Of a DNA stretch of 64,000 bases, positions 1 to 64,000 are shown one piece after another. This DNA comes from Paludibacteraceae bacterium (GTDB taxonomy: Bacteria; Bacteroidota; Bacteroidia; Bacteroidales; Paludibacteraceae). The notes under the pieces are model-generated. The model was not told the origin of the DNA. It worked only from the letters and a program-made list of their open reading frames with translations, and did not search any database. A program made the position numbers and the translations under genes. Every line of letters begins with the position of its first letter. The stretch's first letter is position 1. The stretch covers positions 25,306-89,305 of the forward strand of contig JAKSNY010000009.1 in assembly GCA_024399495.1 (NCBI GenBank), given 5' to 3'.

Positions 1-1786
1 TTTTATCTGGCAGGCTTATGTTCTTTATTGCATCGGGAACACTGTTTGGCATTATGAACTTTGGAATCCACTTGGAAAATGCACTTAAACCGCTGTTTTT
101 CTTTAGGATAGCGGGCATATCCTCTAACGATAGGCTGCCATTTCCAATATCGGTTAGCAGCGTATCCCAATTCTTGCGTTTATAGCCTTTAAGTAGTTTT
201 GATACAATATCGGGAGTGTAACTTTTCTTGACGCTGTAACCTGCTGCAAACAGAGCCTCTCTGAGTTTCTCGTCACCCAATGCCTTGTGATTGTGATTTC
301 CAATCTTAAGTATGCCGCAAAGTTTGTCTTTGTTTTTTGCACTTGTAACATAATCAAGCCACTCCGCTTTGGGGGTTTGTTTCTCAGAGGTGAGAATCTC
401 AACTTGGTCCCCGCTGTGCAGTTCGTGATTCAGCGGCACTATTTTGTTGTTTACTTTAGCCCCGATGGCGTGGCAACCTATATCAGTGTGTATATTGAAT
501 GCAAAATCAAGCACAGTGGAGTGTGCGGGAACCGATTTTATGTCACCTTTAGGGGTGAACACATAAAATTCAGACTCATATTGTGATATTTTGAATGACT
601 CAAGCAGGTGCATAGCGTTGCTGTCGGGTGTTTTGAGCAACTCATTAACAGTATTAAGCCATTCCTCTATCTTGTTCTCGCTTGACGAGTAGTCTTTTTT
701 GTAGTTCCAGTGTGCCGCAAGACCTTTCTCTGCAATATCGTCCATACGGCGGCTGCGTATCTGAACCTCAATCCAATAACCCTCAGGTCCCATTACTGTT
801 ACGTGTAACGCCTCATAACCTGTAGCCTTAGGGTTACTTAGCCAATCCCTTGTGCGGTTAGGATGAGGTTTATAGATACTTGTTATTATATTGTATATTT
901 TCCAGCATTCCAATTTTTCGTCTGCATCGGGTTCAGGGTCAAAAACTATGCGTGAGCCTAAAATATCATAAACCTCTTCAAAAGGAATATGCTTGGTTTG
1001 CATTTTCTTAAAAATGGAATGAGGAGATTTAATCCTCTTTTTCATCTCATATTTGCATCCTAACTCATCTAATTTAGTGGTGATGGGGAATGCAAACTTA
1101 TTATAGAGACCTATGCGTTTGTTTGTCTCTGCGTCAAGCCTTCTTTGTATATAGTCGTATTCAGCCGGGAAATTATATTTAAAGCAGAGATTCTCCAATT
1201 CTGTTTTAATAGCAAACAAGCCAAGTCTGTGGCAAAGTGGGGCATAGATATACTCTGTCTCGCATGCTATTTTCATCTGCTTGGCGGTAGGTTGAGAATC
1301 AAGCTGACGCATATTGTGCAAGCGGTCGGCTATTTTAAGAAGTATCACCCTTATGTCTTCAGACATAGAGATAACCAACTTGCTAAAATTTTCAGCCTGT
1401 TCCTGTGCCTTTTCTCCAAAAATACCGCCCGATATTTTAGTAATGCCCTCAACCATATTGGCGATACTGTCACCAAACAGGGCTCTAATATCATCAATGG
1501 TGTAATCGGTATCCTCCACTACATCGTGAAGCAGTGCGGCACAGATTGAAGTGGAACCAAGACCTATTTCTGTGCAACAAATTTTTGCCACAGCAAGAGG
1601 GTGTGCTATGTAAGCCTCTCCGGACAAGCGGCGGATTCCCTCGTGTGCCTTTTTTGCAAAATTAAAAGCCTTAATTATGACATCACGTTTTTTACTATGG
1701 TTTGATGCCATATAGTCATTGAGCAGACTTTGAAATTCCTGCTCAATTAACTCTATCTCTTTTTGTTCTTTCTCCTCTTTGGTCAT
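1..1786 (-). CDS. rel: RelA/SpoT-type (p)ppGpp synthetase/hydrolase, 3' end outside the window
   Basis: Bifunctional stringent-response enzyme that makes and degrades (p)ppGpp. Reading the minus strand from ATG at 1786 gives about 595 codons without a stop. The HD hydrolase domain is near residues 45-190 with HDVVEDT at 87-93. The synthetase domain follows, including EVYDILGSRIVF, EVQIRSRRMDDIAEKGLAAHW and the SIFKKM region. A TGS domain (FVFTPKGDIKSVPAHSTVLDFAF) comes next. The C-terminal regulatory part runs off the left edge. It lies 21 bp downstream of a small gene, so it may be the last gene of the ytxH-like operon, but a terminator-like hairpin sits just before its start. Confidence 0.93.
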   Translation of the reverse strand, partial: MTKEEKEQKEIELIEQEFQSLLNDYMASNHSKKRDVIIKAFNFAKKAHEGIRRLSGEAYIAHPLAVAKICCTEIGLGSTSICAALLHDVVEDTDYTIDDIRALFGDSIANMVEGITKISGGIFGEKAQEQAENFSKLVISMSEDIRVILLKIADRLHNMRQLDSQPTAKQMKIACETEYIYAPLCHRLGLFAIKTELENLCFKYNFPAEYDYIQRRLDAETNKRIGLYNKFAFPITTKLDELGCKYEMKKRIKSPHSIFKKMQTKHIPFEEVYDILGSRIVFDPEPDADEKLECWKIYNIITSIYKPHPNRTRDWLSNPKATGYEALHVTVMGPEGYWIEVQIRSRRMDDIAEKGLAAHWNYKKDYSSSENKIEEWLNTVNELLKTPDSNAMHLLESFKISQYESEFYVFTPKGDIKSVPAHSTVLDFAFNIHTDIGCHAIGAKVNNKIVPLNHELHSGDQVEILTSEKQTPKAEWLDYVTSAKNKDKLCGILKIGNHNHKALGDEKLREALFAAGYSVKKSYTPDIVSKLLKGYKRKNWDTLLTDIGNGSLSLEDMPAILKKNSGLSAFSKWIPKFIMPNSVPDAIKNISLPDK

Positions 1787-1789
1787 ATA

Positions 1790-1818
1790 AAAAGCCGTTG
1801 GACTGGATTACAGTCCAA
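1790..1818 (-). terminator. hairpin plus T-run directly before rel (terminator or attenuator)
   Basis: On the minus strand a perfect 8-bp stem (TTGGACTG / CAGTCCAA, genomic 1798-1805 and 1811-1818) with a 5-nt loop is followed by CGGCTTTTT and then the rel ATG at 1786. The stop codon of the upstream small gene lies in the loop. It has the shape of an intrinsic terminator, so it may end the upstream operon or attenuate rel. Confidence 0.5.
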
Positions 1819-2089
1819 TGGGTCTTGTTTTTCTTTGTTTGCATTTGCGCACAATCCCCTTGCCAAGGGACATGCCTAATTTGAATAGAGTGGGTTTTGA
1901 CAATAAGGAGGGTATTGACAAAATGCCTGCTCCTGCATTTTTTATCAGTGATAAAGGAGAAAATTTTTTACGGACGTGACTTTTTGCCACAACATACGAG
2001 TTTCTGACTTTAATCTCACGTTTCTCCACAAGGTTTGCAAGTCTTAGTTTTTCCGCTCGCAAATCCTCCAAACTGTTAATCTTTTTCAT
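1808..2089 (-). CDS. small basic protein of unknown function, third gene of the ytxH-like cluster
   Basis: A 93-residue protein with a charged, Lys/Arg-rich N-terminus, a weakly hydrophobic middle (about residues 48-75) and a basic tail. I do not recognise a catalytic motif. It overlaps the preceding holin-like gene by 14 nt, so the two are probably translationally coupled. Together with the YtxH-like gene they form a three-gene set that often appears in Bacteroidota as a general-stress/envelope cluster; that link is from family context, not from this sequence. Confidence 0.7.
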   Translation of the reverse strand: MKKINSLEDLRAEKLRLANLVEKREIKVRNSYVVAKSHVRKKFSPLSLIKNAGAGILSIPSLLSKPTLFKLGMSLGKGIVRKCKQRKTRPIGL

Positions 2090-2423
2090 CTTCTTTAAAA
2101 AGGATATTGCTTAACGATTTTATTAGCGGATTTAAAATCCATTGCTTGCGAAAAATCAAAACCAATATTGTAAGGGTGACAAATAGACCCCCTACGATAC
2201 AAAAGCCTATCGACATGCCTCCCAAAACACCTTTTAGAGCATATACAGAGGCAAGTGAGAAATAAGTAAGTGCCACAAGCATTAAGACCACCGCTATAAT
2301 CACAACCACAAACAGCGTGAGTATCAGCGATAGTTTCTCAAGTAAATTTAATTTTAGCAATTCAAATTTTAGAGAGGCATATTCTTTTGCTTCGTCTAAA
2401 AGTTTTTGATATTCTTGATCCAT
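2076..2423 (-). CDS. phage-holin-superfamily III-like two-TM membrane protein
   Basis: A 115-residue protein with an acidic, helical N-terminus (EEA/LKLNLLEKL), two strongly hydrophobic segments near residues 33-60 and 68-92 and a basic C-terminal stretch. This resembles the cellular holin-like family often found with YtxH in Bacteroidota. Despite the family name nothing nearby suggests a prophage. It lies 14 bp downstream of the YtxH-like gene and overlaps the next gene by 14 nt. Confidence 0.8.
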   Translation of the reverse strand: MDQEYQKLLDEAKEYASLKFELLKLNLLEKLSLILTLFVVVIIAVVLMLVALTYFSLASVYALKGVLGGMSIGFCIVGGLFVTLTILVLIFRKQWILNPLIKSLSNILFKEDEKD

Positions 2424-2437
2424 AAAATAGCTTGCAG

Positions 2438-2704
2438 TTAGTCTTTGTCTTCCTCTTCTTTATCTTGCTCTTTAAGAGACTCGTCAATAGCCACCTCTAT
2501 GTCAGATAAGTCTGCAAAATCATTGATTTTAGTCTTGACGCTATTAATGATAGCCTCGAATTTATCTTTAGAGATACCTTTCTCCTCTAACAGAGAAATA
2601 ATCTTTGCTCTTGTCTTATCTCCTTTTTCCGGAGCCAACAATATACCTGCTACTGCACCTGCGGCTACGCCTGCAAGAAATGCTACAATGCTTGATGCCT
2701 TCAT
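2438..2704 (-). CDS. YtxH domain-containing protein
   Basis: An 88-residue protein with a Gly/Ala-rich hydrophobic segment at about residues 6-24 (FLAGVAAGAVAGILLAPEKG), the YtxH hallmark, followed by a charged coiled helix and an acidic tail. YtxH proteins are small envelope-associated stress proteins of unknown mechanism. It is the first gene after the promoter at 2753-2783 and probably leads the cluster ytxH, holin-like, basic protein and possibly rel. Confidence 0.85.
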   Translation of the reverse strand: MKASSIVAFLAGVAAGAVAGILLAPEKGDKTRAKIISLLEEKGISKDKFEAIINSVKTKINDFADLSDIEVAIDESLKEQDKEEEDKD

Positions 2705-2711
2705 AATTGAT

Positions 2712-2734
2712 AGTTAAAAGTTGAAAGTGAGTTG
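2712..2734. repeat. degenerate GTTGAAA-family repeat
   Basis: AGTTAAAAGTTGAAAGTGAG carries two or three imperfect copies of the GTTGAAA heptamer found in longer arrays elsewhere in the window. It lies in the 5' untranslated region of the YtxH-like gene. Confidence 0.45.
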
Positions 2735-2752
2735 TTTACTTTATATTAGATA

Positions 2753-2783
2753 CAAAGGTAATAAATAATATTGAAATCACAAA
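2753..2783 (-). promoter_or_regulatory. Bacteroidota-type promoter of the ytxH-like operon
   Basis: On the minus strand TACCTTTG (genomic 2753-2760) matches the -7 box TAnnTTTG. TTTG (genomic 2780-2783) lies 19 nt upstream and matches the -33 box. The -33 box overlaps the last codons of the acyltransferase gene. Confidence 0.7.
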
Positions 2784-4111
2784 GTTTTAGTCAGTAAATT
2801 GTCCAATTCAGTCCATAATAGAGTCCTCTTTTTTGCTATTTCTGTAACCGTAGGCTTCTTTGACGGCATTTTAGACCCGATGAGGGATATAAGTTTCCTT
2901 GCCTGATTATAGTAGTCCCAGCAGAAAACAAGCATCCACGGACTGAGAATCAATTTTATTATAGCATTAAGTATGCCAAAAATGAATATATCAACTATAA
3001 AAGCCACAATATATGCTAACGGCATAGTAATAAGTGAACTTAAAATAATGTTTATGCCACCTCTGTACATTGTGAATTTCTCTCCAATACGGTCAAATTT
3101 TCCATATAGTGTGTATGGGGCTAAAAAGACAATGAGGTTGGGAATAAGGAAAAACAGGAATAAGGGGAGTAAGAATATCAGCAATAAGGCATCGCATAAA
3201 AGCCAACCGGCAGAGTCCTTGTTGGTGAAAATCCAATCACGCAACCCTGCATCTAATGTTTTTTGCTTTAGTTCCAAGCCCTTTTTGTAGATTTCATTAT
3301 CGGTATCTGCCGATTCCGCTAATTTGGCTGTAAATTCTTGGTCAGCCTTTAGTTTTTGACTCAGAACCCGATAATCCAATCCTTTTAATGTGGCGTATCT
3401 TATGCCGTATGTGTTACGCAGATAGTCTATAGCCTCGTAGTTCTCTGCATCGGGTATGTCAAGCATAACACTGAGCAGAGCGTTGCGTACAGCCTCATTA
3501 ACCTGTCTTTGGGCGGTGCGTGGTTTGGTTTTGTAAAGCTCATAATAGGGGCTGAGGCTTATGGCAGGGGCTATGTTTACAAGCAGGGAGTGGCGGAAAC
3601 GATGGTAGTTATCATAGTGCAGACCTACAGGCAGAATCTTAACATCTTTCTCAAAGTTCTGCTTTTCTGCAGCGGCAAAAGCCATTCTTAGATAACCCAA
3701 TGAGAACTCCCCTAAAAACCGTGATGTTTGATTTGTGGCTTCGGGGAATATGCCAACGCTCTCACCGTTAAAGATTTTATCCTCAACCGATGCAAACTCA
3801 TCGTAGTTCTTGCTGAGACTCTCCTCTCCGTCTGTACGCATACGGTAGGCAGGTATAACATGAATGGAACGGAAAAACTTGTTTGCCAACTTATTGCGGA
3901 ACAAGGCACCATGAGCAAACAGATTTACAGCCCTATCGGGGAACGCAAATTCCAGTGCCAAAGGGTCGTTTATAGCATTCTGATGATTTGCTACAATTAT
4001 AGTAGCCTCACTCTTATCAGGAATGTTCTCCTTCCCCTGTATTTCAATCTTACGGTAATAGATATGGTTGTGAATGAACTGAATGTAGTGATATAAAAAT
4101 CTGAAATTCAT
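2777..4111 (-). CDS. PlsC-family 1-acyl-glycerol-phosphate acyltransferase
   Basis: Probably transfers an acyl chain to a glycerol-phosphate or lysophospholipid acceptor at the inner membrane. The acyltransferase domain spans about residues 20-210, with NHQNAINDP at 42-50 (the NHx4D motif) and FPEATN at 122-127 (FPEG-like, with Ala for Gly). Two large hydrophobic segments near 303-340 and 355-400 add a membrane-bound C-terminus. At 444 residues it is longer than classical PlsC and matches the long Bacteroidota version. The substrate cannot be told from the sequence. It is divergent from dsbD. Confidence 0.85.
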   Translation of the reverse strand: MNFRFLYHYIQFIHNHIYYRKIEIQGKENIPDKSEATIIVANHQNAINDPLALEFAFPDRAVNLFAHGALFRNKLANKFFRSIHVIPAYRMRTDGEESLSKNYDEFASVEDKIFNGESVGIFPEATNQTSRFLGEFSLGYLRMAFAAAEKQNFEKDVKILPVGLHYDNYHRFRHSLLVNIAPAISLSPYYELYKTKPRTAQRQVNEAVRNALLSVMLDIPDAENYEAIDYLRNTYGIRYATLKGLDYRVLSQKLKADQEFTAKLAESADTDNEIYKKGLELKQKTLDAGLRDWIFTNKDSAGWLLCDALLLIFLLPLFLFFLIPNLIVFLAPYTLYGKFDRIGEKFTMYRGGINIILSSLITMPLAYIVAFIVDIFIFGILNAIIKLILSPWMLVFCWDYYNQARKLISLIGSKMPSKKPTVTEIAKKRTLLWTELDNLLTKTL

Positions 4112-4155
4112 AGTGCACGTAAGTTAAATTTTTACAAAGATACAAAAATTTTGCG

Positions 4156-4163
4156 TACCTTTG
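4156..4163 (+). promoter_or_regulatory. -7 box of the dsbD-yicC-gmk-nadD operon
   Basis: TACCTTTG matches TAnnTTTG, 18 bp before the dsbD ATG. No clear TTTG is seen 19-21 nt upstream, so the -33 side is weak. Confidence 0.55.
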
Positions 4164-4181
4164 TAACCGAACTGTGAATTT

Positions 4182-6056
4182 ATGAAAAGGATAGTGCTGA
4201 TATTGACGCTATTTATATCATCTGTGATTGCATATTCACAGATATCGGCATCATTTCTGTCTAACGGTACTCAGATGGGGGCTATAGGCGGTGCCATGCA
4301 GAATCCTGTAAGTTGGGAGGCTTCTGTTTCCGCTACAGATGGTACCCCGATGTTAACGCTCACAGCCACCATAGACGATGGTTGGCATCTCTACTCCCAA
4401 AATCATAAGGGTACAGCCTTGCCTTTGGTAATATCACTACAGCCGTCAGAATGCTATAAACCGCTACAACAGAAATTTACAGAAATCCCTGAACCCACAG
4501 AGCATTATGACGATTTTCTTAATGAGACAGAACTGTACCACAGTGGTGTTGTCACTTATCAAATGCCACTTCAAGCACTTTGCGACACCACAGTTCAACT
4601 GAATATAAGCGTAGAGGGTCAGGCTTGCATAGACGGTGCATGCGTTCCTGTTGAAACCCAACTCACTGTCCATTGCTCGCTGTCCGTCATAGAGGGTCAA
4701 GGATCAGGGGACAAGGGTCAAGGAGAATCTTTGTGGTGGTTCTTCCTTATTGCATTTGCAGGCGGACTGCTTGGTATTCTGACACCTTGCGTATTCCCTA
4801 TGATACCTATGACCGTCTCATATTTTATGAAACATGGAGGCAGACGGCAGGCATTCTTCTACGGATTCTCAATAGTGTTTATATACGTGGTGGTGGGTAT
4901 AGTCCTATCTGCATTGTTCGGGCAAGGTTTTGCGAACGATGTAAGCACCCATTGGATTCCTAATGTATTGTTCACCGTAATATTTATAGTATTTGCCATA
5001 TCGCTGTTAGGTTATTTTGAAATACAGTTGCCACAGAGTTGGGTTAACGGCTCTGCCAAAAACGAGGAGAGAGCAGGGTATATAGGCACATTCTTTATGG
5101 CACTTACCCTTGTGTTGGTGTCGTTCTCATGTACACTTCCAATAGCAGGGGCGGTGGCATTGGGTGCAGCAAACGGAACGTGGCTTAAACCAATAATAGG
5201 CATGCTTGGCTTCTCACTTGCATTTGCATTGCCGTTCACACTGTTTGCCGTATTTCCGCAGTGGCTTAATAAACTGCCTAAATCAGGTGGGTGGATGGCT
5301 GCCTTGAAAGTCACCCTTGCCATAGTGGAGCTTGCCTTTGCATTTAAGTTTTTAAGTGTGGCGGATCAGGCATATCATTGGAACATACTTTCAAGAGATA
5401 TATTCCTGATTATATGGATTTTACTATTTATAGTGCTTGCCCTATATATGTTTGGACTTATAAAATTCCCTGTAGATGGTGACGGCAGACCAAGACGTAC
5501 AAAAGGAAGAACATCTGTGGGTATAGTGAGCCTGCTGTTTGTGGTTTATATGGTGCCAGGGTTATGGGGTGCTCCGCTTAATGCAATAAGCGGTTGGTTG
5601 CCGCCTATGAACACACAGCACTTTATAGATTCTCCGGAGTGGGAGAGTGGTGCCGTTATGGACTACGATGAGGCTATGGCTAAAGGCAAGGCAGAGGGTA
5701 AGGACGTGCTTGTAATGTTTACAGGCTACGGCTGTGTAAATTGCCGTAAGATGGAGCAGAAAGTGCTTGCTGCTGAGAATGTCACCAAACTTATGAAAGA
5801 GAATTTCATAGTATGTACGCTCTATGTTGATGATAAGGTTACGGCACTCGATGAGCCATACGTTACATCGGGTGGTGACACCATTACACTGCTTGGAGAT
5901 AAGAACAAATATATACAAAAAGTGTTCTTTAACCAAAATGCACAGCCTTGCCATTACATAATTAACCCCGATGATGGGTCTGTAGTGGCAGGACCTATGT
6001 TCTATGAGACCGATGTTGATATTTATTTGAATTTTTTAAACACTAAGATAAGGTAA
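4182..6056 (+). CDS. dsbD: thiol:disulfide interchange protein DsbD (protein-disulfide reductase)
   Basis: Moves reducing equivalents from cytoplasmic thioredoxin across the inner membrane to periplasmic thiols. Order: signal peptide (1-20), periplasmic N-terminal domain with a Cys pair in CIDGAC, eight or so membrane helices from about residue 185 to 460 with the redox motifs TPCVFPMIP and SFSCTLPIAG, then a thioredoxin domain with C518-V-N-C521. The linker at about residues 171-180 (GQGSGDKGQG) is encoded by a heptamer array, which looks like an acquired insertion. It is the first gene of an operon; yicC starts 1 bp after its stop codon. Confidence 0.95.
   Translation: MKRIVLILTLFISSVIAYSQISASFLSNGTQMGAIGGAMQNPVSWEASVSATDGTPMLTLTATIDDGWHLYSQNHKGTALPLVISLQPSECYKPLQQKFTEIPEPTEHYDDFLNETELYHSGVVTYQMPLQALCDTTVQLNISVEGQACIDGACVPVETQLTVHCSLSVIEGQGSGDKGQGESLWWFFLIAFAGGLLGILTPCVFPMIPMTVSYFMKHGGRRQAFFYGFSIVFIYVVVGIVLSALFGQGFANDVSTHWIPNVLFTVIFIVFAISLLGYFEIQLPQSWVNGSAKNEERAGYIGTFFMALTLVLVSFSCTLPIAGAVALGAANGTWLKPIIGMLGFSLAFALPFTLFAVFPQWLNKLPKSGGWMAALKVTLAIVELAFAFKFLSVADQAYHWNILSRDIFLIIWILLFIVLALYMFGLIKFPVDGDGRPRRTKGRTSVGIVSLLFVVYMVPGLWGAPLNAISGWLPPMNTQHFIDSPEWESGAVMDYDEAMAKGKAEGKDVLVMFTGYGCVNCRKMEQKVLAAENVTKLMKENFIVCTLYVDDKVTALDEPYVTSGGDTITLLGDKNKYIQKVFFNQNAQPCHYIINPDDGSVVAGPMFYETDVDIYLNFLNTKIR
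4693..4720 (+). repeat. AGGGTCA heptamer array inside dsbD
   Basis: Four 7-nt units (AGGGTCA, AGGATCA, GGGGACA, AGGGTCA) lie in frame between the N-terminal domain and the first membrane helix of DsbD. The same family occurs at intergenic sites 30221-30259, 51315-51328 and 58060-58087. Confidence 0.75.
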
Positions 6057-6057
6057 C

Positions 6058-6933
6058 ATGTTACAGTCTATGACGGGATACGGCAAATGCGTAGTCCCAT
6101 TTGCAAACAAGAAGATTATTGCAGAGATTAAGTCGCTTAACAGCAAGCAGATAGATATATCTACAAGAGTGCAGAACATATTTAAGGAAAAGGAGATTGA
6201 TATCCGTACTCTTATATCAGAGCGGCTGGAGCATGGCAAGGTGGATTTCTCACTATATTTTGATGATGCAGGGCAGAGTGACTGTGCTAAAATAAATGCA
6301 GACGCTTTCCGCACATATAAAGAGTCTCTATCAGTTTTGGCAAAAGAGAATGGCATAGCGGAACCACAAGATTGGTTCAATGTACTGTTACGCCTGCCCG
6401 ATGTTATGAAAACAGAGAGTGCGGAGCTTACAGACGATGAGTGGAGTGAGGCACGAAAGGCTATAGACGGTGCCATAGAGCAATTACAGGAGTTCCGCAA
6501 GCAGGAGGGAGCAGGGCTTGAGAAATTCTTTACAGGCAAACTTGACAACATAGCGGCTCTGCTTGCAGAGGTGCCGCAATATGAGCGTGCAAGAATAGAT
6601 AAAATAAAGGCACGTCTTGAGGATAACCTGAAGGAGATAGATGATAAGATTAAGTTTGACCCAAACCGTTTGGAGCAGGAACTTATTTTCTATATAGAGA
6701 AACTTGACATCAGTGAGGAGAAACAGCGTCTTACAAACCATATAAAGTATTTCCGTGAGGTTATGGCAAATGAGCATGGACAAGGTAAGAAATTAGGGTT
6801 CATAGCACAGGAGATGGGGCGTGAGATAAACACTCTCGGCTCCAAATCAAACCACTCAGAGATGCAGATTATAGTGGTAAAGATGAAAGATGAACTTGAA
6901 CAAATTAAAGAACAGGTTTTAAATGTTTTATAA
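6058..6933 (+). CDS. yicC: YicC-family endoribonuclease
   Basis: YicC-type proteins are now known as endoribonucleases acting in RNA turnover. The protein opens with the conserved MTGYG motif (LQSMTGYGKCVVPF) and ends with the DUF1732 segment (FIAQEMGREINTLGSKSN, then VVKMKDELEQIKEQVLNV). At 291 residues it has the normal family length. It sits between dsbD and gmk; the yicC-gmk order is conserved in many bacteria. Confidence 0.93.
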   Translation: MLQSMTGYGKCVVPFANKKIIAEIKSLNSKQIDISTRVQNIFKEKEIDIRTLISERLEHGKVDFSLYFDDAGQSDCAKINADAFRTYKESLSVLAKENGIAEPQDWFNVLLRLPDVMKTESAELTDDEWSEARKAIDGAIEQLQEFRKQEGAGLEKFFTGKLDNIAALLAEVPQYERARIDKIKARLEDNLKEIDDKIKFDPNRLEQELIFYIEKLDISEEKQRLTNHIKYFREVMANEHGQGKKLGFIAQEMGREINTLGSKSNHSEMQIIVVKMKDELEQIKEQVLNVL

Positions 6934-6950
6934 TCGGTGCTTACGGTATC

Positions 6951-6990
6951 GCATCAACGAATCACCGCATCACCGCATCACCGCATCACC
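6951..6990 (+). repeat. GCATCACC octamer array before gmk
   Basis: Five 8-nt units: GCATCAAC, GAATCACC, then GCATCACC three times. They fill most of the 66-bp yicC-gmk gap and end 9 bp before the gmk ATG. No other copy of this family is seen in the window. Confidence 0.8.
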
Positions 6991-6999
6991 AATAAAATT

Positions 7000-7563
7000 A
7001 TGTCCAAACTAATAATATTCTCCGCCCCGTCAGGTTCCGGCAAAAGCACCATAATAGGTAAACTGCTGGAGCAGAATCTTGGTATGGAATTTTCCATAAG
7101 TGCCACAAGCCGTAGCCCACGTGGAAGTGAGAAGAATGGGGTGGAGTACTATTTTCTGAGTGCCGATGAGTTTAAGGCTAAGATAGCATCGGGTGAGTTT
7201 GTGGAGTATGAGGAGGTGTATAAAGACCGTTTTTACGGCACGCTTAAAAGCGAAATCCAGCGTATAGGGGCTAAAGGTAATGCCACAGTGTTTGATGTGG
7301 ATGTAAAGGGGGGCTTGAATATCAAGAAACAGTACGGTACTGATGCCCTCACCATTTTTATTATGCCACCAAGCATAGAAGAACTACGCAGACGTTTGGA
7401 AGGGCGTGGCACTGATGCCCCCGATGTTATAGAACAACGTCTGAAAAAAGCGGAGTACGAGATTAGTTTCGCACCACAGTTTGATAAGGTTATAGTAAAT
7501 GATAACTTGCAGAAAGCCACAGAAGAAGCAGGAAGAGTTGTCCGCAGTTTTCTGGACAGGTGA
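7000..7563 (+). CDS. gmk: guanylate kinase
   Basis: Phosphorylates GMP to GDP with ATP. The P-loop SAPSGSGKS is at residues 8-16, followed by the GMP-binding region (SATSRSPRGSEKNGVEYYF, EYEEVYKDRFYGT) and the lid. The start at 7000 gives 187 residues, the usual length. An upstream in-frame start would translate the octamer array and add a tail found in no Gmk family member I know. The 3' end overlaps no likely nadD start. Confidence 0.95.
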   Translation: MSKLIIFSAPSGSGKSTIIGKLLEQNLGMEFSISATSRSPRGSEKNGVEYYFLSADEFKAKIASGEFVEYEEVYKDRFYGTLKSEIQRIGAKGNATVFDVDVKGGLNIKKQYGTDALTIFIMPPSIEELRRRLEGRGTDAPDVIEQRLKKAEYEISFAPQFDKVIVNDNLQKATEEAGRVVRSFLDR

Positions 7564-7585
7564 TATGCCTGCTCAGGACAAATGG

Positions 7586-8131
7586 ATGGGTGAGATGAAT
7601 GCCTCAATAAAGAGAGTTGGGTTGTTGGGAGGCTCGTTCAATCCTATTCACTATGGTCATACAGGGCTTGCTAACTACGTACTTGAAAATACAGATATTC
7701 AGCAGATTTGGTTGATGGTATCGCCACAGAATCCCCTAAAGAGGCGTGCAGACCTGATGCCTGATGATGTGCGTCTCTCACTTGCACGTAAGGCCGTGGC
7801 ATCTATGCCAAACATTAAGGTTTGTGATATAGAGATGCAGCTACCTATTCCATCATATACTGTTAATACACTTGCTGTGTTGCGTCAGATGTATCCTAAT
7901 GTGGATTTTACACTTATTATAGGCTCTGATAATGTGTTGTGTTTTAATAAGTGGTATAAATATCAGGAAATTTTAGATAAGCACAGAGTGATGGTTTATC
8001 CACGTCCGGGATATGATGCCACAGAGTTAATAAGTACCAAATATCCCTCTATGATGCTTATTGATGCACCGCAATTCAATATTTCATCCACTGAAATTAG
8101 GGAAGGTAAGGCGGAATCCTCAATTATTTGA
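7586..8131 (+). CDS. nadD: nicotinate-nucleotide adenylyltransferase, short C-terminus
   Basis: Makes deamido-NAD from nicotinate mononucleotide and ATP. GGSFNPIHYGH (residues 15-25) and ISSTEIR near the end are the two family signatures. The start is uncertain among ATGs at 7565, 7586 and 7595; 7586 has AGGA at a good distance. The protein ends only nine residues after ISSTEIR, whereas family members usually continue with another 15-25 residues. The other two frames past 8110 do not restore that tail. The 3' end overlaps the convergent permease gene by 12 bp. Confidence 0.88.
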   Translation: MGEMNASIKRVGLLGGSFNPIHYGHTGLANYVLENTDIQQIWLMVSPQNPLKRRADLMPDDVRLSLARKAVASMPNIKVCDIEMQLPIPSYTVNTLAVLRQMYPNVDFTLIIGSDNVLCFNKWYKYQEILDKHRVMVYPRPGYDATELISTKYPSMMLIDAPQFNISSTEIREGKAESSII

Positions 8132-9343
8132 AGATAGTGATTTTGGGTCTTTGCGGAAAATTATAACCATTTGTATTACCGCCAGCACAAAATAGAATGC
8201 CGTAAGTATCCACAATGCGTTAAACTCTTTAGCAACTTGAGACATAGTGGCACCCATAGAGTTCAGATGCAGGTATCCGTGCAGGCTCCATGTAGTTGGA
8301 AAGAAATATGACAGATGTCTCCAAGCCTCCGGAATACAGACTTGAGGCCAAGATACGCCTGCAATGAACAGGAATATAAGAGATGTAGGAAGCAGTACCA
8401 CCATACCAGTCTCTCTGTTTCTAAGGAAACCAGCCACAAATAAGGAGAAGAATATGGTTGATAGAAGCATAGGAACTATAAATATTATAAGATTCTTTAC
8501 ATCTCCAATATGGGGTATGTTCCCAAATATTCTTGGAACCAATATAAGGTCTATGCAACTTAATCCAATGTAAATTATAAAGAATCCAAGTGCCATGCCT
8601 AAATTCACCTGTAAAGAATTGGACCACTTGTTATTTGAAACCTTATAAAGGCGTTTCTCCTCACGTAGCGTGCCCATAAGCATGCAAGCACCTAAGAATA
8701 GTGTCTGTAGGATAATAAGTACAAGCACAGGCGGAATCAGGAATGAGGCATAGCCGTCTATCGGGTTATATAGTTTTGTCTCCTCATATTGAGACCCTTG
8801 TATAAATTCATTTATCATCTCATCGCCTATACCTAAAGCACTCATACGCTGTCTCTGTACCAAGTGCATCTCATCGAGCATAACCATACTTGATGATAAC
8901 AGTATATTCTTCATATAGAGGAATGTGGACATATCGCAATATACAGATATGTGAGCCTGACCTCTAACCCCTTCCAGATTGTCTGAGTAGTCCCTTGGAA
9001 AATACATTATACCATGTACCTTTTGGTCTTGCAACAGTTGCTCCGCTTCTGCCATAGAGGTACAGCGGTACGCTATGTCAACATCGTGTGAGGCATCAAC
9101 CTTGCGTAAGAATCTTTTACTCTGCTGACTACCCGATAAATCAACCACAGCGATAGGCACCTCTTTAAGTGTGTTTTCCCAGCAAAGCCCTTCATAAAGG
9201 AACGGATATACAAGCCCTGCTACAAAGAAGATGGACAGTACCCCTGGGTCATGGAAAACCTCCACTATTAGTTTTGAAGCCACCTCCCAGATATTAAGCA
9301 TTACCTGTCTGCAACTTTTCAATATGTTTTTAAAAACACTCAT
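8120..9343 (-). CDS. ABC-2 type exporter permease, second of a pair
   Basis: Inner-membrane permease of the ABC-2/YhhJ type: an N-terminal helix (about residues 30-50), a large periplasmic domain with the IAVVDLSGSQQSKRFLR motif, then five helices from about 215 to 400. Its start overlaps the stop of the preceding permease (TAATG), so the two are coupled and probably heterodimerise. No ATPase is encoded in this operon. The 3' end overlaps nadD. Confidence 0.88.
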   Translation of the reverse strand: MSVFKNILKSCRQVMLNIWEVASKLIVEVFHDPGVLSIFFVAGLVYPFLYEGLCWENTLKEVPIAVVDLSGSQQSKRFLRKVDASHDVDIAYRCTSMAEAEQLLQDQKVHGIMYFPRDYSDNLEGVRGQAHISVYCDMSTFLYMKNILLSSSMVMLDEMHLVQRQRMSALGIGDEMINEFIQGSQYEETKLYNPIDGYASFLIPPVLVLIILQTLFLGACMLMGTLREEKRLYKVSNNKWSNSLQVNLGMALGFFIIYIGLSCIDLILVPRIFGNIPHIGDVKNLIIFIVPMLLSTIFFSLFVAGFLRNRETGMVVLLPTSLIFLFIAGVSWPQVCIPEAWRHLSYFFPTTWSLHGYLHLNSMGATMSQVAKEFNALWILTAFYFVLAVIQMVIIFRKDPKSLSSNN

Positions 9344-10515
9344 TATTTGGGAGAATAATTAAGATTTACGGCGGCGTAGCGTAACCTTTCAACTATAAAT
9401 AGCTGAGGAATCAGCGCAAGCAACATCCATATTATAGGTAGAATTGTATTTTCTATAGGCCCGTTAAGCAACGCCTCATTTGCATATATATGGTAATAAT
9501 GCCCTAATGGGAACAGCCAAGTAAGAGCCCTGAATGCAGGTAGCATAGCCATAGGCGGATATGTGAATCCCGACATTGAGAAAGCGAGCATTCCGTATAA
9601 AGCACCAATACTTAATGCTGTACGCACAGTTGGTATAAGACCTATAAACAGCACCGCAATAGCCTGCATGGCACAAACATATACAAGCATAGCAAGACTC
9701 ATAAGTAAGAATGAGCCTGCAACAGGTAAATCCATTACCTCAAACAATAACATATTACAGCATATACCTAATGCCAAATAGATTAGATTGTATGGTAATA
9801 ACTTACCTATCAATGCCACAGGCATAGAACCGCCGGCAATCTCAAGCCACTCTCTTGATGTCTTATCCTTTAACTCCAATCCTATGGAGAATATGGTGGT
9901 AGTAAGCACAATAAGACCTAATATGCCGGGTAGTATTGTACCTACCAGATAAATTGCATAGTTGGCTTTTGGGTTTCCTATTTGGTGGTTCTCCATTACA
10001 ATAGGCTGTATAAGGGTCATAGCCTGATCCTCTGTAAGACCTACCGCTGTAAAGACCTCTAATTGTAGGGCACCTGCCACCAGATTACACATGGTAAGCA
10101 GTTGCTTGTAAGCCATATTGGCACCTACTGTATAGGTGTTATTGGTATATACACTTAAAGTTGGTCTTCTAAGACCTGCAAGTTTATTGTAAAAGCCACG
10201 AGGGATAAGCATAAAACCATAAATATCACCACGTTGCAGCATATCACGTGCTTCTGAATAGGAGTTACATACCTTGGTTACTTGAACCATCTGCATAGAG
10301 TTAAGTTGGTGAATAACGTTACGTGATGTGGTGGTCTTGTCCAAATCAACTACGGCAATAGGCATACGCTCAGGCACTCCCTTTTGCATAATGGTTGCAA
10401 AAAAGAAGCAGCATAGTAGCATTACAACAACTGTTGCAATCATGTACAATGGGCGTGAAAACATTATTGATGTCTCACGCTTTGCTACGTTCAGTATGTC
10501 TTGGAAGAAACTCAA
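9343..10515 (-). CDS. ABC-2 type exporter permease, first of a pair
   Basis: Same fold as its downstream neighbour: helix at about residues 20-42, periplasmic domain with IAVVDLDKTTTSRNVIHQL, then helices from about 190 to 385. It starts at a TTG one base after the HlyD stop; no ATG occurs in frame before residue 18, so translation is probably coupled to the upstream gene. The permease pair, fusion protein and TolC partner suggest export of a drug, lipid or other small substrate, which is inference. Confidence 0.88.
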   Translation of the reverse strand: MSFFQDILNVAKRETSIMFSRPLYMIATVVVMLLCCFFFATIMQKGVPERMPIAVVDLDKTTTSRNVIHQLNSMQMVQVTKVCNSYSEARDMLQRGDIYGFMLIPRGFYNKLAGLRRPTLSVYTNNTYTVGANMAYKQLLTMCNLVAGALQLEVFTAVGLTEDQAMTLIQPIVMENHQIGNPKANYAIYLVGTILPGILGLIVLTTTIFSIGLELKDKTSREWLEIAGGSMPVALIGKLLPYNLIYLALGICCNMLLFEVMDLPVAGSFLLMSLAMLVYVCAMQAIAVLFIGLIPTVRTALSIGALYGMLAFSMSGFTYPPMAMLPAFRALTWLFPLGHYYHIYANEALLNGPIENTILPIIWMLLALIPQLFIVERLRYAAVNLNYSPK

Positions 10516-10516
10516 C

Positions 10517-11545
10517 TTAATCGTAATCCTGCTGTTCAGGATTGATAATTGCGGTCATACCAGGTTGTAAACCTTCTATAGTCTCCATAGGACGTGCCTT
10601 TACCTCAAAAGTACGCACATCGTATTTATCGCTGGCAGTGGTGGCACGCCATGTAGCGTAACTTGCCATTGCCTTTATGTGAGTGATTTTTACTCTATAA
10701 CTGCGTTTTCCCAATGCAGGAATCTTTATAAGCCATTCTGCACCTACATTGAACCCTTTAAGCATATTCTCACGTACAGAGAACACAAACCACATGTCGG
10801 TCTCGTCAATCATACTCATTACAGGTGCACCTGGGGCAACCAATTCGCCCTTATGTGAGAAAATATTCTCAATAACACCATCAATAGGTGCTATAAGATA
10901 TTTCTCACTAATAAGTTCATTAACAATTTTAAGTGCGCCGTCCGCTTGGTCAACTAAAGCCTGTGCGGCAGCCTTGCCCTCCTCTTCAGCACCACTTCTT
11001 ATCATATTATACTGAAGTCTTGCTGTTTTCTCTGATTCTTGTGCGGTTTTATACAAGGCTTCTGATTCGTCACGTTTTTGAAGCGATACTACACCCTTAT
11101 CGTAAAGACGTTGGATACGTTGGTATGTCTGTTCAGCTATTTCACGTGTTGATTTTGCTTTCAGATATAAAGAGTAAGCACTCTCAATTTGCTCATTGCG
11201 TGCACCTTTGTTCACTTTTTGCTGAGCCGCATCTGCGGCACTTTTGGCAGCCTGTGCCTGTGCAAGTTGAGCGTCTGCCTCAGGGCTGCTGATAGCGGCA
11301 AGAGTATCGCCTTTATGTACAAAATCACCCTCTTCTGCAAAGAAATCCTCTATACGACCAAGCATCTTACCAGATACTTTATATTCAGATGCCTCTGCTT
11401 CGCCCGATATGATTTCAGGTTCAGGCTTATATACAAACACACCTATTATAGCAACTATAATAACAACCTCTACTATAGCCACTAAACCTACAAGAAGACT
11501 ATTTTTCTTGTCTTTTATAATCTTTTCTGTTTTGTTGTTTTCCAT
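10517..11545 (-). CDS. HlyD/MFP-family periplasmic adaptor
   Basis: Membrane-fusion protein that bridges the permeases to TolC. It has one N-terminal membrane helix (about residues 16-38), a lipoyl-like half (VSGKMLGRIEDFFAEEGDFVHKGD), a long Ala/Gln-rich coiled-coil hairpin (about 80-195) and the second half (YLIAPIDGVIENIFSHKGELV) with a beta-barrel domain. At 342 residues it resembles the YhiI type. It lies 11 bp downstream of the TolC gene. Confidence 0.92.
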   Translation of the reverse strand: MENNKTEKIIKDKKNSLLVGLVAIVEVVIIVAIIGVFVYKPEPEIISGEAEASEYKVSGKMLGRIEDFFAEEGDFVHKGDTLAAISSPEADAQLAQAQAAKSAADAAQQKVNKGARNEQIESAYSLYLKAKSTREIAEQTYQRIQRLYDKGVVSLQKRDESEALYKTAQESEKTARLQYNMIRSGAEEEGKAAAQALVDQADGALKIVNELISEKYLIAPIDGVIENIFSHKGELVAPGAPVMSMIDETDMWFVFSVRENMLKGFNVGAEWLIKIPALGKRSYRVKITHIKAMASYATWRATTASDKYDVRTFEVKARPMETIEGLQPGMTAIINPEQQDYD

Positions 11546-11556
11546 AGTCAGTAGAA

Positions 11557-12996
11557 TTATTTAACCGAAAGTTTACCTAATTGTTTCTGTAGTAACACTT
11601 CATTGTTACGCAGTGAAATGGCTGCGTCTATCTTTTGATTGTATGCGGTCTGCCAACCTGTTTGAGCTATCATTACATCAGTAACAGTTGCCATGCCTTC
11701 TTTGTACGCTTCATCTGCCATACGCAGGTTCTCCTCTGCGTTTTCCATATTAAGTTTGGATTGTTCAAGACGGCGGTTGCCTTCTTGTATAAGTTGGGCG
11801 GTTTGAGTTGCTTGGACAGTAAAGGTTTTCTTAGCTTCGTCTAATTCCAACTTTGCTAAATTGGCTGTATGTTTTGCGGCTTTGTATCTATATATGGCAT
11901 CTGCGTGAGCGATAGGGATATTTACAACCACGCCAACATTGAAACCTCCTTGAAAATTCTTATTAAAACCGTCTAACACATTAGGGGTTGTGGCAATATA
12001 ATTCGCCGCTGCCACTATATTTGGTTTAAGTCCGGAACTTGCTAATTTGGCTGTTGTGTGAGATATTTTTTCAGTTTCGGTTAGCAGTTGTATTTCAGAG
12101 CGGTTTTCTATATTGCTTTCATCTATGGTCAAAGCATGTTCTGCAATGGAATATTTATCCAAATTAGAGGCGTCAAGTGTGATTTTTGTATTAAGGGGCA
12201 GTCCGCAAATCTGGCAAAGCGACATCTTTGCAACAACAAGACTGTTTTCTATGGTGTTTTTAGCCATTTCGCTCTCATTAAGTCTTACCCTAACCTTAAG
12301 TATGTCTGATTTAGTGGCGACACCCTCTTCCACTGCCGCTTCAACATTTTGCAATAGTTTATAAATAAGATCACTGTATTGTTGGGCAAGTTTCAACTTT
12401 TCTTGCAGTGAAACCACTAACCAATAAGCTGTATTGACCTTGACTATTAAACTTTCTTTGTCTCCTTTAGCCTTTATTTGAGATATTTTTTCTTCACTTT
12501 GGGCTAATTTGTACGTGTATATCAATTTGCCTCCCACGTATATAGGTTGCGTAATTCCTACTTGTCCTACAAATATATTGTGGACATCAAAGGTAAGTTT
12601 GTCACGGAAATCGCTATATACTTTGCCTATGGCATTTTCAATATCTTCTGTGAGTACAGGAAATAGTTTCTTAATCAGTGGGTTAGAGTATGTGGGAGTG
12701 AATGATTGCTGTTCTGCATCAAACTTACCTAATGACGTTTGTGCGGAATTTGGCAACAACACAATATTTTTTTCCATCCACATATACATGCCGTTGGCAT
12801 TTAATTTGGGAAAGAAACCGGCAAAAGAGGCTTTCCTTGCATAGGTGGCAGAAGCCTGTGATTCAATGTCTTTCTTGATTTGGGAATCTTCGTCTAATGC
12901 CAAATTGGTGCATTCGTCAAGCGTTAGCAGACGTTGGGCATTTAATCCTATGACGGATATTAGTGAAAGAGTTATAATGAAAAATAATCTTCTCAT
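11557..12996 (-). CDS. TolC-family outer-membrane efflux protein
   Basis: Outer-membrane channel of the exporter encoded by the next three genes. A signal peptide (about residues 1-20, ending LNA) precedes two repeated coiled-coil/beta halves typical of OEP proteins, for example LTLDECTNLALDEDSQIK and the C-terminal LRMADEAYKEGMATVTDVMIAQTGWQ segment. It is 479 residues long and first in its operon. The tRNA-Arg gene lies 37 bp upstream on the same strand, so readthrough from the tRNA promoter is possible. Confidence 0.92.
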   Translation of the reverse strand: MRRLFFIITLSLISVIGLNAQRLLTLDECTNLALDEDSQIKKDIESQASATYARKASFAGFFPKLNANGMYMWMEKNIVLLPNSAQTSLGKFDAEQQSFTPTYSNPLIKKLFPVLTEDIENAIGKVYSDFRDKLTFDVHNIFVGQVGITQPIYVGGKLIYTYKLAQSEEKISQIKAKGDKESLIVKVNTAYWLVVSLQEKLKLAQQYSDLIYKLLQNVEAAVEEGVATKSDILKVRVRLNESEMAKNTIENSLVVAKMSLCQICGLPLNTKITLDASNLDKYSIAEHALTIDESNIENRSEIQLLTETEKISHTTAKLASSGLKPNIVAAANYIATTPNVLDGFNKNFQGGFNVGVVVNIPIAHADAIYRYKAAKHTANLAKLELDEAKKTFTVQATQTAQLIQEGNRRLEQSKLNMENAEENLRMADEAYKEGMATVTDVMIAQTGWQTAYNQKIDAAISLRNNEVLLQKQLGKLSVK

Positions 12997-13032
12997 ACAG
13001 ATTTAAATGCTTATACATATTGAATAAAAAAG

Positions 13033-13106
13033 TGATCCCGTCGGGATTCGAACCCGAGACCCACAGCTTAGAAGGCTGTTGCTCTATCCAACTGAGCTAC
13101 GGAACC
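13033..13106 (-). tRNA. tRNA-Arg (anticodon TCT)
   Basis: The minus strand folds as a cloverleaf of 74 nt: 7-bp acceptor stem (GGTTCCG / CGGGATC with two G-U pairs), D-arm GCTC/GAGC, anticodon stem ACAGC/GCTGT with loop CTTCTAA (anticodon TCT) and T-arm TCGGG-TTCGAAT-CCCGA. The discriminator base is A, and CCA is not encoded. It reads AGA codons. Confidence 0.96.
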
Positions 13107-13122
13107 ATACTAAAATTTTGTG

Positions 13123-13154
13123 CAAAGATACGATTAAATAAGGGCAATTGCAAA
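13123..13154 (-). promoter_or_regulatory. promoter of tRNA-Arg
   Basis: On the minus strand TATCTTTG (genomic 13123-13130) fits the -7 box and TTTG (genomic 13151-13154) lies 20 nt upstream as the -33 box. The -7 box is 17 bp before the tRNA 5' end. The -33 box lies within the left arm of the large inverted repeat. Confidence 0.65.
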
Positions 13155-13257
13155 AAAAACGGAGTTTTTTTGTAGTAATCAGTATGTTATCACAGAGGAA
13201 AACTTGTTTTAGCTTGTGATAATATACTGATTACAAAAACATTAGTTTTTGCAATTG
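13145..13257. repeat. large imperfect inverted repeat between tRNA-Arg and tamL
   Basis: The left arm 13145-13193 and right arm 13216-13257 are imperfect reverse complements over about 42-49 nt. Both outer ends are CAATTGCAAAAA and the inner ends are GTAATCAGTATRTTATCAC; a 22-nt loop separates them. A second hairpin follows (13268-13278 with 13290-13300). Direct copies of AAAGATACGATTAA lie on both sides, at 13124-13137 and 13293-13306. No coding potential is seen. It could be a small mobile palindromic element or a strong cruciform. Confidence 0.75.
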
Positions 13258-13336
13258 CAGAATGTAAGTATCTTCACCGAACGAAGTGAGGTAAAGATAC
13301 GATTAACGAGATGTAGAGTCTTCAGAGAATAATAAA

Positions 13337-15616
13337 CTAGAATGGGAATCCGACTGCAAAGTGCAGAGCGGTGTCCTCCGTTATTTTCCAGCCTGGAACA
13401 AACCTCCACTGCTCACCACTTGGTCTTGCAGGGTCATACGCCTTAAGACCCCAGTCAAGTCTCACTACAAAGAAATCAAAATTAAGTCTCAGACCGATTC
13501 CATAGCCAAATGCAATCTGCTTATAGAATCGGTTAAACTTGAATTGTCCCTCGGCAGTGCCCTCATCATTGAGAGTCCAAATGTTACCTGCATCAAGAAA
13601 TGCGGCAAGCTCCAGTTTCCAGACAAGTTTTGTCCTGTATTCAATGTTTATATTCAGGTTAATGTCACCGCTCTGTTTCATATAGTCAATGTTACTGCCT
13701 CTGGAAGAGTAGTTGCCTGGACCCAAACTACGTGCAGACCAGCCTCTTACACTGTTTGCTCCACCGCCATAATAACGTTTCTCAAACGGAAGTATGTTTG
13801 AGTTCAGATAGGGGATACCTACACCTAATCCAATATGATATACAACCATATTCTTGCTATCAACAACGTGCCGGAAGGCAAAATCAAAATCCATCTTTAC
13901 ATATTGGGCAAAAGGAATCCTGCCCACAAGGTAGGAATCGTTAGAGTTCTTATTGGCATTTGTCGCTGCAGATATTCCGTAGAGCAAATTGCCGCTGGTT
14001 TCTGCCGAACATCTCACCGAATAATTGTTTTGTAATGAATTTGATTTTTTGTTTGAATAGGCTATTGTGTAGCCTATACGCATTATAAGGTGGTCCTCAT
14101 AACTGTATTTAAGCAGGGAGCTATTTATTGTTTTTTTCAGACTGTTGCTCATATAAGGCAGATATACATAGTTGAAATCAAACAAATCAAATTGATGGGA
14201 TATGTCTTTTTTGTCATTCCATTTATAGCGGATACCTGTACCTGCTATTATGCGGGAATAATCTGCACGTATCTGATATGAAAAATTTGCGTAAATCTCA
14301 GTGTTTGTATTGTTGTTTCGTAAGAAGTCCCTTTTTAGAAACGGGCAAAGCAACATAGGCAATCCGATTGAGGCCTCTGTAGCAACATCCCAAATGGAAC
14401 GTTTGCCTATAATGGACTCGTTACCGCCTCTTATGCTGAATTTGAACACCTCTCCACCTCTAAATATATTTCCATGTGCATACGTAAGTTTACCTGCCAA
14501 ACCAAAGTCACCTTCATTATTAGTTCCCTCTATTTGAGCACTTAAGGATTGGACTTTATCCGGTGTCATATACACGTAGCAATCCAATTGGCGGTTTGCA
14601 CTGTCTCCAACTTGTTTAGTCTCTATATTAAGATACTTGAAAATGTGCATTGAAGATAATTTTGCGTAAGTCTTATCCATAAGACTCTCGTTATAAACCA
14701 TGCCAGGGTCTAATAATGTTTTGATGTATAAAGGGTAGGGCCTTATTAGATTGACATTAGAGTTTATAGTGATATTTTTGTAACTTTTTTGTTTGAGTTT
14801 TGATAGTACAGCGGTGTCAAGTATTTGGGTGTAATCCTCCAATGTGATATAATGAATGTCTCTGATTGTATATTTTGCGTGAGATTCGGTTGTGTACTGC
14901 TCTCTTCCGATAATACGTCTCATTGGTTTAATATACATCATAAGGTCCACTTGGTGATTCCCGATGGTACTGTCGGCTATAACACCTACGTATTCTTTGT
15001 CAAATTCATAATAGCCGTTGTTTTTTAACAGTTTGGTAATTCTAATCCGCTCGGATTCCAATACGTCTATGTCAAAATTATCTCCAGGTTTTATCAGGGT
15101 GTTCGCACTGTCAGACAATACCACTTGTTTTAGTGAGTCGTCCAAAATGCCGTATCTGAAATAATGAATTTTATAAGGATCGCCTGCTTTTATATGAAAT
15201 GTCAGGTATGCTTTTTTCTTTTTGTATTTTACATCAGATGTGACTACAGCATTGCCGTAGCCCTTGTTTTCCATATATCTCTTTAACTCCAATTCAGACG
15301 ATTTGGTAAGTGTGGAATCGTATATTACGGGAGCGTCACCAACTTTACGTAAAAATCTATTTATCCATAAGGCTGTATCGGGACTTGACAGACTGTAGAG
15401 TCCTAGATTGAATGGGATAGCATCAAAAAGTTTAGGGTTAGGCATTTGTCTTAAATATGGCTGAATATCGTAAGACTTAACGTTTTTGGTATCGGGTAAA
15501 ATTTTTACCTTGTACAATAGATATTGACCGTCAGGAACATACTTTGTTATCTGGCATGATGTCAACGTCAGTGCAACCAAGATGATAAATAATATAGATG
15601 CAATTTTTCTTGTCAT
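13337..15616 (-). CDS. tamL: TamL-type BamA/TamA-family outer-membrane lipoprotein
   Basis: Omp85-family barrel that in Bacteroidota works with TamB in envelope assembly. With the start at 15616 the N-terminus is a lipoprotein signal with lipobox LTSC (Cys21), the TamL feature that separates it from BamA. POTRA-like repeats follow to about residue 340, then a 16-strand barrel ending in F (FAVGFPF). The conserved barrel motif RGWSARSLGPG is present. An upstream in-frame ATG at 15652 would add 12 residues and spoil the signal. No tamB is nearby. Confidence 0.88.
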   Translation of the reverse strand: MTRKIASILFIILVALTLTSCQITKYVPDGQYLLYKVKILPDTKNVKSYDIQPYLRQMPNPKLFDAIPFNLGLYSLSSPDTALWINRFLRKVGDAPVIYDSTLTKSSELELKRYMENKGYGNAVVTSDVKYKKKKAYLTFHIKAGDPYKIHYFRYGILDDSLKQVVLSDSANTLIKPGDNFDIDVLESERIRITKLLKNNGYYEFDKEYVGVIADSTIGNHQVDLMMYIKPMRRIIGREQYTTESHAKYTIRDIHYITLEDYTQILDTAVLSKLKQKSYKNITINSNVNLIRPYPLYIKTLLDPGMVYNESLMDKTYAKLSSMHIFKYLNIETKQVGDSANRQLDCYVYMTPDKVQSLSAQIEGTNNEGDFGLAGKLTYAHGNIFRGGEVFKFSIRGGNESIIGKRSIWDVATEASIGLPMLLCPFLKRDFLRNNNTNTEIYANFSYQIRADYSRIIAGTGIRYKWNDKKDISHQFDLFDFNYVYLPYMSNSLKKTINSSLLKYSYEDHLIMRIGYTIAYSNKKSNSLQNNYSVRCSAETSGNLLYGISAATNANKNSNDSYLVGRIPFAQYVKMDFDFAFRHVVDSKNMVVYHIGLGVGIPYLNSNILPFEKRYYGGGANSVRGWSARSLGPGNYSSRGSNIDYMKQSGDINLNINIEYRTKLVWKLELAAFLDAGNIWTLNDEGTAEGQFKFNRFYKQIAFGYGIGLRLNFDFFVVRLDWGLKAYDPARPSGEQWRFVPGWKITEDTALHFAVGFPF

Positions 15617-15718
15617 TTTGTAAAAAGACATAAAAAGGCAAATTTGGTACAAAAATATGATAAAATAACCATTTAATCAAAAAAAATGACTAAATTAGCG
15701 TTCCAAAATTGTGATTAT

Positions 15719-16486
15719 ATGTTAAGTAAGAACAAAATCAAGTCCATTAAGGCCCTTTCGGTAAAAAAAATAAGATATGAGAAATCGCTTTTTATTGCAG
15801 AAGGACATAAAACCGTAGATGATTTGTTGAAAACTTTTGAGTGCGAATTTATTTTCGCTACAAACAAATGGAATAACCCCGATAATCTATCAAAAGATAT
15901 TGATGTCCAAATTATTACAGAGGCGGAACTCAAGCAGATTAGTTTACTGGAGAACCCTCAGGATGTTTTTGCCGTATTTAGAATGAAAAAGTTCTCTGTT
16001 GAAGATATTGACTTTAATGGGAAACTTACAATTGCATTGGACGGAGTGCAGGATGCGGGGAACCTTGGTACCATAATCCGCATTGCAGATTGGTTTGGAA
16101 TAGAGAATGTGGTATGCTCATCGGGTACTGTGGATATTTATAATCCTAAGGCAGTTCAAGCCACAATGGGTTCTCTATCCCACGTAAATGTGGTTTATAC
16201 CGATTTACCCGACTTCTTAAAAAAACTTGATAAAAATATACACAAATACTCCACGGCACTTGACGGGCAGAATATATACACCACAAAATTAAATGAAAAT
16301 GCGGTAATTGTTATGGGAAATGAGGGTAACGGAATCAGTCCTGAGGTTAAGACTATATGCGACGAGTCTCTGCTAATTCCAAAATTCCTTGAAGATAGGT
16401 CCTCTGCCGAGTCTCTCAACGTAGGGGTAGCCACCGCTCTTGTCTCTGCCGAATTCAGGAGGCAGTGTAATTTCCGGAAGATGTGA
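15719..16486 (+). CDS. SpoU/TrmH-family (SPOUT) RNA 2'-O-methyltransferase
   Basis: Methylates a ribose in rRNA or tRNA with S-adenosylmethionine. An N-terminal substrate-binding domain (LSKNKIKSIKAL, IAEGHKTV) precedes the SPOUT domain with GVQDAGNLGTIIRIADWFG (motif 1), VMGNEGNGIS (motif 2) and LNVGVATAL (motif 3). The start at 15719 matches the usual MLSKNKIK opening; an in-frame ATG at 15686 is possible but less likely. The last 114 bp overlap the convergent DUF4296 gene. The target nucleotide cannot be predicted. Confidence 0.9.
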   Translation: MLSKNKIKSIKALSVKKIRYEKSLFIAEGHKTVDDLLKTFECEFIFATNKWNNPDNLSKDIDVQIITEAELKQISLLENPQDVFAVFRMKKFSVEDIDFNGKLTIALDGVQDAGNLGTIIRIADWFGIENVVCSSGTVDIYNPKAVQATMGSLSHVNVVYTDLPDFLKKLDKNIHKYSTALDGQNIYTTKLNENAVIVMGNEGNGISPEVKTICDESLLIPKFLEDRSSAESLNVGVATALVSAEFRRQCNFRKM

Positions 16487-16912
16487 TATGGCAGAGTCTT
16501 TTGACGCAAAAAACGGCGAATAAAAGTTAAACACATGATTGTATTTGTTTGCTATCCTATATGCGTAGTCGCCTGCAAGAATCTTGTTTTTTTCTAATTC
16601 CAATTGTGATTTTATTATATTATATACCTCTTTGTACTCCGCCTTGTTGTTGTTAAACCAAATAATGCAACTATCAAATTCAGCATTGCTCATATTATGC
16701 TCTTGAAGGTTTTTTTTGTACAAAACTGCTTTTTGATTCTCTCCTCTCACATGATTTGTGGCAACAAGAGCTTCTGTGATATGTATATCGTAGAGTAGTG
16801 AAGCCATTTCTTTATTATCGGGCACATAATCAGGACGGTCTTCATTGCAAGATGAAAGGGATAAACATAATAGACATCCGATAAGCAATATCGTGTATAA
16901 AGTGTGTTTCAT
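16373..16912 (-). CDS. DUF4296 lipoprotein
   Basis: A 179-residue Bacteroidota-specific protein of unknown function. It has a lipoprotein signal with lipobox LSSC (Cys22) and the DUF4296 core (MASLLYDIHITEALVATNH, NNKAEYKEVYNIIKSQLELEK). Its start overlaps the lspA stop by 4 nt (ATGA), so the substrate of LspA is made right after the peptidase. The C-terminal 37 residues are antisense to the SPOUT motif 3 region of the RNA methyltransferase; whether that tail is functional is unclear. Confidence 0.85.
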   Translation of the reverse strand: MKHTLYTILLIGCLLCLSLSSCNEDRPDYVPDNKEMASLLYDIHITEALVATNHVRGENQKAVLYKKNLQEHNMSNAEFDSCIIWFNNNKAEYKEVYNIIKSQLELEKNKILAGDYAYRIANKYNHVFNFYSPFFASKDSAISHLPEITLPPEFGRDKSGGYPYVERLGRGPIFKEFWN

Positions 16913-17445
16913 TCTTTGAATATCACTTTGTTGAATATCAATATCATAAATACCCCGATGGTTATGGCTGAATCCGCTAAATTAAATATAGGGGAAAAGA
17001 ATATGTAATGAGTTCCGTTCATATCCCACTCTATAAGAGGAAAATACAACATATCAATAACTCTGCCGTAAAACAGAGGGGCGTAATCAAACATAGTGCC
17101 GTAAAACACGCAGTCTATAATATTTCCTATGGCACCAGCGAATATCAAAGATAAGCATATAACAAATAGTGTGCTTGTATTATGCCTTATGCTATGGACT
17201 ATGTACCAAGCGATAAGGCCACAGACTATTATTCTGAAAATGGTGAGAATGCGTTTGTCAAAAAGAGTTATTCCAAAAGCAATTCCGTCGTTTTCAATAT
17301 AGTGCAGACGGAACCAATCTGTAATGACAAATTCTTCATTTATATAAAAAGAATCATGCACCCATAATTTTAGGGCTTGATCCGCCGCTAAAATTATGAG
17401 TGTGATGACTACTGCAATAATGGAATTCTTTTGAATAGCAGACAT
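16909..17445 (-). CDS. lspA: lipoprotein signal peptidase (signal peptidase II)
   Basis: Removes signal peptides from prolipoproteins in the inner membrane. Four membrane helices; the two catalytic Asp lie in GNIIDCVFYG and FNLADSAITIG. The start at 17445 gives 178 residues and overlaps the dksA-like stop (TAATG). A longer frame upstream reads antisensically neutral sequence inside the dksA-like gene and is not needed. LspA matches the many lipoproteins in the window, including PorK, TamL and DUF4296. Confidence 0.95.
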   Translation of the reverse strand: MSAIQKNSIIAVVITLIILAADQALKLWVHDSFYINEEFVITDWFRLHYIENDGIAFGITLFDKRILTIFRIIVCGLIAWYIVHSIRHNTSTLFVICLSLIFAGAIGNIIDCVFYGTMFDYAPLFYGRVIDMLYFPLIEWDMNGTHYIFFSPIFNLADSAITIGVFMILIFNKVIFKE

Positions 17446-17825
17446 TAGTGCTTCTTTTCTCCTTTTGCCTCTATGCTTAGTGTAGCGTGGGGAACTGCTC
17501 TCAGACGTTCTTTTGGTATGAGTTTGCCAGTCTCTCTGCAAATGCCGTATGTCTTGTTCTCTATTCTCACAAGTGCCGCTTGTAAATGTTGTATGAATTT
17601 CATTTGACGTTGGGCAAGCCTTCCAGCCTCTTCTTTAGACATAGTGGTGGCACCTTCTTCCAAAACCTTGAATGTGGGAGATGTGTCAGAAGTGTCATTC
17701 CCGTCCAAATTATTAAGAGCATTCTTTAATTGGTCATAATCAGAGTAAGCCTGCTTGAGCTTTTCGTTAATGATAGCCCTGAATTCCTCCAATTCGGAAT
17801 CTGAATAACGTGTCTTTTCAGCCAT
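17445..17825 (-). CDS. TraR/DksA-family transcription regulator with a reduced zinc finger
   Basis: A 126-residue RNA polymerase-binding regulator of the DksA type. The N-terminal helices form the coiled coil (RYSDSELEEFRAIINEKLK) and the C-terminal segment YGICRETGKLIPKERLRAVPHATLSI is the finger region. Only one of the four zinc-binding Cys remains. Loss of these Cys is common in the phylum, so the gene need not be broken. It lies between ileS and lspA in one operon. Confidence 0.88.
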   Translation of the reverse strand: MAEKTRYSDSELEEFRAIINEKLKQAYSDYDQLKNALNNLDGNDTSDTSPTFKVLEEGATTMSKEEAGRLAQRQMKFIQHLQAALVRIENKTYGICRETGKLIPKERLRAVPHATLSIEAKGEKKH

Positions 17826-17896
17826 AGTGAGCCCCCTTTCTTTTATTTATAATTCTACAAATGTAGTGAATTTTTTTATATAAACAACATAAAGCC

Positions 17897-20800
17897 TTAT
17901 GCTTTTTCAATTTTTATTGAAATAACCTTTCCGTCTATGTCAAATTCCTGATAATCTGTAATGCTATCAGATGGTTTTATGCTTACCGCAAGTACTTGCT
18001 GCATAATGTAGTCAGCAAATGCCTCAATGGCGGTTCTATAATCATTGTCAGATTTATATGAGATGTTAATCTTGTCTGTGATGTTAAGACCGCTACTTTT
18101 GCGCATATTCTGTATGCGGTTTACCAGTTCACGGGCAAGACCCTCCTGCTTAAGTTCCTCTGTAACAGTAATATCAAGAGCAATGGTAAGATTGCCGTCA
18201 TTTGCCACAAGCCAGCCGGGAATATCCTCAGAGAAAATCTCAACATCGGTTGCCAAAACCTCAACACTCTGACCTTCAATATCAAGAGTATATTTGCCGT
18301 CTTCCTCAAACTTACGGATTTCTGCTTGAGGCAGGCTTTGCAGTTCGGCTGCCACACTCTTCATTATTTTACCGCATTTAGGCCCCAGTTTCTTGAAATC
18401 CGGTTTTATGCGTTTTACCAGAATGCCGTCAGAACTTGCAACTATCTTAATCTCTTTAACATTGACTTCTGCCTTAATAAGGTCTTCCACCGCTTTAAGA
18501 TTCTCCTCTATGTTACCCGATGTGGAAGGTATCATAATATGGCTGAGTGGCTGACGAACCTTGATGTCTGCCTTCTTACGCAGTGCAAGAGTCAGAGATG
18601 TTAGTCTTTGGGCAAGTTCCATCTGCTCTTCAAGTTTTTTATCCACAACCTTGGCATCGTATTTTGGGAAGTTTGCCAAGTGAACAGACTCCGCACTATG
18701 GCGATGTGTAACGGCGTTAAGGTCAGAGAACATTCTGTCTGCATAGAACGGGGCGATAGGAGCCATAAGCAGGGCTACAGTCTCCAGACAAGTGTATAGG
18801 GTTTGATAAGCGGACAGTTTATCCTTATCCATCTTGCCAGCCCAGAAACGCTTACGGTTAAGACGCACATACCAGTTGCTCAGATTCTCACATACAAAAT
18901 CCTGTATGGCACGTCCGGCACGTGTAGGCTCATAATCGTTAAGAGCATCTGTAACCTCCTTTGTAAGAGTGTTCAGTAGAGAGAGAATCCAGCGGTCTAT
19001 CTCTTGACGCTCAGCAACAGGAACCTCATCTTCTGCGTATGTAAAGTTATCTACGTTAGCGTATAATGCAAAGAAAGAGTAGGTGTTATATAGGGTACCA
19101 AAGAATTTACGTGATATTTCCTCTACTCCCTCCTCATCAAATTTAAGGTTGTCCCAAGGGGCTGAATTGGTCATCATGTACCACCTTAAAGGGTCAGAAC
19201 CATATTTCTCAATGGCACCAAACGGATCCACCGCATTGCCAAGACGCTTTGACATCTTGTTTCCGTTCTTATCCAATACAAGACCGTTTGAAATCACATT
19301 CCTAAAGGATACGGAGTCAAACACCATAGTGGCAATGGCGTGTAGCGTAAAGAACCAGCCTCGTGTCTGGTCAACACCCTCGCTTATAAAGTCTGCAGGG
19401 TAGTAGGTGTGCTTATCTACAAGTTCCTTATTTTCAAACGGATAGTGCAGTTGGGCGTATGGCATTGAACCTGAATCAAACCAAACGTCTATAAGGTCAG
19501 ATTCACGTTTCATAGGCTTGCCGTCTTTAGATACAAGAATTATGGCATCAATATAAGGGCGGTGCAGGTCTATATTGGTGGGAGCGTAGTTTTCTTTAGA
19601 GAAATCACCTACTTTAAAGTTCTTGTAAGGGTTCTCTTTCATAATGCCAGCCTTGACAGATTTCTCAATCTCAGCAAAAAGTTCCTCCATAGAGCCTATG
19701 CAAATCTCATCTGAACCGTCTTCTGTACGCCAAATAGGTAGCGGTGTACCCCAATAGCGGCTACGTGACAAGTTCCAATCCTGCAGGTTCTCAAGCCATT
19801 TGCCAAACCTGCCTGTTCCTGTGGATTCTGGTTTCCAATTTATAGTCTTGTTAAGCTCTATCATCCTGTCTCTGCAAGCGGTGGTCTTGATAAACCAACT
19901 GTCAAGAGGGTAGTAGAGTACAGGCTTATCTGTACGCCAGCAGTGTGGGTAATTGTGAATGTGCTTCTCTATCTTAAATGCCTTGCCTTCAGCCTTCAGC
20001 ATCATGCAGATACTTATGTCAAGAGTCTCATCCTTATCTGTAAGGTTAGCATCGTAGGCATTCTTTACATATCTGCCCTCATACTGCTTGTAAAGGTCTG
20101 TGTTTATGCTTTTTTGTACAAAATCGGTGTCCAAATCCGATAGTAGGAAGAACTTTCCTGTCATATCAACCATAGGACGCAACTCTCCCTTTTTAGTAAG
20201 GAATGTAAGTCCTGGAATACCTGCCTTTTTTGCAACAAAGGCATCATCTGCACCGAATGTCGGGGCAATGTGTACTATACCGGTACCGTCCTCTGTGGTG
20301 ACATAGTCGCCAGAGATAACACGGAATGCACCTTCGCCTGGATTTACCCAAGGTATAAGTTGTTCATACTCAATACCTACAAGGTCAGTTCCCTTGCATT
20401 CTCCAATTATTTCAAATGGTTCCGCCTTCTTCTCTCCAAAATAGTTTGCCACCAAGGCTTTTGCCATAATATATGTGGCTTCCGCTCCAGAGTATGGATT
20501 GGCAGACTTTATTATTACGTAGTCTATCTTAGGACCTACGCATAGAGCGGTGTTTGAAGGTAGTGTCCATGGGGTGGTTGTCCATGCCAGAAAATAGGCG
20601 TTAGAGCCAAAGCGGTCTCCTTTTATCTTGAACTGTGCTGTAACGGTGGTGTCCTTTACATCTCTGTAGCAACCAGGTTGGTTGAGTTCATGCGATGACA
20701 ATCCGGTGCCAGCCGCAGGTGAGTATGGCTGAATAGTGTAGCCTTTATAAAGCAACCTCTTGTTGTACAGTTGTTTAAGTAGCCACCAAAGGCTCTCTAT

Positions 20801-21271
20801 ATATTTGTTGTCGTATGTAATGTATGGATTGTCCAAATCAACCCAATAGCCCATTTTCTGTGTCAGCGATGTCCATTCTTTGGTATATTTCATAACCTCA
20901 CTGCGGCACTCTGCATTATAGTCATCAACGCTGATTTTCTTGCCTATGTCCTCTTTAGTTATGCCAAGTTTTTTCTCTACACCTAATTCTACAGGCAATC
21001 CATGGGTATCCCAACCTGCTTTACGCTTAACTTGGAAACCTTGCATAGTCTTGTAACGGCAGAAAGTGTCCTTTATGGTACGAGCCATAACATGGTGAAT
21101 GCCAGGCATACCGTTAGCGGATGGGGGACCTTCAAAAAATATAAAGGATGGTGCCCCGTTACGGGTTTCTATACTCTTTCTAAACAAATCACTGTTACTC
21201 CAAGCCTCACAAATATCCTTGTTTATTTGTGAAAGGTTGAATTTCTGATATTCAGCAAACTTTTTGCCCAT
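17897..21271 (-). CDS. ileS: isoleucyl-tRNA synthetase
   Basis: Charges tRNA-Ile in the cytoplasm. The class I HIGH-like motif is PPSANGMPGIHHVMAR at about residues 49-64, followed by the CP1 editing domain (TTTPWTLPSNTALCVGP) and the KMSKR loop GNKMSKRLGN. The C-terminus carries the anticodon-binding region and a long extension. At 1124 residues with this HIGH variant it resembles the longer, eukaryote-like IleS class usual in Bacteroidota. Followed 71 bp later by the dksA-like gene, lspA and DUF4296. Confidence 0.97.
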   Translation of the reverse strand: MGKKFAEYQKFNLSQINKDICEAWSNSDLFRKSIETRNGAPSFIFFEGPPSANGMPGIHHVMARTIKDTFCRYKTMQGFQVKRKAGWDTHGLPVELGVEKKLGITKEDIGKKISVDDYNAECRSEVMKYTKEWTSLTQKMGYWVDLDNPYITYDNKYIESLWWLLKQLYNKRLLYKGYTIQPYSPAAGTGLSSHELNQPGCYRDVKDTTVTAQFKIKGDRFGSNAYFLAWTTTPWTLPSNTALCVGPKIDYVIIKSANPYSGAEATYIMAKALVANYFGEKKAEPFEIIGECKGTDLVGIEYEQLIPWVNPGEGAFRVISGDYVTTEDGTGIVHIAPTFGADDAFVAKKAGIPGLTFLTKKGELRPMVDMTGKFFLLSDLDTDFVQKSINTDLYKQYEGRYVKNAYDANLTDKDETLDISICMMLKAEGKAFKIEKHIHNYPHCWRTDKPVLYYPLDSWFIKTTACRDRMIELNKTINWKPESTGTGRFGKWLENLQDWNLSRSRYWGTPLPIWRTEDGSDEICIGSMEELFAEIEKSVKAGIMKENPYKNFKVGDFSKENYAPTNIDLHRPYIDAIILVSKDGKPMKRESDLIDVWFDSGSMPYAQLHYPFENKELVDKHTYYPADFISEGVDQTRGWFFTLHAIATMVFDSVSFRNVISNGLVLDKNGNKMSKRLGNAVDPFGAIEKYGSDPLRWYMMTNSAPWDNLKFDEEGVEEISRKFFGTLYNTYSFFALYANVDNFTYAEDEVPVAERQEIDRWILSLLNTLTKEVTDALNDYEPTRAGRAIQDFVCENLSNWYVRLNRKRFWAGKMDKDKLSAYQTLYTCLETVALLMAPIAPFYADRMFSDLNAVTHRHSAESVHLANFPKYDAKVVDKKLEEQMELAQRLTSLTLALRKKADIKVRQPLSHIMIPSTSGNIEENLKAVEDLIKAEVNVKEIKIVASSDGILVKRIKPDFKKLGPKCGKIMKSVAAELQSLPQAEIRKFEEDGKYTLDIEGQSVEVLATDVEIFSEDIPGWLVANDGNLTIALDITVTEELKQEGLARELVNRIQNMRKSSGLNITDKINISYKSDNDYRTAIEAFADYIMQQVLAVSIKPSDSITDYQEFDIDGKVISIKIEKA

Positions 21272-21297
21272 TTTAATGTAAAAATTTTAACAGGGCA

Positions 21298-21328
21298 CAA
21301 AGTTAATAAATTTAACGCAATCTGTCAA
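21298..21328 (-). promoter_or_regulatory. promoter of the ileS operon
   Basis: On the minus strand TAACTTTG (genomic 21298-21305) is the -7 box and TTG (genomic 21326-21328) lies 20 nt upstream. The -33 box is inside the 3' end of the DUF4293 gene. Confidence 0.6.
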
Positions 21329-21719
21329 GAGAACGAACCAATACTTCATCTTTGCCTATGGCTCTTATTGCCAAATAGGATAGAATAATATTAACAGGTA
21401 ATATGACCGCAGGTAGTAATATTGATATTAAAGCACCTGTGGTCTTGCGTTGTATATAAATGTAGAATGCGCATAGAAGTGCAGTAAGTATCATTATTAT
21501 TATATTGAAGCAGTTAAGTCTCATTTGAATCACCCTTTTCTTGTATAGGAAAATAGATACCAGACTTACGCAAGGTATAAGTACTATTAGCACAGAATAT
21601 GGAATTGTACATCCCATTTTTAGTATAAAATCTCCACACGATGCCATTGGGAAACAGCATAGCAGTATGCCGAGTATTGTAACAATAAGCAGATATATGG
21701 TTTGGATTCGTTGAATCAT
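21312..21719 (-). CDS. DUF4293 four-helix membrane protein
   Basis: A 135-residue protein with four membrane helices (about residues 7-24, 39-57, 68-88 and 96-118) and the family opening MIQRIQTIYLLI. Function unknown and largely restricted to Bacteroidota. The octamer array at 21725-21804 begins 6 bp upstream of its ATG, so its leader consists of repeats. Confidence 0.85.
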   Translation of the reverse strand: MIQRIQTIYLLIVTILGILLCCFPMASCGDFILKMGCTIPYSVLIVLIPCVSLVSIFLYKKRVIQMRLNCFNIIIMILTALLCAFYIYIQRKTTGALISILLPAVILPVNIILSYLAIRAIGKDEVLVRSLDRLR

Positions 21720-21724
21720 AAAAG

Positions 21725-21804
21725 TTTAGGAGTTTAGGAGTTTAGGAGTTTAGGAGTTCAGGAGTTTAGGAGTTTAGGAGTTTAGGAGTTTAGGAGTTTG
21801 GGAG
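21725..21804. repeat. TTTAGGAG octamer array, ten units
   Basis: Ten consecutive 8-nt units over 80 bp. Eight are exact; unit 5 is TTCAGGAG and unit 10 is TTTGGGAG. It fills the space between the lipoprotein terminator and the DUF4293 start. A second array of the same unit is at 23868-23920. Confidence 0.92.
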
Positions 21805-21834
21805 TAAAAAAACGGTGGGGCTGAGCTCCACCGT
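21805..21834 (-). terminator. intrinsic terminator of the small lipoprotein gene
   Basis: On the minus strand ACGGTGG pairs with CCACCGT across a 9-nt loop and is followed by seven T. It lies 27 bp after the stop codon. Confidence 0.8.
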
Positions 21835-21860
21835 AATTTTCGTTGTCTTAAAGCAGTTGA

Positions 21861-22073
21861 TTATTGAGCAACTTCTTCAGTAGCAACAACTTCTTCAGCA
21901 GCGATTGTGTCTGCAACTACAGCAGCTGAATCAACAACCTCTTCTACTGGAGCTGCAACTTCTTCTACTTCTACTGCCTCTTCAGCAACAGTTTCCTCTT
22001 CAGCAGCTTGGTTAGCGCAAGATGCAAGAGCAACTGCAACCATGGTAGCAACAAATAAAACTAATTTCTTCAT
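21861..22073 (-). CDS. small acidic low-complexity lipoprotein
   Basis: A 70-residue protein with a lipoprotein signal (lipobox LASC, Cys19) followed by a tail made almost only of Glu, Val, Ala and Thr (EEETVAEEAVEVEEVAAPVEEV). It has its own -7 box (TAACTTTG, genomic 22121-22128) and its own terminator, so it is a monocistronic unit and probably well expressed. I do not recognise a function; surface-exposed acidic lipoproteins of this kind occur in related genomes. Confidence 0.75.
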   Translation of the reverse strand: MKKLVLFVATMVAVALASCANQAAEEETVAEEAVEVEEVAAPVEEVVDSAAVVADTIAAEEVVATEEVAQ

Positions 22074-22120
22074 TGTGGTAAAAATTTAAAATAAATAACA
22101 ATTGTTCTTTAATTCGGGGG

Positions 22121-22128
22121 CAAAGTTA
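22121..22128 (-). promoter_or_regulatory. -7 box of the small lipoprotein gene
   Basis: TAACTTTG on the minus strand, 48 bp before the ATG. The region upstream is rich in T and A runs and has no clear TTTG at 19-21 nt. Confidence 0.45.
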
Positions 22129-22188
22129 TGTATAATTTTTTTATTTGTATCATTTTTTTACAAAAAAAACACAATTTATGTTATTTTT

Positions 22189-23862
22189 TTACAAATTCAC
22201 GTTGATATTGGTGTATAAATACCTTTTAATATTGCGTTTTGGGGTTTTTACAAATTCATTCGGGTATAGAATTATTTTCATAATGTTTTCGTAACTTGCC
22301 ACAATTTGATTCAAATTTTTCCTGTTTTCCTCCATAACGATATCTAAATCAGAGTGGGAAATGCATGCGGCGTCAACTGCGTCATAATCGGGATATACAA
22401 GTGCAAACAATTTACCATCTCTCTCAAGTACAAGACTTTCCATAATAAAGGGCAGATTGTTTAGTTTTTCCTCAATCTCTTCAGGGTATATGTTTTGTCC
22501 GCTTGCTCCAAGAATCATAGTCTTGCATCTTCCTTTTATAAACAGATTGCCTTCCTTGTCCAACACCCCGATGTCTCCTGTACGCATCCAACCATCGTTC
22601 ATAAATGCCGCTTTGGTGGCTTCTATATTCTTGTAGTATCCGCTCATAACATTTTCACCTCTGACAATTATCTCTCCCGCTATATTATAAGGGTCATCGG
22701 AGTCTATCTTTATTTCCATTTTTGGTAAGGCTTTGCCAACAGAATAGGGTACATATTGATTCCAAGGTGCGTATGAAATAAGAGGGGCACATTCTGTCAT
22801 GCCATATCCTACGGTGAAGCGGAATTTAATTTTTCTCAAAAAATCCTCAACTTCCCTGTTAAGCGGTGCTCCACCTATTATAACTTGTTTAAACTCATTT
22901 CCAAAAGCCTCTTCAAGTTGGGTGTTAATCTGGCTATAAATTTTATCATCAAGATAAGGTATGCTTAAAGCAAGTCTCATACTGCGTTTTGATAAAGCAG
23001 GTTGCAGTTGCTTTTTGTAGATTTTTTCCAGTATAAGAGGAACCATAAAAATTACTGTTGGCTTAATCTCCTCAAAAGCTTTGGTGAGCACTTTTGGACT
23101 TGGAATCTTATTCAGTAATATAGTATGGGCACCTACGCAGGTAGCAGTCAGAAAATCAAATGCCATGCCAAAAGCGTGGGCAAGTGGCAGGAATGTAAGC
23201 ACTCGGTCTCCTTTTTCAAGCAAATGTGTATCTATTCCAAATGTTATATTGCCTGCAAGTGCGTTCCCACTTATCATAACCCCTTTGCTGAAACCTGTGG
23301 TACCTGATGTGTAACTAATCATTGCAAGTTCCTGATTTTCAAGATCAGCAAAGCACACATTCTCTTTAGAGAGTCCCGTAGGGTATCTCATATCAAATGT
23401 AGAATCAAGAGTTTGCATTATTTTTTGAATACGCTCGCCGTCGTGCTGATGAATGCAACGGAAATCGTCGATAGAGAACACCGCTGTCAGATTCTGCATT
23501 TTGTCTTCCTCAAGGTTATCCCAATTTTTATCACTACAGAAAAGGAATACAGAATCGGAGTGATTTACTATATGGTGAACATCATTTGGACTAAAATCCT
23601 GCAGAATAGGTACAATAACCGCTCCGTAAGTAACCACTGCTATGTAGGTAATAGCCCAATTTGGAGTATTTTTGCCTATAAGGGCTATCTTATCACCATG
23701 ATGTATATTCGCTTCTTTAAAGAGAGTATGAAGCCTGACTATTTGTTTTGCGGCATCACCGTATGTGTAAGTAATATTCTTATAGTAATTGGTGTATGCC
23801 GGTAGATTCCAATTCTCTTTAAAACTTTTTTCAAGTAGTTTTGTGAATTTCTGTTCAATCAT
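22189..23862 (-). CDS. AMP-binding acyl-CoA ligase (FadD-like)
   Basis: Activates a carboxylic acid, probably a long-chain fatty acid, with ATP and CoA. The AMP-binding signature SYTSGTTGFSKGVM, the GYGMTECAPLISY motif and WMRTGDIGVLDKEGNLFIKGRCK are present, and the C-terminal lysine region KTPKRNIKRYLY ends the protein. It is 557 residues, normal for the class. Its ATG is 6 bp from an octamer array that also holds the nadE stop. Confidence 0.9.
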   Translation of the reverse strand: MIEQKFTKLLEKSFKENWNLPAYTNYYKNITYTYGDAAKQIVRLHTLFKEANIHHGDKIALIGKNTPNWAITYIAVVTYGAVIVPILQDFSPNDVHHIVNHSDSVFLFCSDKNWDNLEEDKMQNLTAVFSIDDFRCIHQHDGERIQKIMQTLDSTFDMRYPTGLSKENVCFADLENQELAMISYTSGTTGFSKGVMISGNALAGNITFGIDTHLLEKGDRVLTFLPLAHAFGMAFDFLTATCVGAHTILLNKIPSPKVLTKAFEEIKPTVIFMVPLILEKIYKKQLQPALSKRSMRLALSIPYLDDKIYSQINTQLEEAFGNEFKQVIIGGAPLNREVEDFLRKIKFRFTVGYGMTECAPLISYAPWNQYVPYSVGKALPKMEIKIDSDDPYNIAGEIIVRGENVMSGYYKNIEATKAAFMNDGWMRTGDIGVLDKEGNLFIKGRCKTMILGASGQNIYPEEIEEKLNNLPFIMESLVLERDGKLFALVYPDYDAVDAACISHSDLDIVMEENRKNLNQIVASYENIMKIILYPNEFVKTPKRNIKRYLYTNINVNL

Positions 23863-23867
23863 AAAAG

Positions 23868-23920
23868 TTTAGGAGTTTAGGAGTTTAGGAGTTCAGGAGT
23901 TTAGGGGTTTAGGAGTTCAG
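23868..23920. repeat. second TTTAGGAG octamer array, overlapping the nadE end
   Basis: Six units plus a partial one: three exact, TTCAGGAG, TTTAGGGG, TTTAGGAG and TTCAG. Read on the minus strand the unit is CTCCTAAA, which contains TAA. The nadE stop codon (genomic 23901-23903) and the last codons (ELLNP) lie inside the array. Confidence 0.9.
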
Positions 23921-24704
23921 ATGACAATGGATTTATGAAATAATCGGGTAGATTGGGGTTAAAGGCAGGCAGATGGACTATATCTAACTTGAATTTCATG
24001 TTCCTATACCTACTTATTATAGAGTCGTAATGCTCACCCCTCTCGTTAAGGCGTATGATTCTGTTGATTTCAGCGTATTTCCAGCCTAAGTTATCCTCAT
24101 CGCTCTTACCGCACATTCCGTCGGAAGGCACCTTGTGAGTAAGGTGTTCAGGCATACCAATACAATCGCCTATGGCAACCACTTCTTCTGTGGTAAGCAT
24201 ACATACAGGAGCAAAATCACCTGCACTGTCACCATAGTGGGTGGAGTAGCCTTGCACATCCTCGCTACGGTTGCATGTGTTTGCCACGCGGCAGTTCCCT
24301 ATCATGGCGGCAACACCGTAAAGGGTGGTCATTCTAAGCCTTGCAGGTGTATTTGATATATATTGGGGTGTAAGTTCCTTGCCTCTCATTTGCAGGACAA
24401 TCTCATTTGTTAGCCCCGTATAGGCATCGTTAATGTTTATGGTAAGGTGCTTAATGCCAAGATGTCTTACAACTGCCATAGAGTCATCAATATCGGGTTG
24501 TACGCCATTAGGCATAAGCACGCCCATTACACGCTCCACTCCCAATGCCTTAACAAGCAGTCCTGCCACAACCGTAGAGTCTTTGCCTCCGCTAATGCCT
24601 ATTATGGCTTTAGTGTATTGGTTCCCATTCCTTTTAAACCAATCACGAATCCACTCCACACATTTGTCTGTGGTCTCTTCTACATTAAATATATAAGGTT
24701 TCAT
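23901..24704 (-). CDS. nadE: NH3-dependent NAD+ synthase
   Basis: Amidates deamido-NAD to NAD with ammonia and ATP, the last step of the pathway that NadD at 7586-8131 feeds. The ATP pyrophosphatase loop is SGGKDS at residues 38-43. At 267 residues there is no glutaminase domain. Its ATG overlaps the stop of the PD40/OmpA gene (TAATG). The last five residues and the stop are supplied by the octamer array. Confidence 0.94.
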   Translation of the reverse strand: MKPYIFNVEETTDKCVEWIRDWFKRNGNQYTKAIIGISGGKDSTVVAGLLVKALGVERVMGVLMPNGVQPDIDDSMAVVRHLGIKHLTININDAYTGLTNEIVLQMRGKELTPQYISNTPARLRMTTLYGVAAMIGNCRVANTCNRSEDVQGYSTHYGDSAGDFAPVCMLTTEEVVAIGDCIGMPEHLTHKVPSDGMCGKSDEDNLGWKYAEINRIIRLNERGEHYDSIISRYRNMKFKLDIVHLPAFNPNLPDYFINPLSSELLNP

Positions 24705-26257
24705 TATATTTTAGTAACAACAATTTCGGTTCTTCTGTTCTCTGCCCTGCCTTCTTCGGTATTATTAGGTGCAATAGGCTTATCATATCCATATCCTTTA
24801 GATGTAAGTCTGTTAGGGTCAATACCTTTCTCTATAAGATAAGTGGCAACAGATTGAGCCCTTTTTTCTGATAGAGTCTTATTGTGGGCCTTTGTTCCTG
24901 TTCTATCTGTATGTCCTTGAATTTCAAGACACATTGTAGGGTTATCATTAAGCAGTTTTATAACATTGCCTAATTCTACTATAGATTCCAGACTTAAATC
25001 AGCCTTGTCTATTTCATAGAACAGATTTTTAAGAATAACACTCTTTCCTACTGCAATCTTTTTCAATGTTATGTCTTTTGAAATTTCTTTATATTCATTT
25101 TGTTCAGGCAAGTCAAAATTTTCTGAATGGAACATATATCCAGGGTGACTTACAGCAATACCATAATTTGAGCCGCCAGGTAGAATAACCTGATAGGCTC
25201 CGTTTGTTTCTGCGTCTTGAGTGGCTATTACTTGTCTTAGATTATTGTCTGACAATGCAATCTTTGCTTTTAAGACAATAGAGTCATCTCCCATAACAAT
25301 TCCTTTGACAAGTGTTATTTTTGTAGAATCAAGATGAGTTGCCTCTTCTAAATTCAAATCAGCCAAAAGTTTGTCGGATAGCATTGTGGCTGGTTTTGGA
25401 AAATCAACAGTAAGGGTCTTGTCCAATATGTAAGATACAAGATATAAGTCCATTCCGCCCATTCCGCCGTCACGGTTGGAGGATATAATTGCGTCACGCT
25501 CTCTTTGACACTTGAAATAGAATGCGTCATCTTTTGCGGAGTTTATGGGCTCGCCTGCATTTATGGGCTCACTCCACTCTCCGTTATTCATTTTACTGTA
25601 GTAAATGTCGTAGCCCCCAAGACCTCCGTCACGGTCAGAGGCAAAGAACAATATGGAATCGCCCACCAAGGTAGGGGCTATTTCATTCTTTTTTGTATTT
25701 ATTTTATCTCCTAAATTTATAGGTTTGCTCCAATTTCCGTCATTATCCAAATGGGTTACATATAAATCTTGTTTGCCTAACCCTTTTCTGCGTTCTGTAG
25801 AAAAATATATAGAGGTTCCGCTTGTGTTGGTGCAGGATTTTTTTATTCTGGTATTGCAGATTTTTATTTTTCCGCATTTTTTCCATTTGGTTCCATTAAA
25901 TCCATATATCAGAATTTTACCATGAGCAGTCCCTTTGTAAGCATAAACAGTATCTTTTGACGGCCAACCCACAACATCAATATGAGAATATGATTTTCTT
26001 AAAGACAGAATCTTGCCATCAGGCACCCACTCCTTGTTTTCAAACTTTGCGGAATACACCAGTTCATTGTAATCGCCATGTTTCAGTGCTGTTGACTTGG
26101 TGTATGCCATTACATCACCCGATGGACACAATATTGAGTTATATTCATTGTCGGCGGTGTTTATATTAGACATCGGGGTAAGATAACAGTTGCTTGTTTG
26201 GGCATTGACACAGATTGCAAATGATAATACAAATATGTAGCAAAAAAATCGTTTCAT
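24704..26257 (-). CDS. PD40 beta-propeller and OmpA-domain protein, PorE-like
   Basis: Probably a periplasmic or outer-membrane protein that holds peptidoglycan. It has a signal peptide (about residues 1-19), then WD40-like PD40 repeats (APTLVGDSILFFASDRDGG, SNRDGGMGGMDLYLV), a carboxypeptidase-regulatory-like domain (about 315-395) and an OmpA C-terminal domain (LEIQGHTDRTG, NRRTEIVV). The start at 26257 gives the signal peptide. PorE of type IX secretion has the order TPR, propeller, CRD, OmpA in one chain; here the TPR part is the separate gene 1 bp upstream. No lipobox is seen. Confidence 0.85.
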   Translation of the reverse strand: MKRFFCYIFVLSFAICVNAQTSNCYLTPMSNINTADNEYNSILCPSGDVMAYTKSTALKHGDYNELVYSAKFENKEWVPDGKILSLRKSYSHIDVVGWPSKDTVYAYKGTAHGKILIYGFNGTKWKKCGKIKICNTRIKKSCTNTSGTSIYFSTERRKGLGKQDLYVTHLDNDGNWSKPINLGDKINTKKNEIAPTLVGDSILFFASDRDGGLGGYDIYYSKMNNGEWSEPINAGEPINSAKDDAFYFKCQRERDAIISSNRDGGMGGMDLYLVSYILDKTLTVDFPKPATMLSDKLLADLNLEEATHLDSTKITLVKGIVMGDDSIVLKAKIALSDNNLRQVIATQDAETNGAYQVILPGGSNYGIAVSHPGYMFHSENFDLPEQNEYKEISKDITLKKIAVGKSVILKNLFYEIDKADLSLESIVELGNVIKLLNDNPTMCLEIQGHTDRTGTKAHNKTLSEKRAQSVATYLIEKGIDPNRLTSKGYGYDKPIAPNNTEEGRAENRRTEIVVTKI

Positions 26258-26258
26258 T

Positions 26259-27320
26259 TTAATCGCATTGTTTTTGATAGTACTTTTGTGCGTTTTTAGC
26301 ACCTAGTTCAACCCCTTTTTTATAATCGTTGCATGCACCGTCGTAATCTCCAAGATACTCTTTGGTTATTCCCCTGTTTACATAGGCGTCACCATAATTG
26401 GTGTTTGCCTCTATTGCTTTATTGAATTCAGTAAGAGCGTCATCATACATCTCTGTCTTGCACAGAACAGCCCCCTTGCCATTGTATGCCGAAGCAAGAT
26501 TCTTGTTAAATAAGATTGCAATGTTAAAATTATCAATGGCACGCCCATAGTCTCCTGACTGGGCGTAAATGTATCCTTTGGCGTTGTAATAATCGGCATT
26601 GTCGGGTTCTGACGCTATAAGAGTATTCAGTATCTCAATTGAGTTGATGGTATCGTGTTTAGCCTGCCATGTGGCAACAGCAAGATTGTATGCGAACTTT
26701 GTGCTGTCAGGTGCCGCTTTGTGGGCTTTATTATAACATTCGTATGCCCTGTCGGTATCTTCAAGAGCCAAAAAGCAGTTCCCTTGCTCATTGTAGGCTG
26801 CGGCATTGCCTCTTGTGTGATAAATAATGGAATTGTACACCTCAATTGCTTTCTCGTATTGTTCGGATAATTGCAGTACGCCGCCCTTGTCAAGCATTGC
26901 CTGTATGTTTGACGGGTTTATCTCCAATGCCTTGTCAATGTATTCTATAGATTCTGGGATATTGCCAAGACAATAATTGGCTTTACTTAAAAGCACGTAA
27001 CAATCAGAGGTGTTCTCCTTACTGAACTGATTTAAAGCAGTCTCAATATCGGCAATGGCCTTGGTGTATTTCTCTTGGTTAAAATATGCCACAGCCCTAT
27101 TGTAATATGCTTTGGTAAAATTGGGATCTATAGTGACAGATGCCGTAAACTTTATAATGGCTTCATCATACAAGCCTTTTTTCAGTAAATCAATACCCTC
27201 ATTATAAACCACCTCTTGCTCCGGCAGTTGTATAGTGCTTGCCACTACCGCTTTAGAAGCCCCATAACCCGATGTAATGGTGAGAATTAAGGTGATGAAT
27301 GTAAATAATAATCTTCTCAT
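26259..27320 (-). CDS. secreted TPR protein
   Basis: A 353-residue protein with a signal peptide (about 1-22, ending GYG-A) and about eight tetratricopeptide repeats, for example GLYDEAIIKFTASVTIDPN and YDDALTEFNKAIEANTN. TPR arrays bind protein partners. The start at 27320 overlaps the galE stop by 4 nt (ATGA). One base separates it from the PD40/OmpA gene, and together they cover the domains of PorE, which suggests the two products act as a complex. That is inference. Confidence 0.88.
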   Translation of the reverse strand: MRRLLFTFITLILTITSGYGASKAVVASTIQLPEQEVVYNEGIDLLKKGLYDEAIIKFTASVTIDPNFTKAYYNRAVAYFNQEKYTKAIADIETALNQFSKENTSDCYVLLSKANYCLGNIPESIEYIDKALEINPSNIQAMLDKGGVLQLSEQYEKAIEVYNSIIYHTRGNAAAYNEQGNCFLALEDTDRAYECYNKAHKAAPDSTKFAYNLAVATWQAKHDTINSIEILNTLIASEPDNADYYNAKGYIYAQSGDYGRAIDNFNIAILFNKNLASAYNGKGAVLCKTEMYDDALTEFNKAIEANTNYGDAYVNRGITKEYLGDYDGACNDYKKGVELGAKNAQKYYQKQCD

Positions 27321-28333
27321 TTTTTTAAAGATTTTTGCCAATTCCATGCTGAGGCTATGGTCTCATCCAAACTCTTTTCCGCTTTCCAGCCAAGTTCATT
27401 ATTTGCAAAAGACGCATCTGCCCATACCTTCTCTATATCACCCTCTCTGCGTGCTCCTACCTTGTAGTTCAGTTTAACACCTGTTACCTTTTCAAATGAG
27501 TTTACAATCTCAAACACCGATGTTCCCTTGCCCGTGCCAATGTTAAATACCTCCACATTCTGTTTCTGCTTACCATTCTCCATTCTGCTTACTGCCACCA
27601 CATGGGCTTTGGCAAGGTCTGTTACATTTATGTAGTCTCTAATGCAGGAGCCGTCTGGGGTATCGTAATCGTCACCAAAAACAGTGAGACACTCTCTTAT
27701 TCCTGCGGCAGTCTGTGTTACGTATGGAATCAGGTTTTGAGGAACACCAAGAGGTAACTCACCTATAAGTGCTGTAGGGTGTGCCCCTATCGGGTTAAAA
27801 TATCTGAGCAGAATAGCATGTATATTATTGTCAGATGTGGCTGTATCGCGTATAATCTCCTCACAAATCTGCTTTGTGTTACCGTATGGTGATAAAGCGG
27901 GTTTTATAGGGGCGTTCTCCGTTACAGGCAGCACATCGGGTTGCCCATATACCGTACACGATGATGAGAACACAAGTGAGCCTACGCTGAACTCTTTCAT
28001 ACATTTAAGTATGTTCATAAGCCCTACAAGATTGTTCCCGTAGTATTTAAGAGGCTCCTTAACAGACTCTCCCACAGCCTTGCTTGCCGCAAAATGGATT
28101 ATTCCGTTAATGCCATTGTTCTCACAGAAAACCTTTCTTAGAGCATCAAGGTCTGTTACGTCCACCTGATAAAATGGTACCGCCTTACCTGTAATTCCCT
28201 TAATTCCGTCCAATACGTTTATATTGGAGTTTGAAAGGTTATCTACAATAATAGGCTCATTGCCAGCCTCTATCAGTTCCACTACCGTATGTGAACCTAT
28301 ATATCCGGTTCCTCCTGTTACAAGAATCTTCAT
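27317..28333 (-). CDS. galE: UDP-glucose 4-epimerase
   Basis: Interconverts UDP-glucose and UDP-galactose for surface polysaccharide. It has the NAD-binding GGTGYIGSH at residues 7-15, SSSCTVYG and the catalytic YxxxK in SPYGNTK. At 338 residues it has the standard length. It is the first gene of an operon that continues with the TPR protein, the PD40/OmpA protein and nadE, all joined by 1-4 nt overlaps or gaps. Confidence 0.95.
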   Translation of the reverse strand: MKILVTGGTGYIGSHTVVELIEAGNEPIIVDNLSNSNINVLDGIKGITGKAVPFYQVDVTDLDALRKVFCENNGINGIIHFAASKAVGESVKEPLKYYGNNLVGLMNILKCMKEFSVGSLVFSSSCTVYGQPDVLPVTENAPIKPALSPYGNTKQICEEIIRDTATSDNNIHAILLRYFNPIGAHPTALIGELPLGVPQNLIPYVTQTAAGIRECLTVFGDDYDTPDGSCIRDYINVTDLAKAHVVAVSRMENGKQKQNVEVFNIGTGKGTSVFEIVNSFEKVTGVKLNYKVGARREGDIEKVWADASFANNELGWKAEKSLDETIASAWNWQKSLKK

Positions 28334-28359
28334 AAACTACGTAAAATATAATAAAGATG

Positions 28360-28392
28360 CAAATATAAGATTTTTATTTGATTTTTCAACTT
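28360..28392 (-). promoter_or_regulatory. promoter of the galE operon
   Basis: On the minus strand TATATTTG (genomic 28360-28367) is the -7 box. TTG lies about 19 nt upstream, near genomic 28387-28389. It is back to back with the ruvX promoter. Confidence 0.6.
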
Positions 28393-28421
28393 CCAATTTT
28401 CAAAATTCAATTAAATTGTTG

Positions 28422-28429
28422 TATTTTTG
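28422..28429 (+). promoter_or_regulatory. -7 box of ruvX
   Basis: TATTTTTG fits TAnnTTTG, 15 bp before the ruvX ATG. Confidence 0.5.
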
Positions 28430-28443
28430 CAGACATAATTATT

Positions 28444-28872
28444 ATGGGACGCATACTTGCAGTGGATTATGGTAAAAAGAGGGTTGGGCTTGCTGTTACA
28501 GACCCAGCTAAAATTATTGCAGGTGGGCTTACCACTGTGGATACTCCTAATGTTTTGGACTATATATGTAACTATGTGGCTACCAACGATGTGGAGTGTA
28601 TAGTGGTGGGGTTGCCAAAGCAGGTTAACGGTAAACCGTCTGAGTCTATGAACTACATAAATCCGTTTGTAGGTAACCTTAAAAAGAGGCTTCCAGACAT
28701 GCAGGTGGTATTCTATGATGAGAGGTTTACATCTGTGCTGGCACATAAGACAATGATAGATGCAGGATTAAAGAAAAAAGATAGAGCAGATAAAGCCCTT
28801 GTGGATAAGATTAGTGCCACTATCATTCTACAGGATTATTTAAATAGTGGAAAGTTAAAAGTGGAAAGTTAA
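28444..28872 (+). CDS. ruvX: Holliday junction resolvase RuvX/YqgF family
   Basis: RNase H-fold nuclease of the YqgF family, linked to Holliday junction resolution or rRNA maturation. It has ILAVDYGKKRVGLAVTDP at the start, VVGLPKQVNG in the middle and FYDERFTSVLA near residue 97, followed by DKISATIILQDYL. The start at 28444 matches the family; an upstream in-frame start would read through the promoter. The C-terminus (GKLKVES) and the stop codon come from a GTTGAAA-type repeat. Confidence 0.92.
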   Translation: MGRILAVDYGKKRVGLAVTDPAKIIAGGLTTVDTPNVLDYICNYVATNDVECIVVGLPKQVNGKPSESMNYINPFVGNLKKRLPDMQVVFYDERFTSVLAHKTMIDAGLKKKDRADKALVDKISATIILQDYLNSGKLKVES

Positions 28873-28983
28873 AAGTTATTACTTTAATTTTCAATTCTTA
28901 ATTTTCAACTTTACTTTCAGTCAGTTTCACAGTCAATTTTCAACTTTCAACTTTCAATTTTCAACTTTCAGTTTTCAACTTTC
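28851..28983. repeat. GTTGAAA/TTTCAAC heptamer region between ruvX and def
   Basis: The left part (28851-28880) has GGAAAGTTAAAAGT units in the plus orientation, inside the ruvX end. The right part (28935-28983) has seven heptamers in the opposite orientation: AATTTTC, AACTTTC twice, AATTTTC, AACTTTC, AGTTTTC, AACTTTC. The opposing orientations could fold on each other in the transcript. It ends 8 bp before the def ATG. Confidence 0.88.
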
Positions 28984-28991
28984 AATTAAAT

Positions 28992-29540
28992 ATGATTTAC
29001 CCGATTGTTATTTACGGCAATAGCGTATTAAAGAAAACCGCTACAGAGATAGATAAGGACTATCCTGAATTGCAAACCCTTATAGCGGATATGTTCAAGA
29101 CTCTGCAAAAGGCGGATGGTGTGGGGCTTGCGGCACCACAGATAGGACTGTCAATAAGGCTTTTTATTATTGATTTGGAGCCTTTAAAGGCTGACCATCC
29201 TGAGTTCAAAGGGTATAAAAAGGTGTTTATTAACCCTACCATATTGGAGTATAGTGATGAAGAGAAATCTGCTGATGAGGGCTGCCTTAGTCTGCCTGGA
29301 CTTTCAGAGAGCGTAAGACGTTCCGTATCCATTAAAATCCACTACTTTGATGAGAATTGGGTGGAACATACAGACACTTTCTCTGATTTTCCTGCCAGGG
29401 CAATGCAGCATGAGTATGACCATTTGGAAGGACACGTATATACAGACCGTATATCGCTTATACGACGTCAGATGATATCAAAGAAACTGGCTGCACTTAC
29501 AAAAGGTAAGTTTGAGTGCAAGTATAAGTATAAATTATAG
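28992..29540 (+). CDS. def: peptide deformylase
   Basis: Removes the formyl group from new N-termini. All three metal-site motifs are present: GVGLAAPQIG, EGCLSLPG (metal Cys) and QHEYDHLEG (HExDH, two metal His and the catalytic Glu). It is 182 residues, normal size. Preceded by a repeat-filled leader, it follows ruvX on the same strand, an order common in Bacteroidota. Confidence 0.96.
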   Translation: MIYPIVIYGNSVLKKTATEIDKDYPELQTLIADMFKTLQKADGVGLAAPQIGLSIRLFIIDLEPLKADHPEFKGYKKVFINPTILEYSDEEKSADEGCLSLPGLSESVRRSVSIKIHYFDENWVEHTDTFSDFPARAMQHEYDHLEGHVYTDRISLIRRQMISKKLAALTKGKFECKYKYKL

Positions 29541-29551
29541 GGACAGGAGAA

Positions 29552-29572
29552 ATGTATGATGTATGATGTATG
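29552..29572. repeat. ATGTATG heptamer array, three units
   Basis: Three exact ATGTATG units between the def stop (29540) and the convergent coaE stop (29577). AGGGACAGG just before may be a relic of the AGGGTCA family. Confidence 0.85.
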
Positions 29573-29576
29573 AATG

Positions 29577-30215
29577 TTAGTACCCAATGTTTTGGAAGAG
29601 AGTGAAGATTTGTGGATTCAGGTCATCTCTTTTTCCGTTTTTGATAATAAAGTCCGCTTTTCTTAATTTTTCGGAAATTGACATTTGGCTGCTCATTCTA
29701 CTTCGGATTTCAGCATCAGAGAGTCCGTCTCTTTTCTTAATACGCTCTATACGTTCCTCTTCTGAAGCCACCACTAGTACAATTTTATCCACATTGCGGT
29801 CAAAACCGGTCTCATAGATGAGGGCACTCTCTACGGCAAGGAAATCACAGTTTTGCCTGTCTTTCCATTCTCTAAATGATTGTATGACAGCAGGGTGTAC
29901 TATTGCGTCCAACTTATCACGTAATGTGCTGTCTGAAAAAATCTTTTTTGCAATAAATTTCTTGTCTAATGTAAAACGTGCAGAAGTAGGCGATTCTGTC
30001 TTATTCTTCTTATCTTTGGGGTCATCTAAATTCACAACCTCTATATAAGCCTTTTTGCCAAACAAATCTGTTATGGCACTCTTTACATACTCATCTTCAA
30101 CCATCAGGCGTTTAGCCTCTGCATCACAGAAAAAAACAGGCATGCCTGCAATCTCAAGAAGCCTGCATACATGGCTTTTACCGCTACCTATACCACCTGT
30201 TACACCTAATATCAT
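29577..30215 (-). CDS. coaE: dephospho-CoA kinase
   Basis: Last step of coenzyme A synthesis: phosphorylates the 3'-OH of dephospho-CoA. P-loop GGIGSGKS at residues 7-14, the CoA-site region FFCDAEAKRLM, KIFSDSTLRDKLDAIVHPAV and the lid RIKKRDGLSDAEIRSRM. At 212 residues it is normal, with a small Lys-rich insertion (DDPKDKKNKTES). It follows ybbR, yajC and nusB on the same strand, 17 bp after an array. Confidence 0.95.
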   Translation of the reverse strand: MILGVTGGIGSGKSHVCRLLEIAGMPVFFCDAEAKRLMVEDEYVKSAITDLFGKKAYIEVVNLDDPKDKKNKTESPTSARFTLDKKFIAKKIFSDSTLRDKLDAIVHPAVIQSFREWKDRQNCDFLAVESALIYETGFDRNVDKIVLVVASEEERIERIKKRDGLSDAEIRSRMSSQMSISEKLRKADFIIKNGKRDDLNPQIFTLFQNIGY

Positions 30216-30220
30216 AGTAT

Positions 30221-30259
30221 TCCTTGATCCCTTGACTCCTGACCCTTGACCCCTGACCC
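30221..30259. repeat. CCCTTGA (AGGGTCA-family) heptamer array
   Basis: About five units: TCCTTGA, TCCCTTGA, CTCCTGA, CCCTTGA, CCCCTGA. It fills the gap between the ybbR stop and the coaE start, and reads CCCTTGA on the plus strand. Confidence 0.8.
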
Positions 30260-30265
30260 ATATTT

Positions 30266-31249
30266 TTAATATACAATATACTCCACAGACTCAGGTGTGA
30301 GTTTGCAGTTGGTTACTCCGTCAGGTGTTTTGGCTATATTAATATATTGGTTTTTGGCATTGCTGCTTATAATATCGTTATAGTCAATGTTCAGTGAGAA
30401 CTCACTTGGGCTGATTGTGCTATATTTACTTTTCCCTATGGTGTATTTTACAATAACTTCGTTAGGTATTGCTTTTACAGAGTAGTGTGACGGTACATTT
30501 ACGACTTTTACAGGTACAGAGGTGGTGCCTTCTATGTATATCTCCACAGGAACAGTAACTTTTACAAATTTGGTATCTGATTTGAACCTATCGGGAAAAA
30601 TAATTCCAACTTCACTTACAAGCGTGTCATTTAAATCATGAGCGGTAAGTTTTTTAGTGTAAACGCAATGTAAAGTGTCAAGTCTATCTTGTGACGCATA
30701 AATTTTAATGGAAGATGGAGTTATTTTGCATGAATCGCTCAAACAGAATTGACCGTCACAGGTTATGTCCTTGACCAACACCACAGGCACGTTCTTGAAT
30801 TTAAGCACACCCTTTTCAATGATTATTTCGGTTGGATAGTAATCCACTATGGTGGTGGAGTTTGAATAGCGCTCCTTTATTTGTATGTCAAAAAGACTGG
30901 ATGCTGAATATACAGATTTTTTTGCGTTGATTATTTCCGGATGCTCATCAAAGTCAAATGTTAGAGAGTCGTCTTTACTAAGCATTGTCAATATGGTCAC
31001 CCCTTTTTCCTTAACTTTGACATCAATTTCTGTTATCAGGTCGGCTGAAAACTCGATTTCCGATGGCACATTGATGTAACGTATTTTCATCGGGACGGTA
31101 TATTCGTAAGTCTTGTTTAAGGAGATGGTAAACCAAAAGATAGTGGATATCGCTACAAAAAACATAAACACAAGGACGTTCCTGGAAAAGAGGAACATCT
31201 TTAATTTTTCTAAATATGTGTTAAATATGTCTTTTGGAATTTTATTCAC
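30266..31249 (-). CDS. YbbR/CdaR-like domain protein
   Basis: A 327-residue protein with one N-terminal membrane helix (about 24-44) and a periplasmic part made of YbbR-like beta domains (VPVKVVNVPSHYSVKAIPNEV). In Firmicutes YbbR (CdaR) regulates the c-di-AMP cyclase; no cyclase gene is seen here, so its role is unknown. The start is a GTG at 31249, two bases after the yajC stop. It lies in the nusB-yajC-ybbR-coaE operon. Confidence 0.82.
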   Translation of the reverse strand: MNKIPKDIFNTYLEKLKMFLFSRNVLVFMFFVAISTIFWFTISLNKTYEYTVPMKIRYINVPSEIEFSADLITEIDVKVKEKGVTILTMLSKDDSLTFDFDEHPEIINAKKSVYSASSLFDIQIKERYSNSTTIVDYYPTEIIIEKGVLKFKNVPVVLVKDITCDGQFCLSDSCKITPSSIKIYASQDRLDTLHCVYTKKLTAHDLNDTLVSEVGIIFPDRFKSDTKFVKVTVPVEIYIEGTTSVPVKVVNVPSHYSVKAIPNEVIVKYTIGKSKYSTISPSEFSLNIDYNDIISSNAKNQYINIAKTPDGVTNCKLTPESVEYIVY

Positions 31250-31251
31250 AC

Positions 31252-31611
31252 TTATTTACTTTTCAAAAAATTTTCGCCATTCTTGTCTTCTGAGGCTGTG
31301 GCTGTGTCCATAGCAGAGGCATACACAGAACCTTTGTCAACGGTTATCTTAACACCTTCGCATATTTCAAGAACTATGGTGGCATCTTTTACCTCTTTAA
31401 CCTTTCCGTAGATACCGCCGGCCGTGATTACCTTGTCGCCTACCGTTATGCTGTCACGGAATTTCTTGATTTCTTTCTGTTTCTTCATTTGTGGACGTAT
31501 CATAAAGAAATAGAACACCACAAATATCAGCACTAACATAATAAGGGTACTGTATGTACCGCTGCCGCTCGCAGTTCCTGTTGCGGCTTGTAATAGAACC
31601 AAATTTTTCAT
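31252..31611 (-). CDS. yajC: preprotein translocase subunit YajC
   Basis: Accessory subunit of the SecDF-YajC complex. It has one membrane helix (about residues 21-41) followed by FFMIRPQMKKQKE, the family signature, and the SH3-like segment ITVGDKVITAGGIYGKV. 119 residues. Translated between nusB and ybbR with 2-bp gaps. Confidence 0.95.
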   Translation of the reverse strand: MKNLVLLQAATGTASGSGTYSTLIMLVLIFVVFYFFMIRPQMKKQKEIKKFRDSITVGDKVITAGGIYGKVKEVKDATIVLEICEGVKITVDKGSVYASAMDTATASEDKNGENFLKSK

Positions 31612-31613
31612 AA

Positions 31614-32576
31614 TTATAATGTATTAGTTGTTGTTTTCTTCTTAACTACGGCAACCTTGACAAGTTTGCCCTCCTTTTTAAGTTTTGAGGCAATGGTATC
31701 CAAAATTCCGTTAAGGAATTCGTAACTTTTACTGGTACTATAAAGTTTTGAAATTTCCATATACTCGTTAATGGTTACATTTACAGGAATCAGCGGAAAG
31801 TTTATCAACTCCGCTACGGCTACTATCATGGTGCATACGTCCATAGTCGCCATTCTATCCTCATCCCAGTTCTTTGCGTTCTCTGCAATCATCTTTGCAT
31901 ATTCGTCCTTACCCTTGATGGCGTAATCAAGAAGAGAGAATGCGTATTCACGGTCTGTGTCATCATTAAACATAGGTAGAAGCTCCTGATTCTCATTGTT
32001 ATCCTGAGAAAAATGCTTGATGGTCTTATCTATGAAACTTATTACAATCTCTATGTCATCATTCCAATATATGTCCATGTCCTCTAACTGCTCATAAAGC
32101 AAATCACTCTCTGCCAGCACTTTTTTGTATAACTTACGCCACAGCATCTTGTCATCGTCGTAAGAGACGTTATCCGCAGACATATACTCCTTGTAATCCT
32201 CACTTGCTATAACCGCTTCATACATTGACTTTATAAAATCAGAATCACCGTCCCAGTGCAACCCTGTGGCTTTAACATAATCGGACAATGTTTTATTTGA
32301 TAATAGTTGTTTGTAAAATTTATTGTTAATAAAACGCTTGTTAGGATTCAACTCCTCGACGGTAGGTCTTAACTTGTTTAAACCTATCTCTATGCGGTTA
32401 ATTGCGTATCGGGTTATTTCTATGGAGAGCAGAAGCAGCCAAAAATAAACCTCGTATGTTTTGTTAAGACTGGTTTGCAACTGTTTTTCAGCCAATTTTG
32501 CATTAGGTTGCGGATTGTTTTGCCACGAGTACATCAGTTGCACAATCTTTGTTCTAATTAAAGCTCTGTTAATCAT
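31614..32576 (-). CDS. nusB: transcription antitermination factor NusB
   Basis: Binds boxA RNA with NusE for rRNA antitermination. The start at 32576 (MINRALIRTKIVQLMYS) matches the family; a longer frame to 32624 would run over the promoter. The protein has 320 residues, more than twice E. coli NusB, with an inserted helical middle and the recognisable C-terminal part (AVAELINFPLIPVNVTINEYMEI, GILDTIASKL). This long form is usual in Bacteroidota. Confidence 0.93.
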   Translation of the reverse strand: MINRALIRTKIVQLMYSWQNNPQPNAKLAEKQLQTSLNKTYEVYFWLLLLSIEITRYAINRIEIGLNKLRPTVEELNPNKRFINNKFYKQLLSNKTLSDYVKATGLHWDGDSDFIKSMYEAVIASEDYKEYMSADNVSYDDDKMLWRKLYKKVLAESDLLYEQLEDMDIYWNDDIEIVISFIDKTIKHFSQDNNENQELLPMFNDDTDREYAFSLLDYAIKGKDEYAKMIAENAKNWDEDRMATMDVCTMIVAVAELINFPLIPVNVTINEYMEISKLYSTSKSYEFLNGILDTIASKLKKEGKLVKVAVVKKKTTTNTL

Positions 32577-32601
32577 CGTTATGATTTTTTTTTCTTGACT
32601 A

Positions 32602-32609
32602 CAAAGATA
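32602..32609 (-). promoter_or_regulatory. -7 box of the nusB operon
   Basis: TATCTTTG on the minus strand, 26 bp before the nusB ATG. No TTTG is seen at the -33 distance. Confidence 0.5.
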
Positions 32610-32705
32610 TGATTTTTTTGTCACGATGTAAAATAATTTGCGTTTTATTTTGATATGTCAAAAATTTTCAAGATTTTTGTAACGATTTTTTAACAAACCT
32701 TCCAG

Positions 32706-33089
32706 ATGATTAATTTGTTTAACAGAACCCCAAAGGAAGAACCAAGCAGGGTTCAGAGAGAAGACAGGGAAGACAAGGAGATTGTGTTTTCCAAAGCCGT
32801 GAAAGCCGGTAAGAGAGTTTATTACTTGGATGTAAAGAAAGACCGTCGTGGCGATTTGTTCCTTTCTGTTACAGAGAGTAAGCGTAAATCCGTAACAGAA
32901 GACGGACAGTTCATCTTTGAAAAACACAAGATTTTCTTGTATAAAGAGGATTTTGACAAGTTTGAAGAGGCAATGACTGAAGTGTTATCTTACATGCGTA
33001 AGGCTATGCCTGTTGTAGAACCTGCAGAGGGAACTGAGGCAGAGGTGGAGTCTGATGCCACAGTTGAAGAGCCAAAGGCAGAAGAGTAA
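32706..33089 (+). CDS. PUR-family nucleic-acid-binding protein (DUF3276)
   Basis: A 127-residue protein of the bacterial Pur-alpha-like family, which binds single-stranded DNA or RNA. The PUR repeat covers about residues 22-95 (IVFSKAVKAGKRVYYLDVK, FLSVTESKRK, FIFEKHKIFLYKEDF). The N-terminus is charged and the C-terminus (about 100-127) is acidic and low-complexity (EGTEAEVESDATVEEPKAEE). It is monocistronic, divergent from nusB and has its own terminator. Confidence 0.88.
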   Translation: MINLFNRTPKEEPSRVQREDREDKEIVFSKAVKAGKRVYYLDVKKDRRGDLFLSVTESKRKSVTEDGQFIFEKHKIFLYKEDFDKFEEAMTEVLSYMRKAMPVVEPAEGTEAEVESDATVEEPKAEE

Positions 33090-33106
33090 GAATCAGAATT
33101 TAAATG

Positions 33107-33142
33107 AAAGGCTTCCACAGTGATTGCGGAAGCCTTTTTTTT
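33107..33142 (+). terminator. intrinsic terminator of the PUR-family gene
   Basis: AAAGGCTTCC (33107-33116) pairs with GGAAGCCTTT (33128-33137) across an 11-nt loop, followed by a T-run. It begins 18 bp after the stop. Confidence 0.9.
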
Positions 33143-33177
33143 GCTTGTATGCAGTCTCCTTGAGACCGCTATGTGGA

Positions 33178-33345
33178 TTAACCCTCTACAATAGACTCTG
33201 TAGGACAAGCGGCGGCACATGTGCCACAGTCAACGCACTTATCAGGATCAATTTTGTAGATATCACCCTCAGAGATAGCCTCTTGAGGGCACTCGCTAAT
33301 ACAAGTTCCACAAGCAATACATGTGTCTTTAATAACGTATGCCAT
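33178..33345 (-). CDS. 2[4Fe-4S] ferredoxin
   Basis: A 55-residue electron carrier. It holds two Cx2Cx2Cx3CP motifs: CIACGTCISECP and CVDCGTCAAACP. The start at 33345 (MAYVIKD) gives the normal N-terminus. It is monocistronic and converges on the PUR-family terminator. Confidence 0.95.
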   Translation of the reverse strand: MAYVIKDTCIACGTCISECPQEAISEGDIYKIDPDKCVDCGTCAAACPTESIVEG

Positions 33346-33369
33346 AATGGTAATGTTTTTAGATTGGTG

Positions 33370-33377
33370 CAAAGTTA
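33370..33377 (-). promoter_or_regulatory. -7 box of the ferredoxin gene
   Basis: TAACTTTG on the minus strand, 25 bp before the ATG. The -33 position falls into the GTTGAAA array at 33388-33415, which places TTTCAA sequences there on the minus strand. Confidence 0.55.
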
Positions 33378-33387
33378 CAAAAAAATA

Positions 33388-33415
33388 ATTGAAAATTGAA
33401 AGTTGAAAGTTGAAA
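33388..33415. repeat. GTTGAAA heptamer array, four units
   Basis: ATTGAAA twice, then GTTGAAA twice, between the divergent ferredoxin and purA promoters. Confidence 0.85.
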
Positions 33416-33441
33416 ATGTTTAATTATTAAAAAAAAATAAG

Positions 33442-33449
33442 TATATTTG
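33442..33449 (+). promoter_or_regulatory. -7 box of purA
   Basis: TATATTTG, 61 bp before the purA ATG; leaves a leader of about 50 nt. Confidence 0.55.
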
Positions 33450-33480
33450 CATTTCAAAACAATTAAATTTTTTAATAGCG

Positions 33481-33501
33481 AGGGGAGCGGATGCGTCCCC
33501 T
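33481..33501 (+). promoter_or_regulatory. purA leader hairpin next to the start codon
   Basis: AGGGGA (33481-33486) pairs with TCCCCT (33496-33501) around a 9-nt loop. The stem ends 9 bp before the ATG at 33510, in the position of a ribosome binding site. No T-run follows, so it is not a terminator. Confidence 0.5.
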
Positions 33502-33509
33502 TTATAATG

Positions 33510-34781
33510 ATGGCTAAAGCAGATGTTTTATTAGGGCTCCAATGGGGCGATGAGGGTAAGGGAAAAGTTATAGATGTGCTTACCCCTGATTATGATGCAG
33601 TTACAAGATTTCAAGGCGGACCTAACGCAGGTCACACCCTTGAGTTTGACGGTCAAAAGTATGTGTTGCGTTCCATACCGTCAGGTATTTTCCAAGGCAA
33701 CAAGATAAACATTATAGGTAATGGCGTAGTGCTTGACCCTGCACTATTTAAGGCTGAGGCTGAGGCACTTGCAGCATCGGGGCATGACCTTACCAAAAGA
33801 TTGTACATATCTAAGAAGGCTCACCTTATAATGCCTACACATCGTGTGCTTGATGCGGCAAATGAGGCTGCCAAGGGAGATTCCAAAGTTGGAACCACAG
33901 GTAAGGGCATAGGTCCTACATATACAGATAAAATTAGCCGTAACGGACTACGTGTAGGCGATATAAACAATAATTTTGATGAGAAATATGCCAAGGCAAA
34001 GGCTCGCCACGATGCCATGCTTAAAGGTATGAATTTTGCCTACGATGTAGCCGCAGTGGAAAAAGAGTGGTTTGAGGGTATTGAGTACCTTAAAAAGTTT
34101 ACTTTTATAGATAGTGAGCATTTTGTAAACGGACTGCTTGATGACGATAAGTCAATACTCTGCGAGGGTGCACAAGGCACAATGCTTGATGTTGATTTTG
34201 GCTCATACCCGTTTGTAACATCATCTAACACAATATGTGCAGGTGCATGCAGCGGTCTTGGAATTGCCCCTAATAAAATAGGTGACGTATATGGAATATT
34301 TAAGGCATACTGCACCAGAGTGGGTGGAGGTCCGTTCCCTACAGAGTTGTTTGATAAGGTGGGGGAGACACTTTGTGAGAAAGGTCATGAGTTCGGTGCG
34401 GTTACAGGTCGCCGCCGTCGTTGCGGTTGGATAGACTTGGTGGCTCTTAAATATGCCGTTATGATAAACGGTGTAACCAAGCTTATAATGATGAAGAGTG
34501 ACGTTATGGACACATTCCCAACCATTAAGGCTTGCGTGGCTTACAAGATAGACGGAGAGGAGATAGACTACTTCCCGTATGAGATTTGTGATAAGAAAAT
34601 AGAGCCTGTATATACAGAACTTGACGGTTGGCAAACCGATATGACCAAGGTGTCATCAGAAGATGAGTTCCCTGAGGAGTTCAACGCATATCTTGATTTT
34701 CTTGAGGATTTCTTGGGTGTGCCTATCAAGATAGTTTCTGTGGGACCTGACCGTCAGCAGACCATAATTCGCTATCAATAA
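33510..34781 (+). CDS. purA: adenylosuccinate synthetase
   Basis: Joins IMP and aspartate with GTP on the way to AMP. The N-terminal GLQWGDEGKGKV and the GGPNAGHT motif are present, as are TGKGIGPTYTDK, CEGAQGTMLDVDFG and RRRRCGWIDL. The start at 33510 (or the ATG at 33507) gives the normal N-terminus; a frame starting at 33447 would translate the promoter and leader. A T-run terminator lies 76 bp downstream, inside the convergent gene. Confidence 0.96.
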   Translation: MAKADVLLGLQWGDEGKGKVIDVLTPDYDAVTRFQGGPNAGHTLEFDGQKYVLRSIPSGIFQGNKINIIGNGVVLDPALFKAEAEALAASGHDLTKRLYISKKAHLIMPTHRVLDAANEAAKGDSKVGTTGKGIGPTYTDKISRNGLRVGDINNNFDEKYAKAKARHDAMLKGMNFAYDVAAVEKEWFEGIEYLKKFTFIDSEHFVNGLLDDDKSILCEGAQGTMLDVDFGSYPFVTSSNTICAGACSGLGIAPNKIGDVYGIFKAYCTRVGGGPFPTELFDKVGETLCEKGHEFGAVTGRRRRCGWIDLVALKYAVMINGVTKLIMMKSDVMDTFPTIKACVAYKIDGEEIDYFPYEICDKKIEPVYTELDGWQTDMTKVSSEDEFPEEFNAYLDFLEDFLGVPIKIVSVGPDRQQTIIRYQ

Positions 34782-34785
34782 TGGC

Positions 34786-35202
34786 TCACATATTAAGTAC
34801 AAGTGCAGAGAATGCTATCAAAGCAGTAGAAAAGCACATGTAGTTATCAAAAGAAGGCAGGGCAAGTCCCTGCTTTTTTGCTCTTCTGCTTTCCAATATT
34901 TTAGCCCCTATGGCAAGTAAATAGAATCCGAATCCTGCACAAGCCATAGCAAAGGCACCGCCATAACTCATAACTGTAAACATTATAAAAAGATATAGCA
35001 GAAGGTTGCAGTACATACTTGCTCCAGATGACAGCCTTTTCTTGGATATAAGCCAAAAAGCGTTTATTAGGAAGAACGCCACAGAGGCATAAATTCCCAA
35101 CATAAACAGAAATTTACCACCAGGTGTTTGAGTGTAAATAAAAGTCCAGCCTACAATAGCAATCAAAGAGCAAACGCACGCCGCAATATTCAGTCTTTTC
35201 AT
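34786..35202 (-). CDS. four-helix membrane protein of unknown function
   Basis: A 138-residue protein with four hydrophobic segments (about residues 5-23, 30-50, 63-98 merged, 118-138). I do not recognise a family. Its own -7 box TACCTTTG (genomic 35220-35227) is 18 bp upstream. Its 3' end converges on purA at a distance of 4 bp and holds the purA terminator on the opposite strand. Confidence 0.7.
   Translation of the reverse strand: MKRLNIAACVCSLIAIVGWTFIYTQTPGGKFLFMLGIYASVAFFLINAFWLISKKRLSSGASMYCNLLLYLFIMFTVMSYGGAFAMACAGFGFYLLAIGAKILESRRAKKQGLALPSFDNYMCFSTALIAFSALVLNM
34857..34879 (+). terminator. purA terminator inside a convergent coding region
   Basis: GCAGGG (34857-34862) pairs with CCCTGC (34868-34873), 5-nt loop, then six T. 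It is 76 bp after the purA stop and antisense to codons of the small membrane protein. Confidence 0.6.
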
Positions 35203-35219
35203 AATCGTTAAATTTTGTG

Positions 35220-35331
35220 CAAAGGTACAAATTTTTTTTGTAACTTTTTTTCGCTTCGCTCAAAGAAAGTTACTCACGCTCGGAAAAACAAAATTTTTAT
35301 TTTGTTTTTCCCTCACTTAATCGTACCTTTG
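35220..35331. repeat. nested palindromes holding divergent promoters
   Basis: Outer inverted repeat CAAAGGTAC (35220-35228) / GTACCTTTG (35323-35331), each a -7 box. Inside are a 12-bp stem with one mismatch (35240-35251 / 35262-35273, loop CGCTTCGCTC) and a perfect 11-bp stem (35284-35294 / 35299-35309, loop TTTT). The typA -33 box TTTG (35301-35304) lies in the right arm of the last hairpin, 19 nt before TACCTTTG. Confidence 0.8.
35301..35331 (+). promoter_or_regulatory. typA promoter
   Basis: TTTG (35301-35304), 19 nt, then TACCTTTG (35324-35331): an exact match to the -33/-7 consensus of the phylum. The ATG is 20 bp further. Confidence 0.75.
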
Positions 35332-35351
35332 TGCCCTCAAATAAATAATAT

Positions 35352-37151
35352 ATGCAGGATATTAGAAACATTGCCATTATTGCACACGTTGACCATGGTA
35401 AAACCACATTGGTTGACAAGATGCTTGTAGCCGGAGCCTTGTTCCGTGAAGGAGAGAACAAAGGGGAGTTGATACTTGATAATAACGATTTGGAGCGTGA
35501 GCGAGGCATAACCATAGTTTCCAAAAATGTATCAATAGTGTATAAAAATACAAAAATCAACATTATTGACACTCCGGGGCATAGCGATTTTGGCGGTGAG
35601 GTGGAGCGTGTACTTAATATGGCAGACGGTGTCCTGCTACTTGTAGATGCTTTTGAAGGTCCTATGCCACAAACCAGATTTGTGTTGCAGAAGGCTATAG
35701 AGATAGGCTTAAAGCCAATAGTTGTGGTTAATAAGGTGGATAAGCCAAACTGTCGCCCCGATGAGGTGCAGGAGGCGGTGTTTGACCTTATGTGCAGCCT
35801 TGACGCTACAGAGGAGCAGCTTGATTTCCCAACCATCTACGGCTCTGCCAAGAACGGATGGATGTCAGAGGATTGGAAAAAGCCAACAGACAACATTTGT
35901 CCGCTACTTGATTCCATAATAAAGTATATACCTGCACCTAAGACACTTGAAGGTCCGCTACAGATGCTTATAACATCACTTGACTACTCATCTTATGTAG
36001 GGCGTATAGCGGTGGGTAGGGTACATCGTGGTACAATAGAGGAGAACAAGGATGTGGTGCTTGTACACCGTGACGGTTCACAGAACAAATGTCGCATTAA
36101 GGAACTTAACATATTCTCAGGCTTTGGCAAGACAAGGGTAAGCAGTGTATCAAGCGGAGAACTTTGTGCCATAGTGGGTCTTGAGAAATTTGAGATAGGG
36201 GATTCCATCTGCGATGCAGAGACAGTGGAGCCTCTGCCACCAATAGCCATAGATGAGCCTACCATGAGTATGGTGTTCACCATAAATGACTCACCTTTCT
36301 TTGGCAAAGAGGGCAAGTTTGTAACATCACGCCACATAAATGACCGTCTTGTACGTGAACTTGATAAAAACCTGGCTCTAAGGGTTACTAAAGAGGATAA
36401 TGAGGACGTATGGCACGTATTTGGACGTGGAGTCCTGCACCTCTCTGTGCTTATAGAGACTATGAGACGTGAGGGCTATGAACTGCAAGTAGGTCAGCCA
36501 CAGGTTATTATAAAAGAGATAGACGGCGTACAGTGTGAGCCGTTTGAGCAGCTTACAATAAATGTGCCTGAGGAGTTCTCAGGTAAGGTTATAGAGATGG
36601 TCTCTAACCGTAAAGGAGACCTTATGTCAATGGATACCAAGAACGACAGAATCCATATAGAGTTTGAGATTCCGTCAAGAGGCATTATAGGCTTGCGTAC
36701 AAACATTCTTACCGCAACGGCAGGAGAGGCTGTAATAGCCCACAGATTTGTAAGATACGCCCCATATAAGGGGGATATAGAACGCCGTAACAATGGCTCA
36801 ATAGTAGCACTGGAGAGCGGTACTGCATACGCATACGCCATAGACAAACTACAGGATAGAGGCAAGTTCTTTATAGAGCCGCAAGATGAGGTCTATGCAG
36901 GTCAGGTGGTAGGAGAGCATTGCAAGGAGGGCGATTTGCCTGTAAATGTTACCAAATCAAAGAAACTTACCAATATGCGTGCATCGGGTTCTGATGAGAA
37001 GACCCACATAGCCCCAGCTGTAGTTATGAGCCTTGAGGAATCTTTGGAATACATAAAGGCAGATGAGTATGTAGAGGTTACACCAAAGTCAATAAGACTC
37101 AGAAAAATAATTCTTGATGACCTTGAACGCAAACGTGCAAACAAACAATAA
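35352..37151 (+). CDS. typA: ribosome-associated GTPase TypA/BipA
   Basis: Translational GTPase active in ribosome assembly and stress. G1 HVDHGKTT, the switch region ERERGITI, G3 DTPGHSDFGGE and G4 NKVDKP are in order in the first 130 residues, followed by the EF-G-like domains and the BipA C-terminal domain (NVTKSKKLTNMRASGSDEK). 599 residues, normal size. folK overlaps its end by 35 bp. Confidence 0.97.
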   Translation: MQDIRNIAIIAHVDHGKTTLVDKMLVAGALFREGENKGELILDNNDLERERGITIVSKNVSIVYKNTKINIIDTPGHSDFGGEVERVLNMADGVLLLVDAFEGPMPQTRFVLQKAIEIGLKPIVVVNKVDKPNCRPDEVQEAVFDLMCSLDATEEQLDFPTIYGSAKNGWMSEDWKKPTDNICPLLDSIIKYIPAPKTLEGPLQMLITSLDYSSYVGRIAVGRVHRGTIEENKDVVLVHRDGSQNKCRIKELNIFSGFGKTRVSSVSSGELCAIVGLEKFEIGDSICDAETVEPLPPIAIDEPTMSMVFTINDSPFFGKEGKFVTSRHINDRLVRELDKNLALRVTKEDNEDVWHVFGRGVLHLSVLIETMRREGYELQVGQPQVIIKEIDGVQCEPFEQLTINVPEEFSGKVIEMVSNRKGDLMSMDTKNDRIHIEFEIPSRGIIGLRTNILTATAGEAVIAHRFVRYAPYKGDIERRNNGSIVALESGTAYAYAIDKLQDRGKFFIEPQDEVYAGQVVGEHCKEGDLPVNVTKSKKLTNMRASGSDEKTHIAPAVVMSLEESLEYIKADEYVEVTPKSIRLRKIILDDLERKRANKQ

Positions 37152-37548
37152 GGTGTATCTGTCTATTGGCACCAATCTGGGCGATAGGCAGACAAACATA
37201 GACAAAGCCCTCTCTCTTATTAGGGAGAGGGTTGGTCTTATTTCAGCCGTATCTTCCGTTATAGAGACAGAGCCTGTAGGCTTTAACTCAAATAATAAGT
37301 TTCTAAACTGCGTTATATGCGTTTATACAGCCCTTACACCGTTAGAGTTGCTGCATACCACACAAGATATTGAACGCACAATGGGAAGGCTTGTAAAGAG
37401 CCGTAACGGTGTCTATTCAGACCGTATAATAGATATAGACATACTTCTGTACTCCGATGTAAGGATAGACACACCGGAACTAAAAATCCCTCACCCACGT
37501 ATGCAGGAGAGGGACTTTGTTCTAAAACCGTTAAAGGAGATTCTTTAG
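37117..37548 (+). CDS. folK: 2-amino-4-hydroxy-6-hydroxymethyldihydropteridine pyrophosphokinase
   Basis: Transfers pyrophosphate to the pterin in folate synthesis. SIGTNLGDRQTNI, ETEPVGFNSNNKFLNCV and the metal-binding DRIIDIDILLY are present. The ATG at 37117 overlaps typA by 35 bp and adds about 12 residues before the usual start; GTG at 37135 or 37153 would also give a normal protein. Translation is probably coupled to typA. Confidence 0.9.
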   Translation: MTLNANVQTNNKVYLSIGTNLGDRQTNIDKALSLIRERVGLISAVSSVIETEPVGFNSNNKFLNCVICVYTALTPLELLHTTQDIERTMGRLVKSRNGVYSDRIIDIDILLYSDVRIDTPELKIPHPRMQERDFVLKPLKEIL

Positions 37549-37555
37549 GCTGGTT

Positions 37556-38377
37556 CTATATTATAGTCTCAGCACTTATTTGCTCATTGAGGAATATAGA
37601 TGCGTTCTTTATGAATTTCTGTGCGTTTTCTGTGGTATAGAAAAGGCAGTTTCCGCCTTTCTCTATTTGGCTTTCAATCTCAGAATGCCTTGTAAGGTAG
37701 TTTCTTAGGGATTCTGCCACTATGGGGCCTTGGCTTACTATGCGGATTCCGCTTGGTAGGTGTCTTTGTATTTTATCTTTTAGAATGGGGTAGTGGGTGC
37801 AAGCCAAAATAACAGTGTCTATAAGTGGGTCTTTTCCCACCAGTGCTGAACAGTATTTCTCCACAAAATAATCTGTTCCGTCACTCTCTGCCTCGCTGTT
37901 CTCTATAATTGGTACCCACATAGGGCAAGCCTGCCCTGTAACTTTAACATGTGGGAACAGTCTGGCTATCTCTATATTATAAGACATGGAGTCTATGGTG
38001 CCTTCTGTTCCAAACAGTCCTAAATGTCCGTTTCTTGTAAGTGTGCCTGCAATCTCTGTAGTGGGGCGTATAACACCAAGCACCCTCTTGTTTGGTGCAA
38101 GATGTGGCAGGTCATTCTGCTGTATGGTTCTTAGTGCCTTGGCTGAGGCTGTGTTACATGCAATAATAACAAGGCTACACCCCATAGAGAACAGCTTTTT
38201 TACGTTCTCAAGAGTGTAGCGATATACAACATCAAATGAGCGGGTGCCATACGGAGTTCGGGCATTATCGCCAAGGTATATGTAGTTATACTCCGGCATC
38301 AATGCCCTAATTTCACTAAGTATGGTTAAGCCACCGTACCCGGAATCAAAAATTCCTATAGATGCCCCATTGCTCAT
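37556..38377 (-). CDS. murI: glutamate racemase
   Basis: Makes D-glutamate for peptidoglycan. The two catalytic Cys lie in IIACNTAS and LACTHYPIL, and the N-terminal FDSGYGGLTIL and GDNARTPYG motifs are present. 273 residues. It follows the ompH genes on the same strand (9-bp gap). Confidence 0.95.
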   Translation of the reverse strand: MSNGASIGIFDSGYGGLTILSEIRALMPEYNYIYLGDNARTPYGTRSFDVVYRYTLENVKKLFSMGCSLVIIACNTASAKALRTIQQNDLPHLAPNKRVLGVIRPTTEIAGTLTRNGHLGLFGTEGTIDSMSYNIEIARLFPHVKVTGQACPMWVPIIENSEAESDGTDYFVEKYCSALVGKDPLIDTVILACTHYPILKDKIQRHLPSGIRIVSQGPIVAESLRNYLTRHSEIESQIEKGGNCLFYTTENAQKFIKNASIFLNEQISAETII

Positions 38378-38386
38378 GGGTGCGTT

Positions 38387-38905
38387 TTACTTGCTTAGAT
38401 TAAGCACTTTCTTTACAAGAGGCATTACATTCTCTGCTTTTGCACCTATGTATGGTAGAATCTGACCTGCACCTGATTCCATAATGTAGGTGTAGCCGTT
38501 CTCATCACCAACTTGCTTGATGGCTTTGTTTGCCTTGTCAAGAATAGGTGTCATAAGCTCCTGCTGCTTTTTCTGAAGGTTGGTCTGTGCATTTTGGGTA
38601 AACTCCTCTATGCTTTGGTTAAGACGTTGCAGTTCAGACTCCTTGTATTGTCTGATTGTAGGGTCAAGGGAATCCTTCGCTATAGCCGCCTGATACTCAG
38701 TAAATTTTTTCTGAAGTTCATCTTGCAGTTTTTGACCCTCCTGCTTGTAGGTAAGGTTCATATCTTCCAACTGCTTTAGAGCGGTCTCGTATTCAGGCAT
38801 TGAAGATATAAGCTCTTCTCTGTTAATATAACCCAATTTAACGTTCTCCTGTGCCATAAGCAGTGCCGGCACCATAAGCATTACTGCTACAATTAGTTTT
38901 TTCAT
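38387..38905 (-). CDS. OmpH/Skp-family periplasmic chaperone, second copy
   Basis: Binds unfolded outer-membrane proteins in the periplasm. Signal peptide (about 1-18, ending LMA-Q), a long charged coiled coil (about residues 40-120) and a conserved C-terminus (IKQVGDENGYTYIMESG). 172 residues. It is a paralog of the gene just upstream; the space between them is filled with arrays. Serves BamA encoded in the same cluster. Confidence 0.9.
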   Translation of the reverse strand: MKKLIVAVMLMVPALLMAQENVKLGYINREELISSMPEYETALKQLEDMNLTYKQEGQKLQDELQKKFTEYQAAIAKDSLDPTIRQYKESELQRLNQSIEEFTQNAQTNLQKKQQELMTPILDKANKAIKQVGDENGYTYIMESGAGQILPYIGAKAENVMPLVKKVLNLSK

Positions 38906-38916
38906 AATTTTATAGT

Positions 38917-38985
38917 GTTAATAGTTAATAGTTGAAAGTTGAAAGTTGAAAATTATTCATACATCATACATCATACATCATACAT
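38917..38985. repeat. composite GTTGAAA and CATACAT arrays between ompH paralogs
   Basis: GTTAATA twice, GTTGAAA three times (38917-38951), then CATACAT four times (38958-38985; the reverse complement of ATGTATG). Together they fill nearly all of the 85-bp gap. Confidence 0.92.
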
Positions 38986-38990
38986 TGCCC

Positions 38991-39503
38991 TCACTTAGCG
39001 TATCCAAGATTATTCAGCAAATCATCACTGATATCTATTTTAGGATTTACAAACATAATCATGCCAGTAGCCCTATCCCAGATGGCGGCGTAACCCTTAG
39101 ATTCCGCAATACCCTTTAAGCCGTTATAAAGTTCCTCATATATAGGTTTCATAAGGCTCTCCTTTTTCTTAAACAGTTCCCCATCGTTGCCAAAATACTT
39201 GCGTTTAAGTTCACTTGCCTCAGTCTCTTTAGCCACTATCTCCTTCTCTTTCTCCTGTTTCTGCTCATCGGTGAGGAACACCATCTCCGCCTGATAGTTC
39301 TTATACAGGGTCTGAGCCTCATTGTTAAGAGCCTCTATCTCTTTCTGCCATTTCTTGGAACTCTGCTCTAACTGTTGGTTCGCACTCTCATATTGGGGTA
39401 TGTTCTTTAGTATATACTCCGTATCTATAAAGGCATACTTTTGGGCGTATGCCCCAACGCTACATAATAACGCAACTGCAAATGATAAAACAAACTTTTT
39501 CAT
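38991..39503 (-). CDS. OmpH/Skp-family periplasmic chaperone, first copy
   Basis: 170 residues with a signal peptide (about 1-20, ending AYA-Q), a charged coiled coil (about 38-118) and the tail GIAESKGYAAIWDRATGMIMFVNPKIDISDDLL. The same architecture as the next gene; identity looks modest, so the duplication is old. It has its own -7 box behind bamA. Confidence 0.9.
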   Translation of the reverse strand: MKKFVLSFAVALLCSVGAYAQKYAFIDTEYILKNIPQYESANQQLEQSSKKWQKEIEALNNEAQTLYKNYQAEMVFLTDEQKQEKEKEIVAKETEASELKRKYFGNDGELFKKKESLMKPIYEELYNGLKGIAESKGYAAIWDRATGMIMFVNPKIDISDDLLNNLGYAK

Positions 39504-39536
39504 ACTGTAAATTTATTGGTTACGTATTTTAGACTG

Positions 39537-39544
39537 CAAAGATA
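39537..39544 (-). promoter_or_regulatory. -7 box of the ompH pair
   Basis: TATCTTTG on the minus strand, in the 51-bp bamA-ompH gap, 34 bp before the ATG. Confidence 0.5.
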
Positions 39545-39554
39545 ATAAAAAAGT

Positions 39555-42194
39555 TTAAAACTCCTGACCTATGATAAAGTGGAACTGACTTCCGCTTCTT
39601 GTTCCGTTAACTTTATCAAATCCGTATGCCCAATCTACGCCAAGCAAACCGAACATTGGCATAAACACTCTTAAACCTACACCCAGAGAACGCTTGACAT
39701 CAATAGGATTGAAATCGGTGTACTCTGCCCAACAGTTACCTGCCTCTGCAAAAGCAAGTGCCCAAACCATTGTCTGGTCTTTTAAAACAAGAGGATATCT
39801 TAACTCAAGAGTGAATTTTGTGTAAATGTTACCTGCTTGATAACCATTAATGTAAGGTGTGAGAGAACCATTTGAATAACCACGCAACGCTACGGTCTCT
39901 GTAGCGTATGTAGTGCTGTAACCGGACATACCGTCACCACCTACATAGAATGTCTCAAACGGAGACCTCTTGTTGTAGTTGTAGTATCCAAGGAATCCGA
40001 ACTCAGCACGTCCCATAAGCACCAGTTTATTGTTTTTAGTAAGTGGCACAAAGAATTTGGCTTTGAATTTAATTTTATAATATTCAACCCATTTGTATAT
40101 ATCCTGTGTTGACAAGTGCGAGTAATCTTTGTTTTTGTCAAAAGCAGAATATGGAGGGGTTAATGTCACTCCTAATGATATATCGGAGCCTTTTGTAGTG
40201 TAAATAGGTTGGTCTAATGAGTTTCTTTCCCAAACCACGCCTACGTTAAAGTTATTGCTATAGCCAGTGCTTAGAGCAAAATAATCCCACTTACTAAGAT
40301 TGTATCTCTGATATGATATGACACCCGATAGAGAGAAATAGTCATCGGGCCACTTTAACCGGGTGCCTATAGAAGCGGAAACACCGAATATCTTGATATA
40401 TTTATCGGGGTCGTATGAATCGGAATACCAAGAGTTTGACGTGTCGTAATTATAGTAATAGTTGTTATATGCCGAATTGTAATAGCTGTTTACACCAGAC
40501 TGAATAGAGTAATAGATATTGAAATTGAACGATGTGGGACGTTTGCCGCCAAGCCAAGGCTCTGTAAATGAGAGACTGTATGCCTGATAGTACATACCAT
40601 TAGTCTGTGCCATCAGAGTAAGGGACTGTCCATCGCCTTGAGGCAGGGGCTTCCACATTTTAAAATTAAATAAATTTTTAAGTGAGAAATTTGAGAATTT
40701 AAATCTTAAAGTACCTACAATACCTGTTTGACCCCAACCTGCTGACAATTCCACTTGGTCGTTTCTTTTAGATTCAAGCACGTATGTAAGGTCAACTGTA
40801 CCGTTCTCGGGGTCTGGAACTGTTCTAATATCCATTTTACCAGGCTCTGTTGAAAAATGACCCGATGCGGCAAGCTCACGCATTGAACGCATAATATCTG
40901 ATTTACAGAATAAATCTCCAGGTTTTGTCCGTAACTCACGGCGCACCACATGCTCGTAAAGGTAGGTGCTTCCTTCTATATTAACCCTATTGATAGTGGC
41001 CTGTCTTCCTTCCGATATTCTGAGCTCCAAATCAACGGAATCGTTGACTATATTGGTTTCCACTGGTTGTAGGTTAAAGAACAGGTATCCGTTATCAAGG
41101 TATAGGTTGCTTACGCAGTCTTCGTCTTCAAACAGCCGCTGGCTAAGTTTCTTTTGGTTATAGACATCGCCGTATTTAATATTCAAAACATGTTTAAGAT
41201 ATTCTGTTGTATAAACTGTGTTTCCTATCCAATTTATATTTCTAAAATAGTATTTTTTACCTTCTTCAATCTTAATATATACATTAACGTATTTTTTAGG
41301 CTTTTTTTGGTCGGGATATACGCTGTCTTTTAGAATCACAGCATCCCTGAACCCGTACTCGTTGTACTTCTCAATAAGCAGTTTCTTGTCATTTTCATAT
41401 TCAGACGGAATGAATTTTTTAGAGCGGAAAAGATTCAGGATATTTCTGCGGTCATTGGTCTTTTTCATCGCTTTATCAAGCTTTTTGTCTTTCAATTGCT
41501 TGTTTCCGTCAAACTCTATATGGTTTACCTTGACTTTAGACCCTTTCTCCACCCTTACATCTACAATGTTATTCAGTCCTGAAGCGTCATCTTCACGTGG
41601 AACTACAGAAACCTTGGCGTTGTAATAACCTTTGTCGTTAAAATATCGGGTTATGTATTTAGTGGCTTTGTCTATTACGTATGGTGTTACCTGAGTGCCT
41701 TTTGTCATATCCATTCCTTTCTCTAAATCCTCACGTTCCTTTTTCTTTACACCCATAAAATTTATTCTGGATATTTTAGGCTGTTGGTCAAGATTTATGT
41801 TAAGCCAAATTTTGTTTCCCCTTATGGATAAAACTTCAATCTTTATGTTTGAGAACAATCCTTGTTTCCAAAAACGGCGTATAACATTTGTAATCTCATC
41901 GCCTGGTATTTCTATCTTTTCCCCCTTTTTTAATCCTGAATACCCGATAAGCACATAGTCTTCGTAGTTATTCTTTCCCGATATGGTAATCTCTTCTATC
42001 TGGTATGTACGAGGCATATTGTAGTCAAAATCGGGAATTTCGTCAGATGTAAGAATCGTGGTGGAATCAATGACATTGGAAAGGGTGTCTTCCAACTCGT
42101 ATGAGTCTATGACAGTTTCCGATAACTCTTGCGACTGCAGTTCTGCAAGTGATATGGCAGTAAAAATAAGAATTATCAGGGATAGTCTTTTCAT
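39555..42194 (-). CDS. bamA: outer-membrane protein assembly factor BamA
   Basis: Inserts beta-barrel proteins into the outer membrane. Signal peptide (about 1-21), POTRA domains from about residue 60 to 460 (INFMGVKKKEREDLEKGM, EGKKYYFRNINWIGNTVY, VNIEGSTYLYEHVVRREL), then the Omp85 barrel ending in FHFIIGQEF. The barrel holds VALRGYSNGSLTPY, the lid-lock (V)RGY motif. 879 residues. It starts 2 bp after uppS. Confidence 0.95.
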   Translation of the reverse strand: MKRLSLIILIFTAISLAELQSQELSETVIDSYELEDTLSNVIDSTTILTSDEIPDFDYNMPRTYQIEEITISGKNNYEDYVLIGYSGLKKGEKIEIPGDEITNVIRRFWKQGLFSNIKIEVLSIRGNKIWLNINLDQQPKISRINFMGVKKKEREDLEKGMDMTKGTQVTPYVIDKATKYITRYFNDKGYYNAKVSVVPREDDASGLNNIVDVRVEKGSKVKVNHIEFDGNKQLKDKKLDKAMKKTNDRRNILNLFRSKKFIPSEYENDKKLLIEKYNEYGFRDAVILKDSVYPDQKKPKKYVNVYIKIEEGKKYYFRNINWIGNTVYTTEYLKHVLNIKYGDVYNQKKLSQRLFEDEDCVSNLYLDNGYLFFNLQPVETNIVNDSVDLELRISEGRQATINRVNIEGSTYLYEHVVRRELRTKPGDLFCKSDIMRSMRELAASGHFSTEPGKMDIRTVPDPENGTVDLTYVLESKRNDQVELSAGWGQTGIVGTLRFKFSNFSLKNLFNFKMWKPLPQGDGQSLTLMAQTNGMYYQAYSLSFTEPWLGGKRPTSFNFNIYYSIQSGVNSYYNSAYNNYYYNYDTSNSWYSDSYDPDKYIKIFGVSASIGTRLKWPDDYFSLSGVISYQRYNLSKWDYFALSTGYSNNFNVGVVWERNSLDQPIYTTKGSDISLGVTLTPPYSAFDKNKDYSHLSTQDIYKWVEYYKIKFKAKFFVPLTKNNKLVLMGRAEFGFLGYYNYNKRSPFETFYVGGDGMSGYSTTYATETVALRGYSNGSLTPYINGYQAGNIYTKFTLELRYPLVLKDQTMVWALAFAEAGNCWAEYTDFNPIDVKRSLGVGLRVFMPMFGLLGVDWAYGFDKVNGTRSGSQFHFIIGQEF

Positions 42195-42196
42195 TG

Positions 42197-42943
42197 TTAT
42201 TTCTCTACTTGTTCTCCAGTTAATCCAAAACGGCGCTCACGTGTTTGGTAGTCAGCAATAATCTCAAAAAAGTGTTCCTTTGTAAAGTCCGGCCACATAA
42301 CAGGAGTGAAATACAACTCAGAATATGCAATCTGCCACAAAAGGAAATTGCTTATACGATACTCTCCACTGGTGCGTATAAGCAGTTCAGGGTCAGGCAT
42401 ATTTTTTGTTGCCATATAAGATGCAATGGTGTCGTCAGTTATGGAGTCAGGCTCTATTTTTCCGTTCTTAACATCTGTACTGATGTTCTTTACCATCTCT
42501 CTGATTTCCCATCTTGATGAGTAACTTAACGCCAAATTAAGGGTAGTACCAGTGTTGTTTGCCGTGCTTGCAATACACTCCAAAAGTTTATCATAGACAG
42601 GTTTAGGCAGACGCTTAGTGTCGCCAATAGTGGTAAGACGCACGTTGTTTTTATTAAGAGTTTCTGTTTCAGACTCTATGGTAGATACAAGCAACCCCAT
42701 AAGGGCGTTGACCTCTTCTGCAGGGCGATTCCAATTTTCGGTTGAAAATGCGTAGAGTGTCAGATATTTAATCTGAAGCTCAGCGGCGGCCTCTGTTACA
42801 GCCCTGACAGACTTAACACCGTTAGTATGCCCAAACACACGTGGTTTGCCATTTGCCTTAGCCCATCTGCCGTTACCGTCCATTATTATGGCAACATGGT
42901 TAGGTAGTGCGTTTCTGTTTATTTTGTCCTTAAAGCTGTTCAT
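42197..42943 (-). CDS. uppS: undecaprenyl diphosphate synthase
   Basis: Cis-prenyltransferase that makes the lipid carrier for peptidoglycan and surface sugars. [13 protein letters not shown] with the catalytic Asp22, [24 protein letters not shown] and [26 protein letters not shown] are the family motifs. 248 residues. It lies between porG and bamA, an order also seen in Porphyromonas. Confidence 0.96.
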
Positions 42944-42949
42944 AATATT

Positions 42950-43648
42950 TTATCTGCAAAAACGTTTAGGGTCAAAAAGATTAACTGTCAGGTATAAATT
43001 ACAAATAGAGTACCAATCTGTATCAAAAAATCCGTTCTTTGATGATTTGTAAGGGTTATCCAAAATTGTATTGCTTGATGATGTAACGTCAAAGTCATCG
43101 ATAAATAATTTATGGATAGACCACTCCAAACCAAGAGTGAAACGCTTGTTTATTTTCCATTTGCCTCCAATTCCTACAGGAATATTTACATGGTACATAT
43201 TTTTGGCGTCCAATAGGTTGCTATAAGCGGTTAAGCCTACACCCAGCATAATGTATGGAGTGGCTTTATAATTGCCTATTGCATATTTGGATTCACCAAT
43301 ATCCAAAAAATTGAATTCAACGCTAAGTGACGCATCCACAAAACTTCTTTTGAACGAAGCATATACTCCACCTGGCATAATGTATCCAAAATCCCTTGTA
43401 TCCCCCTCCACTTGTGCATATACAGCACAAACCTTAATAGCCCATCTGGTGTCAATATTATATCTGTACATACCTCCAATAGCCATACGTGGCTTCCAGA
43501 ATGGGGTTTTATAGTTTGCGTCACCTAAATAAAATGAAACGCCGCCCGTAATACCAAGCTCGTGATTGTATTCCGCAAATGCTGTAGTGGATATAAAGCA
43601 CATAGTCAGCACTGTGCATAAATGTTTTAACCTTAAAAAGTATCTCAT
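42950..43648 (-). CDS. porG: PorG/DUF6089 outer-membrane beta-barrel protein
   Basis: A 232-residue small barrel with a signal peptide (about 1-25, ending AFA-E) and the family opening ELGITGGVSFYLGDANYKT. PorG is an outer-membrane part of type IX secretion linked to the PorKN ring. The assignment rests on the motif, the length and the position directly before uppS and bamA, as in Porphyromonas gingivalis. It has its own promoter behind the porN terminator. Confidence 0.82.
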   Translation of the reverse strand: MRYFLRLKHLCTVLTMCFISTTAFAEYNHELGITGGVSFYLGDANYKTPFWKPRMAIGGMYRYNIDTRWAIKVCAVYAQVEGDTRDFGYIMPGGVYASFKRSFVDASLSVEFNFLDIGESKYAIGNYKATPYIMLGVGLTAYSNLLDAKNMYHVNIPVGIGGKWKINKRFTLGLEWSIHKLFIDDFDVTSSSNTILDNPYKSSKNGFFDTDWYSICNLYLTVNLFDPKRFCR

Positions 43649-43705
43649 TTATAATATAAACGGAACAATCAGAATTATATTCTATGCAAACTACATAATA
43701 AATTG

Positions 43706-43713
43706 CAAATTTA
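43706..43713 (-). promoter_or_regulatory. -7 box of the porG-uppS-bamA operon
   Basis: TAAATTTG on the minus strand, 57 bp before the porG ATG. Confidence 0.45.
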
Positions 43714-43730
43714 CTCATATTTTTTCAAAT

Positions 43731-43767
43731 AAAAAAGCCGAAATGCTATTTACACTCCGGCTTTTTT
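43731..43767 (-). terminator. terminator of the porPKLMN operon
   Basis: AAAAAAGCCG (43731-43740) pairs with CGGCTTTTTT (43758-43767) over a 17-nt loop. T-runs on both sides make it bidirectional; on the minus strand it lies 18 bp after the porN stop. Confidence 0.85.
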
Positions 43768-43785
43768 ATAAAAATTAAAATTATA

Positions 43786-44670
43786 TCAATACTCCCAAAG
43801 ATCTTGCTCTAAATTTATGATTTCGGTTTTAATCCTTTCCTGCTCTTTGTGAGCCTCCTCTGAATTGTTGTTATATTCAAGGAAGTTTCTGTTTCTTAAG
43901 TTGGAAACTTTATAGATATAACTGCCAAACTTACGTTTGATAAACAAGTCATCCAGAGTTTCTCTGGCTCCGTTGTTGCGGTCGGTAAGAAGAGCTTCCT
44001 GCTGTGCAAGATATGGTCTTAAAGCATCAAATGGATACCATGCTATAGGGTTACTTTCAAGAACTCCGTCATTGTTTGTAAGGTAGATTTTAGGACATAT
44101 CGCCAAAATTCTTACAGCGTAGATGGAGTTGTTCTTATCAAAATACCAAACCTCTTTAAGGTAGTATTTAATAACTTCCTGATTAGGTATATCAACCTCT
44201 TCTACTGATTGTCCCAATGTGTCTCCAGACACTGAATCCACCTTGTAAGACACTATGACGTTATATTTTTTAAGAATCTCATCAAACTTAACTTCAGTTT
44301 CGTCTGTAAAAATCTCACGCTCGGCTTCATAATTGTATCCTTTTATCTTGCCCTCTTCGTGCAGACGGAAAATGGTGGTGAAAAGACTTTGCCTATGGTC
44401 TCCCGATGTAATAGGGAAGTACAGAGGGAAATTGATTTTCTCTCGGAGGTCAATAATTCTATATACAACTTTCTGCCACAGAATATCATCAGTGCGTGGA
44501 TTGTTGTATTCTATTGGTTTCCTTTCACTTAAGTCTATACTAGTAGGTAAATTAGACTCCACTAAACCACCGTTGCCGTCAAAAAATGAGTTCTCAGTTT
44601 CTTGTGCAACCATAGGTATGGCGATAAGTGCCGTAATCCCTAAAAGTAATGTTCTATAAATGGTTTTCAT
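43786..44670 (-). CDS. porN: type IX secretion ring protein PorN/GldN
   Basis: Periplasmic partner of PorK in the large outer-membrane-associated ring. Signal peptide (about 1-22, ending VAQ-E), then the family segment DILWQKVVYRIIDLREKINFPLYFP and KEVWYFDKNNSIYAVRILAICP. 294 residues. Last gene of the operon, 9 bp after porM. Confidence 0.95.
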   Translation of the reverse strand: MKTIYRTLLLGITALIAIPMVAQETENSFFDGNGGLVESNLPTSIDLSERKPIEYNNPRTDDILWQKVVYRIIDLREKINFPLYFPITSGDHRQSLFTTIFRLHEEGKIKGYNYEAEREIFTDETEVKFDEILKKYNVIVSYKVDSVSGDTLGQSVEEVDIPNQEVIKYYLKEVWYFDKNNSIYAVRILAICPKIYLTNNDGVLESNPIAWYPFDALRPYLAQQEALLTDRNNGARETLDDLFIKRKFGSYIYKVSNLRNRNFLEYNNNSEEAHKEQERIKTEIINLEQDLWEY

Positions 44671-44679
44671 ATTGATATA

Positions 44680-46293
44680 TTAATTTACTAATACTTCTAT
44701 TGTAGGCAGCATACGGGTTAGACCATCAGGACCTTTAGCCTTAACCTCAGATATGTTGAACTGTTTGCCTTTACCCATTGCACGTATAAGTGCTTTTTGT
44801 TTATCTGTAAAGTTAGAGTTCTCTGAAATTTCTGTTTTCCAGTTACCCATAGAGTCAACCACCTTCATCTTGAAGCCTACTACAGTATAATTTGCTTCGA
44901 TATCTGCATCATCAAGTTCAGCCTGAACCCCAGTTGCACCTATAAGACTTGCTTTAGGGAATGGCTTACCTTGACCTTTATATTTTGCAGGTGCTCCGCT
45001 CTCCTTATACGCAATATACGCAACTGGAGGTGGTAATTGTTTTACACGGAATATTCTAGGTTCAAATGTTTGATTCTTACCGTTCTCGCCTTTAACTGTA
45101 ACGCTAATTTTGCATTCCACACCTACCTTGTCAGGAACTATAACCCAACCAGCACCTTTAGGAGTAAGTTTCTTTATGTTAGTAGCGGAAACCGACAGGT
45201 TCTGTGTAGGAACACCTGGGACTGATACGCTCATAGGGTTATCGATACCTGCGTAGAATACGTTCATCTTATCGGCAGATACAATGGCTGTAGGTTCACC
45301 TACAACATACGATGAACTAAACTCGTATGGAGTTACAGTTCCATCTGCTCGTGGTAGTTCTATCGTACCTGCAATATTAAATGCACCTAAACTTCCACAG
45401 CCAGCTCTATAAATCTCACCATCTATCACCTGACCATTAACAGTTATTTTTGGGCGTTTGGTTGAGTCAACAGCAGCAAGTATGATACGAGCCTCATATT
45501 GACTGCCTCTTGTAACGTATGATGATACAGGAATAACCTCTGCCGTAATCTTGTTTACACGGAAGTCACCTGCCTCTGTAGCACTTTGCAGATATCTTAT
45601 AATATTAGACTCTGTGTTTCTAACTGCCTGTTGATATTGTGTAAGCAATGTCATAGCGGCAATTGCAGGCATGTGCTCAAACATTTTGACCTCCCATGTA
45701 ATTGGGGTTGCAGGGTCTTCCGGGTTTATTTGATCGCTTGTGTCAAAATTGCGTCGTATTGTGGCAATCATTGCATCATCTTTAACAATATGCAGAGCAG
45801 TGTCTCCTTCCGCTATTTTTGCAGTGTAGTCTGCGTATGCGTTAATACTGTCTTTCAGTTTCTGACCATAACCTTCATAAACTGCAATCTGGTATGATTT
45901 GTCAAGGTTGTCCTTAGCTTGTAGTTTTTCTACTGTGACGCTGTCGTCAGGAACTATTGCGGGGTCAAGACCATCGCACTCACGGATGATTCTGATTTTC
46001 ATCTGCTCTATTTGGTTGTATAGAGCGTCAGACATTTTCATAACCTCCTTAGCCTTGTTATAATGAGGTCCCACTTTAACAGGGTTCTGTGTGTAACTGT
46101 TCTCAAATTCCACCATAAGGTTATTGTTTATACCTTCTACACTGACAATAGCCTGTCTCAAGCTCTTCTGCACTACAGTAAAGCCGTTCAGTACGTCAGT
46201 AGATACGTTTAACGCCAGCAAAGCGGTGTAAACGAGGTACATCATACTTATCATTTTCTGTCTCGGGGTTTCCGGACAATTGGTAGCACTCAT
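44680..46293 (-). CDS. porM: type IX secretion motor protein PorM/GldM
   Basis: Inner-membrane protein that with PorL converts proton flow into motion. One N-terminal helix (MMYLVYTALLALNVS, about residues 17-35) after ETPRQKMIS, then a long periplasmic region of helical and Ig-like domains that reaches the PorKN ring. 537 residues, normal size. Confidence 0.96.
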   Translation of the reverse strand: MSATNCPETPRQKMISMMYLVYTALLALNVSTDVLNGFTVVQKSLRQAIVSVEGINNNLMVEFENSYTQNPVKVGPHYNKAKEVMKMSDALYNQIEQMKIRIIRECDGLDPAIVPDDSVTVEKLQAKDNLDKSYQIAVYEGYGQKLKDSINAYADYTAKIAEGDTALHIVKDDAMIATIRRNFDTSDQINPEDPATPITWEVKMFEHMPAIAAMTLLTQYQQAVRNTESNIIRYLQSATEAGDFRVNKITAEVIPVSSYVTRGSQYEARIILAAVDSTKRPKITVNGQVIDGEIYRAGCGSLGAFNIAGTIELPRADGTVTPYEFSSSYVVGEPTAIVSADKMNVFYAGIDNPMSVSVPGVPTQNLSVSATNIKKLTPKGAGWVIVPDKVGVECKISVTVKGENGKNQTFEPRIFRVKQLPPPVAYIAYKESGAPAKYKGQGKPFPKASLIGATGVQAELDDADIEANYTVVGFKMKVVDSMGNWKTEISENSNFTDKQKALIRAMGKGKQFNISEVKAKGPDGLTRMLPTIEVLVN

Positions 46294-46335
46294 AAGTTTT
46301 TATAGTTTACTTATATGTTTTGAAACTCAGATTAA

Positions 46336-47178
46336 TTAAACTCTTGCGTTAAATGCGTTAAGCATATTGCCATATACACTGTTCAAACTGCTTACCTGTT
46401 GTGTAAGTTTTGTAGCCTGATCCTTGAATGCGGCTGTCTCTATGGCTGCTTCACCCATTGCGGATTGAACTTTCTTCAAGTTGTCGTTAACCTCAGTAAC
46501 AATACCTGCCTGTTCGCTGATAGACTTAACCTGCATCTCATAACTTGCGTTGATAGCAGAAAGATTCTTTGTGATGCCTTGCATCTCCTGCATATAACCC
46601 TGTGCATCTGAAGCCACATTGCCCATGCTCTCTGCAACTGTCTTATATGATGCAAACAGTGAGTCGGAAGATGTCTTAAGTGACGCTTGCGTTGCTGCAA
46701 ATGATGCTATGGCATCTGATGCTATGTTCATGTTCTTGGCATAGTTGCTTGATGCTGAAACCGCCGCAGTGATGTCTCCTATTTGTGCCGCTGATTCAGA
46801 TAACTTCTTGATGCCTTCGTTAAGTTTTTGAACATCACTCTCTGATAGTTTTCCAGCCTTGGCTATATCATCTATAGAGTTGCCTGCTGTTGTGTTTGGT
46901 GTGGTTGTTTCTGCCATGCCACCTCCAAGAATAGGGGCACCTTCACCACCCATCAGTTGTGGAAACACTTTATCCCAATGGTACTCAGGATGCGGGTCTT
47001 CAAATGCTGAAATTGCGAACAAACATGCCTCAATAAACATACCAATCATAAGCATGATACCTGCACCTGGATAGTGCTGAATTTTAAATAATGCACCGAC
47101 GATAACTACAGACGCACCTAAACCGTATGCGTACCCTGTGATTCTTTTACCCTTAGGGGTTGAAAAAAAGTTTCCCAT
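46336..47178 (-). CDS. porL: type IX secretion motor protein PorL/GldL
   Basis: Inner-membrane stator. Two helices at about residues 11-30 and 37-58 (YGLGASVVIVGALFKIQHYPG, LMIGMFIEACLFAISAF, the latter with a membrane Glu thought to bind protons in this family), followed by a long cytoplasmic Ser/Ala-rich coiled coil. 280 residues. Confidence 0.96.
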   Translation of the reverse strand: MGNFFSTPKGKRITGYAYGLGASVVIVGALFKIQHYPGAGIMLMIGMFIEACLFAISAFEDPHPEYHWDKVFPQLMGGEGAPILGGGMAETTTPNTTAGNSIDDIAKAGKLSESDVQKLNEGIKKLSESAAQIGDITAAVSASSNYAKNMNIASDAIASFAATQASLKTSSDSLFASYKTVAESMGNVASDAQGYMQEMQGITKNLSAINASYEMQVKSISEQAGIVTEVNDNLKKVQSAMGEAAIETAAFKDQATKLTQQVSSLNSVYGNMLNAFNARV

Positions 47179-47233
47179 TTTTTTTAAAAATTTTAAAATT
47201 ATTTATTAATTGTTTTGTATTGAATCTGCTTTT

Positions 47234-48712
47234 TTATTGATAGTTTGCACCTATCACACTACGTACGCAACGGAATCCGATATAAGACTTGGTCTCTGTC
47301 TGATACTCGTAAGTACGTGTGGCACACTGAAGGAAATAGCCTATATCCTTCCAAGAACCACCACGAATAACCTTGCGTTTCATTATTTCAGGCTCTGTTG
47401 AGCGGGAATTGTAATTGTAACTTGGATTTAAGTCGTTTACAAAACTGTAGTTAGACTCGTGGAATGCTGATGATGTCCATTCTGCAACATTACCTGCCAT
47501 ATCATATAGTCCGTAATCATTAGGTGGGAATGAACCTACCTTTGCGGCTACCATCCAACCGTCCGCCACATAATTGCCGTGTTGAGGTTTGAAGTTTGCC
47601 AGGAAGCAACCTCTTGCTGTACGGATGTACTCACCACCCCAAGGATACATAGACAAGTTACGTCCGCCACGTGCGGCATACTCCCATTCAGATTCGGTAG
47701 GAAGTCTGTAGTCTTGTACAATAGGTTGGTGATTTCTGATTTGTGCATTATTATAGTAAGTGGTACGCCAATGGCAGAATGCACTTGCCTGCTCCCAGTT
47801 TACACCTACTACAGGATAATCGCCATATCCGTCGTGATAAAAATACATTTTGGTATATGGCTCGTTGTAAGAATATGTAAAATCTCTAATCCAGCAAAGT
47901 GTATCAGGATATACATTTATTATGCGTGAATTGATGAAGTCTCTACGCGATTTGAGTTCCACAAACTTGGTTTGGTTTATGATGTGACCTGTTTCATGGT
48001 CTATGTAGGCGGTGTCTTTTTGAATCATACAGTCTGCACTGTCTTTTCCCTTTCCTAGCATAGACAAATCACTATGATAACTGCCTGTATTGGCATCAAA
48101 CTTATTGCGTTTAAGTGCCGCTTGATTGTAGTCTATCCAACGATACTTATAGTCGAGAATCTGACCGTTAAGTTCTCTTGAAAATGAGATTGATTCCTCA
48201 TCTGAGTAGAACATTGAGTCAATGGCTATGGCCTGCTCGTCTGTTTTAGGCTTGTCCCATGGAATTTTCTCATCCCAATTTAGTTTAGGAAGCCTCTCTA
48301 TGCCCTCTTTCTCTCTATCGTTAGGGCGGTTTCCTATCTTGTAAACTGCATCACCCGTTTTTTTATCCTTTGAGGCAAACTCAGAATCATCACCCTCTGC
48401 GGCAATAATTTTTTCCATTGCAATTGAGTCTCTCACCCAAAATACAAACTGTTTGTACTCTCTGTTTGTGATTTCTGTCTCATCCATCCAGAATGCGTCA
48501 ATAGAAACAATTTTCTGCCCTGTGCTTGCAGCCCAGTTAGCATCTTGATCGTTTGCACCCATAGTGAATGAACCTTGTTTAATAAAAACCATTCCGTACG
48601 GATTAGGCTCTCTCCAAGAAGTTCCGCCTACACCAACAAGCTCACCGCTGCCGCTATTGCTACAACCGGAAAGCAGAATGATGGTAAAAATGAACAATGG
48701 TAATTTTTTCAT
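47234..48712 (-). CDS. porK: type IX secretion lipoprotein PorK/GldK
   Basis: Outer-membrane lipoprotein forming the ring with PorN. Lipobox LSGC (Cys17), then a formylglycine-generating-enzyme-like fold (GMVFIKQGSFTMGANDQD, RLPTESEWEYAARGGRN, YDMAGNVAEWTSSAF, RKVIRGGSWKD). In this family the fold is structural and no sulfatase is nearby. 492 residues. It is 15 bp after porP. Confidence 0.96.
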   Translation of the reverse strand: MKKLPLFIFTIILLSGCSNSGSGELVGVGGTSWREPNPYGMVFIKQGSFTMGANDQDANWAASTGQKIVSIDAFWMDETEITNREYKQFVFWVRDSIAMEKIIAAEGDDSEFASKDKKTGDAVYKIGNRPNDREKEGIERLPKLNWDEKIPWDKPKTDEQAIAIDSMFYSDEESISFSRELNGQILDYKYRWIDYNQAALKRNKFDANTGSYHSDLSMLGKGKDSADCMIQKDTAYIDHETGHIINQTKFVELKSRRDFINSRIINVYPDTLCWIRDFTYSYNEPYTKMYFYHDGYGDYPVVGVNWEQASAFCHWRTTYYNNAQIRNHQPIVQDYRLPTESEWEYAARGGRNLSMYPWGGEYIRTARGCFLANFKPQHGNYVADGWMVAAKVGSFPPNDYGLYDMAGNVAEWTSSAFHESNYSFVNDLNPSYNYNSRSTEPEIMKRKVIRGGSWKDIGYFLQCATRTYEYQTETKSYIGFRCVRSVIGANYQ

Positions 48713-48727
48713 ATTTTTTGTTCTTGA

Positions 48728-49666
48728 TTATAGGTATCTAATACTTTTATATTTGTTCTTTTTTGATAAATCCACGTTAAAGTTATATGACAATACAACC
48801 TCGTGACATCCTGCCGATTTAATCAACTTAGAGGTGGGCAAATCAAAAGAGTAGCCTATCACCAATCCGTTCAACACTCTCACTCCCGCCATAAACACCA
48901 CCGCACCGTCAATTCTGTATGCCAAACCGCCCCAATAACTCTCCTTATACTCTATATTTGCACCTACCTGTCCTGTAAAGGTTACAAAATCTGTATTTAT
49001 GGTTGCATAAGTCTTTAACTTATATAACGGATTTGCAAAAGAAATATTGTATCCGCCCATAAACCGTAAGTTTCTCTTACGCTTAAAAAACACATTTTCG
49101 CTCATCTGATACTTAGGTGCAATTATGTTCATAAGTGATGCACCTGCATACCATTTTTTATTGTAATACATCACACCCACACCCAAATCAAGCTTAAAAT
49201 CGTTACACTCGCCACTCAACGCAGGGTCTGATGAATCGTGATAATCGCTCTCTACGGTCTTTATCTTGCCTTTGTCTATGCTGGTTGTTGAAAAATCAAC
49301 ATTAAAACCGCAAGCCAAATAGCTATCCTTAATAGCGATACGGTAGGCGTACATTAAGTTTATGTCTTGATAGCGGTAAAGCCCCACTATATTGTCATAA
49401 AAACTGACTCCTGCACCGTGTTTTGTCTTTCCAATCTTAAAACCTAAATCGGCACTTACATAATAAGTAATCGGAGCTCCTTCAAATCCCGCATACTGTG
49501 ACCGGAATGTTCCAAATATGCTTATCATATCGTCCGCCCCCACCGCCGCAGGGTTTAAATTCTTGAGATTCAGCGTGTATTGACTAAACTCTATACTTTG
49601 CTGCCCATACGAGTATAAGGCTGTTATACACCCACATAAAACCAGTATAAAACGCCCTATTCGCAT
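48728..49666 (-). CDS. porP: PorP/SprF-family type IX secretion outer-membrane protein
   Basis: A 312-residue beta-barrel with a signal peptide (about 1-21, ending SYG-Q) and the family opening IEFSQYTLNLKNLNPAAVGADD, with KHGAGVSFYDNIVG further on. PorP/SprF proteins associate with PorK and some deliver specific substrates to the surface. First gene of the porPKLMN operon. Confidence 0.94.
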   Translation of the reverse strand: MRIGRFILVLCGCITALYSYGQQSIEFSQYTLNLKNLNPAAVGADDMISIFGTFRSQYAGFEGAPITYYVSADLGFKIGKTKHGAGVSFYDNIVGLYRYQDINLMYAYRIAIKDSYLACGFNVDFSTTSIDKGKIKTVESDYHDSSDPALSGECNDFKLDLGVGVMYYNKKWYAGASLMNIIAPKYQMSENVFFKRKRNLRFMGGYNISFANPLYKLKTYATINTDFVTFTGQVGANIEYKESYWGGLAYRIDGAVVFMAGVRVLNGLVIGYSFDLPTSKLIKSAGCHEVVLSYNFNVDLSKKNKYKSIRYL

Positions 49667-49677
49667 TTACCAATATG

Positions 49678-49685
49678 CAAAGATA
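49678..49685 (-). promoter_or_regulatory. -7 box of the porPKLMN operon
   Basis: TATCTTTG on the minus strand, 11 bp before the porP ATG, which implies a very short leader. No clear -33 TTTG. Confidence 0.5.
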
Positions 49686-49722
49686 CAACAAATTTTTGAA
49701 TAATACACATTTTCAAGCAATT

Positions 49723-49944
49723 TTAATACTCATCTTCGTTAAAGAAGAAATCTTCCTTGCTTGGATAATCAGGCCAAATATCCTCAATTGTTTCGTAAAT
49801 CTCACCTTCGTCTTCTATCTCTTGCAGGTTCTCAATTACCTCTAAAGGTGCTCCAGAACGTACTGCAAAGTCTATTAGTTCTTCTTTGGTGGCTGGCCAA
49901 GGCGCATCTTCCAATTTAGATGCAAGTTCCAATGTCCAATACAT
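49723..49944 (-). CDS. DUF2795 family small acidic protein
   Basis: 73 residues: MYWTLELASKLEDAPWPATKEELIDFAVRSGAP is a helical DUF2795 core, followed by an acidic tail ending NEDEY. Function unknown. It has its own promoter and may be monocistronic or read on into porP, 57 bp away. Confidence 0.85.
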   Translation of the reverse strand: MYWTLELASKLEDAPWPATKEELIDFAVRSGAPLEVIENLQEIEDEGEIYETIEDIWPDYPSKEDFFFNEDEY

Positions 49945-49976
49945 TTTTATTAAAATAATTTTTTTAAATCAGCGTG

Positions 49977-50007
49977 CAAAGATAACAAATTTTTTCAGTT
50001 ATTCCAA
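49977..50007 (-). promoter_or_regulatory. promoter of the DUF2795 gene
   Basis: TATCTTTG on the minus strand (genomic 49977-49984) with TTG about 20 nt upstream (near genomic 50005-50007, inside the cobalamin gene end). Confidence 0.55.
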
Positions 50008-50499
50008 TTTTCTACCTAAAACAAAGAGATAATCACTCAATCTGTTTAAAAAAACTGCCGCTTTTTGTTGAATTTCAAATAACTGCATTTTATAAACATT
50101 TCTTTCGGCCCGTCTGCATATTGTTCTGCATATATTTGCCAATGCGTTTGCTCTGTTGGTGCCTGGAATCAAAAAATCTGTAACAGGAGGCAATGTGACG
50201 CTGATTCTGTCTATTTCAGCCTCCATCCATAATATATCTTTTGTGTCAAATTGGAATTTTGCAACTGTAGCCTCATCGGGTGATGCATACAACATGTTTA
50301 TTTTTGTAAGAATCTCTTGGATTTTTGAGATATTGCGAATATCATCATCGGGTATGGTATTACACTTAAGCATACCTAAAAAACTGCTTAATTCATCTAA
50401 TGTACCGTAAATTTCTAGTCTGATATCGGATTTGCTTACACGCCTACCCCCAATAAGGGAGGTAGTACCATTATCACCTGTTTTTGTATAAACCTTCAT
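49999..50499 (-). CDS. PduO-type cob(I)alamin adenosyltransferase
   Basis: Adds the adenosyl group to cob(I)alamin. KVYTKTGDNGTTSLIGGRRVSK at the start and PGTNRANALANICRTICRRAER in the middle are the PduO family motifs (ATP and cobalamin sites). 166 residues, normal size. Its ATG overlaps the methyltransferase stop (TAATG). No B12-dependent enzyme is in the window. Confidence 0.95.
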   Translation of the reverse strand: MKVYTKTGDNGTTSLIGGRRVSKSDIRLEIYGTLDELSSFLGMLKCNTIPDDDIRNISKIQEILTKINMLYASPDEATVAKFQFDTKDILWMEAEIDRISVTLPPVTDFLIPGTNRANALANICRTICRRAERNVYKMQLFEIQQKAAVFLNRLSDYLFVLGRKLE

Positions 50500-51269
50500 T
50501 AGTATCTTATTTTGTAATGCTCTTTTTGCAGTTTTTTATCAAAAAACACAATCCCAAGATGGAAAATGTCTATGGTGACTCTTACTTTTTCATTGGCACA
50601 TATCTCTTTCCACGCTTCACGCATCTCATCTGAGTGGTTTATGTCATCAAACACAAATATAGTCTTGTCGTGAACTTTTGTCAGGCACTCATTAAAATAG
50701 TTTAGAGTGGGCTCTTTTCTGTGATTGGCATCAAAAAGTACAAAATCCAATCTATCAAACGTACTGACCACCCCTTTTATTGTGTTGTCTATGTTTCCAA
50801 TAACAATCTCCACATTTTTTATACCCCTAAGGTTCAGTGCGGAGATGGCGCAGTTTGCCACAGCCTGACACCCTTCAAGTGATACCACATGTGCCTTTGA
50901 GTCTGTAAGTGCAAGATACATGGTGGTTATGCCTAACGATGTTCCAAGCTCTAAAATGTTTTGACTGTGGTTGCTCAGTGCAATTCTGTATATGAGTTGT
51001 GCTAAATTCTTGCTCTTGAGGCTTGATTTTGCAATGTTGCATATTTTTCTTTTACCCGATGTGCCTGTTCCGTAGTCTGTGAAATCTATCTCCATATTGT
51101 CACTAAGCCACGCACTGCGGAACCTCTCCACATCGCCGTACGCATAGTATTGGTGACTACACTCCATAACATCGGTTACAAACCTATATACAAAAGGGGA
51201 GTGGATTCCAAAACCGCCTTTGGGCTTGGAACTGAACCAATGTTTTATGTAGGCTGTTATTATAGACAA
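50499..51269 (-). CDS. class I SAM-dependent methyltransferase, non-ATG start
   Basis: A Rossmann-fold methyltransferase of unknown substrate. GFGIHSPFVYRFVTDVM opens the protein, ILELGTSLGITTMYLAL is the SAM-binding loop and DFVLFDANHRKEPTLNYF the acidic motif of O-methyltransferases. No in-frame ATG occurs upstream of residue 40 or so; possible starts are TTG 51269, GTG 51305 and TTG 51311. The upstream codons lie in an ATGTATG-family array (read as HTSYIIHYT), which suggests the array replaced the original start. Confidence 0.8.
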   Translation of the reverse strand: MSIITAYIKHWFSSKPKGGFGIHSPFVYRFVTDVMECSHQYYAYGDVERFRSAWLSDNMEIDFTDYGTGTSGKRKICNIAKSSLKSKNLAQLIYRIALSNHSQNILELGTSLGITTMYLALTDSKAHVVSLEGCQAVANCAISALNLRGIKNVEIVIGNIDNTIKGVVSTFDRLDFVLFDANHRKEPTLNYFNECLTKVHDKTIFVFDDINHSDEMREAWKEICANEKVRVTIDIFHLGIVFFDKKLQKEHYKIRY

Positions 51270-51328
51270 TGTATAATGTATGATGTATGATGTATGATTG
51301 TTCACTATCAACTGTCCCTTGTCCCTTA
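51268..51328. repeat. ATGTATG and CCCTTGT arrays at the methyltransferase start
   Basis: Units AATGTAT twice and GATGTAT twice at 51268-51295 overlap the methyltransferase N-terminus. TCCCTTG and TCCCTTA at 51315-51328 run into the stop codon of the DUF4954 gene (51326-51328). Confidence 0.85.
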
Positions 51329-53302
51329 ATCAATGCTCACTCTTGCTATAAGTTCCTCTCCCAACGCCGTCTTTTTCTTTATATGTTCAAGTACGGCTGT
51401 AACAAACGGATTGTCTTCAAAGCTGCCACGTACATTTGCAAAGTCACGCTGTTTGGTGTCATCGTTGCCATCTACTCCAAATCCGGTACGTGCAATAAGA
51501 TTAAACTCCTTCTTTGCATCTTCATACAGCATTTGGTCAAGTTCCACTACATTAGAACTCCATGTCTTCACCTGCGTTATAATATCCTCAACAGTGAATT
51601 CATTGTATGGCTTGCCAAATTTCTGCTCCAGTTTCTCCAATGCCCAAGTCCACTCATACTCATAGTATTGTGAGTGAATGCCGCGGAAACGCTCGTTTAT
51701 ATCATGCACGTTATTTAATACGCCTTGCTCTATATCGTCAAGCAGTTTGGTTATCTCACTTTTAGGTGCTATAAGCCCCGATATGTCAACCCACCTGCCT
51801 ATGCCTATGGCTGTAGATGGCTTTAGCTGAGCCCTAATCTCATTTACATTTTTGAATTTGGTGCCTTCAAGACGCTTTATAAGAGAGTTTCCAAGGAATT
51901 TCTCTATAGCCATATTATAATATTTAAGTCCATGACGCAGAGCATCGTTGGTAATCTTTGAACTCTGATAAGAGTAGGTCTCTGAAGTTTCACCAGAGAG
52001 TGCCTGCAGGTTTTTCAGAACATCTATGCCGGCATACATCTTCTGTATGGTATATGGACTAAGCAGATTGAAATTTATGCAGTCTAACTTATCGGGGTCT
52101 TTACGGCGGTCACGTTTAGGCCATTTCTGTGCGTCACGTATGGTTCCCACACTCTTTAGGTTTACACCAGGCACTATAAAGGTGGCATCGTCGTTCTCTA
52201 TAAGGTAAGAGAAAGGCAGGTTTGAGGTGTCAGAGTGTTGCGTATGCCTACCCATAACCAGTGAGAAAGCACCCACTTTGGCAGGCCATAGAATGTAGGA
52301 GTCACTTGTGGTTTTTGAACCTCTCTCCACCACACCTTGGTGCATAGGACCAAGCTTATACATGTGGTTGCTTTGGTTAGAGCCGCTACCTGCATTAAGG
52401 AATGAGAACAACCCCGCAATCAGCAGGCTGGATTTATGGTGTGTGACGGTAAACGGTCCGCCGAATATGGCACAAGCCTCACCGTGGAACCCTTGACAAT
52501 TACTGAAATATACAGAGTCATAGATGGAGAAGTGTTTGCCTATCTGTACACCTTGCCCTATAAAGGTGTTCTCCACCAGCGATGCGTCTGTTACAATGCT
52601 GCCTGATGATATTATAAAGTTTTTGGCAATTACGTTCTGACCTATATATATAGGGTCAGACTCATTGCTGTTTATGCTTCCGTTAGTAAGGTTGCTGGTC
52701 TCCTCTATGGTGGCGTAATCGCCTATGCGTACATTCTCAATGCGTCCGCAGTTTATTATCTTTACGTTTTTGCCTATAGAGCCTGTAGCGGAGGATATAC
52801 GTTTGCTATAGTCAAGGATAATATTCTTGATTTTTTCTATACATTTATCCCGATGACGGTAGTTTGCCATTATGTAGGCAAGGTGAGAAGACAAATTGTC
52901 GCTCATAAGAATCTCTCTGCCTCCGCCCTCGTTCAGAAGCGCTATCTCTGTGCCGTTGCCAAACGATGAAACGCCGTCTGTAACCACAAGTTCAGTGTTC
53001 TCTATAAAGCAGTCATCGCCTATATTGTAGTTGGCAATGTAGCAGTTTATCTTGTTTATGAAAACATTGTTTCCTACAATACAATTATGCAGGGTGGCAT
53101 GGAAAATTCCGCTATGACGTACAATACCACCTTTGGCTGCAATCTCTTTTTCAAGCACGCCTAAGGTTATGTTACCTGAAAAATGTACATGCTTTACATA
53201 GTCTGTAGAGAACGTGTCCGCTACGCTAACCTTACTCCAGTCACTGCAAGTGCATGCTTGTGCCTCCAGTGTGGCAATCTCTATGTTTGTAAGTTTTCTC
53301 AT
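51326..53302 (-). CDS. DUF4954 left-handed beta-helix protein
   Basis: A 658-residue Bacteroidota protein of unknown function. The first two thirds show hexapeptide-like repeats typical of a left-handed beta helix, as in sugar acyl- and nucleotidyltransferases (GIFHATLHNCIVGNNVFINKI, NVRIGDYATIEETSNL, GSIVTDASLVENTFIGQGVQIGKHF). The C-terminal third is helical. The fold suggests a transferase or trimeric scaffold; no substrate can be named. Confidence 0.85.
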   Translation of the reverse strand: MRKLTNIEIATLEAQACTCSDWSKVSVADTFSTDYVKHVHFSGNITLGVLEKEIAAKGGIVRHSGIFHATLHNCIVGNNVFINKINCYIANYNIGDDCFIENTELVVTDGVSSFGNGTEIALLNEGGGREILMSDNLSSHLAYIMANYRHRDKCIEKIKNIILDYSKRISSATGSIGKNVKIINCGRIENVRIGDYATIEETSNLTNGSINSNESDPIYIGQNVIAKNFIISSGSIVTDASLVENTFIGQGVQIGKHFSIYDSVYFSNCQGFHGEACAIFGGPFTVTHHKSSLLIAGLFSFLNAGSGSNQSNHMYKLGPMHQGVVERGSKTTSDSYILWPAKVGAFSLVMGRHTQHSDTSNLPFSYLIENDDATFIVPGVNLKSVGTIRDAQKWPKRDRRKDPDKLDCINFNLLSPYTIQKMYAGIDVLKNLQALSGETSETYSYQSSKITNDALRHGLKYYNMAIEKFLGNSLIKRLEGTKFKNVNEIRAQLKPSTAIGIGRWVDISGLIAPKSEITKLLDDIEQGVLNNVHDINERFRGIHSQYYEYEWTWALEKLEQKFGKPYNEFTVEDIITQVKTWSSNVVELDQMLYEDAKKEFNLIARTGFGVDGNDDTKQRDFANVRGSFEDNPFVTAVLEHIKKKTALGEELIARVSID

Positions 53303-53413
53303 ATTAATTAAGAATTAACAACTTTACTCATTACTACGTAATTCGTGAATTTTGTCGTGACTCGGCATAGAAAATGAATTTTCTCTGCTCTCGCTACTCC
53401 AAAATTTCAACTT
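53303..53413. repeat. palindromic element and short array before hflX end
   Basis: The 111-bp gap holds an imperfect hairpin 53365-53388 (GCATAGAAAAT-GA-ATTTTCTCTGC) flanked by CGTGACTCG and TCTCGCTACTCC, similar in style to the hairpins before typA. It then runs into TTTCAAC three times (53405-53425). Confidence 0.6.
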
Positions 53414-53425
53414 TCAACTTTCAAC
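53405..53425. repeat. TTTCAAC heptamer array overlapping the hflX stop
   Basis: Three exact units. On the minus strand they read GTTGAAAGTTGA, giving the last residues VES and the stop of HflX, the same ending as RuvX. Confidence 0.85.
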
Positions 53426-54622
53426 TGACTCATCATATATGTCATATAAAAAATCATTATACGGAAACCGTTGTGTATGAATCTCTTTAACTCTGTCATA
53501 CAACAACTGTTTCAGTTCGTCAATGTTTATCTTGTTCTTTGCCGATATAAATATGCAGTTCTCCTTTAGTTTTGACATCCAAGTCTCTTTTAACTCATTT
53601 AAAGAGATATTCTCCTTGCTTCTCTCTGTAAGGTCATCTGCATCTTTCTCTTTATAAGAGTAGGCATCAATCTTGTTAAAGACCATAATAAGAGGTTTGT
53701 TTTTGGAGTCAAGTTCGCTTAATGTTTTCTCCACCACCTCTATCTGCTCCTCAAAACATGGGTGAGAGATGTCTACAATGTGCACCAGAATGTCTGCCTC
53801 ACGCACCTCGTCAAGTGTGGACTTGAATGACTCCACCAAATCTGTAGGCAACTTGCGTATAAATCCCACAGTATCAGATAAAAGAAACGGCAAATTGCTC
53901 ACTATGACCTTACGCACAGTGGTATCAAGAGTGGCAAAAAGTTTGTTTTCGGCAAGCACCTCTGATTTGCTAAGCAAGTTCATAAGTGTGGATTTGCCCA
54001 CGTTTGTGTAGCCCACAAGTGCTACCCTTACTAGTTTGCCCCTATTTTTACGTTGCACGCTTTTAGTTTTGTCTATATGAACCAACTCCTCTTTTAACAG
54101 AGATATCTTACGCAGAAGAATCTTACGGTCAGTCTCTATCTGTGTTTCACCAGGTCCACGCATTCCTATACCGCCTCGCTGACGGTCAAGATGGGTCCAC
54201 AATCTTGTAAGACGAGGCAACATATACTTGCATTGTGCAAGTTCCACCTGAGTTTTGGCATGGGCTGTTTGTGCTCTCTTAGCAAAAATATCCAAAATAA
54301 GATTAGTACGGTCAAGAATCTTAATTTGCAATTCTGCTTCTAAATTACGCAGTTGGGCTGGGGATAACTCATCGTCAAAAATGGCAAGATTGATATCGTT
54401 ATCTTGTACAAAAGATTTTATCTCTTCTAATTTACCTGCTCCAACAAATGTTTTGGAATTGGCGTAATCAAGTTTCTGAAAGAATTTTTTAATAGTGACA
54501 GCACCAGCCGTATCTGCTAAAAATTCCAGTTCATCTATATATTCCACCGCTTTCCGCTCGTCTTGCTGTGGAGTGATAAGACCAACCAAAATGGCTCTTT
54601 CTATGTACTCTTCTGTTTTCAT
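53414..54622 (-). CDS. hflX: GTPase HflX
   Basis: Ribosome-associated GTPase that rescues stalled or heat-damaged ribosomes. The HflX-specific GPGETQIETDRK motif, G1 GYTNVGKST, G3 DTVGFIRKLP and G4 FNKIDA are in order. 402 residues. The final residues VES and the stop lie in the TTTCAAC array. The tonB terminator sits directly upstream. Confidence 0.96.
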   Translation of the reverse strand: MKTEEYIERAILVGLITPQQDERKAVEYIDELEFLADTAGAVTIKKFFQKLDYANSKTFVGAGKLEEIKSFVQDNDINLAIFDDELSPAQLRNLEAELQIKILDRTNLILDIFAKRAQTAHAKTQVELAQCKYMLPRLTRLWTHLDRQRGGIGMRGPGETQIETDRKILLRKISLLKEELVHIDKTKSVQRKNRGKLVRVALVGYTNVGKSTLMNLLSKSEVLAENKLFATLDTTVRKVIVSNLPFLLSDTVGFIRKLPTDLVESFKSTLDEVREADILVHIVDISHPCFEEQIEVVEKTLSELDSKNKPLIMVFNKIDAYSYKEKDADDLTERSKENISLNELKETWMSKLKENCIFISAKNKINIDELKQLLYDRVKEIHTQRFPYNDFLYDIYDESVES

Positions 54623-54630
54623 ATCACAAA

Positions 54631-54667
54631 AAACAACCTTTCGGAGTAAAAATACGAAAGGTTGTTT
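54631..54667 (-). terminator. tonB terminator
   Basis: A perfect 13-bp stem (AAACAACCTTTCG / CGAAAGGTTGTTT) with an 11-nt loop, followed on the minus strand by a T-run; 24 bp after the tonB stop and just upstream of hflX. Confidence 0.92.
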
Positions 54668-54690
54668 CCTATAAAATAGACCTTGCGGTC

Positions 54691-55374
54691 TTATAGTTTA
54701 AATCTTATAGGTAATGTGTATTTTACACGTACATTCTTACCGCCTTGTTTTCCTGGAGTCCATGCAGGCATGGATTTTATTACTCTGATGGCCTCGGCAT
54801 CAAGGCTTGACTCTACGCCACGCACTACTTGAACATCTACAATCTTACCGTCCTGATTTACCACAAACTGGCATATTACACGACCTTGAATGTTGTTTTC
54901 CTGTGCAATAAGTGGGTATTTTATGTTCCTTGATAAATAGCGGTTCATAGCATCTTGACCGCCAGGGAACTCAGGCATTTTTTCTACAACCACGTGTATC
55001 TTCTGCTCTTCTTCTTCCTCTTCCTGTACTGCTACAACTTCGTGAATCTCTACGCGTTGGTTAGCATCGTCCTCTGCAGAGAAATCTGCAGTCTGTACGT
55101 CGGCTGTGTTCTCCTTAATCTCAATAACGTCACTTAGAACTGTTTCAGGTTCCGGAGGTGGAGGAGGAGGGGGTGTTTCGTCTCTAAAAGTAACCTCTAC
55201 CATCTCTTCATCTTCCTCTACGGCATCTTGAAGAGCCTCTTCATAAATCTTAATGTCGCTTTGGGCCCATTCAAAGGCTACAAACATAATACCCAAAGCA
55301 ACTACAAGACCAATCAAAACAGAAGTTGATTTTCTGTTTTCAATATCAGCCTTGGGTGATTTTTTTATTTCCAT
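54691..55374 (-). CDS. tonB: TonB-family energy transducer
   Basis: Couples the proton motive force to outer-membrane receptors. One helix (about residues 18-36), an acidic spacer, a Pro-rich segment (TPPPPPPPEPE, about 68-78) and the C-terminal TonB domain from about 140 (MPEFPGGQDAMNRYLSRNIKYP, GRVICQFVVNQDGKIVDVQVVRG, VKYTLPIRFKL). 227 residues. No exbB/exbD nearby. Confidence 0.93.
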   Translation of the reverse strand: MEIKKSPKADIENRKSTSVLIGLVVALGIMFVAFEWAQSDIKIYEEALQDAVEEDEEMVEVTFRDETPPPPPPPEPETVLSDVIEIKENTADVQTADFSAEDDANQRVEIHEVVAVQEEEEEEQKIHVVVEKMPEFPGGQDAMNRYLSRNIKYPLIAQENNIQGRVICQFVVNQDGKIVDVQVVRGVESSLDAEAIRVIKSMPAWTPGKQGGKNVRVKYTLPIRFKL

Positions 55375-55427
55375 ATTATTTCTTAAAAGTTATATGCTTT
55401 TTGTGTTGTTTTTCCACAAGCCGTTTG

Positions 55428-55527
55428 CAAATGTAATGTTTTTTTTTTATATAATAGCATATTTGTAACTATTTTTTTTACATAAATGCATTTTATTGTC
55501 AAGTTTGAGAAATTTTTACTAAATTTG
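55428..55527. promoter_or_regulatory. divergent promoters of tonB and porQ
   Basis: TACATTTG on the minus strand (genomic 55428-55435) is the tonB -7 box, 54 bp before its ATG. TTG (55496-55498), 21 nt, TAAATTTG (55520-55527) on the plus strand serve porQ, 18 bp before its ATG. The rest of the 170-bp gap is A/T runs. Confidence 0.5.
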
Positions 55528-55544
55528 AACGATTTTTATATAAG

Positions 55545-56552
55545 ATGGGGAGAGGCTTTTATATATTTGTATGTGGATTTGTGTTGTGTTTTGTATTGTC
55601 GGCTTCAGCACAACAGATGGGCACTGCTTTCAGTTCATTTTTGGAGTGTCCGGTGTCTGCTCATACGGCTGCGTTGGGTGGTAATATAGTATCATACATA
55701 GATACAGACCCGATGTTTGCTTTTTCAAATCCTGCCGCTTTGCGTACTGAGGCGGATAAGCAGGTATATGTAAATGGGGCTGTATATATGAAAAACACTG
55801 GTTATACAAGTGCCGCCTATTCTATGAAGTTCTCTGATAAAGATGCACTTCAAGTAGGGTTTCAGGCTACCATGTATGGTAAGATGGACGGATATGATGA
55901 GTACGGGAATCCTACGGGAAAGGTAACAGCCAATGATTTTGCGATTCTTGCAACCTACTCTCGCTTGCTAAACAAGTATTTCACAGTAGGTGTGACAGTT
56001 AAGCCTGTAGTAAACAGTTATGGAGGTTATACATCGTTCTCTCTTGGGTCTGATATAGGAATAATGTTCCACGATTCGGTGTCGCTTGTGAATGTGGGGC
56101 TTGTGCTGCAGAATTTTGGCGGTAAGATAGTGGGTCCGCATGGTATAGCGATGACAAATGATTGGATGCCGTTGAATCTTGCGGTAGGGGTAAGTAAGAG
56201 ATTGGCGAAGGCACCACTTGTACTTAACCTTACCCTTCAGAACTTGCAGCGTTGGGATAAAAACGAGTGCGGAGGCAAGGTTGGCACAATGATAGGCAAG
56301 AAATTCATAATAGGAGTGGACATTGTGCCTAAATCCGAAAAATTTTGGGTGTCGTTGTCTTATAATTTTGATAGAGGGTTGAGCCTCAAGAACCCAACGG
56401 TGTTGTCTGTATCGGGTCTATCTTTTGGAGGCGGAGGAAACATAAAGATGGTGAAATTGGGTGTTGGCTTAGCATTTTACAGCTCGGCTGCCGTTACGGC
56501 ACATTTTACATTTGGCATCAACTTAAACAAAATAAACAAGAAGGCTCTATGA
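55545..56552 (+). CDS. porQ: type IX secretion protein PorQ
   Basis: A 335-residue outer-membrane barrel of the PorV/FadL-like family. Signal peptide (about 1-22, ending ASA-Q), then FSSFLECPVSAHTAALGGNIVSYIDTDPMFAFSNPAAL. In P. gingivalis PorQ is part of the attachment complex that anchors cargo to A-LPS. The gene order porQ-cmk-ispH is the same as in that species. cmk overlaps its stop by 4 nt. Confidence 0.9.
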   Translation: MGRGFYIFVCGFVLCFVLSASAQQMGTAFSSFLECPVSAHTAALGGNIVSYIDTDPMFAFSNPAALRTEADKQVYVNGAVYMKNTGYTSAAYSMKFSDKDALQVGFQATMYGKMDGYDEYGNPTGKVTANDFAILATYSRLLNKYFTVGVTVKPVVNSYGGYTSFSLGSDIGIMFHDSVSLVNVGLVLQNFGGKIVGPHGIAMTNDWMPLNLAVGVSKRLAKAPLVLNLTLQNLQRWDKNECGGKVGTMIGKKFIIGVDIVPKSEKFWVSLSYNFDRGLSLKNPTVLSVSGLSFGGGGNIKMVKLGVGLAFYSSAAVTAHFTFGINLNKINKKAL

Positions 56553-57223
56553 GAAAAATAACAGTTGCGGTTGACGGTTACTCATCGTGTGGAAAAAGCA
56601 CTATGGCAAAGACTTTGGCTAAAAGTGTGGGCTATATATATGTAGATACAGGTGCAATGTATAGGTCTGTGGCATTATATGCTTTAAGACACAATTATGT
56701 TTCAGGTGGTGTGGTTGATGTGGAGAGGCTTGCCTCTGACCTTGATAATGTGGCTATAACTTTTGCACCCGATGGCAAGGCTATGCTGAATGGTGAATGT
56801 GTGGAGAGCGAGATACGTGGCATAGAGGTTAGTAAGACTGTAAGCCATGTAAGTGCAATACCTGAGGTTAGGGCACACCTGGTTAAATTACAGAAGGCTA
56901 TGGGAGATAAGGGTGGTGTGGTTATGGACGGCAGGGATATAGGTACAGTGGTTTTCCCCAATGCAGAGCTTAAACTTTTTGTTACCGCCGATGCCGCCAT
57001 TCGTGCCCGCCGCAGATTTGATGAGCTGAAGGCAAAAGGGCAGAGTGCCGATTATGATGAGATACTTGCCAATGTTAAGGAGCGTGACCATTTGGACGAG
57101 ACAAGAGCCGTTAGCCCACTGCGTAAGGCAGATGATGCTATAATATTGGATAACAGCAATATGACTATAGATGAGCAGAATGTGTGGGTTATGGAGAAAT
57201 TTAAAGAGGCATGTCAGGACTAA
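56549..57223 (+). CDS. cmk: cytidylate kinase
   Basis: Phosphorylates CMP and dCMP. P-loop GYSSCGKST at about residues 10-18, then YVDTGAMYRSVALYAL and MDGRDIGTVVFPNAELKLFVTA. 224 residues. Overlaps porQ by 4 nt and ispH by 13 nt. Confidence 0.96.
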   Translation: MRKITVAVDGYSSCGKSTMAKTLAKSVGYIYVDTGAMYRSVALYALRHNYVSGGVVDVERLASDLDNVAITFAPDGKAMLNGECVESEIRGIEVSKTVSHVSAIPEVRAHLVKLQKAMGDKGGVVMDGRDIGTVVFPNAELKLFVTADAAIRARRRFDELKAKGQSADYDEILANVKERDHLDETRAVSPLRKADDAIILDNSNMTIDEQNVWVMEKFKEACQD

Positions 57224-58095
57224 AGGTTGAGATAGACGGTGATTCCGGGTTCTGCTTTGGAGTTGTGAATGCCATAACTAAGGCAGAGACGGAGTTGGAC
57301 GGCAGTGTAGAGCCTCTATATTGCTTGGGAGATATAGTCCATAACGGCGATGAGGTTAAACGTCTGGCTGAACGGGGGTTGGTGGTGATAAACCATAGGA
57401 ACTTGCCTGCCCACAAGGGTAATAGAGTGCTGTTTAGGGCTCATGGGGAGCCGCCATCTACGTATAAGGTTGCAAAAGAGTTAGGTATCAGGGTTATAGA
57501 TGCCACTTGCCCGGTGGTGTTGAAATTACAGCAGAAAATACGTAAGGCTTATACTGAACACCCTGATGCACAGATAGTTATATATGGTAAGAACGGGCAT
57601 GCGGAGGTGAACGGACTGGTGGGGCAGACAGACGGCAAGGCCATAGTGGTTGAGGGTATAGATGATGAGCAGGGTATTTCAAAAATAGATTTTGGCAAGG
57701 ATGTTCTTCTGTTCTCGCAAACAACCAAATCTATTGATGGATTTAATGCTTTGAGTGCTTTTTTTGGGGGTAAAATGGATAGTGGGGCAAGTTTTACCGC
57801 ATACGATACTATATGCCGCCAAGTGGCTGGACGGCAGCAGAAGATAGAGAATTTTGCCAAGCGTCATGATGTTATTATCTTTGTGGGAGGCGACAAGAGT
57901 TCCAATGCAAAGGCACTGTTTGACACATGTTACGCGGCAAATAAGAACAGCCACTTTATTCAGAATGCGGAGCAGATAGATTTTAAATGGTTTGACGGGG
58001 CTGAATCAGTAGGTATTTGCGGTGCCACCAGTACCCCGATGTGGCAGATGGAGGAGATAGGGTCAAGGGTCAAGGGACAAGGGACAAGGGATTGA
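57211..58095 (+). CDS. ispH: 4-hydroxy-3-methylbut-2-enyl diphosphate reductase
   Basis: Last step of the MEP isoprenoid pathway; carries a [4Fe-4S] cluster. The three cluster Cys are in SGFCFGVVNA, DATCPVV and GICGATSTP. 294 residues. The final eleven or so residues (SRVKGQGTRD) are encoded by an AGGGTCA array and the stop is at its junction with the ATGTATG array; the enzyme core ends with MWQMEEIG. Confidence 0.95.
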   Translation: MSGLKVEIDGDSGFCFGVVNAITKAETELDGSVEPLYCLGDIVHNGDEVKRLAERGLVVINHRNLPAHKGNRVLFRAHGEPPSTYKVAKELGIRVIDATCPVVLKLQQKIRKAYTEHPDAQIVIYGKNGHAEVNGLVGQTDGKAIVVEGIDDEQGISKIDFGKDVLLFSQTTKSIDGFNALSAFFGGKMDSGASFTAYDTICRQVAGRQQKIENFAKRHDVIIFVGGDKSSNAKALFDTCYAANKNSHFIQNAEQIDFKWFDGAESVGICGATSTPMWQMEEIGSRVKGQGTRD

Positions 58096-58141
58096 TGTAT
58101 GATGTATGATGTATGAATAACTTTTAACTTTCAATTTTCAA
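58060..58141. repeat. composite of three heptamer families between ispH and pfkA
   Basis: GGGTCAA twice and GGGACAA twice (58060-58087), then ATGTATG three times (58095-58115), then CTTTTAA, CTTTCAA, TTTTCAA (58121-58141). Three families lie head to tail in 82 bp. The first is inside the ispH coding region. It ends 10 bp before the pfkA ATG. Confidence 0.93.
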
Positions 58142-58151
58142 TTAAATAATT

Positions 58152-59132
58152 ATGGGTCAAATTAAAACTATTGGTGTTCTGACATCGGGAGGTGATGCAC
58201 CAGGTATGAATGCAGGTCTAAGAGCGGTTACACGTGCCGCTATTTGTAACGGTATGAAGGTATGTGCCATATACCGTGGTTATAAAGGTCTTATCACTGA
58301 TGAGGTGGTGGAATTCAAGACTCAGGATGTAAGTAACATTATTCAACGTGGCGGTACTATCATTAAGACAGCACGTTGTCCGGAGTTCGCCACACCCGAA
58401 GGTAGAAAAAAAGCGTATGAGACTATACAAAAGCATAATATAGATGCATTAATAGTGCTTGGCGGTGACGGTACATTCACAGGTGCCAAGAATTTTGCAG
58501 AAGAGTACAATATGCCTGTTGTGGGTCTGCCTTGTACCATAGATAATGACTTGTGCGGCACTGACTTCACCATCGGGTACGATACAGCACTGAATACAGT
58601 GATAGAGTGTGTGGATAGAATACGTGACACAGCATCTTCTCATGAGCGTCTGTTCTTTGTAGAGGTTATGGGACGTGATGCAGGATTCCTTGCACTTAAC
58701 GCCGCTATAGCCGCAGGTGCTGAGGCTGCCGTAATACCTGAGGAGGAGATTAAGAGAGAGGTGCTTGAAGAAGTTGTAGGTAACGGATTCCGTAAAACCA
58801 AAAACAGTAGTATTGTGCTTGTGGCAGAGAGCGATGTTACAGGTGGTGCCAAAGGTATTGCTGAGGCTGCCAGAAAACTGCACCCTGAGTACGATGTACG
58901 TGAGGTTATACTTGGTCATATCCAGCGTGGCGGTACACCGTCTGCTCAAGACCGTATTCTTGCAAGCCGTATGGGCGTAGCCGCCATTGAGGCTCTGCTT
59001 GAAGGTCAGCGCAACATTATGGTAGGTATTGTAAACGATGAGATTGTGTATGTTCCGTTCTCACGTGCCATTAAGGACGACAAACCTATTAACAAACGTC
59101 TGTTTAACGCACTTAGAACACTTTCCATCTAA
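58152..59132 (+). CDS. pfkA: 6-phosphofructokinase
   Basis: ATP-dependent glycolytic kinase. [17 protein letters not shown] at residues 9-25 (ATP site), [14 protein letters not shown] with the catalytic Asp, [13 protein letters not shown] and [14 protein letters not shown]. 326 residues, bacterial type. The uvrA frame follows directly, in the same frame, behind the TAA. Confidence 0.96.
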
Positions 59133-59147
59133 CGGAGGACAAATCTT

Positions 59148-61844
59148 ATAGACAACAGTCAGATAAATATTAGAGGGGCAAGGGTTAACAATCTGAAAAA
59201 TATAGATGTTAACATTCCTGCAGGTAAGTTTGTTGTAATTACAGGTGTCAGTGGCAGTGGCAAATCGTCACTTGCCTTTGACACCTTGTATGCTGAGGGG
59301 CAACGCCGTTATGTGGAGAGTCTGTCATCATACGCACGTCAGTTTGTAGGCAACAAACAGCACCCCGATGTAGATTTTATAGACCATCTGCCGCCAGCCA
59401 TTGCAGTGGAGCAGAAGGTAAAGACCCGCAATCCACGTTCCACTGTAGGCACATCTACAGAGATTTACGATTATCTTAAACTGCTTTTTGCCCGTATAGG
59501 TAAGACGGTATCTCCCATATCGGGTAGTGTGGTTACAAAACACACCGTTAAAGATGTGCTTGACTACATTTCTAAAATGGAGGAGGGTACAGTCTCTATG
59601 CTTATGGCACCGATAAAGGATTCCGCTAAGCTTAGAGTGCTTAAAACGCAGGGTTTCAGCCGTGTGTATGCAGATGGAGAGGTGATTAGGATAGATGATT
59701 TTGATGCGGTAAAGCCTTACAATAGGTTACTGCTTGTGGTTGAGAGATTTACCGCATCAGCGGAACAGGCTTTTCTGAACAGAATGGCAGACTCTGTGGA
59801 GACTGCGTTTTATGAGGGTGGAGGTGTGTGTTTTGTAGGTGATAAGGAGTTTTCTGAGAATTTTGAGGCAGACGGAATAAAGTTTGAGGAGCCGTCTGAA
59901 CAGCTGTTTAATTTTAACAGCCCGATGGGGGCGTGCCCTACATGTCAAGGTTTTGGTAATGTAATAGGTATAGATGAGAATTTGGTGGTGCCAAACAAGA
60001 CACTATCCATTTATGAAGATGCCATAGCACCTTGGCGTGGCAAACTTATGGGCGAGGATAAGCAGAATCTTATACGCCATGCCTCAAAATTCGGGTTCCC
60101 GATTCACAAGCCATATTTTGAGCTTACACCTGAGCAGAAAAAGTTACTATGGACAGGTAACGAGTATTTTTATGGGCTTAATGAGTTCTTTAGGTTTGTA
60201 GAGCAGAACCAGTACAAGATTCAGTATCGTGTAATGCTGAGCCGCTATAGGGGCAAGACCGTTTGCCCTGATTGCGACGGCACACGTTTAAGACGTGAGG
60301 CTCAGTATGTTAAGGTGTGCGGTAAGTCAATAACAGAACTTACTGCAATGCCTATAAACAAATTGCTTGCGTTTTTTGATACTGCCCGGTTTACTGAGTA
60401 TGAGCAGAGTGCGGCAAGTAAACTACTTGCAGAGATAAAATCCCGTTTAGGCTATTTGGTGGATGTGGGGCTTGAGTATCTTACACTTAACCGTGCGTCT
60501 AATACTTTATCGGGTGGAGAGAGTCAGAGAATAAATCTTGCTACATCGCTTGGCAGTAGCCTTGTAGGTTCATTATATATACTTGATGAGCCAAGTATAG
60601 GGCTTCACCCTAAAAACACAGACCAACTTATAGGTGTGTTAAGAAGACTACAGCAGATAGGCAATACTGTGGTTGTTGTAGAACACGATGAGAAGATTAT
60701 AGCCGCGGCAGATTATGTTATAAATATAGGTCCGGGTGCAGGCAGATTAGGTGGAAAGGTGGTTTATGAAGGGTCTCCTAAAGATTATGTGGATACGCTG
60801 ATTAAGACACCTATACCAACGGTACGCCGCCATTGGAACAACTATATAGAGATTAAGGGTGCTACGCAGAATAACCTTAAAAACGTTAGTGTGAAGTTCC
60901 CTATCGGGGTTATAACTGTGGTGACGGGTGTAAGCGGCAGTGGAAAATCAACTCTTGTAAAAGATATTCTGTATGGAGCGGTTAAGCGTTATAAGGGAGA
61001 TATGGTGGAGTCTGTGGGCAGTTTTGGTACATTGGAGGGTAGTCTGAACCTTATAGGTGGCATAGAACTTGTAGATCAGAACCCTATAGGCAAGTCGTCA
61101 CGCTCCAATCCTTGTATATACCTAAAGGCTTTTGATGAGATAAGAAACCTGTTTGCAGAGCAACCTCTTGCCAAGCAGATGGGATTCTCATCTTCTTATT
61201 TCTCTTTTAATACTCCAGGAGGCAGATGTGAGGAGTGCCAGGGTGAGGGTACCATAGTGGTGCCTATGCAGTTTATGGCAGATGTGGTACTTGAGTGTGA
61301 GGCGTGCCATGGTAGGCGTTATAAGCAAGAGGTGCTTGATGTAAAATACAGGGGAGTTAATATATACGATGTGCTATGTATGACTGTGAACCAAGCCATT
61401 GAGTTCTTTTCTGAGGACTCAAATGTAACTGCACAGCGTATAGTTAAGCGTCTGAAACCGCTACAGGATGTGGGCATAGGCTATATAAAATTAGGGCAGT
61501 CTTCAAGTACTCTGTCAGGTGGTGAGAGCCAGAGGGTTAAGCTTGCTTCTATACTTGCCGGCGGTTCACAGCGTAATAAGGTATTTATTTTTGATGAACC
61601 TACAACAGGTCTTCACAGTTCAGATATAGTTACACTTATTAAGGCGTTTAACAAACTTATAGAGAATGGACACACCCTTATTATCATAGAGCATAACCCC
61701 GATGTGATAGTTCAGGCAGACCATATAATAGATATGGGACCTGGCGGTGGTGAAGATGGTGGCTCTGTGGTGTTTGAGGGAACGCTGGAGGAAATTGTAA
61801 AGTGCAAGGAGTCTGAAACGGGGAGGTATATTTATAATGTATGA
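59148..61844 (+). CDS. uvrA: excinuclease ABC subunit A, ATA start inferred
   Basis: Damage-recognition ATPase of nucleotide excision repair. First Walker A TGVSGSGKSS and second TGVSGSGKST, signatures LSGGESQRINLA and LSGGESQRVKLA, zinc sites CPTC, CPDC, CEEC and CEAC. The conserved N-terminus (INIRGARVNNLKNIDVNIP) lies in open frame from 59148, but no ATG, GTG or TTG precedes the Walker A. An ATA at 59148 follows GGAGGA (59134-59139) at good spacing and is the best start; the first TTG (59286) would delete the first Walker A. About 898 residues. The stop is the junction of an array. Confidence 0.9.
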   Translation: MDNSQINIRGARVNNLKNIDVNIPAGKFVVITGVSGSGKSSLAFDTLYAEGQRRYVESLSSYARQFVGNKQHPDVDFIDHLPPAIAVEQKVKTRNPRSTVGTSTEIYDYLKLLFARIGKTVSPISGSVVTKHTVKDVLDYISKMEEGTVSMLMAPIKDSAKLRVLKTQGFSRVYADGEVIRIDDFDAVKPYNRLLLVVERFTASAEQAFLNRMADSVETAFYEGGGVCFVGDKEFSENFEADGIKFEEPSEQLFNFNSPMGACPTCQGFGNVIGIDENLVVPNKTLSIYEDAIAPWRGKLMGEDKQNLIRHASKFGFPIHKPYFELTPEQKKLLWTGNEYFYGLNEFFRFVEQNQYKIQYRVMLSRYRGKTVCPDCDGTRLRREAQYVKVCGKSITELTAMPINKLLAFFDTARFTEYEQSAASKLLAEIKSRLGYLVDVGLEYLTLNRASNTLSGGESQRINLATSLGSSLVGSLYILDEPSIGLHPKNTDQLIGVLRRLQQIGNTVVVVEHDEKIIAAADYVINIGPGAGRLGGKVVYEGSPKDYVDTLIKTPIPTVRRHWNNYIEIKGATQNNLKNVSVKFPIGVITVVTGVSGSGKSTLVKDILYGAVKRYKGDMVESVGSFGTLEGSLNLIGGIELVDQNPIGKSSRSNPCIYLKAFDEIRNLFAEQPLAKQMGFSSSYFSFNTPGGRCEECQGEGTIVVPMQFMADVVLECEACHGRRYKQEVLDVKYRGVNIYDVLCMTVNQAIEFFSEDSNVTAQRIVKRLKPLQDVGIGYIKLGQSSSTLSGGESQRVKLASILAGGSQRNKVFIFDEPTTGLHSSDIVTLIKAFNKLIENGHTLIIIEHNPDVIVQADHIIDMGPGGGEDGGSVVFEGTLEEIVKCKESETGRYIYNV

Positions 61845-61882
61845 TGTATGATGTATGATGTATGGTGTATGATGTATGATGT
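61837..61882. repeat. ATGTATG heptamer array at the uvrA end
   Basis: Six units (five exact, one GTGTATG) plus a partial unit. The uvrA stop TGA (61842-61844) falls on the first junction, so the last residues NV and the stop come from the array. Confidence 0.92.
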
Positions 61883-61888
61883 AAAAAA

Positions 61889-61920
61889 GAAAGAAGAGCC
61901 ATTGGCTCTTCTTTCTTTTT
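61889..61920. terminator. bidirectional terminator between uvrA and rpsA
   Basis: GAAAGAAGAGCC (61889-61900) pairs with GGCTCTTCTTTC (61904-61915), 3-nt loop, T-runs on both strands. Serves uvrA and the convergent rpsA. Confidence 0.9.
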
Positions 61921-61934
61921 TATGTTAGAGAATT

Positions 61935-63800
61935 TTATTCTGCTTTTTCTGCATCGTCTGCCTTAGCGGCTTTCTTTGTGGTCTTTTTAGCCGCAGGTTT
62001 TTCTGCTTTTTCTGCCTTGGCCTCGCTCTTAGAGAGTTGCTCTTTAAGCTGTGCAAGACCCTCTATATCGCCAAGGGTAGTCTTCTCCATTTGTGGAGCG
62101 TCCTCTTTCTTGGCTTTCTTAGCTTTCTTCTCTGTAGCAGGAGCATCGCCGTTGGCTGCCTTTTGAGCATCCTCAAATATACGGCTGTGAGAAAGGATGA
62201 TACGTTTTGCATCCTTGTTGAACTCTATTACCTTGAAGTCAAGTTTCTCATCAAGTTTGGCTTGTGAGCCATCTTCTTTTACAAGGTGTTTAGGAGTTGC
62301 AAAGCCCTCGATACCATACTCAAGAGAGATTACTGCACCCTTGTCCATCATTTCTATAATGGTACCTTGGTGAATTGAATCCACTGTAAATATAGTCTCA
62401 TACGTATCCCAAGGATTGTCCTCTAACTGCTTGTGACCAAGGCTTAGACGACGGTTCTCCTTATCTATTTCAAGAACCACTATGTCTATCATTGCATCAA
62501 GAGTGGTAAACTCTGACGGGTGTTTGATTTTCTTTGTCCAAGATAGGTCTGAGATGTGGATTAGACCATCAACACCCTCTTCAAGTTCTACAAATACACC
62601 AAAGTTAGTGAAGTTACGTACTTTTGCAGTGTGCTTGCTGCCTATTGCATATTTCTCATCGATGTTAATCCATGGATCCTCTTTAAGTTGCTTGATGCCA
62701 AGAGACATCTTACGCTCATCGCGGTCAAGAGTAAGGATTTGGGTCTCTATAGTGTCGCCAACCTTAACGAAATCCTGTGCAGAACGCAGGTGTTGTGACC
62801 AGCTCATCTCTGATACGTGTACAAGACCCTCTACACCCGGAGCAATCTCTACAAATGCACCGTAATCTGCTACAACTACGACCTTACCTGTTACCTTGTC
62901 TCCTACCTTCAGGTTAGGGTCAAGTGCCTCCCAAGGTTGTGGTGTAAGTTGTTTAAGACCAAGTGCTATACGTGTCTTCTCCTCATTGAAATCAAGGATA
63001 ACAACGTTAATCTTCTGGTCAAGTGTAAGAATCTCACTTGGGTGAGAAATTCTACCCCAAGATAGATCTGTAATATGGATAAGACCATCAACACCGCCAA
63101 GGTCTATGAAACAGCCGTAAGGCTCTATGCCCTTAACAACACCTTCAAGTACCTGACCTTTTTCAAGTTTGCTGATAATCTCTTTCTTCTGTTGTTCTAT
63201 CTCAGCCTCTATAAGTGCCTTGTGAGATACAACTACGTTTCTGAACTCATGGTTGATTTTAACAACCTTAAAGTCCATAGTTTTGCCTACAAATACATCG
63301 TAGTCACGTATAGGCTTAACATCTATTTGTGAACCTGGTAAGAATGCCTCTATACCAAATACATCTACAATCATACCGCCCTTTGTACGGCTCTTGATGA
63401 ATCCCTTAATAATCTCATCGTTGTTAAGAGCCTCATTAACTCTATCCCAAGAGCGTGCGCTGCGGGCTCTCTTATGTGAAAGGATAAGCTGTCCTTTTTT
63501 ATCTTCTTGTGATTCTATGAAGACCTCTACCTTATCTCCAATTTTAAGGTCCGGATTGTAACGGAACTCATTCATAGATACAATACCGTCAGACTTGTAG
63601 CCTATATTAACTACAACCTCACGTTTGTTCATGGCAATTACGGTACCGTCAACCACATCGCTTGTGTTAATCTGGCTAAGTGTCTTGTCGTAAGCCTGTT
63701 TTTGGTCTTCTTGGCTCATAGATGTCTCTACGGCGCCATTCTCATACGCATTCCAGTCGAAATCCTCGACTCCCTGCATGCTAATTGTTTTCTTTGTCAT
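61935..63800 (-). CDS. rpsA: 30S ribosomal protein S1
   Basis: Binds mRNA on the ribosome. Six S1 domains from about residue 48 to 560, for example GVVKGIEPYGCFIDLGGVDGLIH, GKVVVVADYGAFVEIAPGVEGLVH and AKVRNFTNFGVFVELEEGVDGLIH, followed by a Lys/Ala-rich tail. 621 residues. Monocistronic with its own promoter and terminator. Confidence 0.96.
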   Translation of the reverse strand: MTKKTISMQGVEDFDWNAYENGAVETSMSQEDQKQAYDKTLSQINTSDVVDGTVIAMNKREVVVNIGYKSDGIVSMNEFRYNPDLKIGDKVEVFIESQEDKKGQLILSHKRARSARSWDRVNEALNNDEIIKGFIKSRTKGGMIVDVFGIEAFLPGSQIDVKPIRDYDVFVGKTMDFKVVKINHEFRNVVVSHKALIEAEIEQQKKEIISKLEKGQVLEGVVKGIEPYGCFIDLGGVDGLIHITDLSWGRISHPSEILTLDQKINVVILDFNEEKTRIALGLKQLTPQPWEALDPNLKVGDKVTGKVVVVADYGAFVEIAPGVEGLVHVSEMSWSQHLRSAQDFVKVGDTIETQILTLDRDERKMSLGIKQLKEDPWINIDEKYAIGSKHTAKVRNFTNFGVFVELEEGVDGLIHISDLSWTKKIKHPSEFTTLDAMIDIVVLEIDKENRRLSLGHKQLEDNPWDTYETIFTVDSIHQGTIIEMMDKGAVISLEYGIEGFATPKHLVKEDGSQAKLDEKLDFKVIEFNKDAKRIILSHSRIFEDAQKAANGDAPATEKKAKKAKKEDAPQMEKTTLGDIEGLAQLKEQLSKSEAKAEKAEKPAAKKTTKKAAKADDAEKAE

Positions 63801-63905
63801 AATAAAATAAATTTAATTAGTTGTTTGACATTATTTATAATCGCCTAAGCGGGCGGTCCTGATTTTTGGACTGCAAAATTAGTATAAATTGCTGATATTG
63901 CCAAA
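63801..63905 (-). promoter_or_regulatory. rpsA promoter and structured leader
   Basis: On the minus strand TTTG (genomic 63902-63905), 20 nt, TAATTTTG (genomic 63874-63881). The leader of about 65 nt has two small hairpins (GTCC..GGAC and CGCC..GGCG, genomic about 63842-63872) before an A/T-rich stretch up to the ATG. Confidence 0.6.
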
Positions 63906-63963
63906 CTTTGCTATGCTTTTTATTGTTTTTATGAGAAAAAAATTGTAATTTCGTTCTTGATTT

Positions 63964-64000
63964 ATGTCTGACAAACTAACAAAAGAGCAGCGACACCATT
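63964..64000 (+). CDS. probable very short patch repair endonuclease, first codons only
   Basis: ATG at 63964 opens a frame to the window edge that reads MSDKLTKEQRHH. Vsr endonucleases start with a similar L-T-x-E-Q-R segment. TAATTTCG (63946-63953), near-consensus to the -7 box, precedes it. With 12 residues this stays a suggestion. Confidence 0.35.
   Translation, partial: MSDKLTKEQRHH

Follow-up and report, generated by a model that had tools for sequence, protein, structure and literature searches.

Many gene junctions of an uncultured Paludibacteraceae gut bacterium hold short direct tandem repeats with a constant unit of seven nucleotides, or of eight in a second class. We explain these arrays as simple-sequence repeats that are resized by slippage and depend on an additional seeding step, a reading to which we give a probability of roughly 60%. 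The constant unit size with varying letters, which can be swapped at one and the same gap, points to one repeat-making process in these bacteria.

The window is the whole stretch of 64,000 nucleotides analysed here. It belongs to a 2.08-Mb genome (G000) whose assembly is fragmented and 82.5% complete. Comparisons covered the 16 genomes of the genus (G000 and the congeners G001–G015, several of which are incomplete MAGs) and 267 fetched loci (L-numbers), L033–L047 being from other Bacteroidota. The sister species is G010 (contig L031, from a horse-feces MAG of the Paludibacteraceae); G120 agrees with G010 in the counts and places of ATGTATG, and the two were taken as one genome. A G010 contig is collinear with window positions 3672–64000. 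Nucleotide identity between G000 and G010 is 85% overall, 91% from 53429 on and 64% at fourfold sites, and the ispH genes of L031 and G000 are 95% identical. Genes were called by a longest-ORF rule (at least 90 amino acids), so that distances to start codons are approximate.

At the junction between ispH (left) and pfkA (right), both identified with NCBIfam, three families follow one another, as a sequence-only reading had described. From 58060 onward the units are GGGTCAA twice, GGGACAA twice, GGGATTG, ATGTATG three times, AATA, ACTTTTA, ACTTTCA, ATTTTCA and ATT, that is, GGGWCAA ×4, ATGTATG ×3 and a degenerate YTTTYAA. TRF returned period-7 arrays at 58059–58091, 58093–58116 and 58129–58143. 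The ispH frame passes through the GGGWCAA units, and its stop codon, TGA at 58093–58095, opens the ATGTATG array. G000 has four GGGWCAA units at 58059 and the sister species three, a difference of exactly one unit. The contents of this slot and of those at gmk, nadE, 51276, 53405 and 61837 were read by eye in the congeners. Among 15 loci at ispH–pfkA, TTTTCAA alone is present in G003 and ATTACTA-type heptamers in G002, no array was seen in nine other congeners, and two loci were not readable; ATGTATG was not seen in any of the 11 other readable congener junctions.

Table 1. Repeat arrays of the window, with their state in the sister species (G010) where compared.
Array	Position	Strand	Remark
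Degenerate GGGWCAA	4693..4724	+	Inside dsbD-like ORF, translated as Gly/Gln-rich stretch
CATCACCG octamer	6950..6990	+	Within 67-nt insert upstream of gmk
CCTAAACT octamer	21723..21805	-	G010 slot instead holds GGGWCAA-type heptamers
CCTAAACT octamer	23866..23917	-	3 nt before start codon, downstream of nadE
Degenerate TTRAAAG / YTTTYAA assemblage	28840..28987	+	Fills junction; mostly missing from G010
ATGTATG	29552..29573	+	Convergent gap; identical in G010
GGGWCAA-type	30222..30259	-	Diverged in G010, 28/38 letters identical
YTTTYAA	33387..33417	-	AATTGAA variants in G010
AACTATT + CTTTCAA	38917..38951	-	Before start codon; G010 without them
ATGTATG	38957..38985	-	Common to G000 and G010
ATGTATG/AATGTAT	51268..51298	+	Shared with G010; antisense, exception to polarity
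GGGACAA	51313..51327	-	Missing from G010
CTTTCAA	53405..53426	+	At end of 131-nt insert
GGGWCAA, 4 units	58059..58091	+	Overlaps ispH 3' end, translated as last ispH residues
ATGTATG, 3 units	58093..58116	+	Starts at ispH stop codon; identical in G010
YTTTYAA (ACTTTTA ACTTTCA ATTTTCA)	58118..58143	+	Ends 8 nt 5' of pfkA start at 58152
ATGTATG	61833..61883	+	uvrA 3' end, before hairpin; G010 one unit fewer

The other array sites named in that reading are real in the sequence, but a place in a junction was wrongly ascribed to the array at 4693 (Table 1), which is degenerate and not in the TRF list at score 30. From one genome to another, an orthologous junction may vary by whole units, carry another word or lack an array altogether. 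Where G000 has the insert upstream of gmk, stop and start codons overlap in G010; of the 15 loci at this slot, 10 besides that of G010 likewise have a junction that is short or overlapping, about two units of the octamer word CATCACCG stand in G002, and the upstream sequence is a different one in G001 and G012. At the nadE slot (23866), GGGWCAA-type heptamers stand in G010 in place of the CCTAAACT octamers of G000. As judged by eye over 13 loci, G009 carries GTTAGGA-type, G004 GTTTAATC-type and G006 octamer arrays, none was seen in G003, G002, G012, G014 or G015, and G001, G008 and G013 were ambiguous. The 53405 slot is empty in G010 and G003, holds ATTAGYA heptamers in G002, and showed no array by eye in G012 and G001. 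GTTGAYA heptamers occupy the same place in G001 as ATGTATG at 61837 in G000, with no clear array by eye in G003, G002 and G012. At 51276 no congener besides G010 showed an array, several flanks there being badly aligned.

Some further features lie beside these arrays. Two stretches of the window, 13130–13338 and 35256–35292, are inserts relative to G010 without any heptamer array in G000; G010, for its part, carries AATTGAA heptamers at 13130. Short repeats also occur in the C-terminal tail of ribosomal protein S1 (61998–62129), which in G010 has an extra 45 nt. ATGTATG arrays are often followed by a dispersed module of 79 nt with GGGCGTAAGCCC-type hairpins, as at L059:17048–17312 and elsewhere in G000; in L059 the pair of array and module is repeated every 124 nt. 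Several small genes of L061 and L062 (for example at L062:7985) start with ATGAAAAAGAATTATTC (MKKNYS) directly after YTTTYAA arrays; they seem to share a 40-nt word and are possibly a multicopy small-protein family. An Rfam search matched a tRNA only.

The excess over chance is confined largely to two periods. In 223 intergenic gaps of the first G000 sample (38,688 bp) we counted 46 exact arrays of period 7 and 15 of period 8, against means of 0.13 (maximum 1) and 0.14 (maximum 2) in 100 order-3 simulations. The same gaps gave one array each at periods 10 and 11, three at period 12 and none at periods 4, 5, 6 and 9. Random intergenic sequence of this composition yields far fewer arrays, whereas equal numbers were among the outcomes that the sequence-only reading had named as a refutation. 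Its statement that the units are always 7 nt long holds for the main class, but the 8-nt families form a second one. Across the whole window, 10 period-7 and 4 period-8 arrays with at least 12 lag matches compare with none in 30 order-3 Markov simulations. The head-to-tail arrays, longer than chance allows in this genome, fall within the long simple sequence repeats, whose units measure 5–11 nt. In the 459 kb of this G000 sample, at a threshold specific to this count, 92 arrays lay between ORFs or at the edge of one, against 10 within an ORF.

Arrays were found in 111 of 399 gaps of at least 20 nt in G000, 31 of 156 in G010, 37 of 168 in G002 and 8 of 87 in G003, and in none of 126 such gaps of the other Bacteroidota, whose whole sequence (280 kb) contained two period-7 arrays and one of period 8. 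G009 had no period-7 or period-8 array in 40 kb and G011 two in 60 kb; the array habit is not universal within the genus as sampled. A threshold-free lag correlation, with modest z-scores (2 to 4.4), placed lag 7 at the top in G000, G010, G001 and G043 and level with lag 3 in G002 and lag 4 in G065. Lag 7 was not the top lag in G003, G012, G011, G009, the pooled small contigs or the other Bacteroidota.

The words themselves recur throughout the genome. Two-unit patterns were counted as overlapping match positions, so that one long array counts several times. The two-unit ATGTATG pattern (ATGTATGATGTATG) has 301 match positions in the 2.08 Mb of G000 and none when reversed, and two-unit GGGWCAA has 43. 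For G000, G010, G003, G002, G001 and G012, respectively, the counts are 301, 189, 0, 2, 3 and 0 for ATGTATG; 43, 53, 5, 9, 0 and 0 for GGGWCAA (elsewhere at most 9); 25, 1, 4, 0, 55 and 6 for CTCCTAAA; and 96, 21, 5, 6, 15 and 30 for two-unit TTTCAAC, whose reversed-pattern control is invalid, since the CTTTCAA unit reads the same when mirrored. Two-unit ATGTATG has 0–3 match positions in the 14 congeners other than G010, 18 and 19 in G043 and G065, each from a further genus of the family, and one each in five more genomes, making 11 of 120 genomes in total. TTTCAAC is more widespread (25 of 73 genomes). Words at the 7/8 peak include AATAATT, AATTACT and AAAGGAG in G002 and AAACTCCT and AACTGTC in G001. 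Different congeners amplified different words, separately. Several of them keep the period and change the words, which agrees with the earlier proposal that different words of the same unit size and placement come from one kind of generating process.

Length changes between G000 and G010 were assessed by eye within shared arrays: seven were multiples of 7 and two were not (38 and 10 nt). The seven unit steps lie at 58059, 61837, L057:5821 (twice), L065:12233 (taken from an earlier comparison, its flank being missing in a later one), L065:17661 and L250:10089. Sites where the array and other sequence change together (38917, 51276, L064:2610 and L253:16906) were left out of this list, and 29552, 33387, L056:1417 and L257:7967 have no indel. 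A MAFFT alignment of the window with G010 was less clean than this selected list, with indels at arrays of 1, 7, 7, 11, 14, 28 and 41 nt. The whole-unit changes in copy number typical of long simple sequence repeats were thus seen between species, among cases selected by eye. They fit slippage as the source of copy number, one of the mechanisms considered at the outset; of telomere-like addition, another of these, no sign was seen.

The larger G000 sample comprises 150 array loci, and for 28 of these the fetched part of G010 offered a slot to compare. The two species share ATGTATG at 13 of its 15 comparable loci; for the other named words the figure is 6 of 18 (Fisher p 0.004), nine one-locus words (one shared, eight not) having been dropped. 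Here sharing means an exact stretch of the unit plus four letters, and variant arrays such as that at 33387 count as not shared for CTTTCAA. Shared ATGTATG arrays are identical at 22/22, 29/29, 30/31 and 44/44 letters, the whole 58059–58143 stack at 78/78 and YTTTYAA at 33387 at 28/31. Such low divergence inside arrays may reflect homogenisation as well as selection. In a neighbour-unit test, 11 of 22 neighbours were identical for GGGWCAA against 7.8 after shuffling (P 0.06), and 11 of 36 for TTYAACT against 14.2.

ATGTATG lies in sense after stop codons in both G000 and G010. In codirectional gaps, sense and antisense counts were 31 and 3 in the first 459 kb of G000 (p 8e-7), 16 and 1 in held-out G000 stretches fetched later (p 3e-4) and 22 and 4 in G010 (p 5e-4). 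The word was also commoner in convergent (10/39) than in divergent gaps (3/70; p 0.002). The polarity was lacking in the two other genera (G043, 4 to 4; G065, 1 to 3), whose stretches were chosen for holding ATGTATG and are a biased sample. YTTTYAA in G000 was nearer the start codon in 22 of 28 sense cases and nearer the stop in 14 of 15 antisense cases (p 9e-6), with no overall strand bias in the first sample (17:8, p 0.11) or the held-out one (11:7, p 0.48). GGGWCAA had no strand bias either (3:1, then 0:2); the corresponding counts were 5:2 and 1:0 for CATCACCG/AATCACCG, and 5:0 with none held out for CCTAAACT.

The families also keep an order. Within 100 nt of ATGTATG, same-strand YTTTYAA lay on the 3' side in 10 of 10 cases in G000 and 4 of 4 in G010, with one opposite-strand case besides, and CATCACCG did so in 7 of 7. 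GGGWCAA occurs on both sides of ATGTATG within this distance, so its leading position at 58060 is no rule. Two possible causes of polarity were rejected. A requirement that the sense strand offer stop codons beside the upstream gene held for ATGTATG and YTTTYAA only, the other words giving 17 versus 13. Replication strand was judged from minority-strand genes as a proxy, and ATGTATG followed the genes in 4/4 cases in G000, 7/7 in G010 and 1/1 held out.

In the explanation we favour, copy number would be set by slippage at replication or repair. Loops of this size would escape mismatch repair. One word at scores of loci is beyond slippage alone, so a second step is needed, which would copy short lineage-specific words into other junctions; ectopic copying via microhomology is our preferred guess for it. 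Insertions that break genes would be removed by selection, so that arrays remain at gene ends. ATGTATG and YTTTYAA would be kept with a constant polarity towards stop and start codons, a pattern suggesting that the mRNA is where they act or are tolerated, in the 3' end and the 5' leader, respectively.

Growth by slippage alone, each junction enlarging a repeat from its own seed, is very improbable. It would account for the whole-unit length changes, the many different words of G002 and the roughly two octamer units at its gmk junction, but match positions of one word by the hundred, with none for its mirror, are hardly independent, and several relatives have no seed at the same junctions. Fixed words must disperse to many loci, as the mobile short repeat mentioned in the sequence-only reading would. 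Possible, at perhaps a third of the weight of our preferred reading, is that the arrays are what can be seen of small non-autonomous REP- or MITE-like elements, moved by a transposase and then eroded. Presence and absence are clean at 6934–6997 and 53303–53428, and the 79-nt hairpin module lies within 100 nt on the 3' side of 12, and the 5' side of one, of 75 ATGTATG arrays in G000; however, none of 35 in G010 has it nearby, no ends common to the inserts were seen by eye, and the words combine in different sets. Terminal inverted repeats, the mark of MITEs, were sought in three stretches, and no pair of at least 10 nt was found. Y1_Tnp/RAYT (PF01797) matched only in G005 and G009, with no match in G000 and 13 of the 15 congeners, several of these MAGs being incomplete. 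No RAYT gene was found in G000, G010, G001, G002, G003 or G012; RAYT-driven dispersal is not supported, as Y1_Tnp is lacking in G000 and its nearest genomes.

Selected clusters of sites for an RNA- or DNA-binding protein with a 7–8-nt pitch, for instance in leader or 3'-end regulation of the kind put forward for TAACTGA repeats, are a somewhat less probable source of the arrays than mobile elements. Such sites would suit the gene-end polarity of ATGTATG and YTTTYAA, their fixed order on the same strand and the better sharing of ATGTATG with G010. Against them, the same junction holds different words in different congeners, the other families are labile, GGGWCAA stands on either side of ATGTATG and ten scanned proteins had no common function. 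More doubtful still is a dedicated process of the genus that writes 7- or 8-nt words into junctions. An enzyme would set the step length and a template or donor the letters, because congeners use different vocabularies, and writing would perhaps be coupled to transcript ends, because ATGTATG lies in sense after stops and YTTTYAA towards starts. We give hardly any credence to an assembly artefact: G000 is fragmented and incomplete and its contig C3 begins within an ATGTATG array, but the arrays are short and the same ones stand in the same places in the separate assembly of another species, G010.

STRR is the name given to the heptamer repeats of cyanobacteria. As there, several heptamer words occur in one genome here, in another lineage and with other words; the relevant part of PMC4692102 lists three heptanucleotides for Calothrix. 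In the portions consulted, MacGregor (2015, PMC4679880) describes direct repeats of the heptamer TAACTGA in Beggiatoaceae, Cyanobacteria and some Bacteroidetes; these repeats lie between genes, most of them forward and close before a start codon. Gramella, A. sublithincola and Elizabethkingia have further heptamers in TAACTGA junctions, and in some relatives the junctions are shorter and without obvious repeats (PMC4679880, same portions). With that published heptamer assemblage and heptanucleotide excess in view, the sequence-only reading went too far in naming no described counterpart. The present arrays resemble the TAACTGA repeats, as those passages portray them, in being intergenic 7-nt direct repeats with several heptamers per junction, and differ in their many words per genome, in word replacement at orthologous junctions and in one word tied to stop codons. 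Sense YTTTYAA (22/28) and CCTAAACT (5/5) fit the TAACTGA-like placement, forward and just before the start, and ATGTATG does not. Tandem TAACTGA itself (TAACTGATAACTGA) occurs neither in the window nor in the 267 fetched loci.

As recounted in parts of PMC4679880 and PMC4692102, Mrazek et al. (2007) found heptanucleotide repeats to be the most abundant class in most genomes and proposed slippage, 7 nt being taken as the contact length of a polymerase; that work, in those accounts, counts per genome, with no mention of slot-swapping or gene-end polarity. The passages of PMC4692102 on the GGGAATC repeats of Xanthomonas and the GGGGA(T/C)T repeats of Nostoc describe abundant heptamers of variable copy number. 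GGGWCAA shares their G-rich strand; by the same passages, those genomes have one dominant G-rich word with G-quadruplex potential, whereas most words here are A+T-rich. A literature search over titles and the starts of abstracts, with thin coverage of subscription papers, found no ATGTATG arrays, no Bacteroidales heptamer repeats beyond PMC4679880 and no description of slot-swapping or stop-codon polarity. The arrays are a variant of the published heptamer-repeat kind, to which slot-swapping at constant period and stop-codon polarity are additions not found in that literature.

Separating the unit length, which is constant, from the letters, which vary between congeners, converts the long-standing remark on a preference for heptamers among bacterial repeats into a testable question of what sets the 7-nt step. 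Empty, swapped and expanded junctions at orthologous places in the genus (16 genomes) amount to a natural series, and the polarity of ATGTATG and YTTTYAA provides a concrete hypothesis on mRNA ends in these Bacteroidales.
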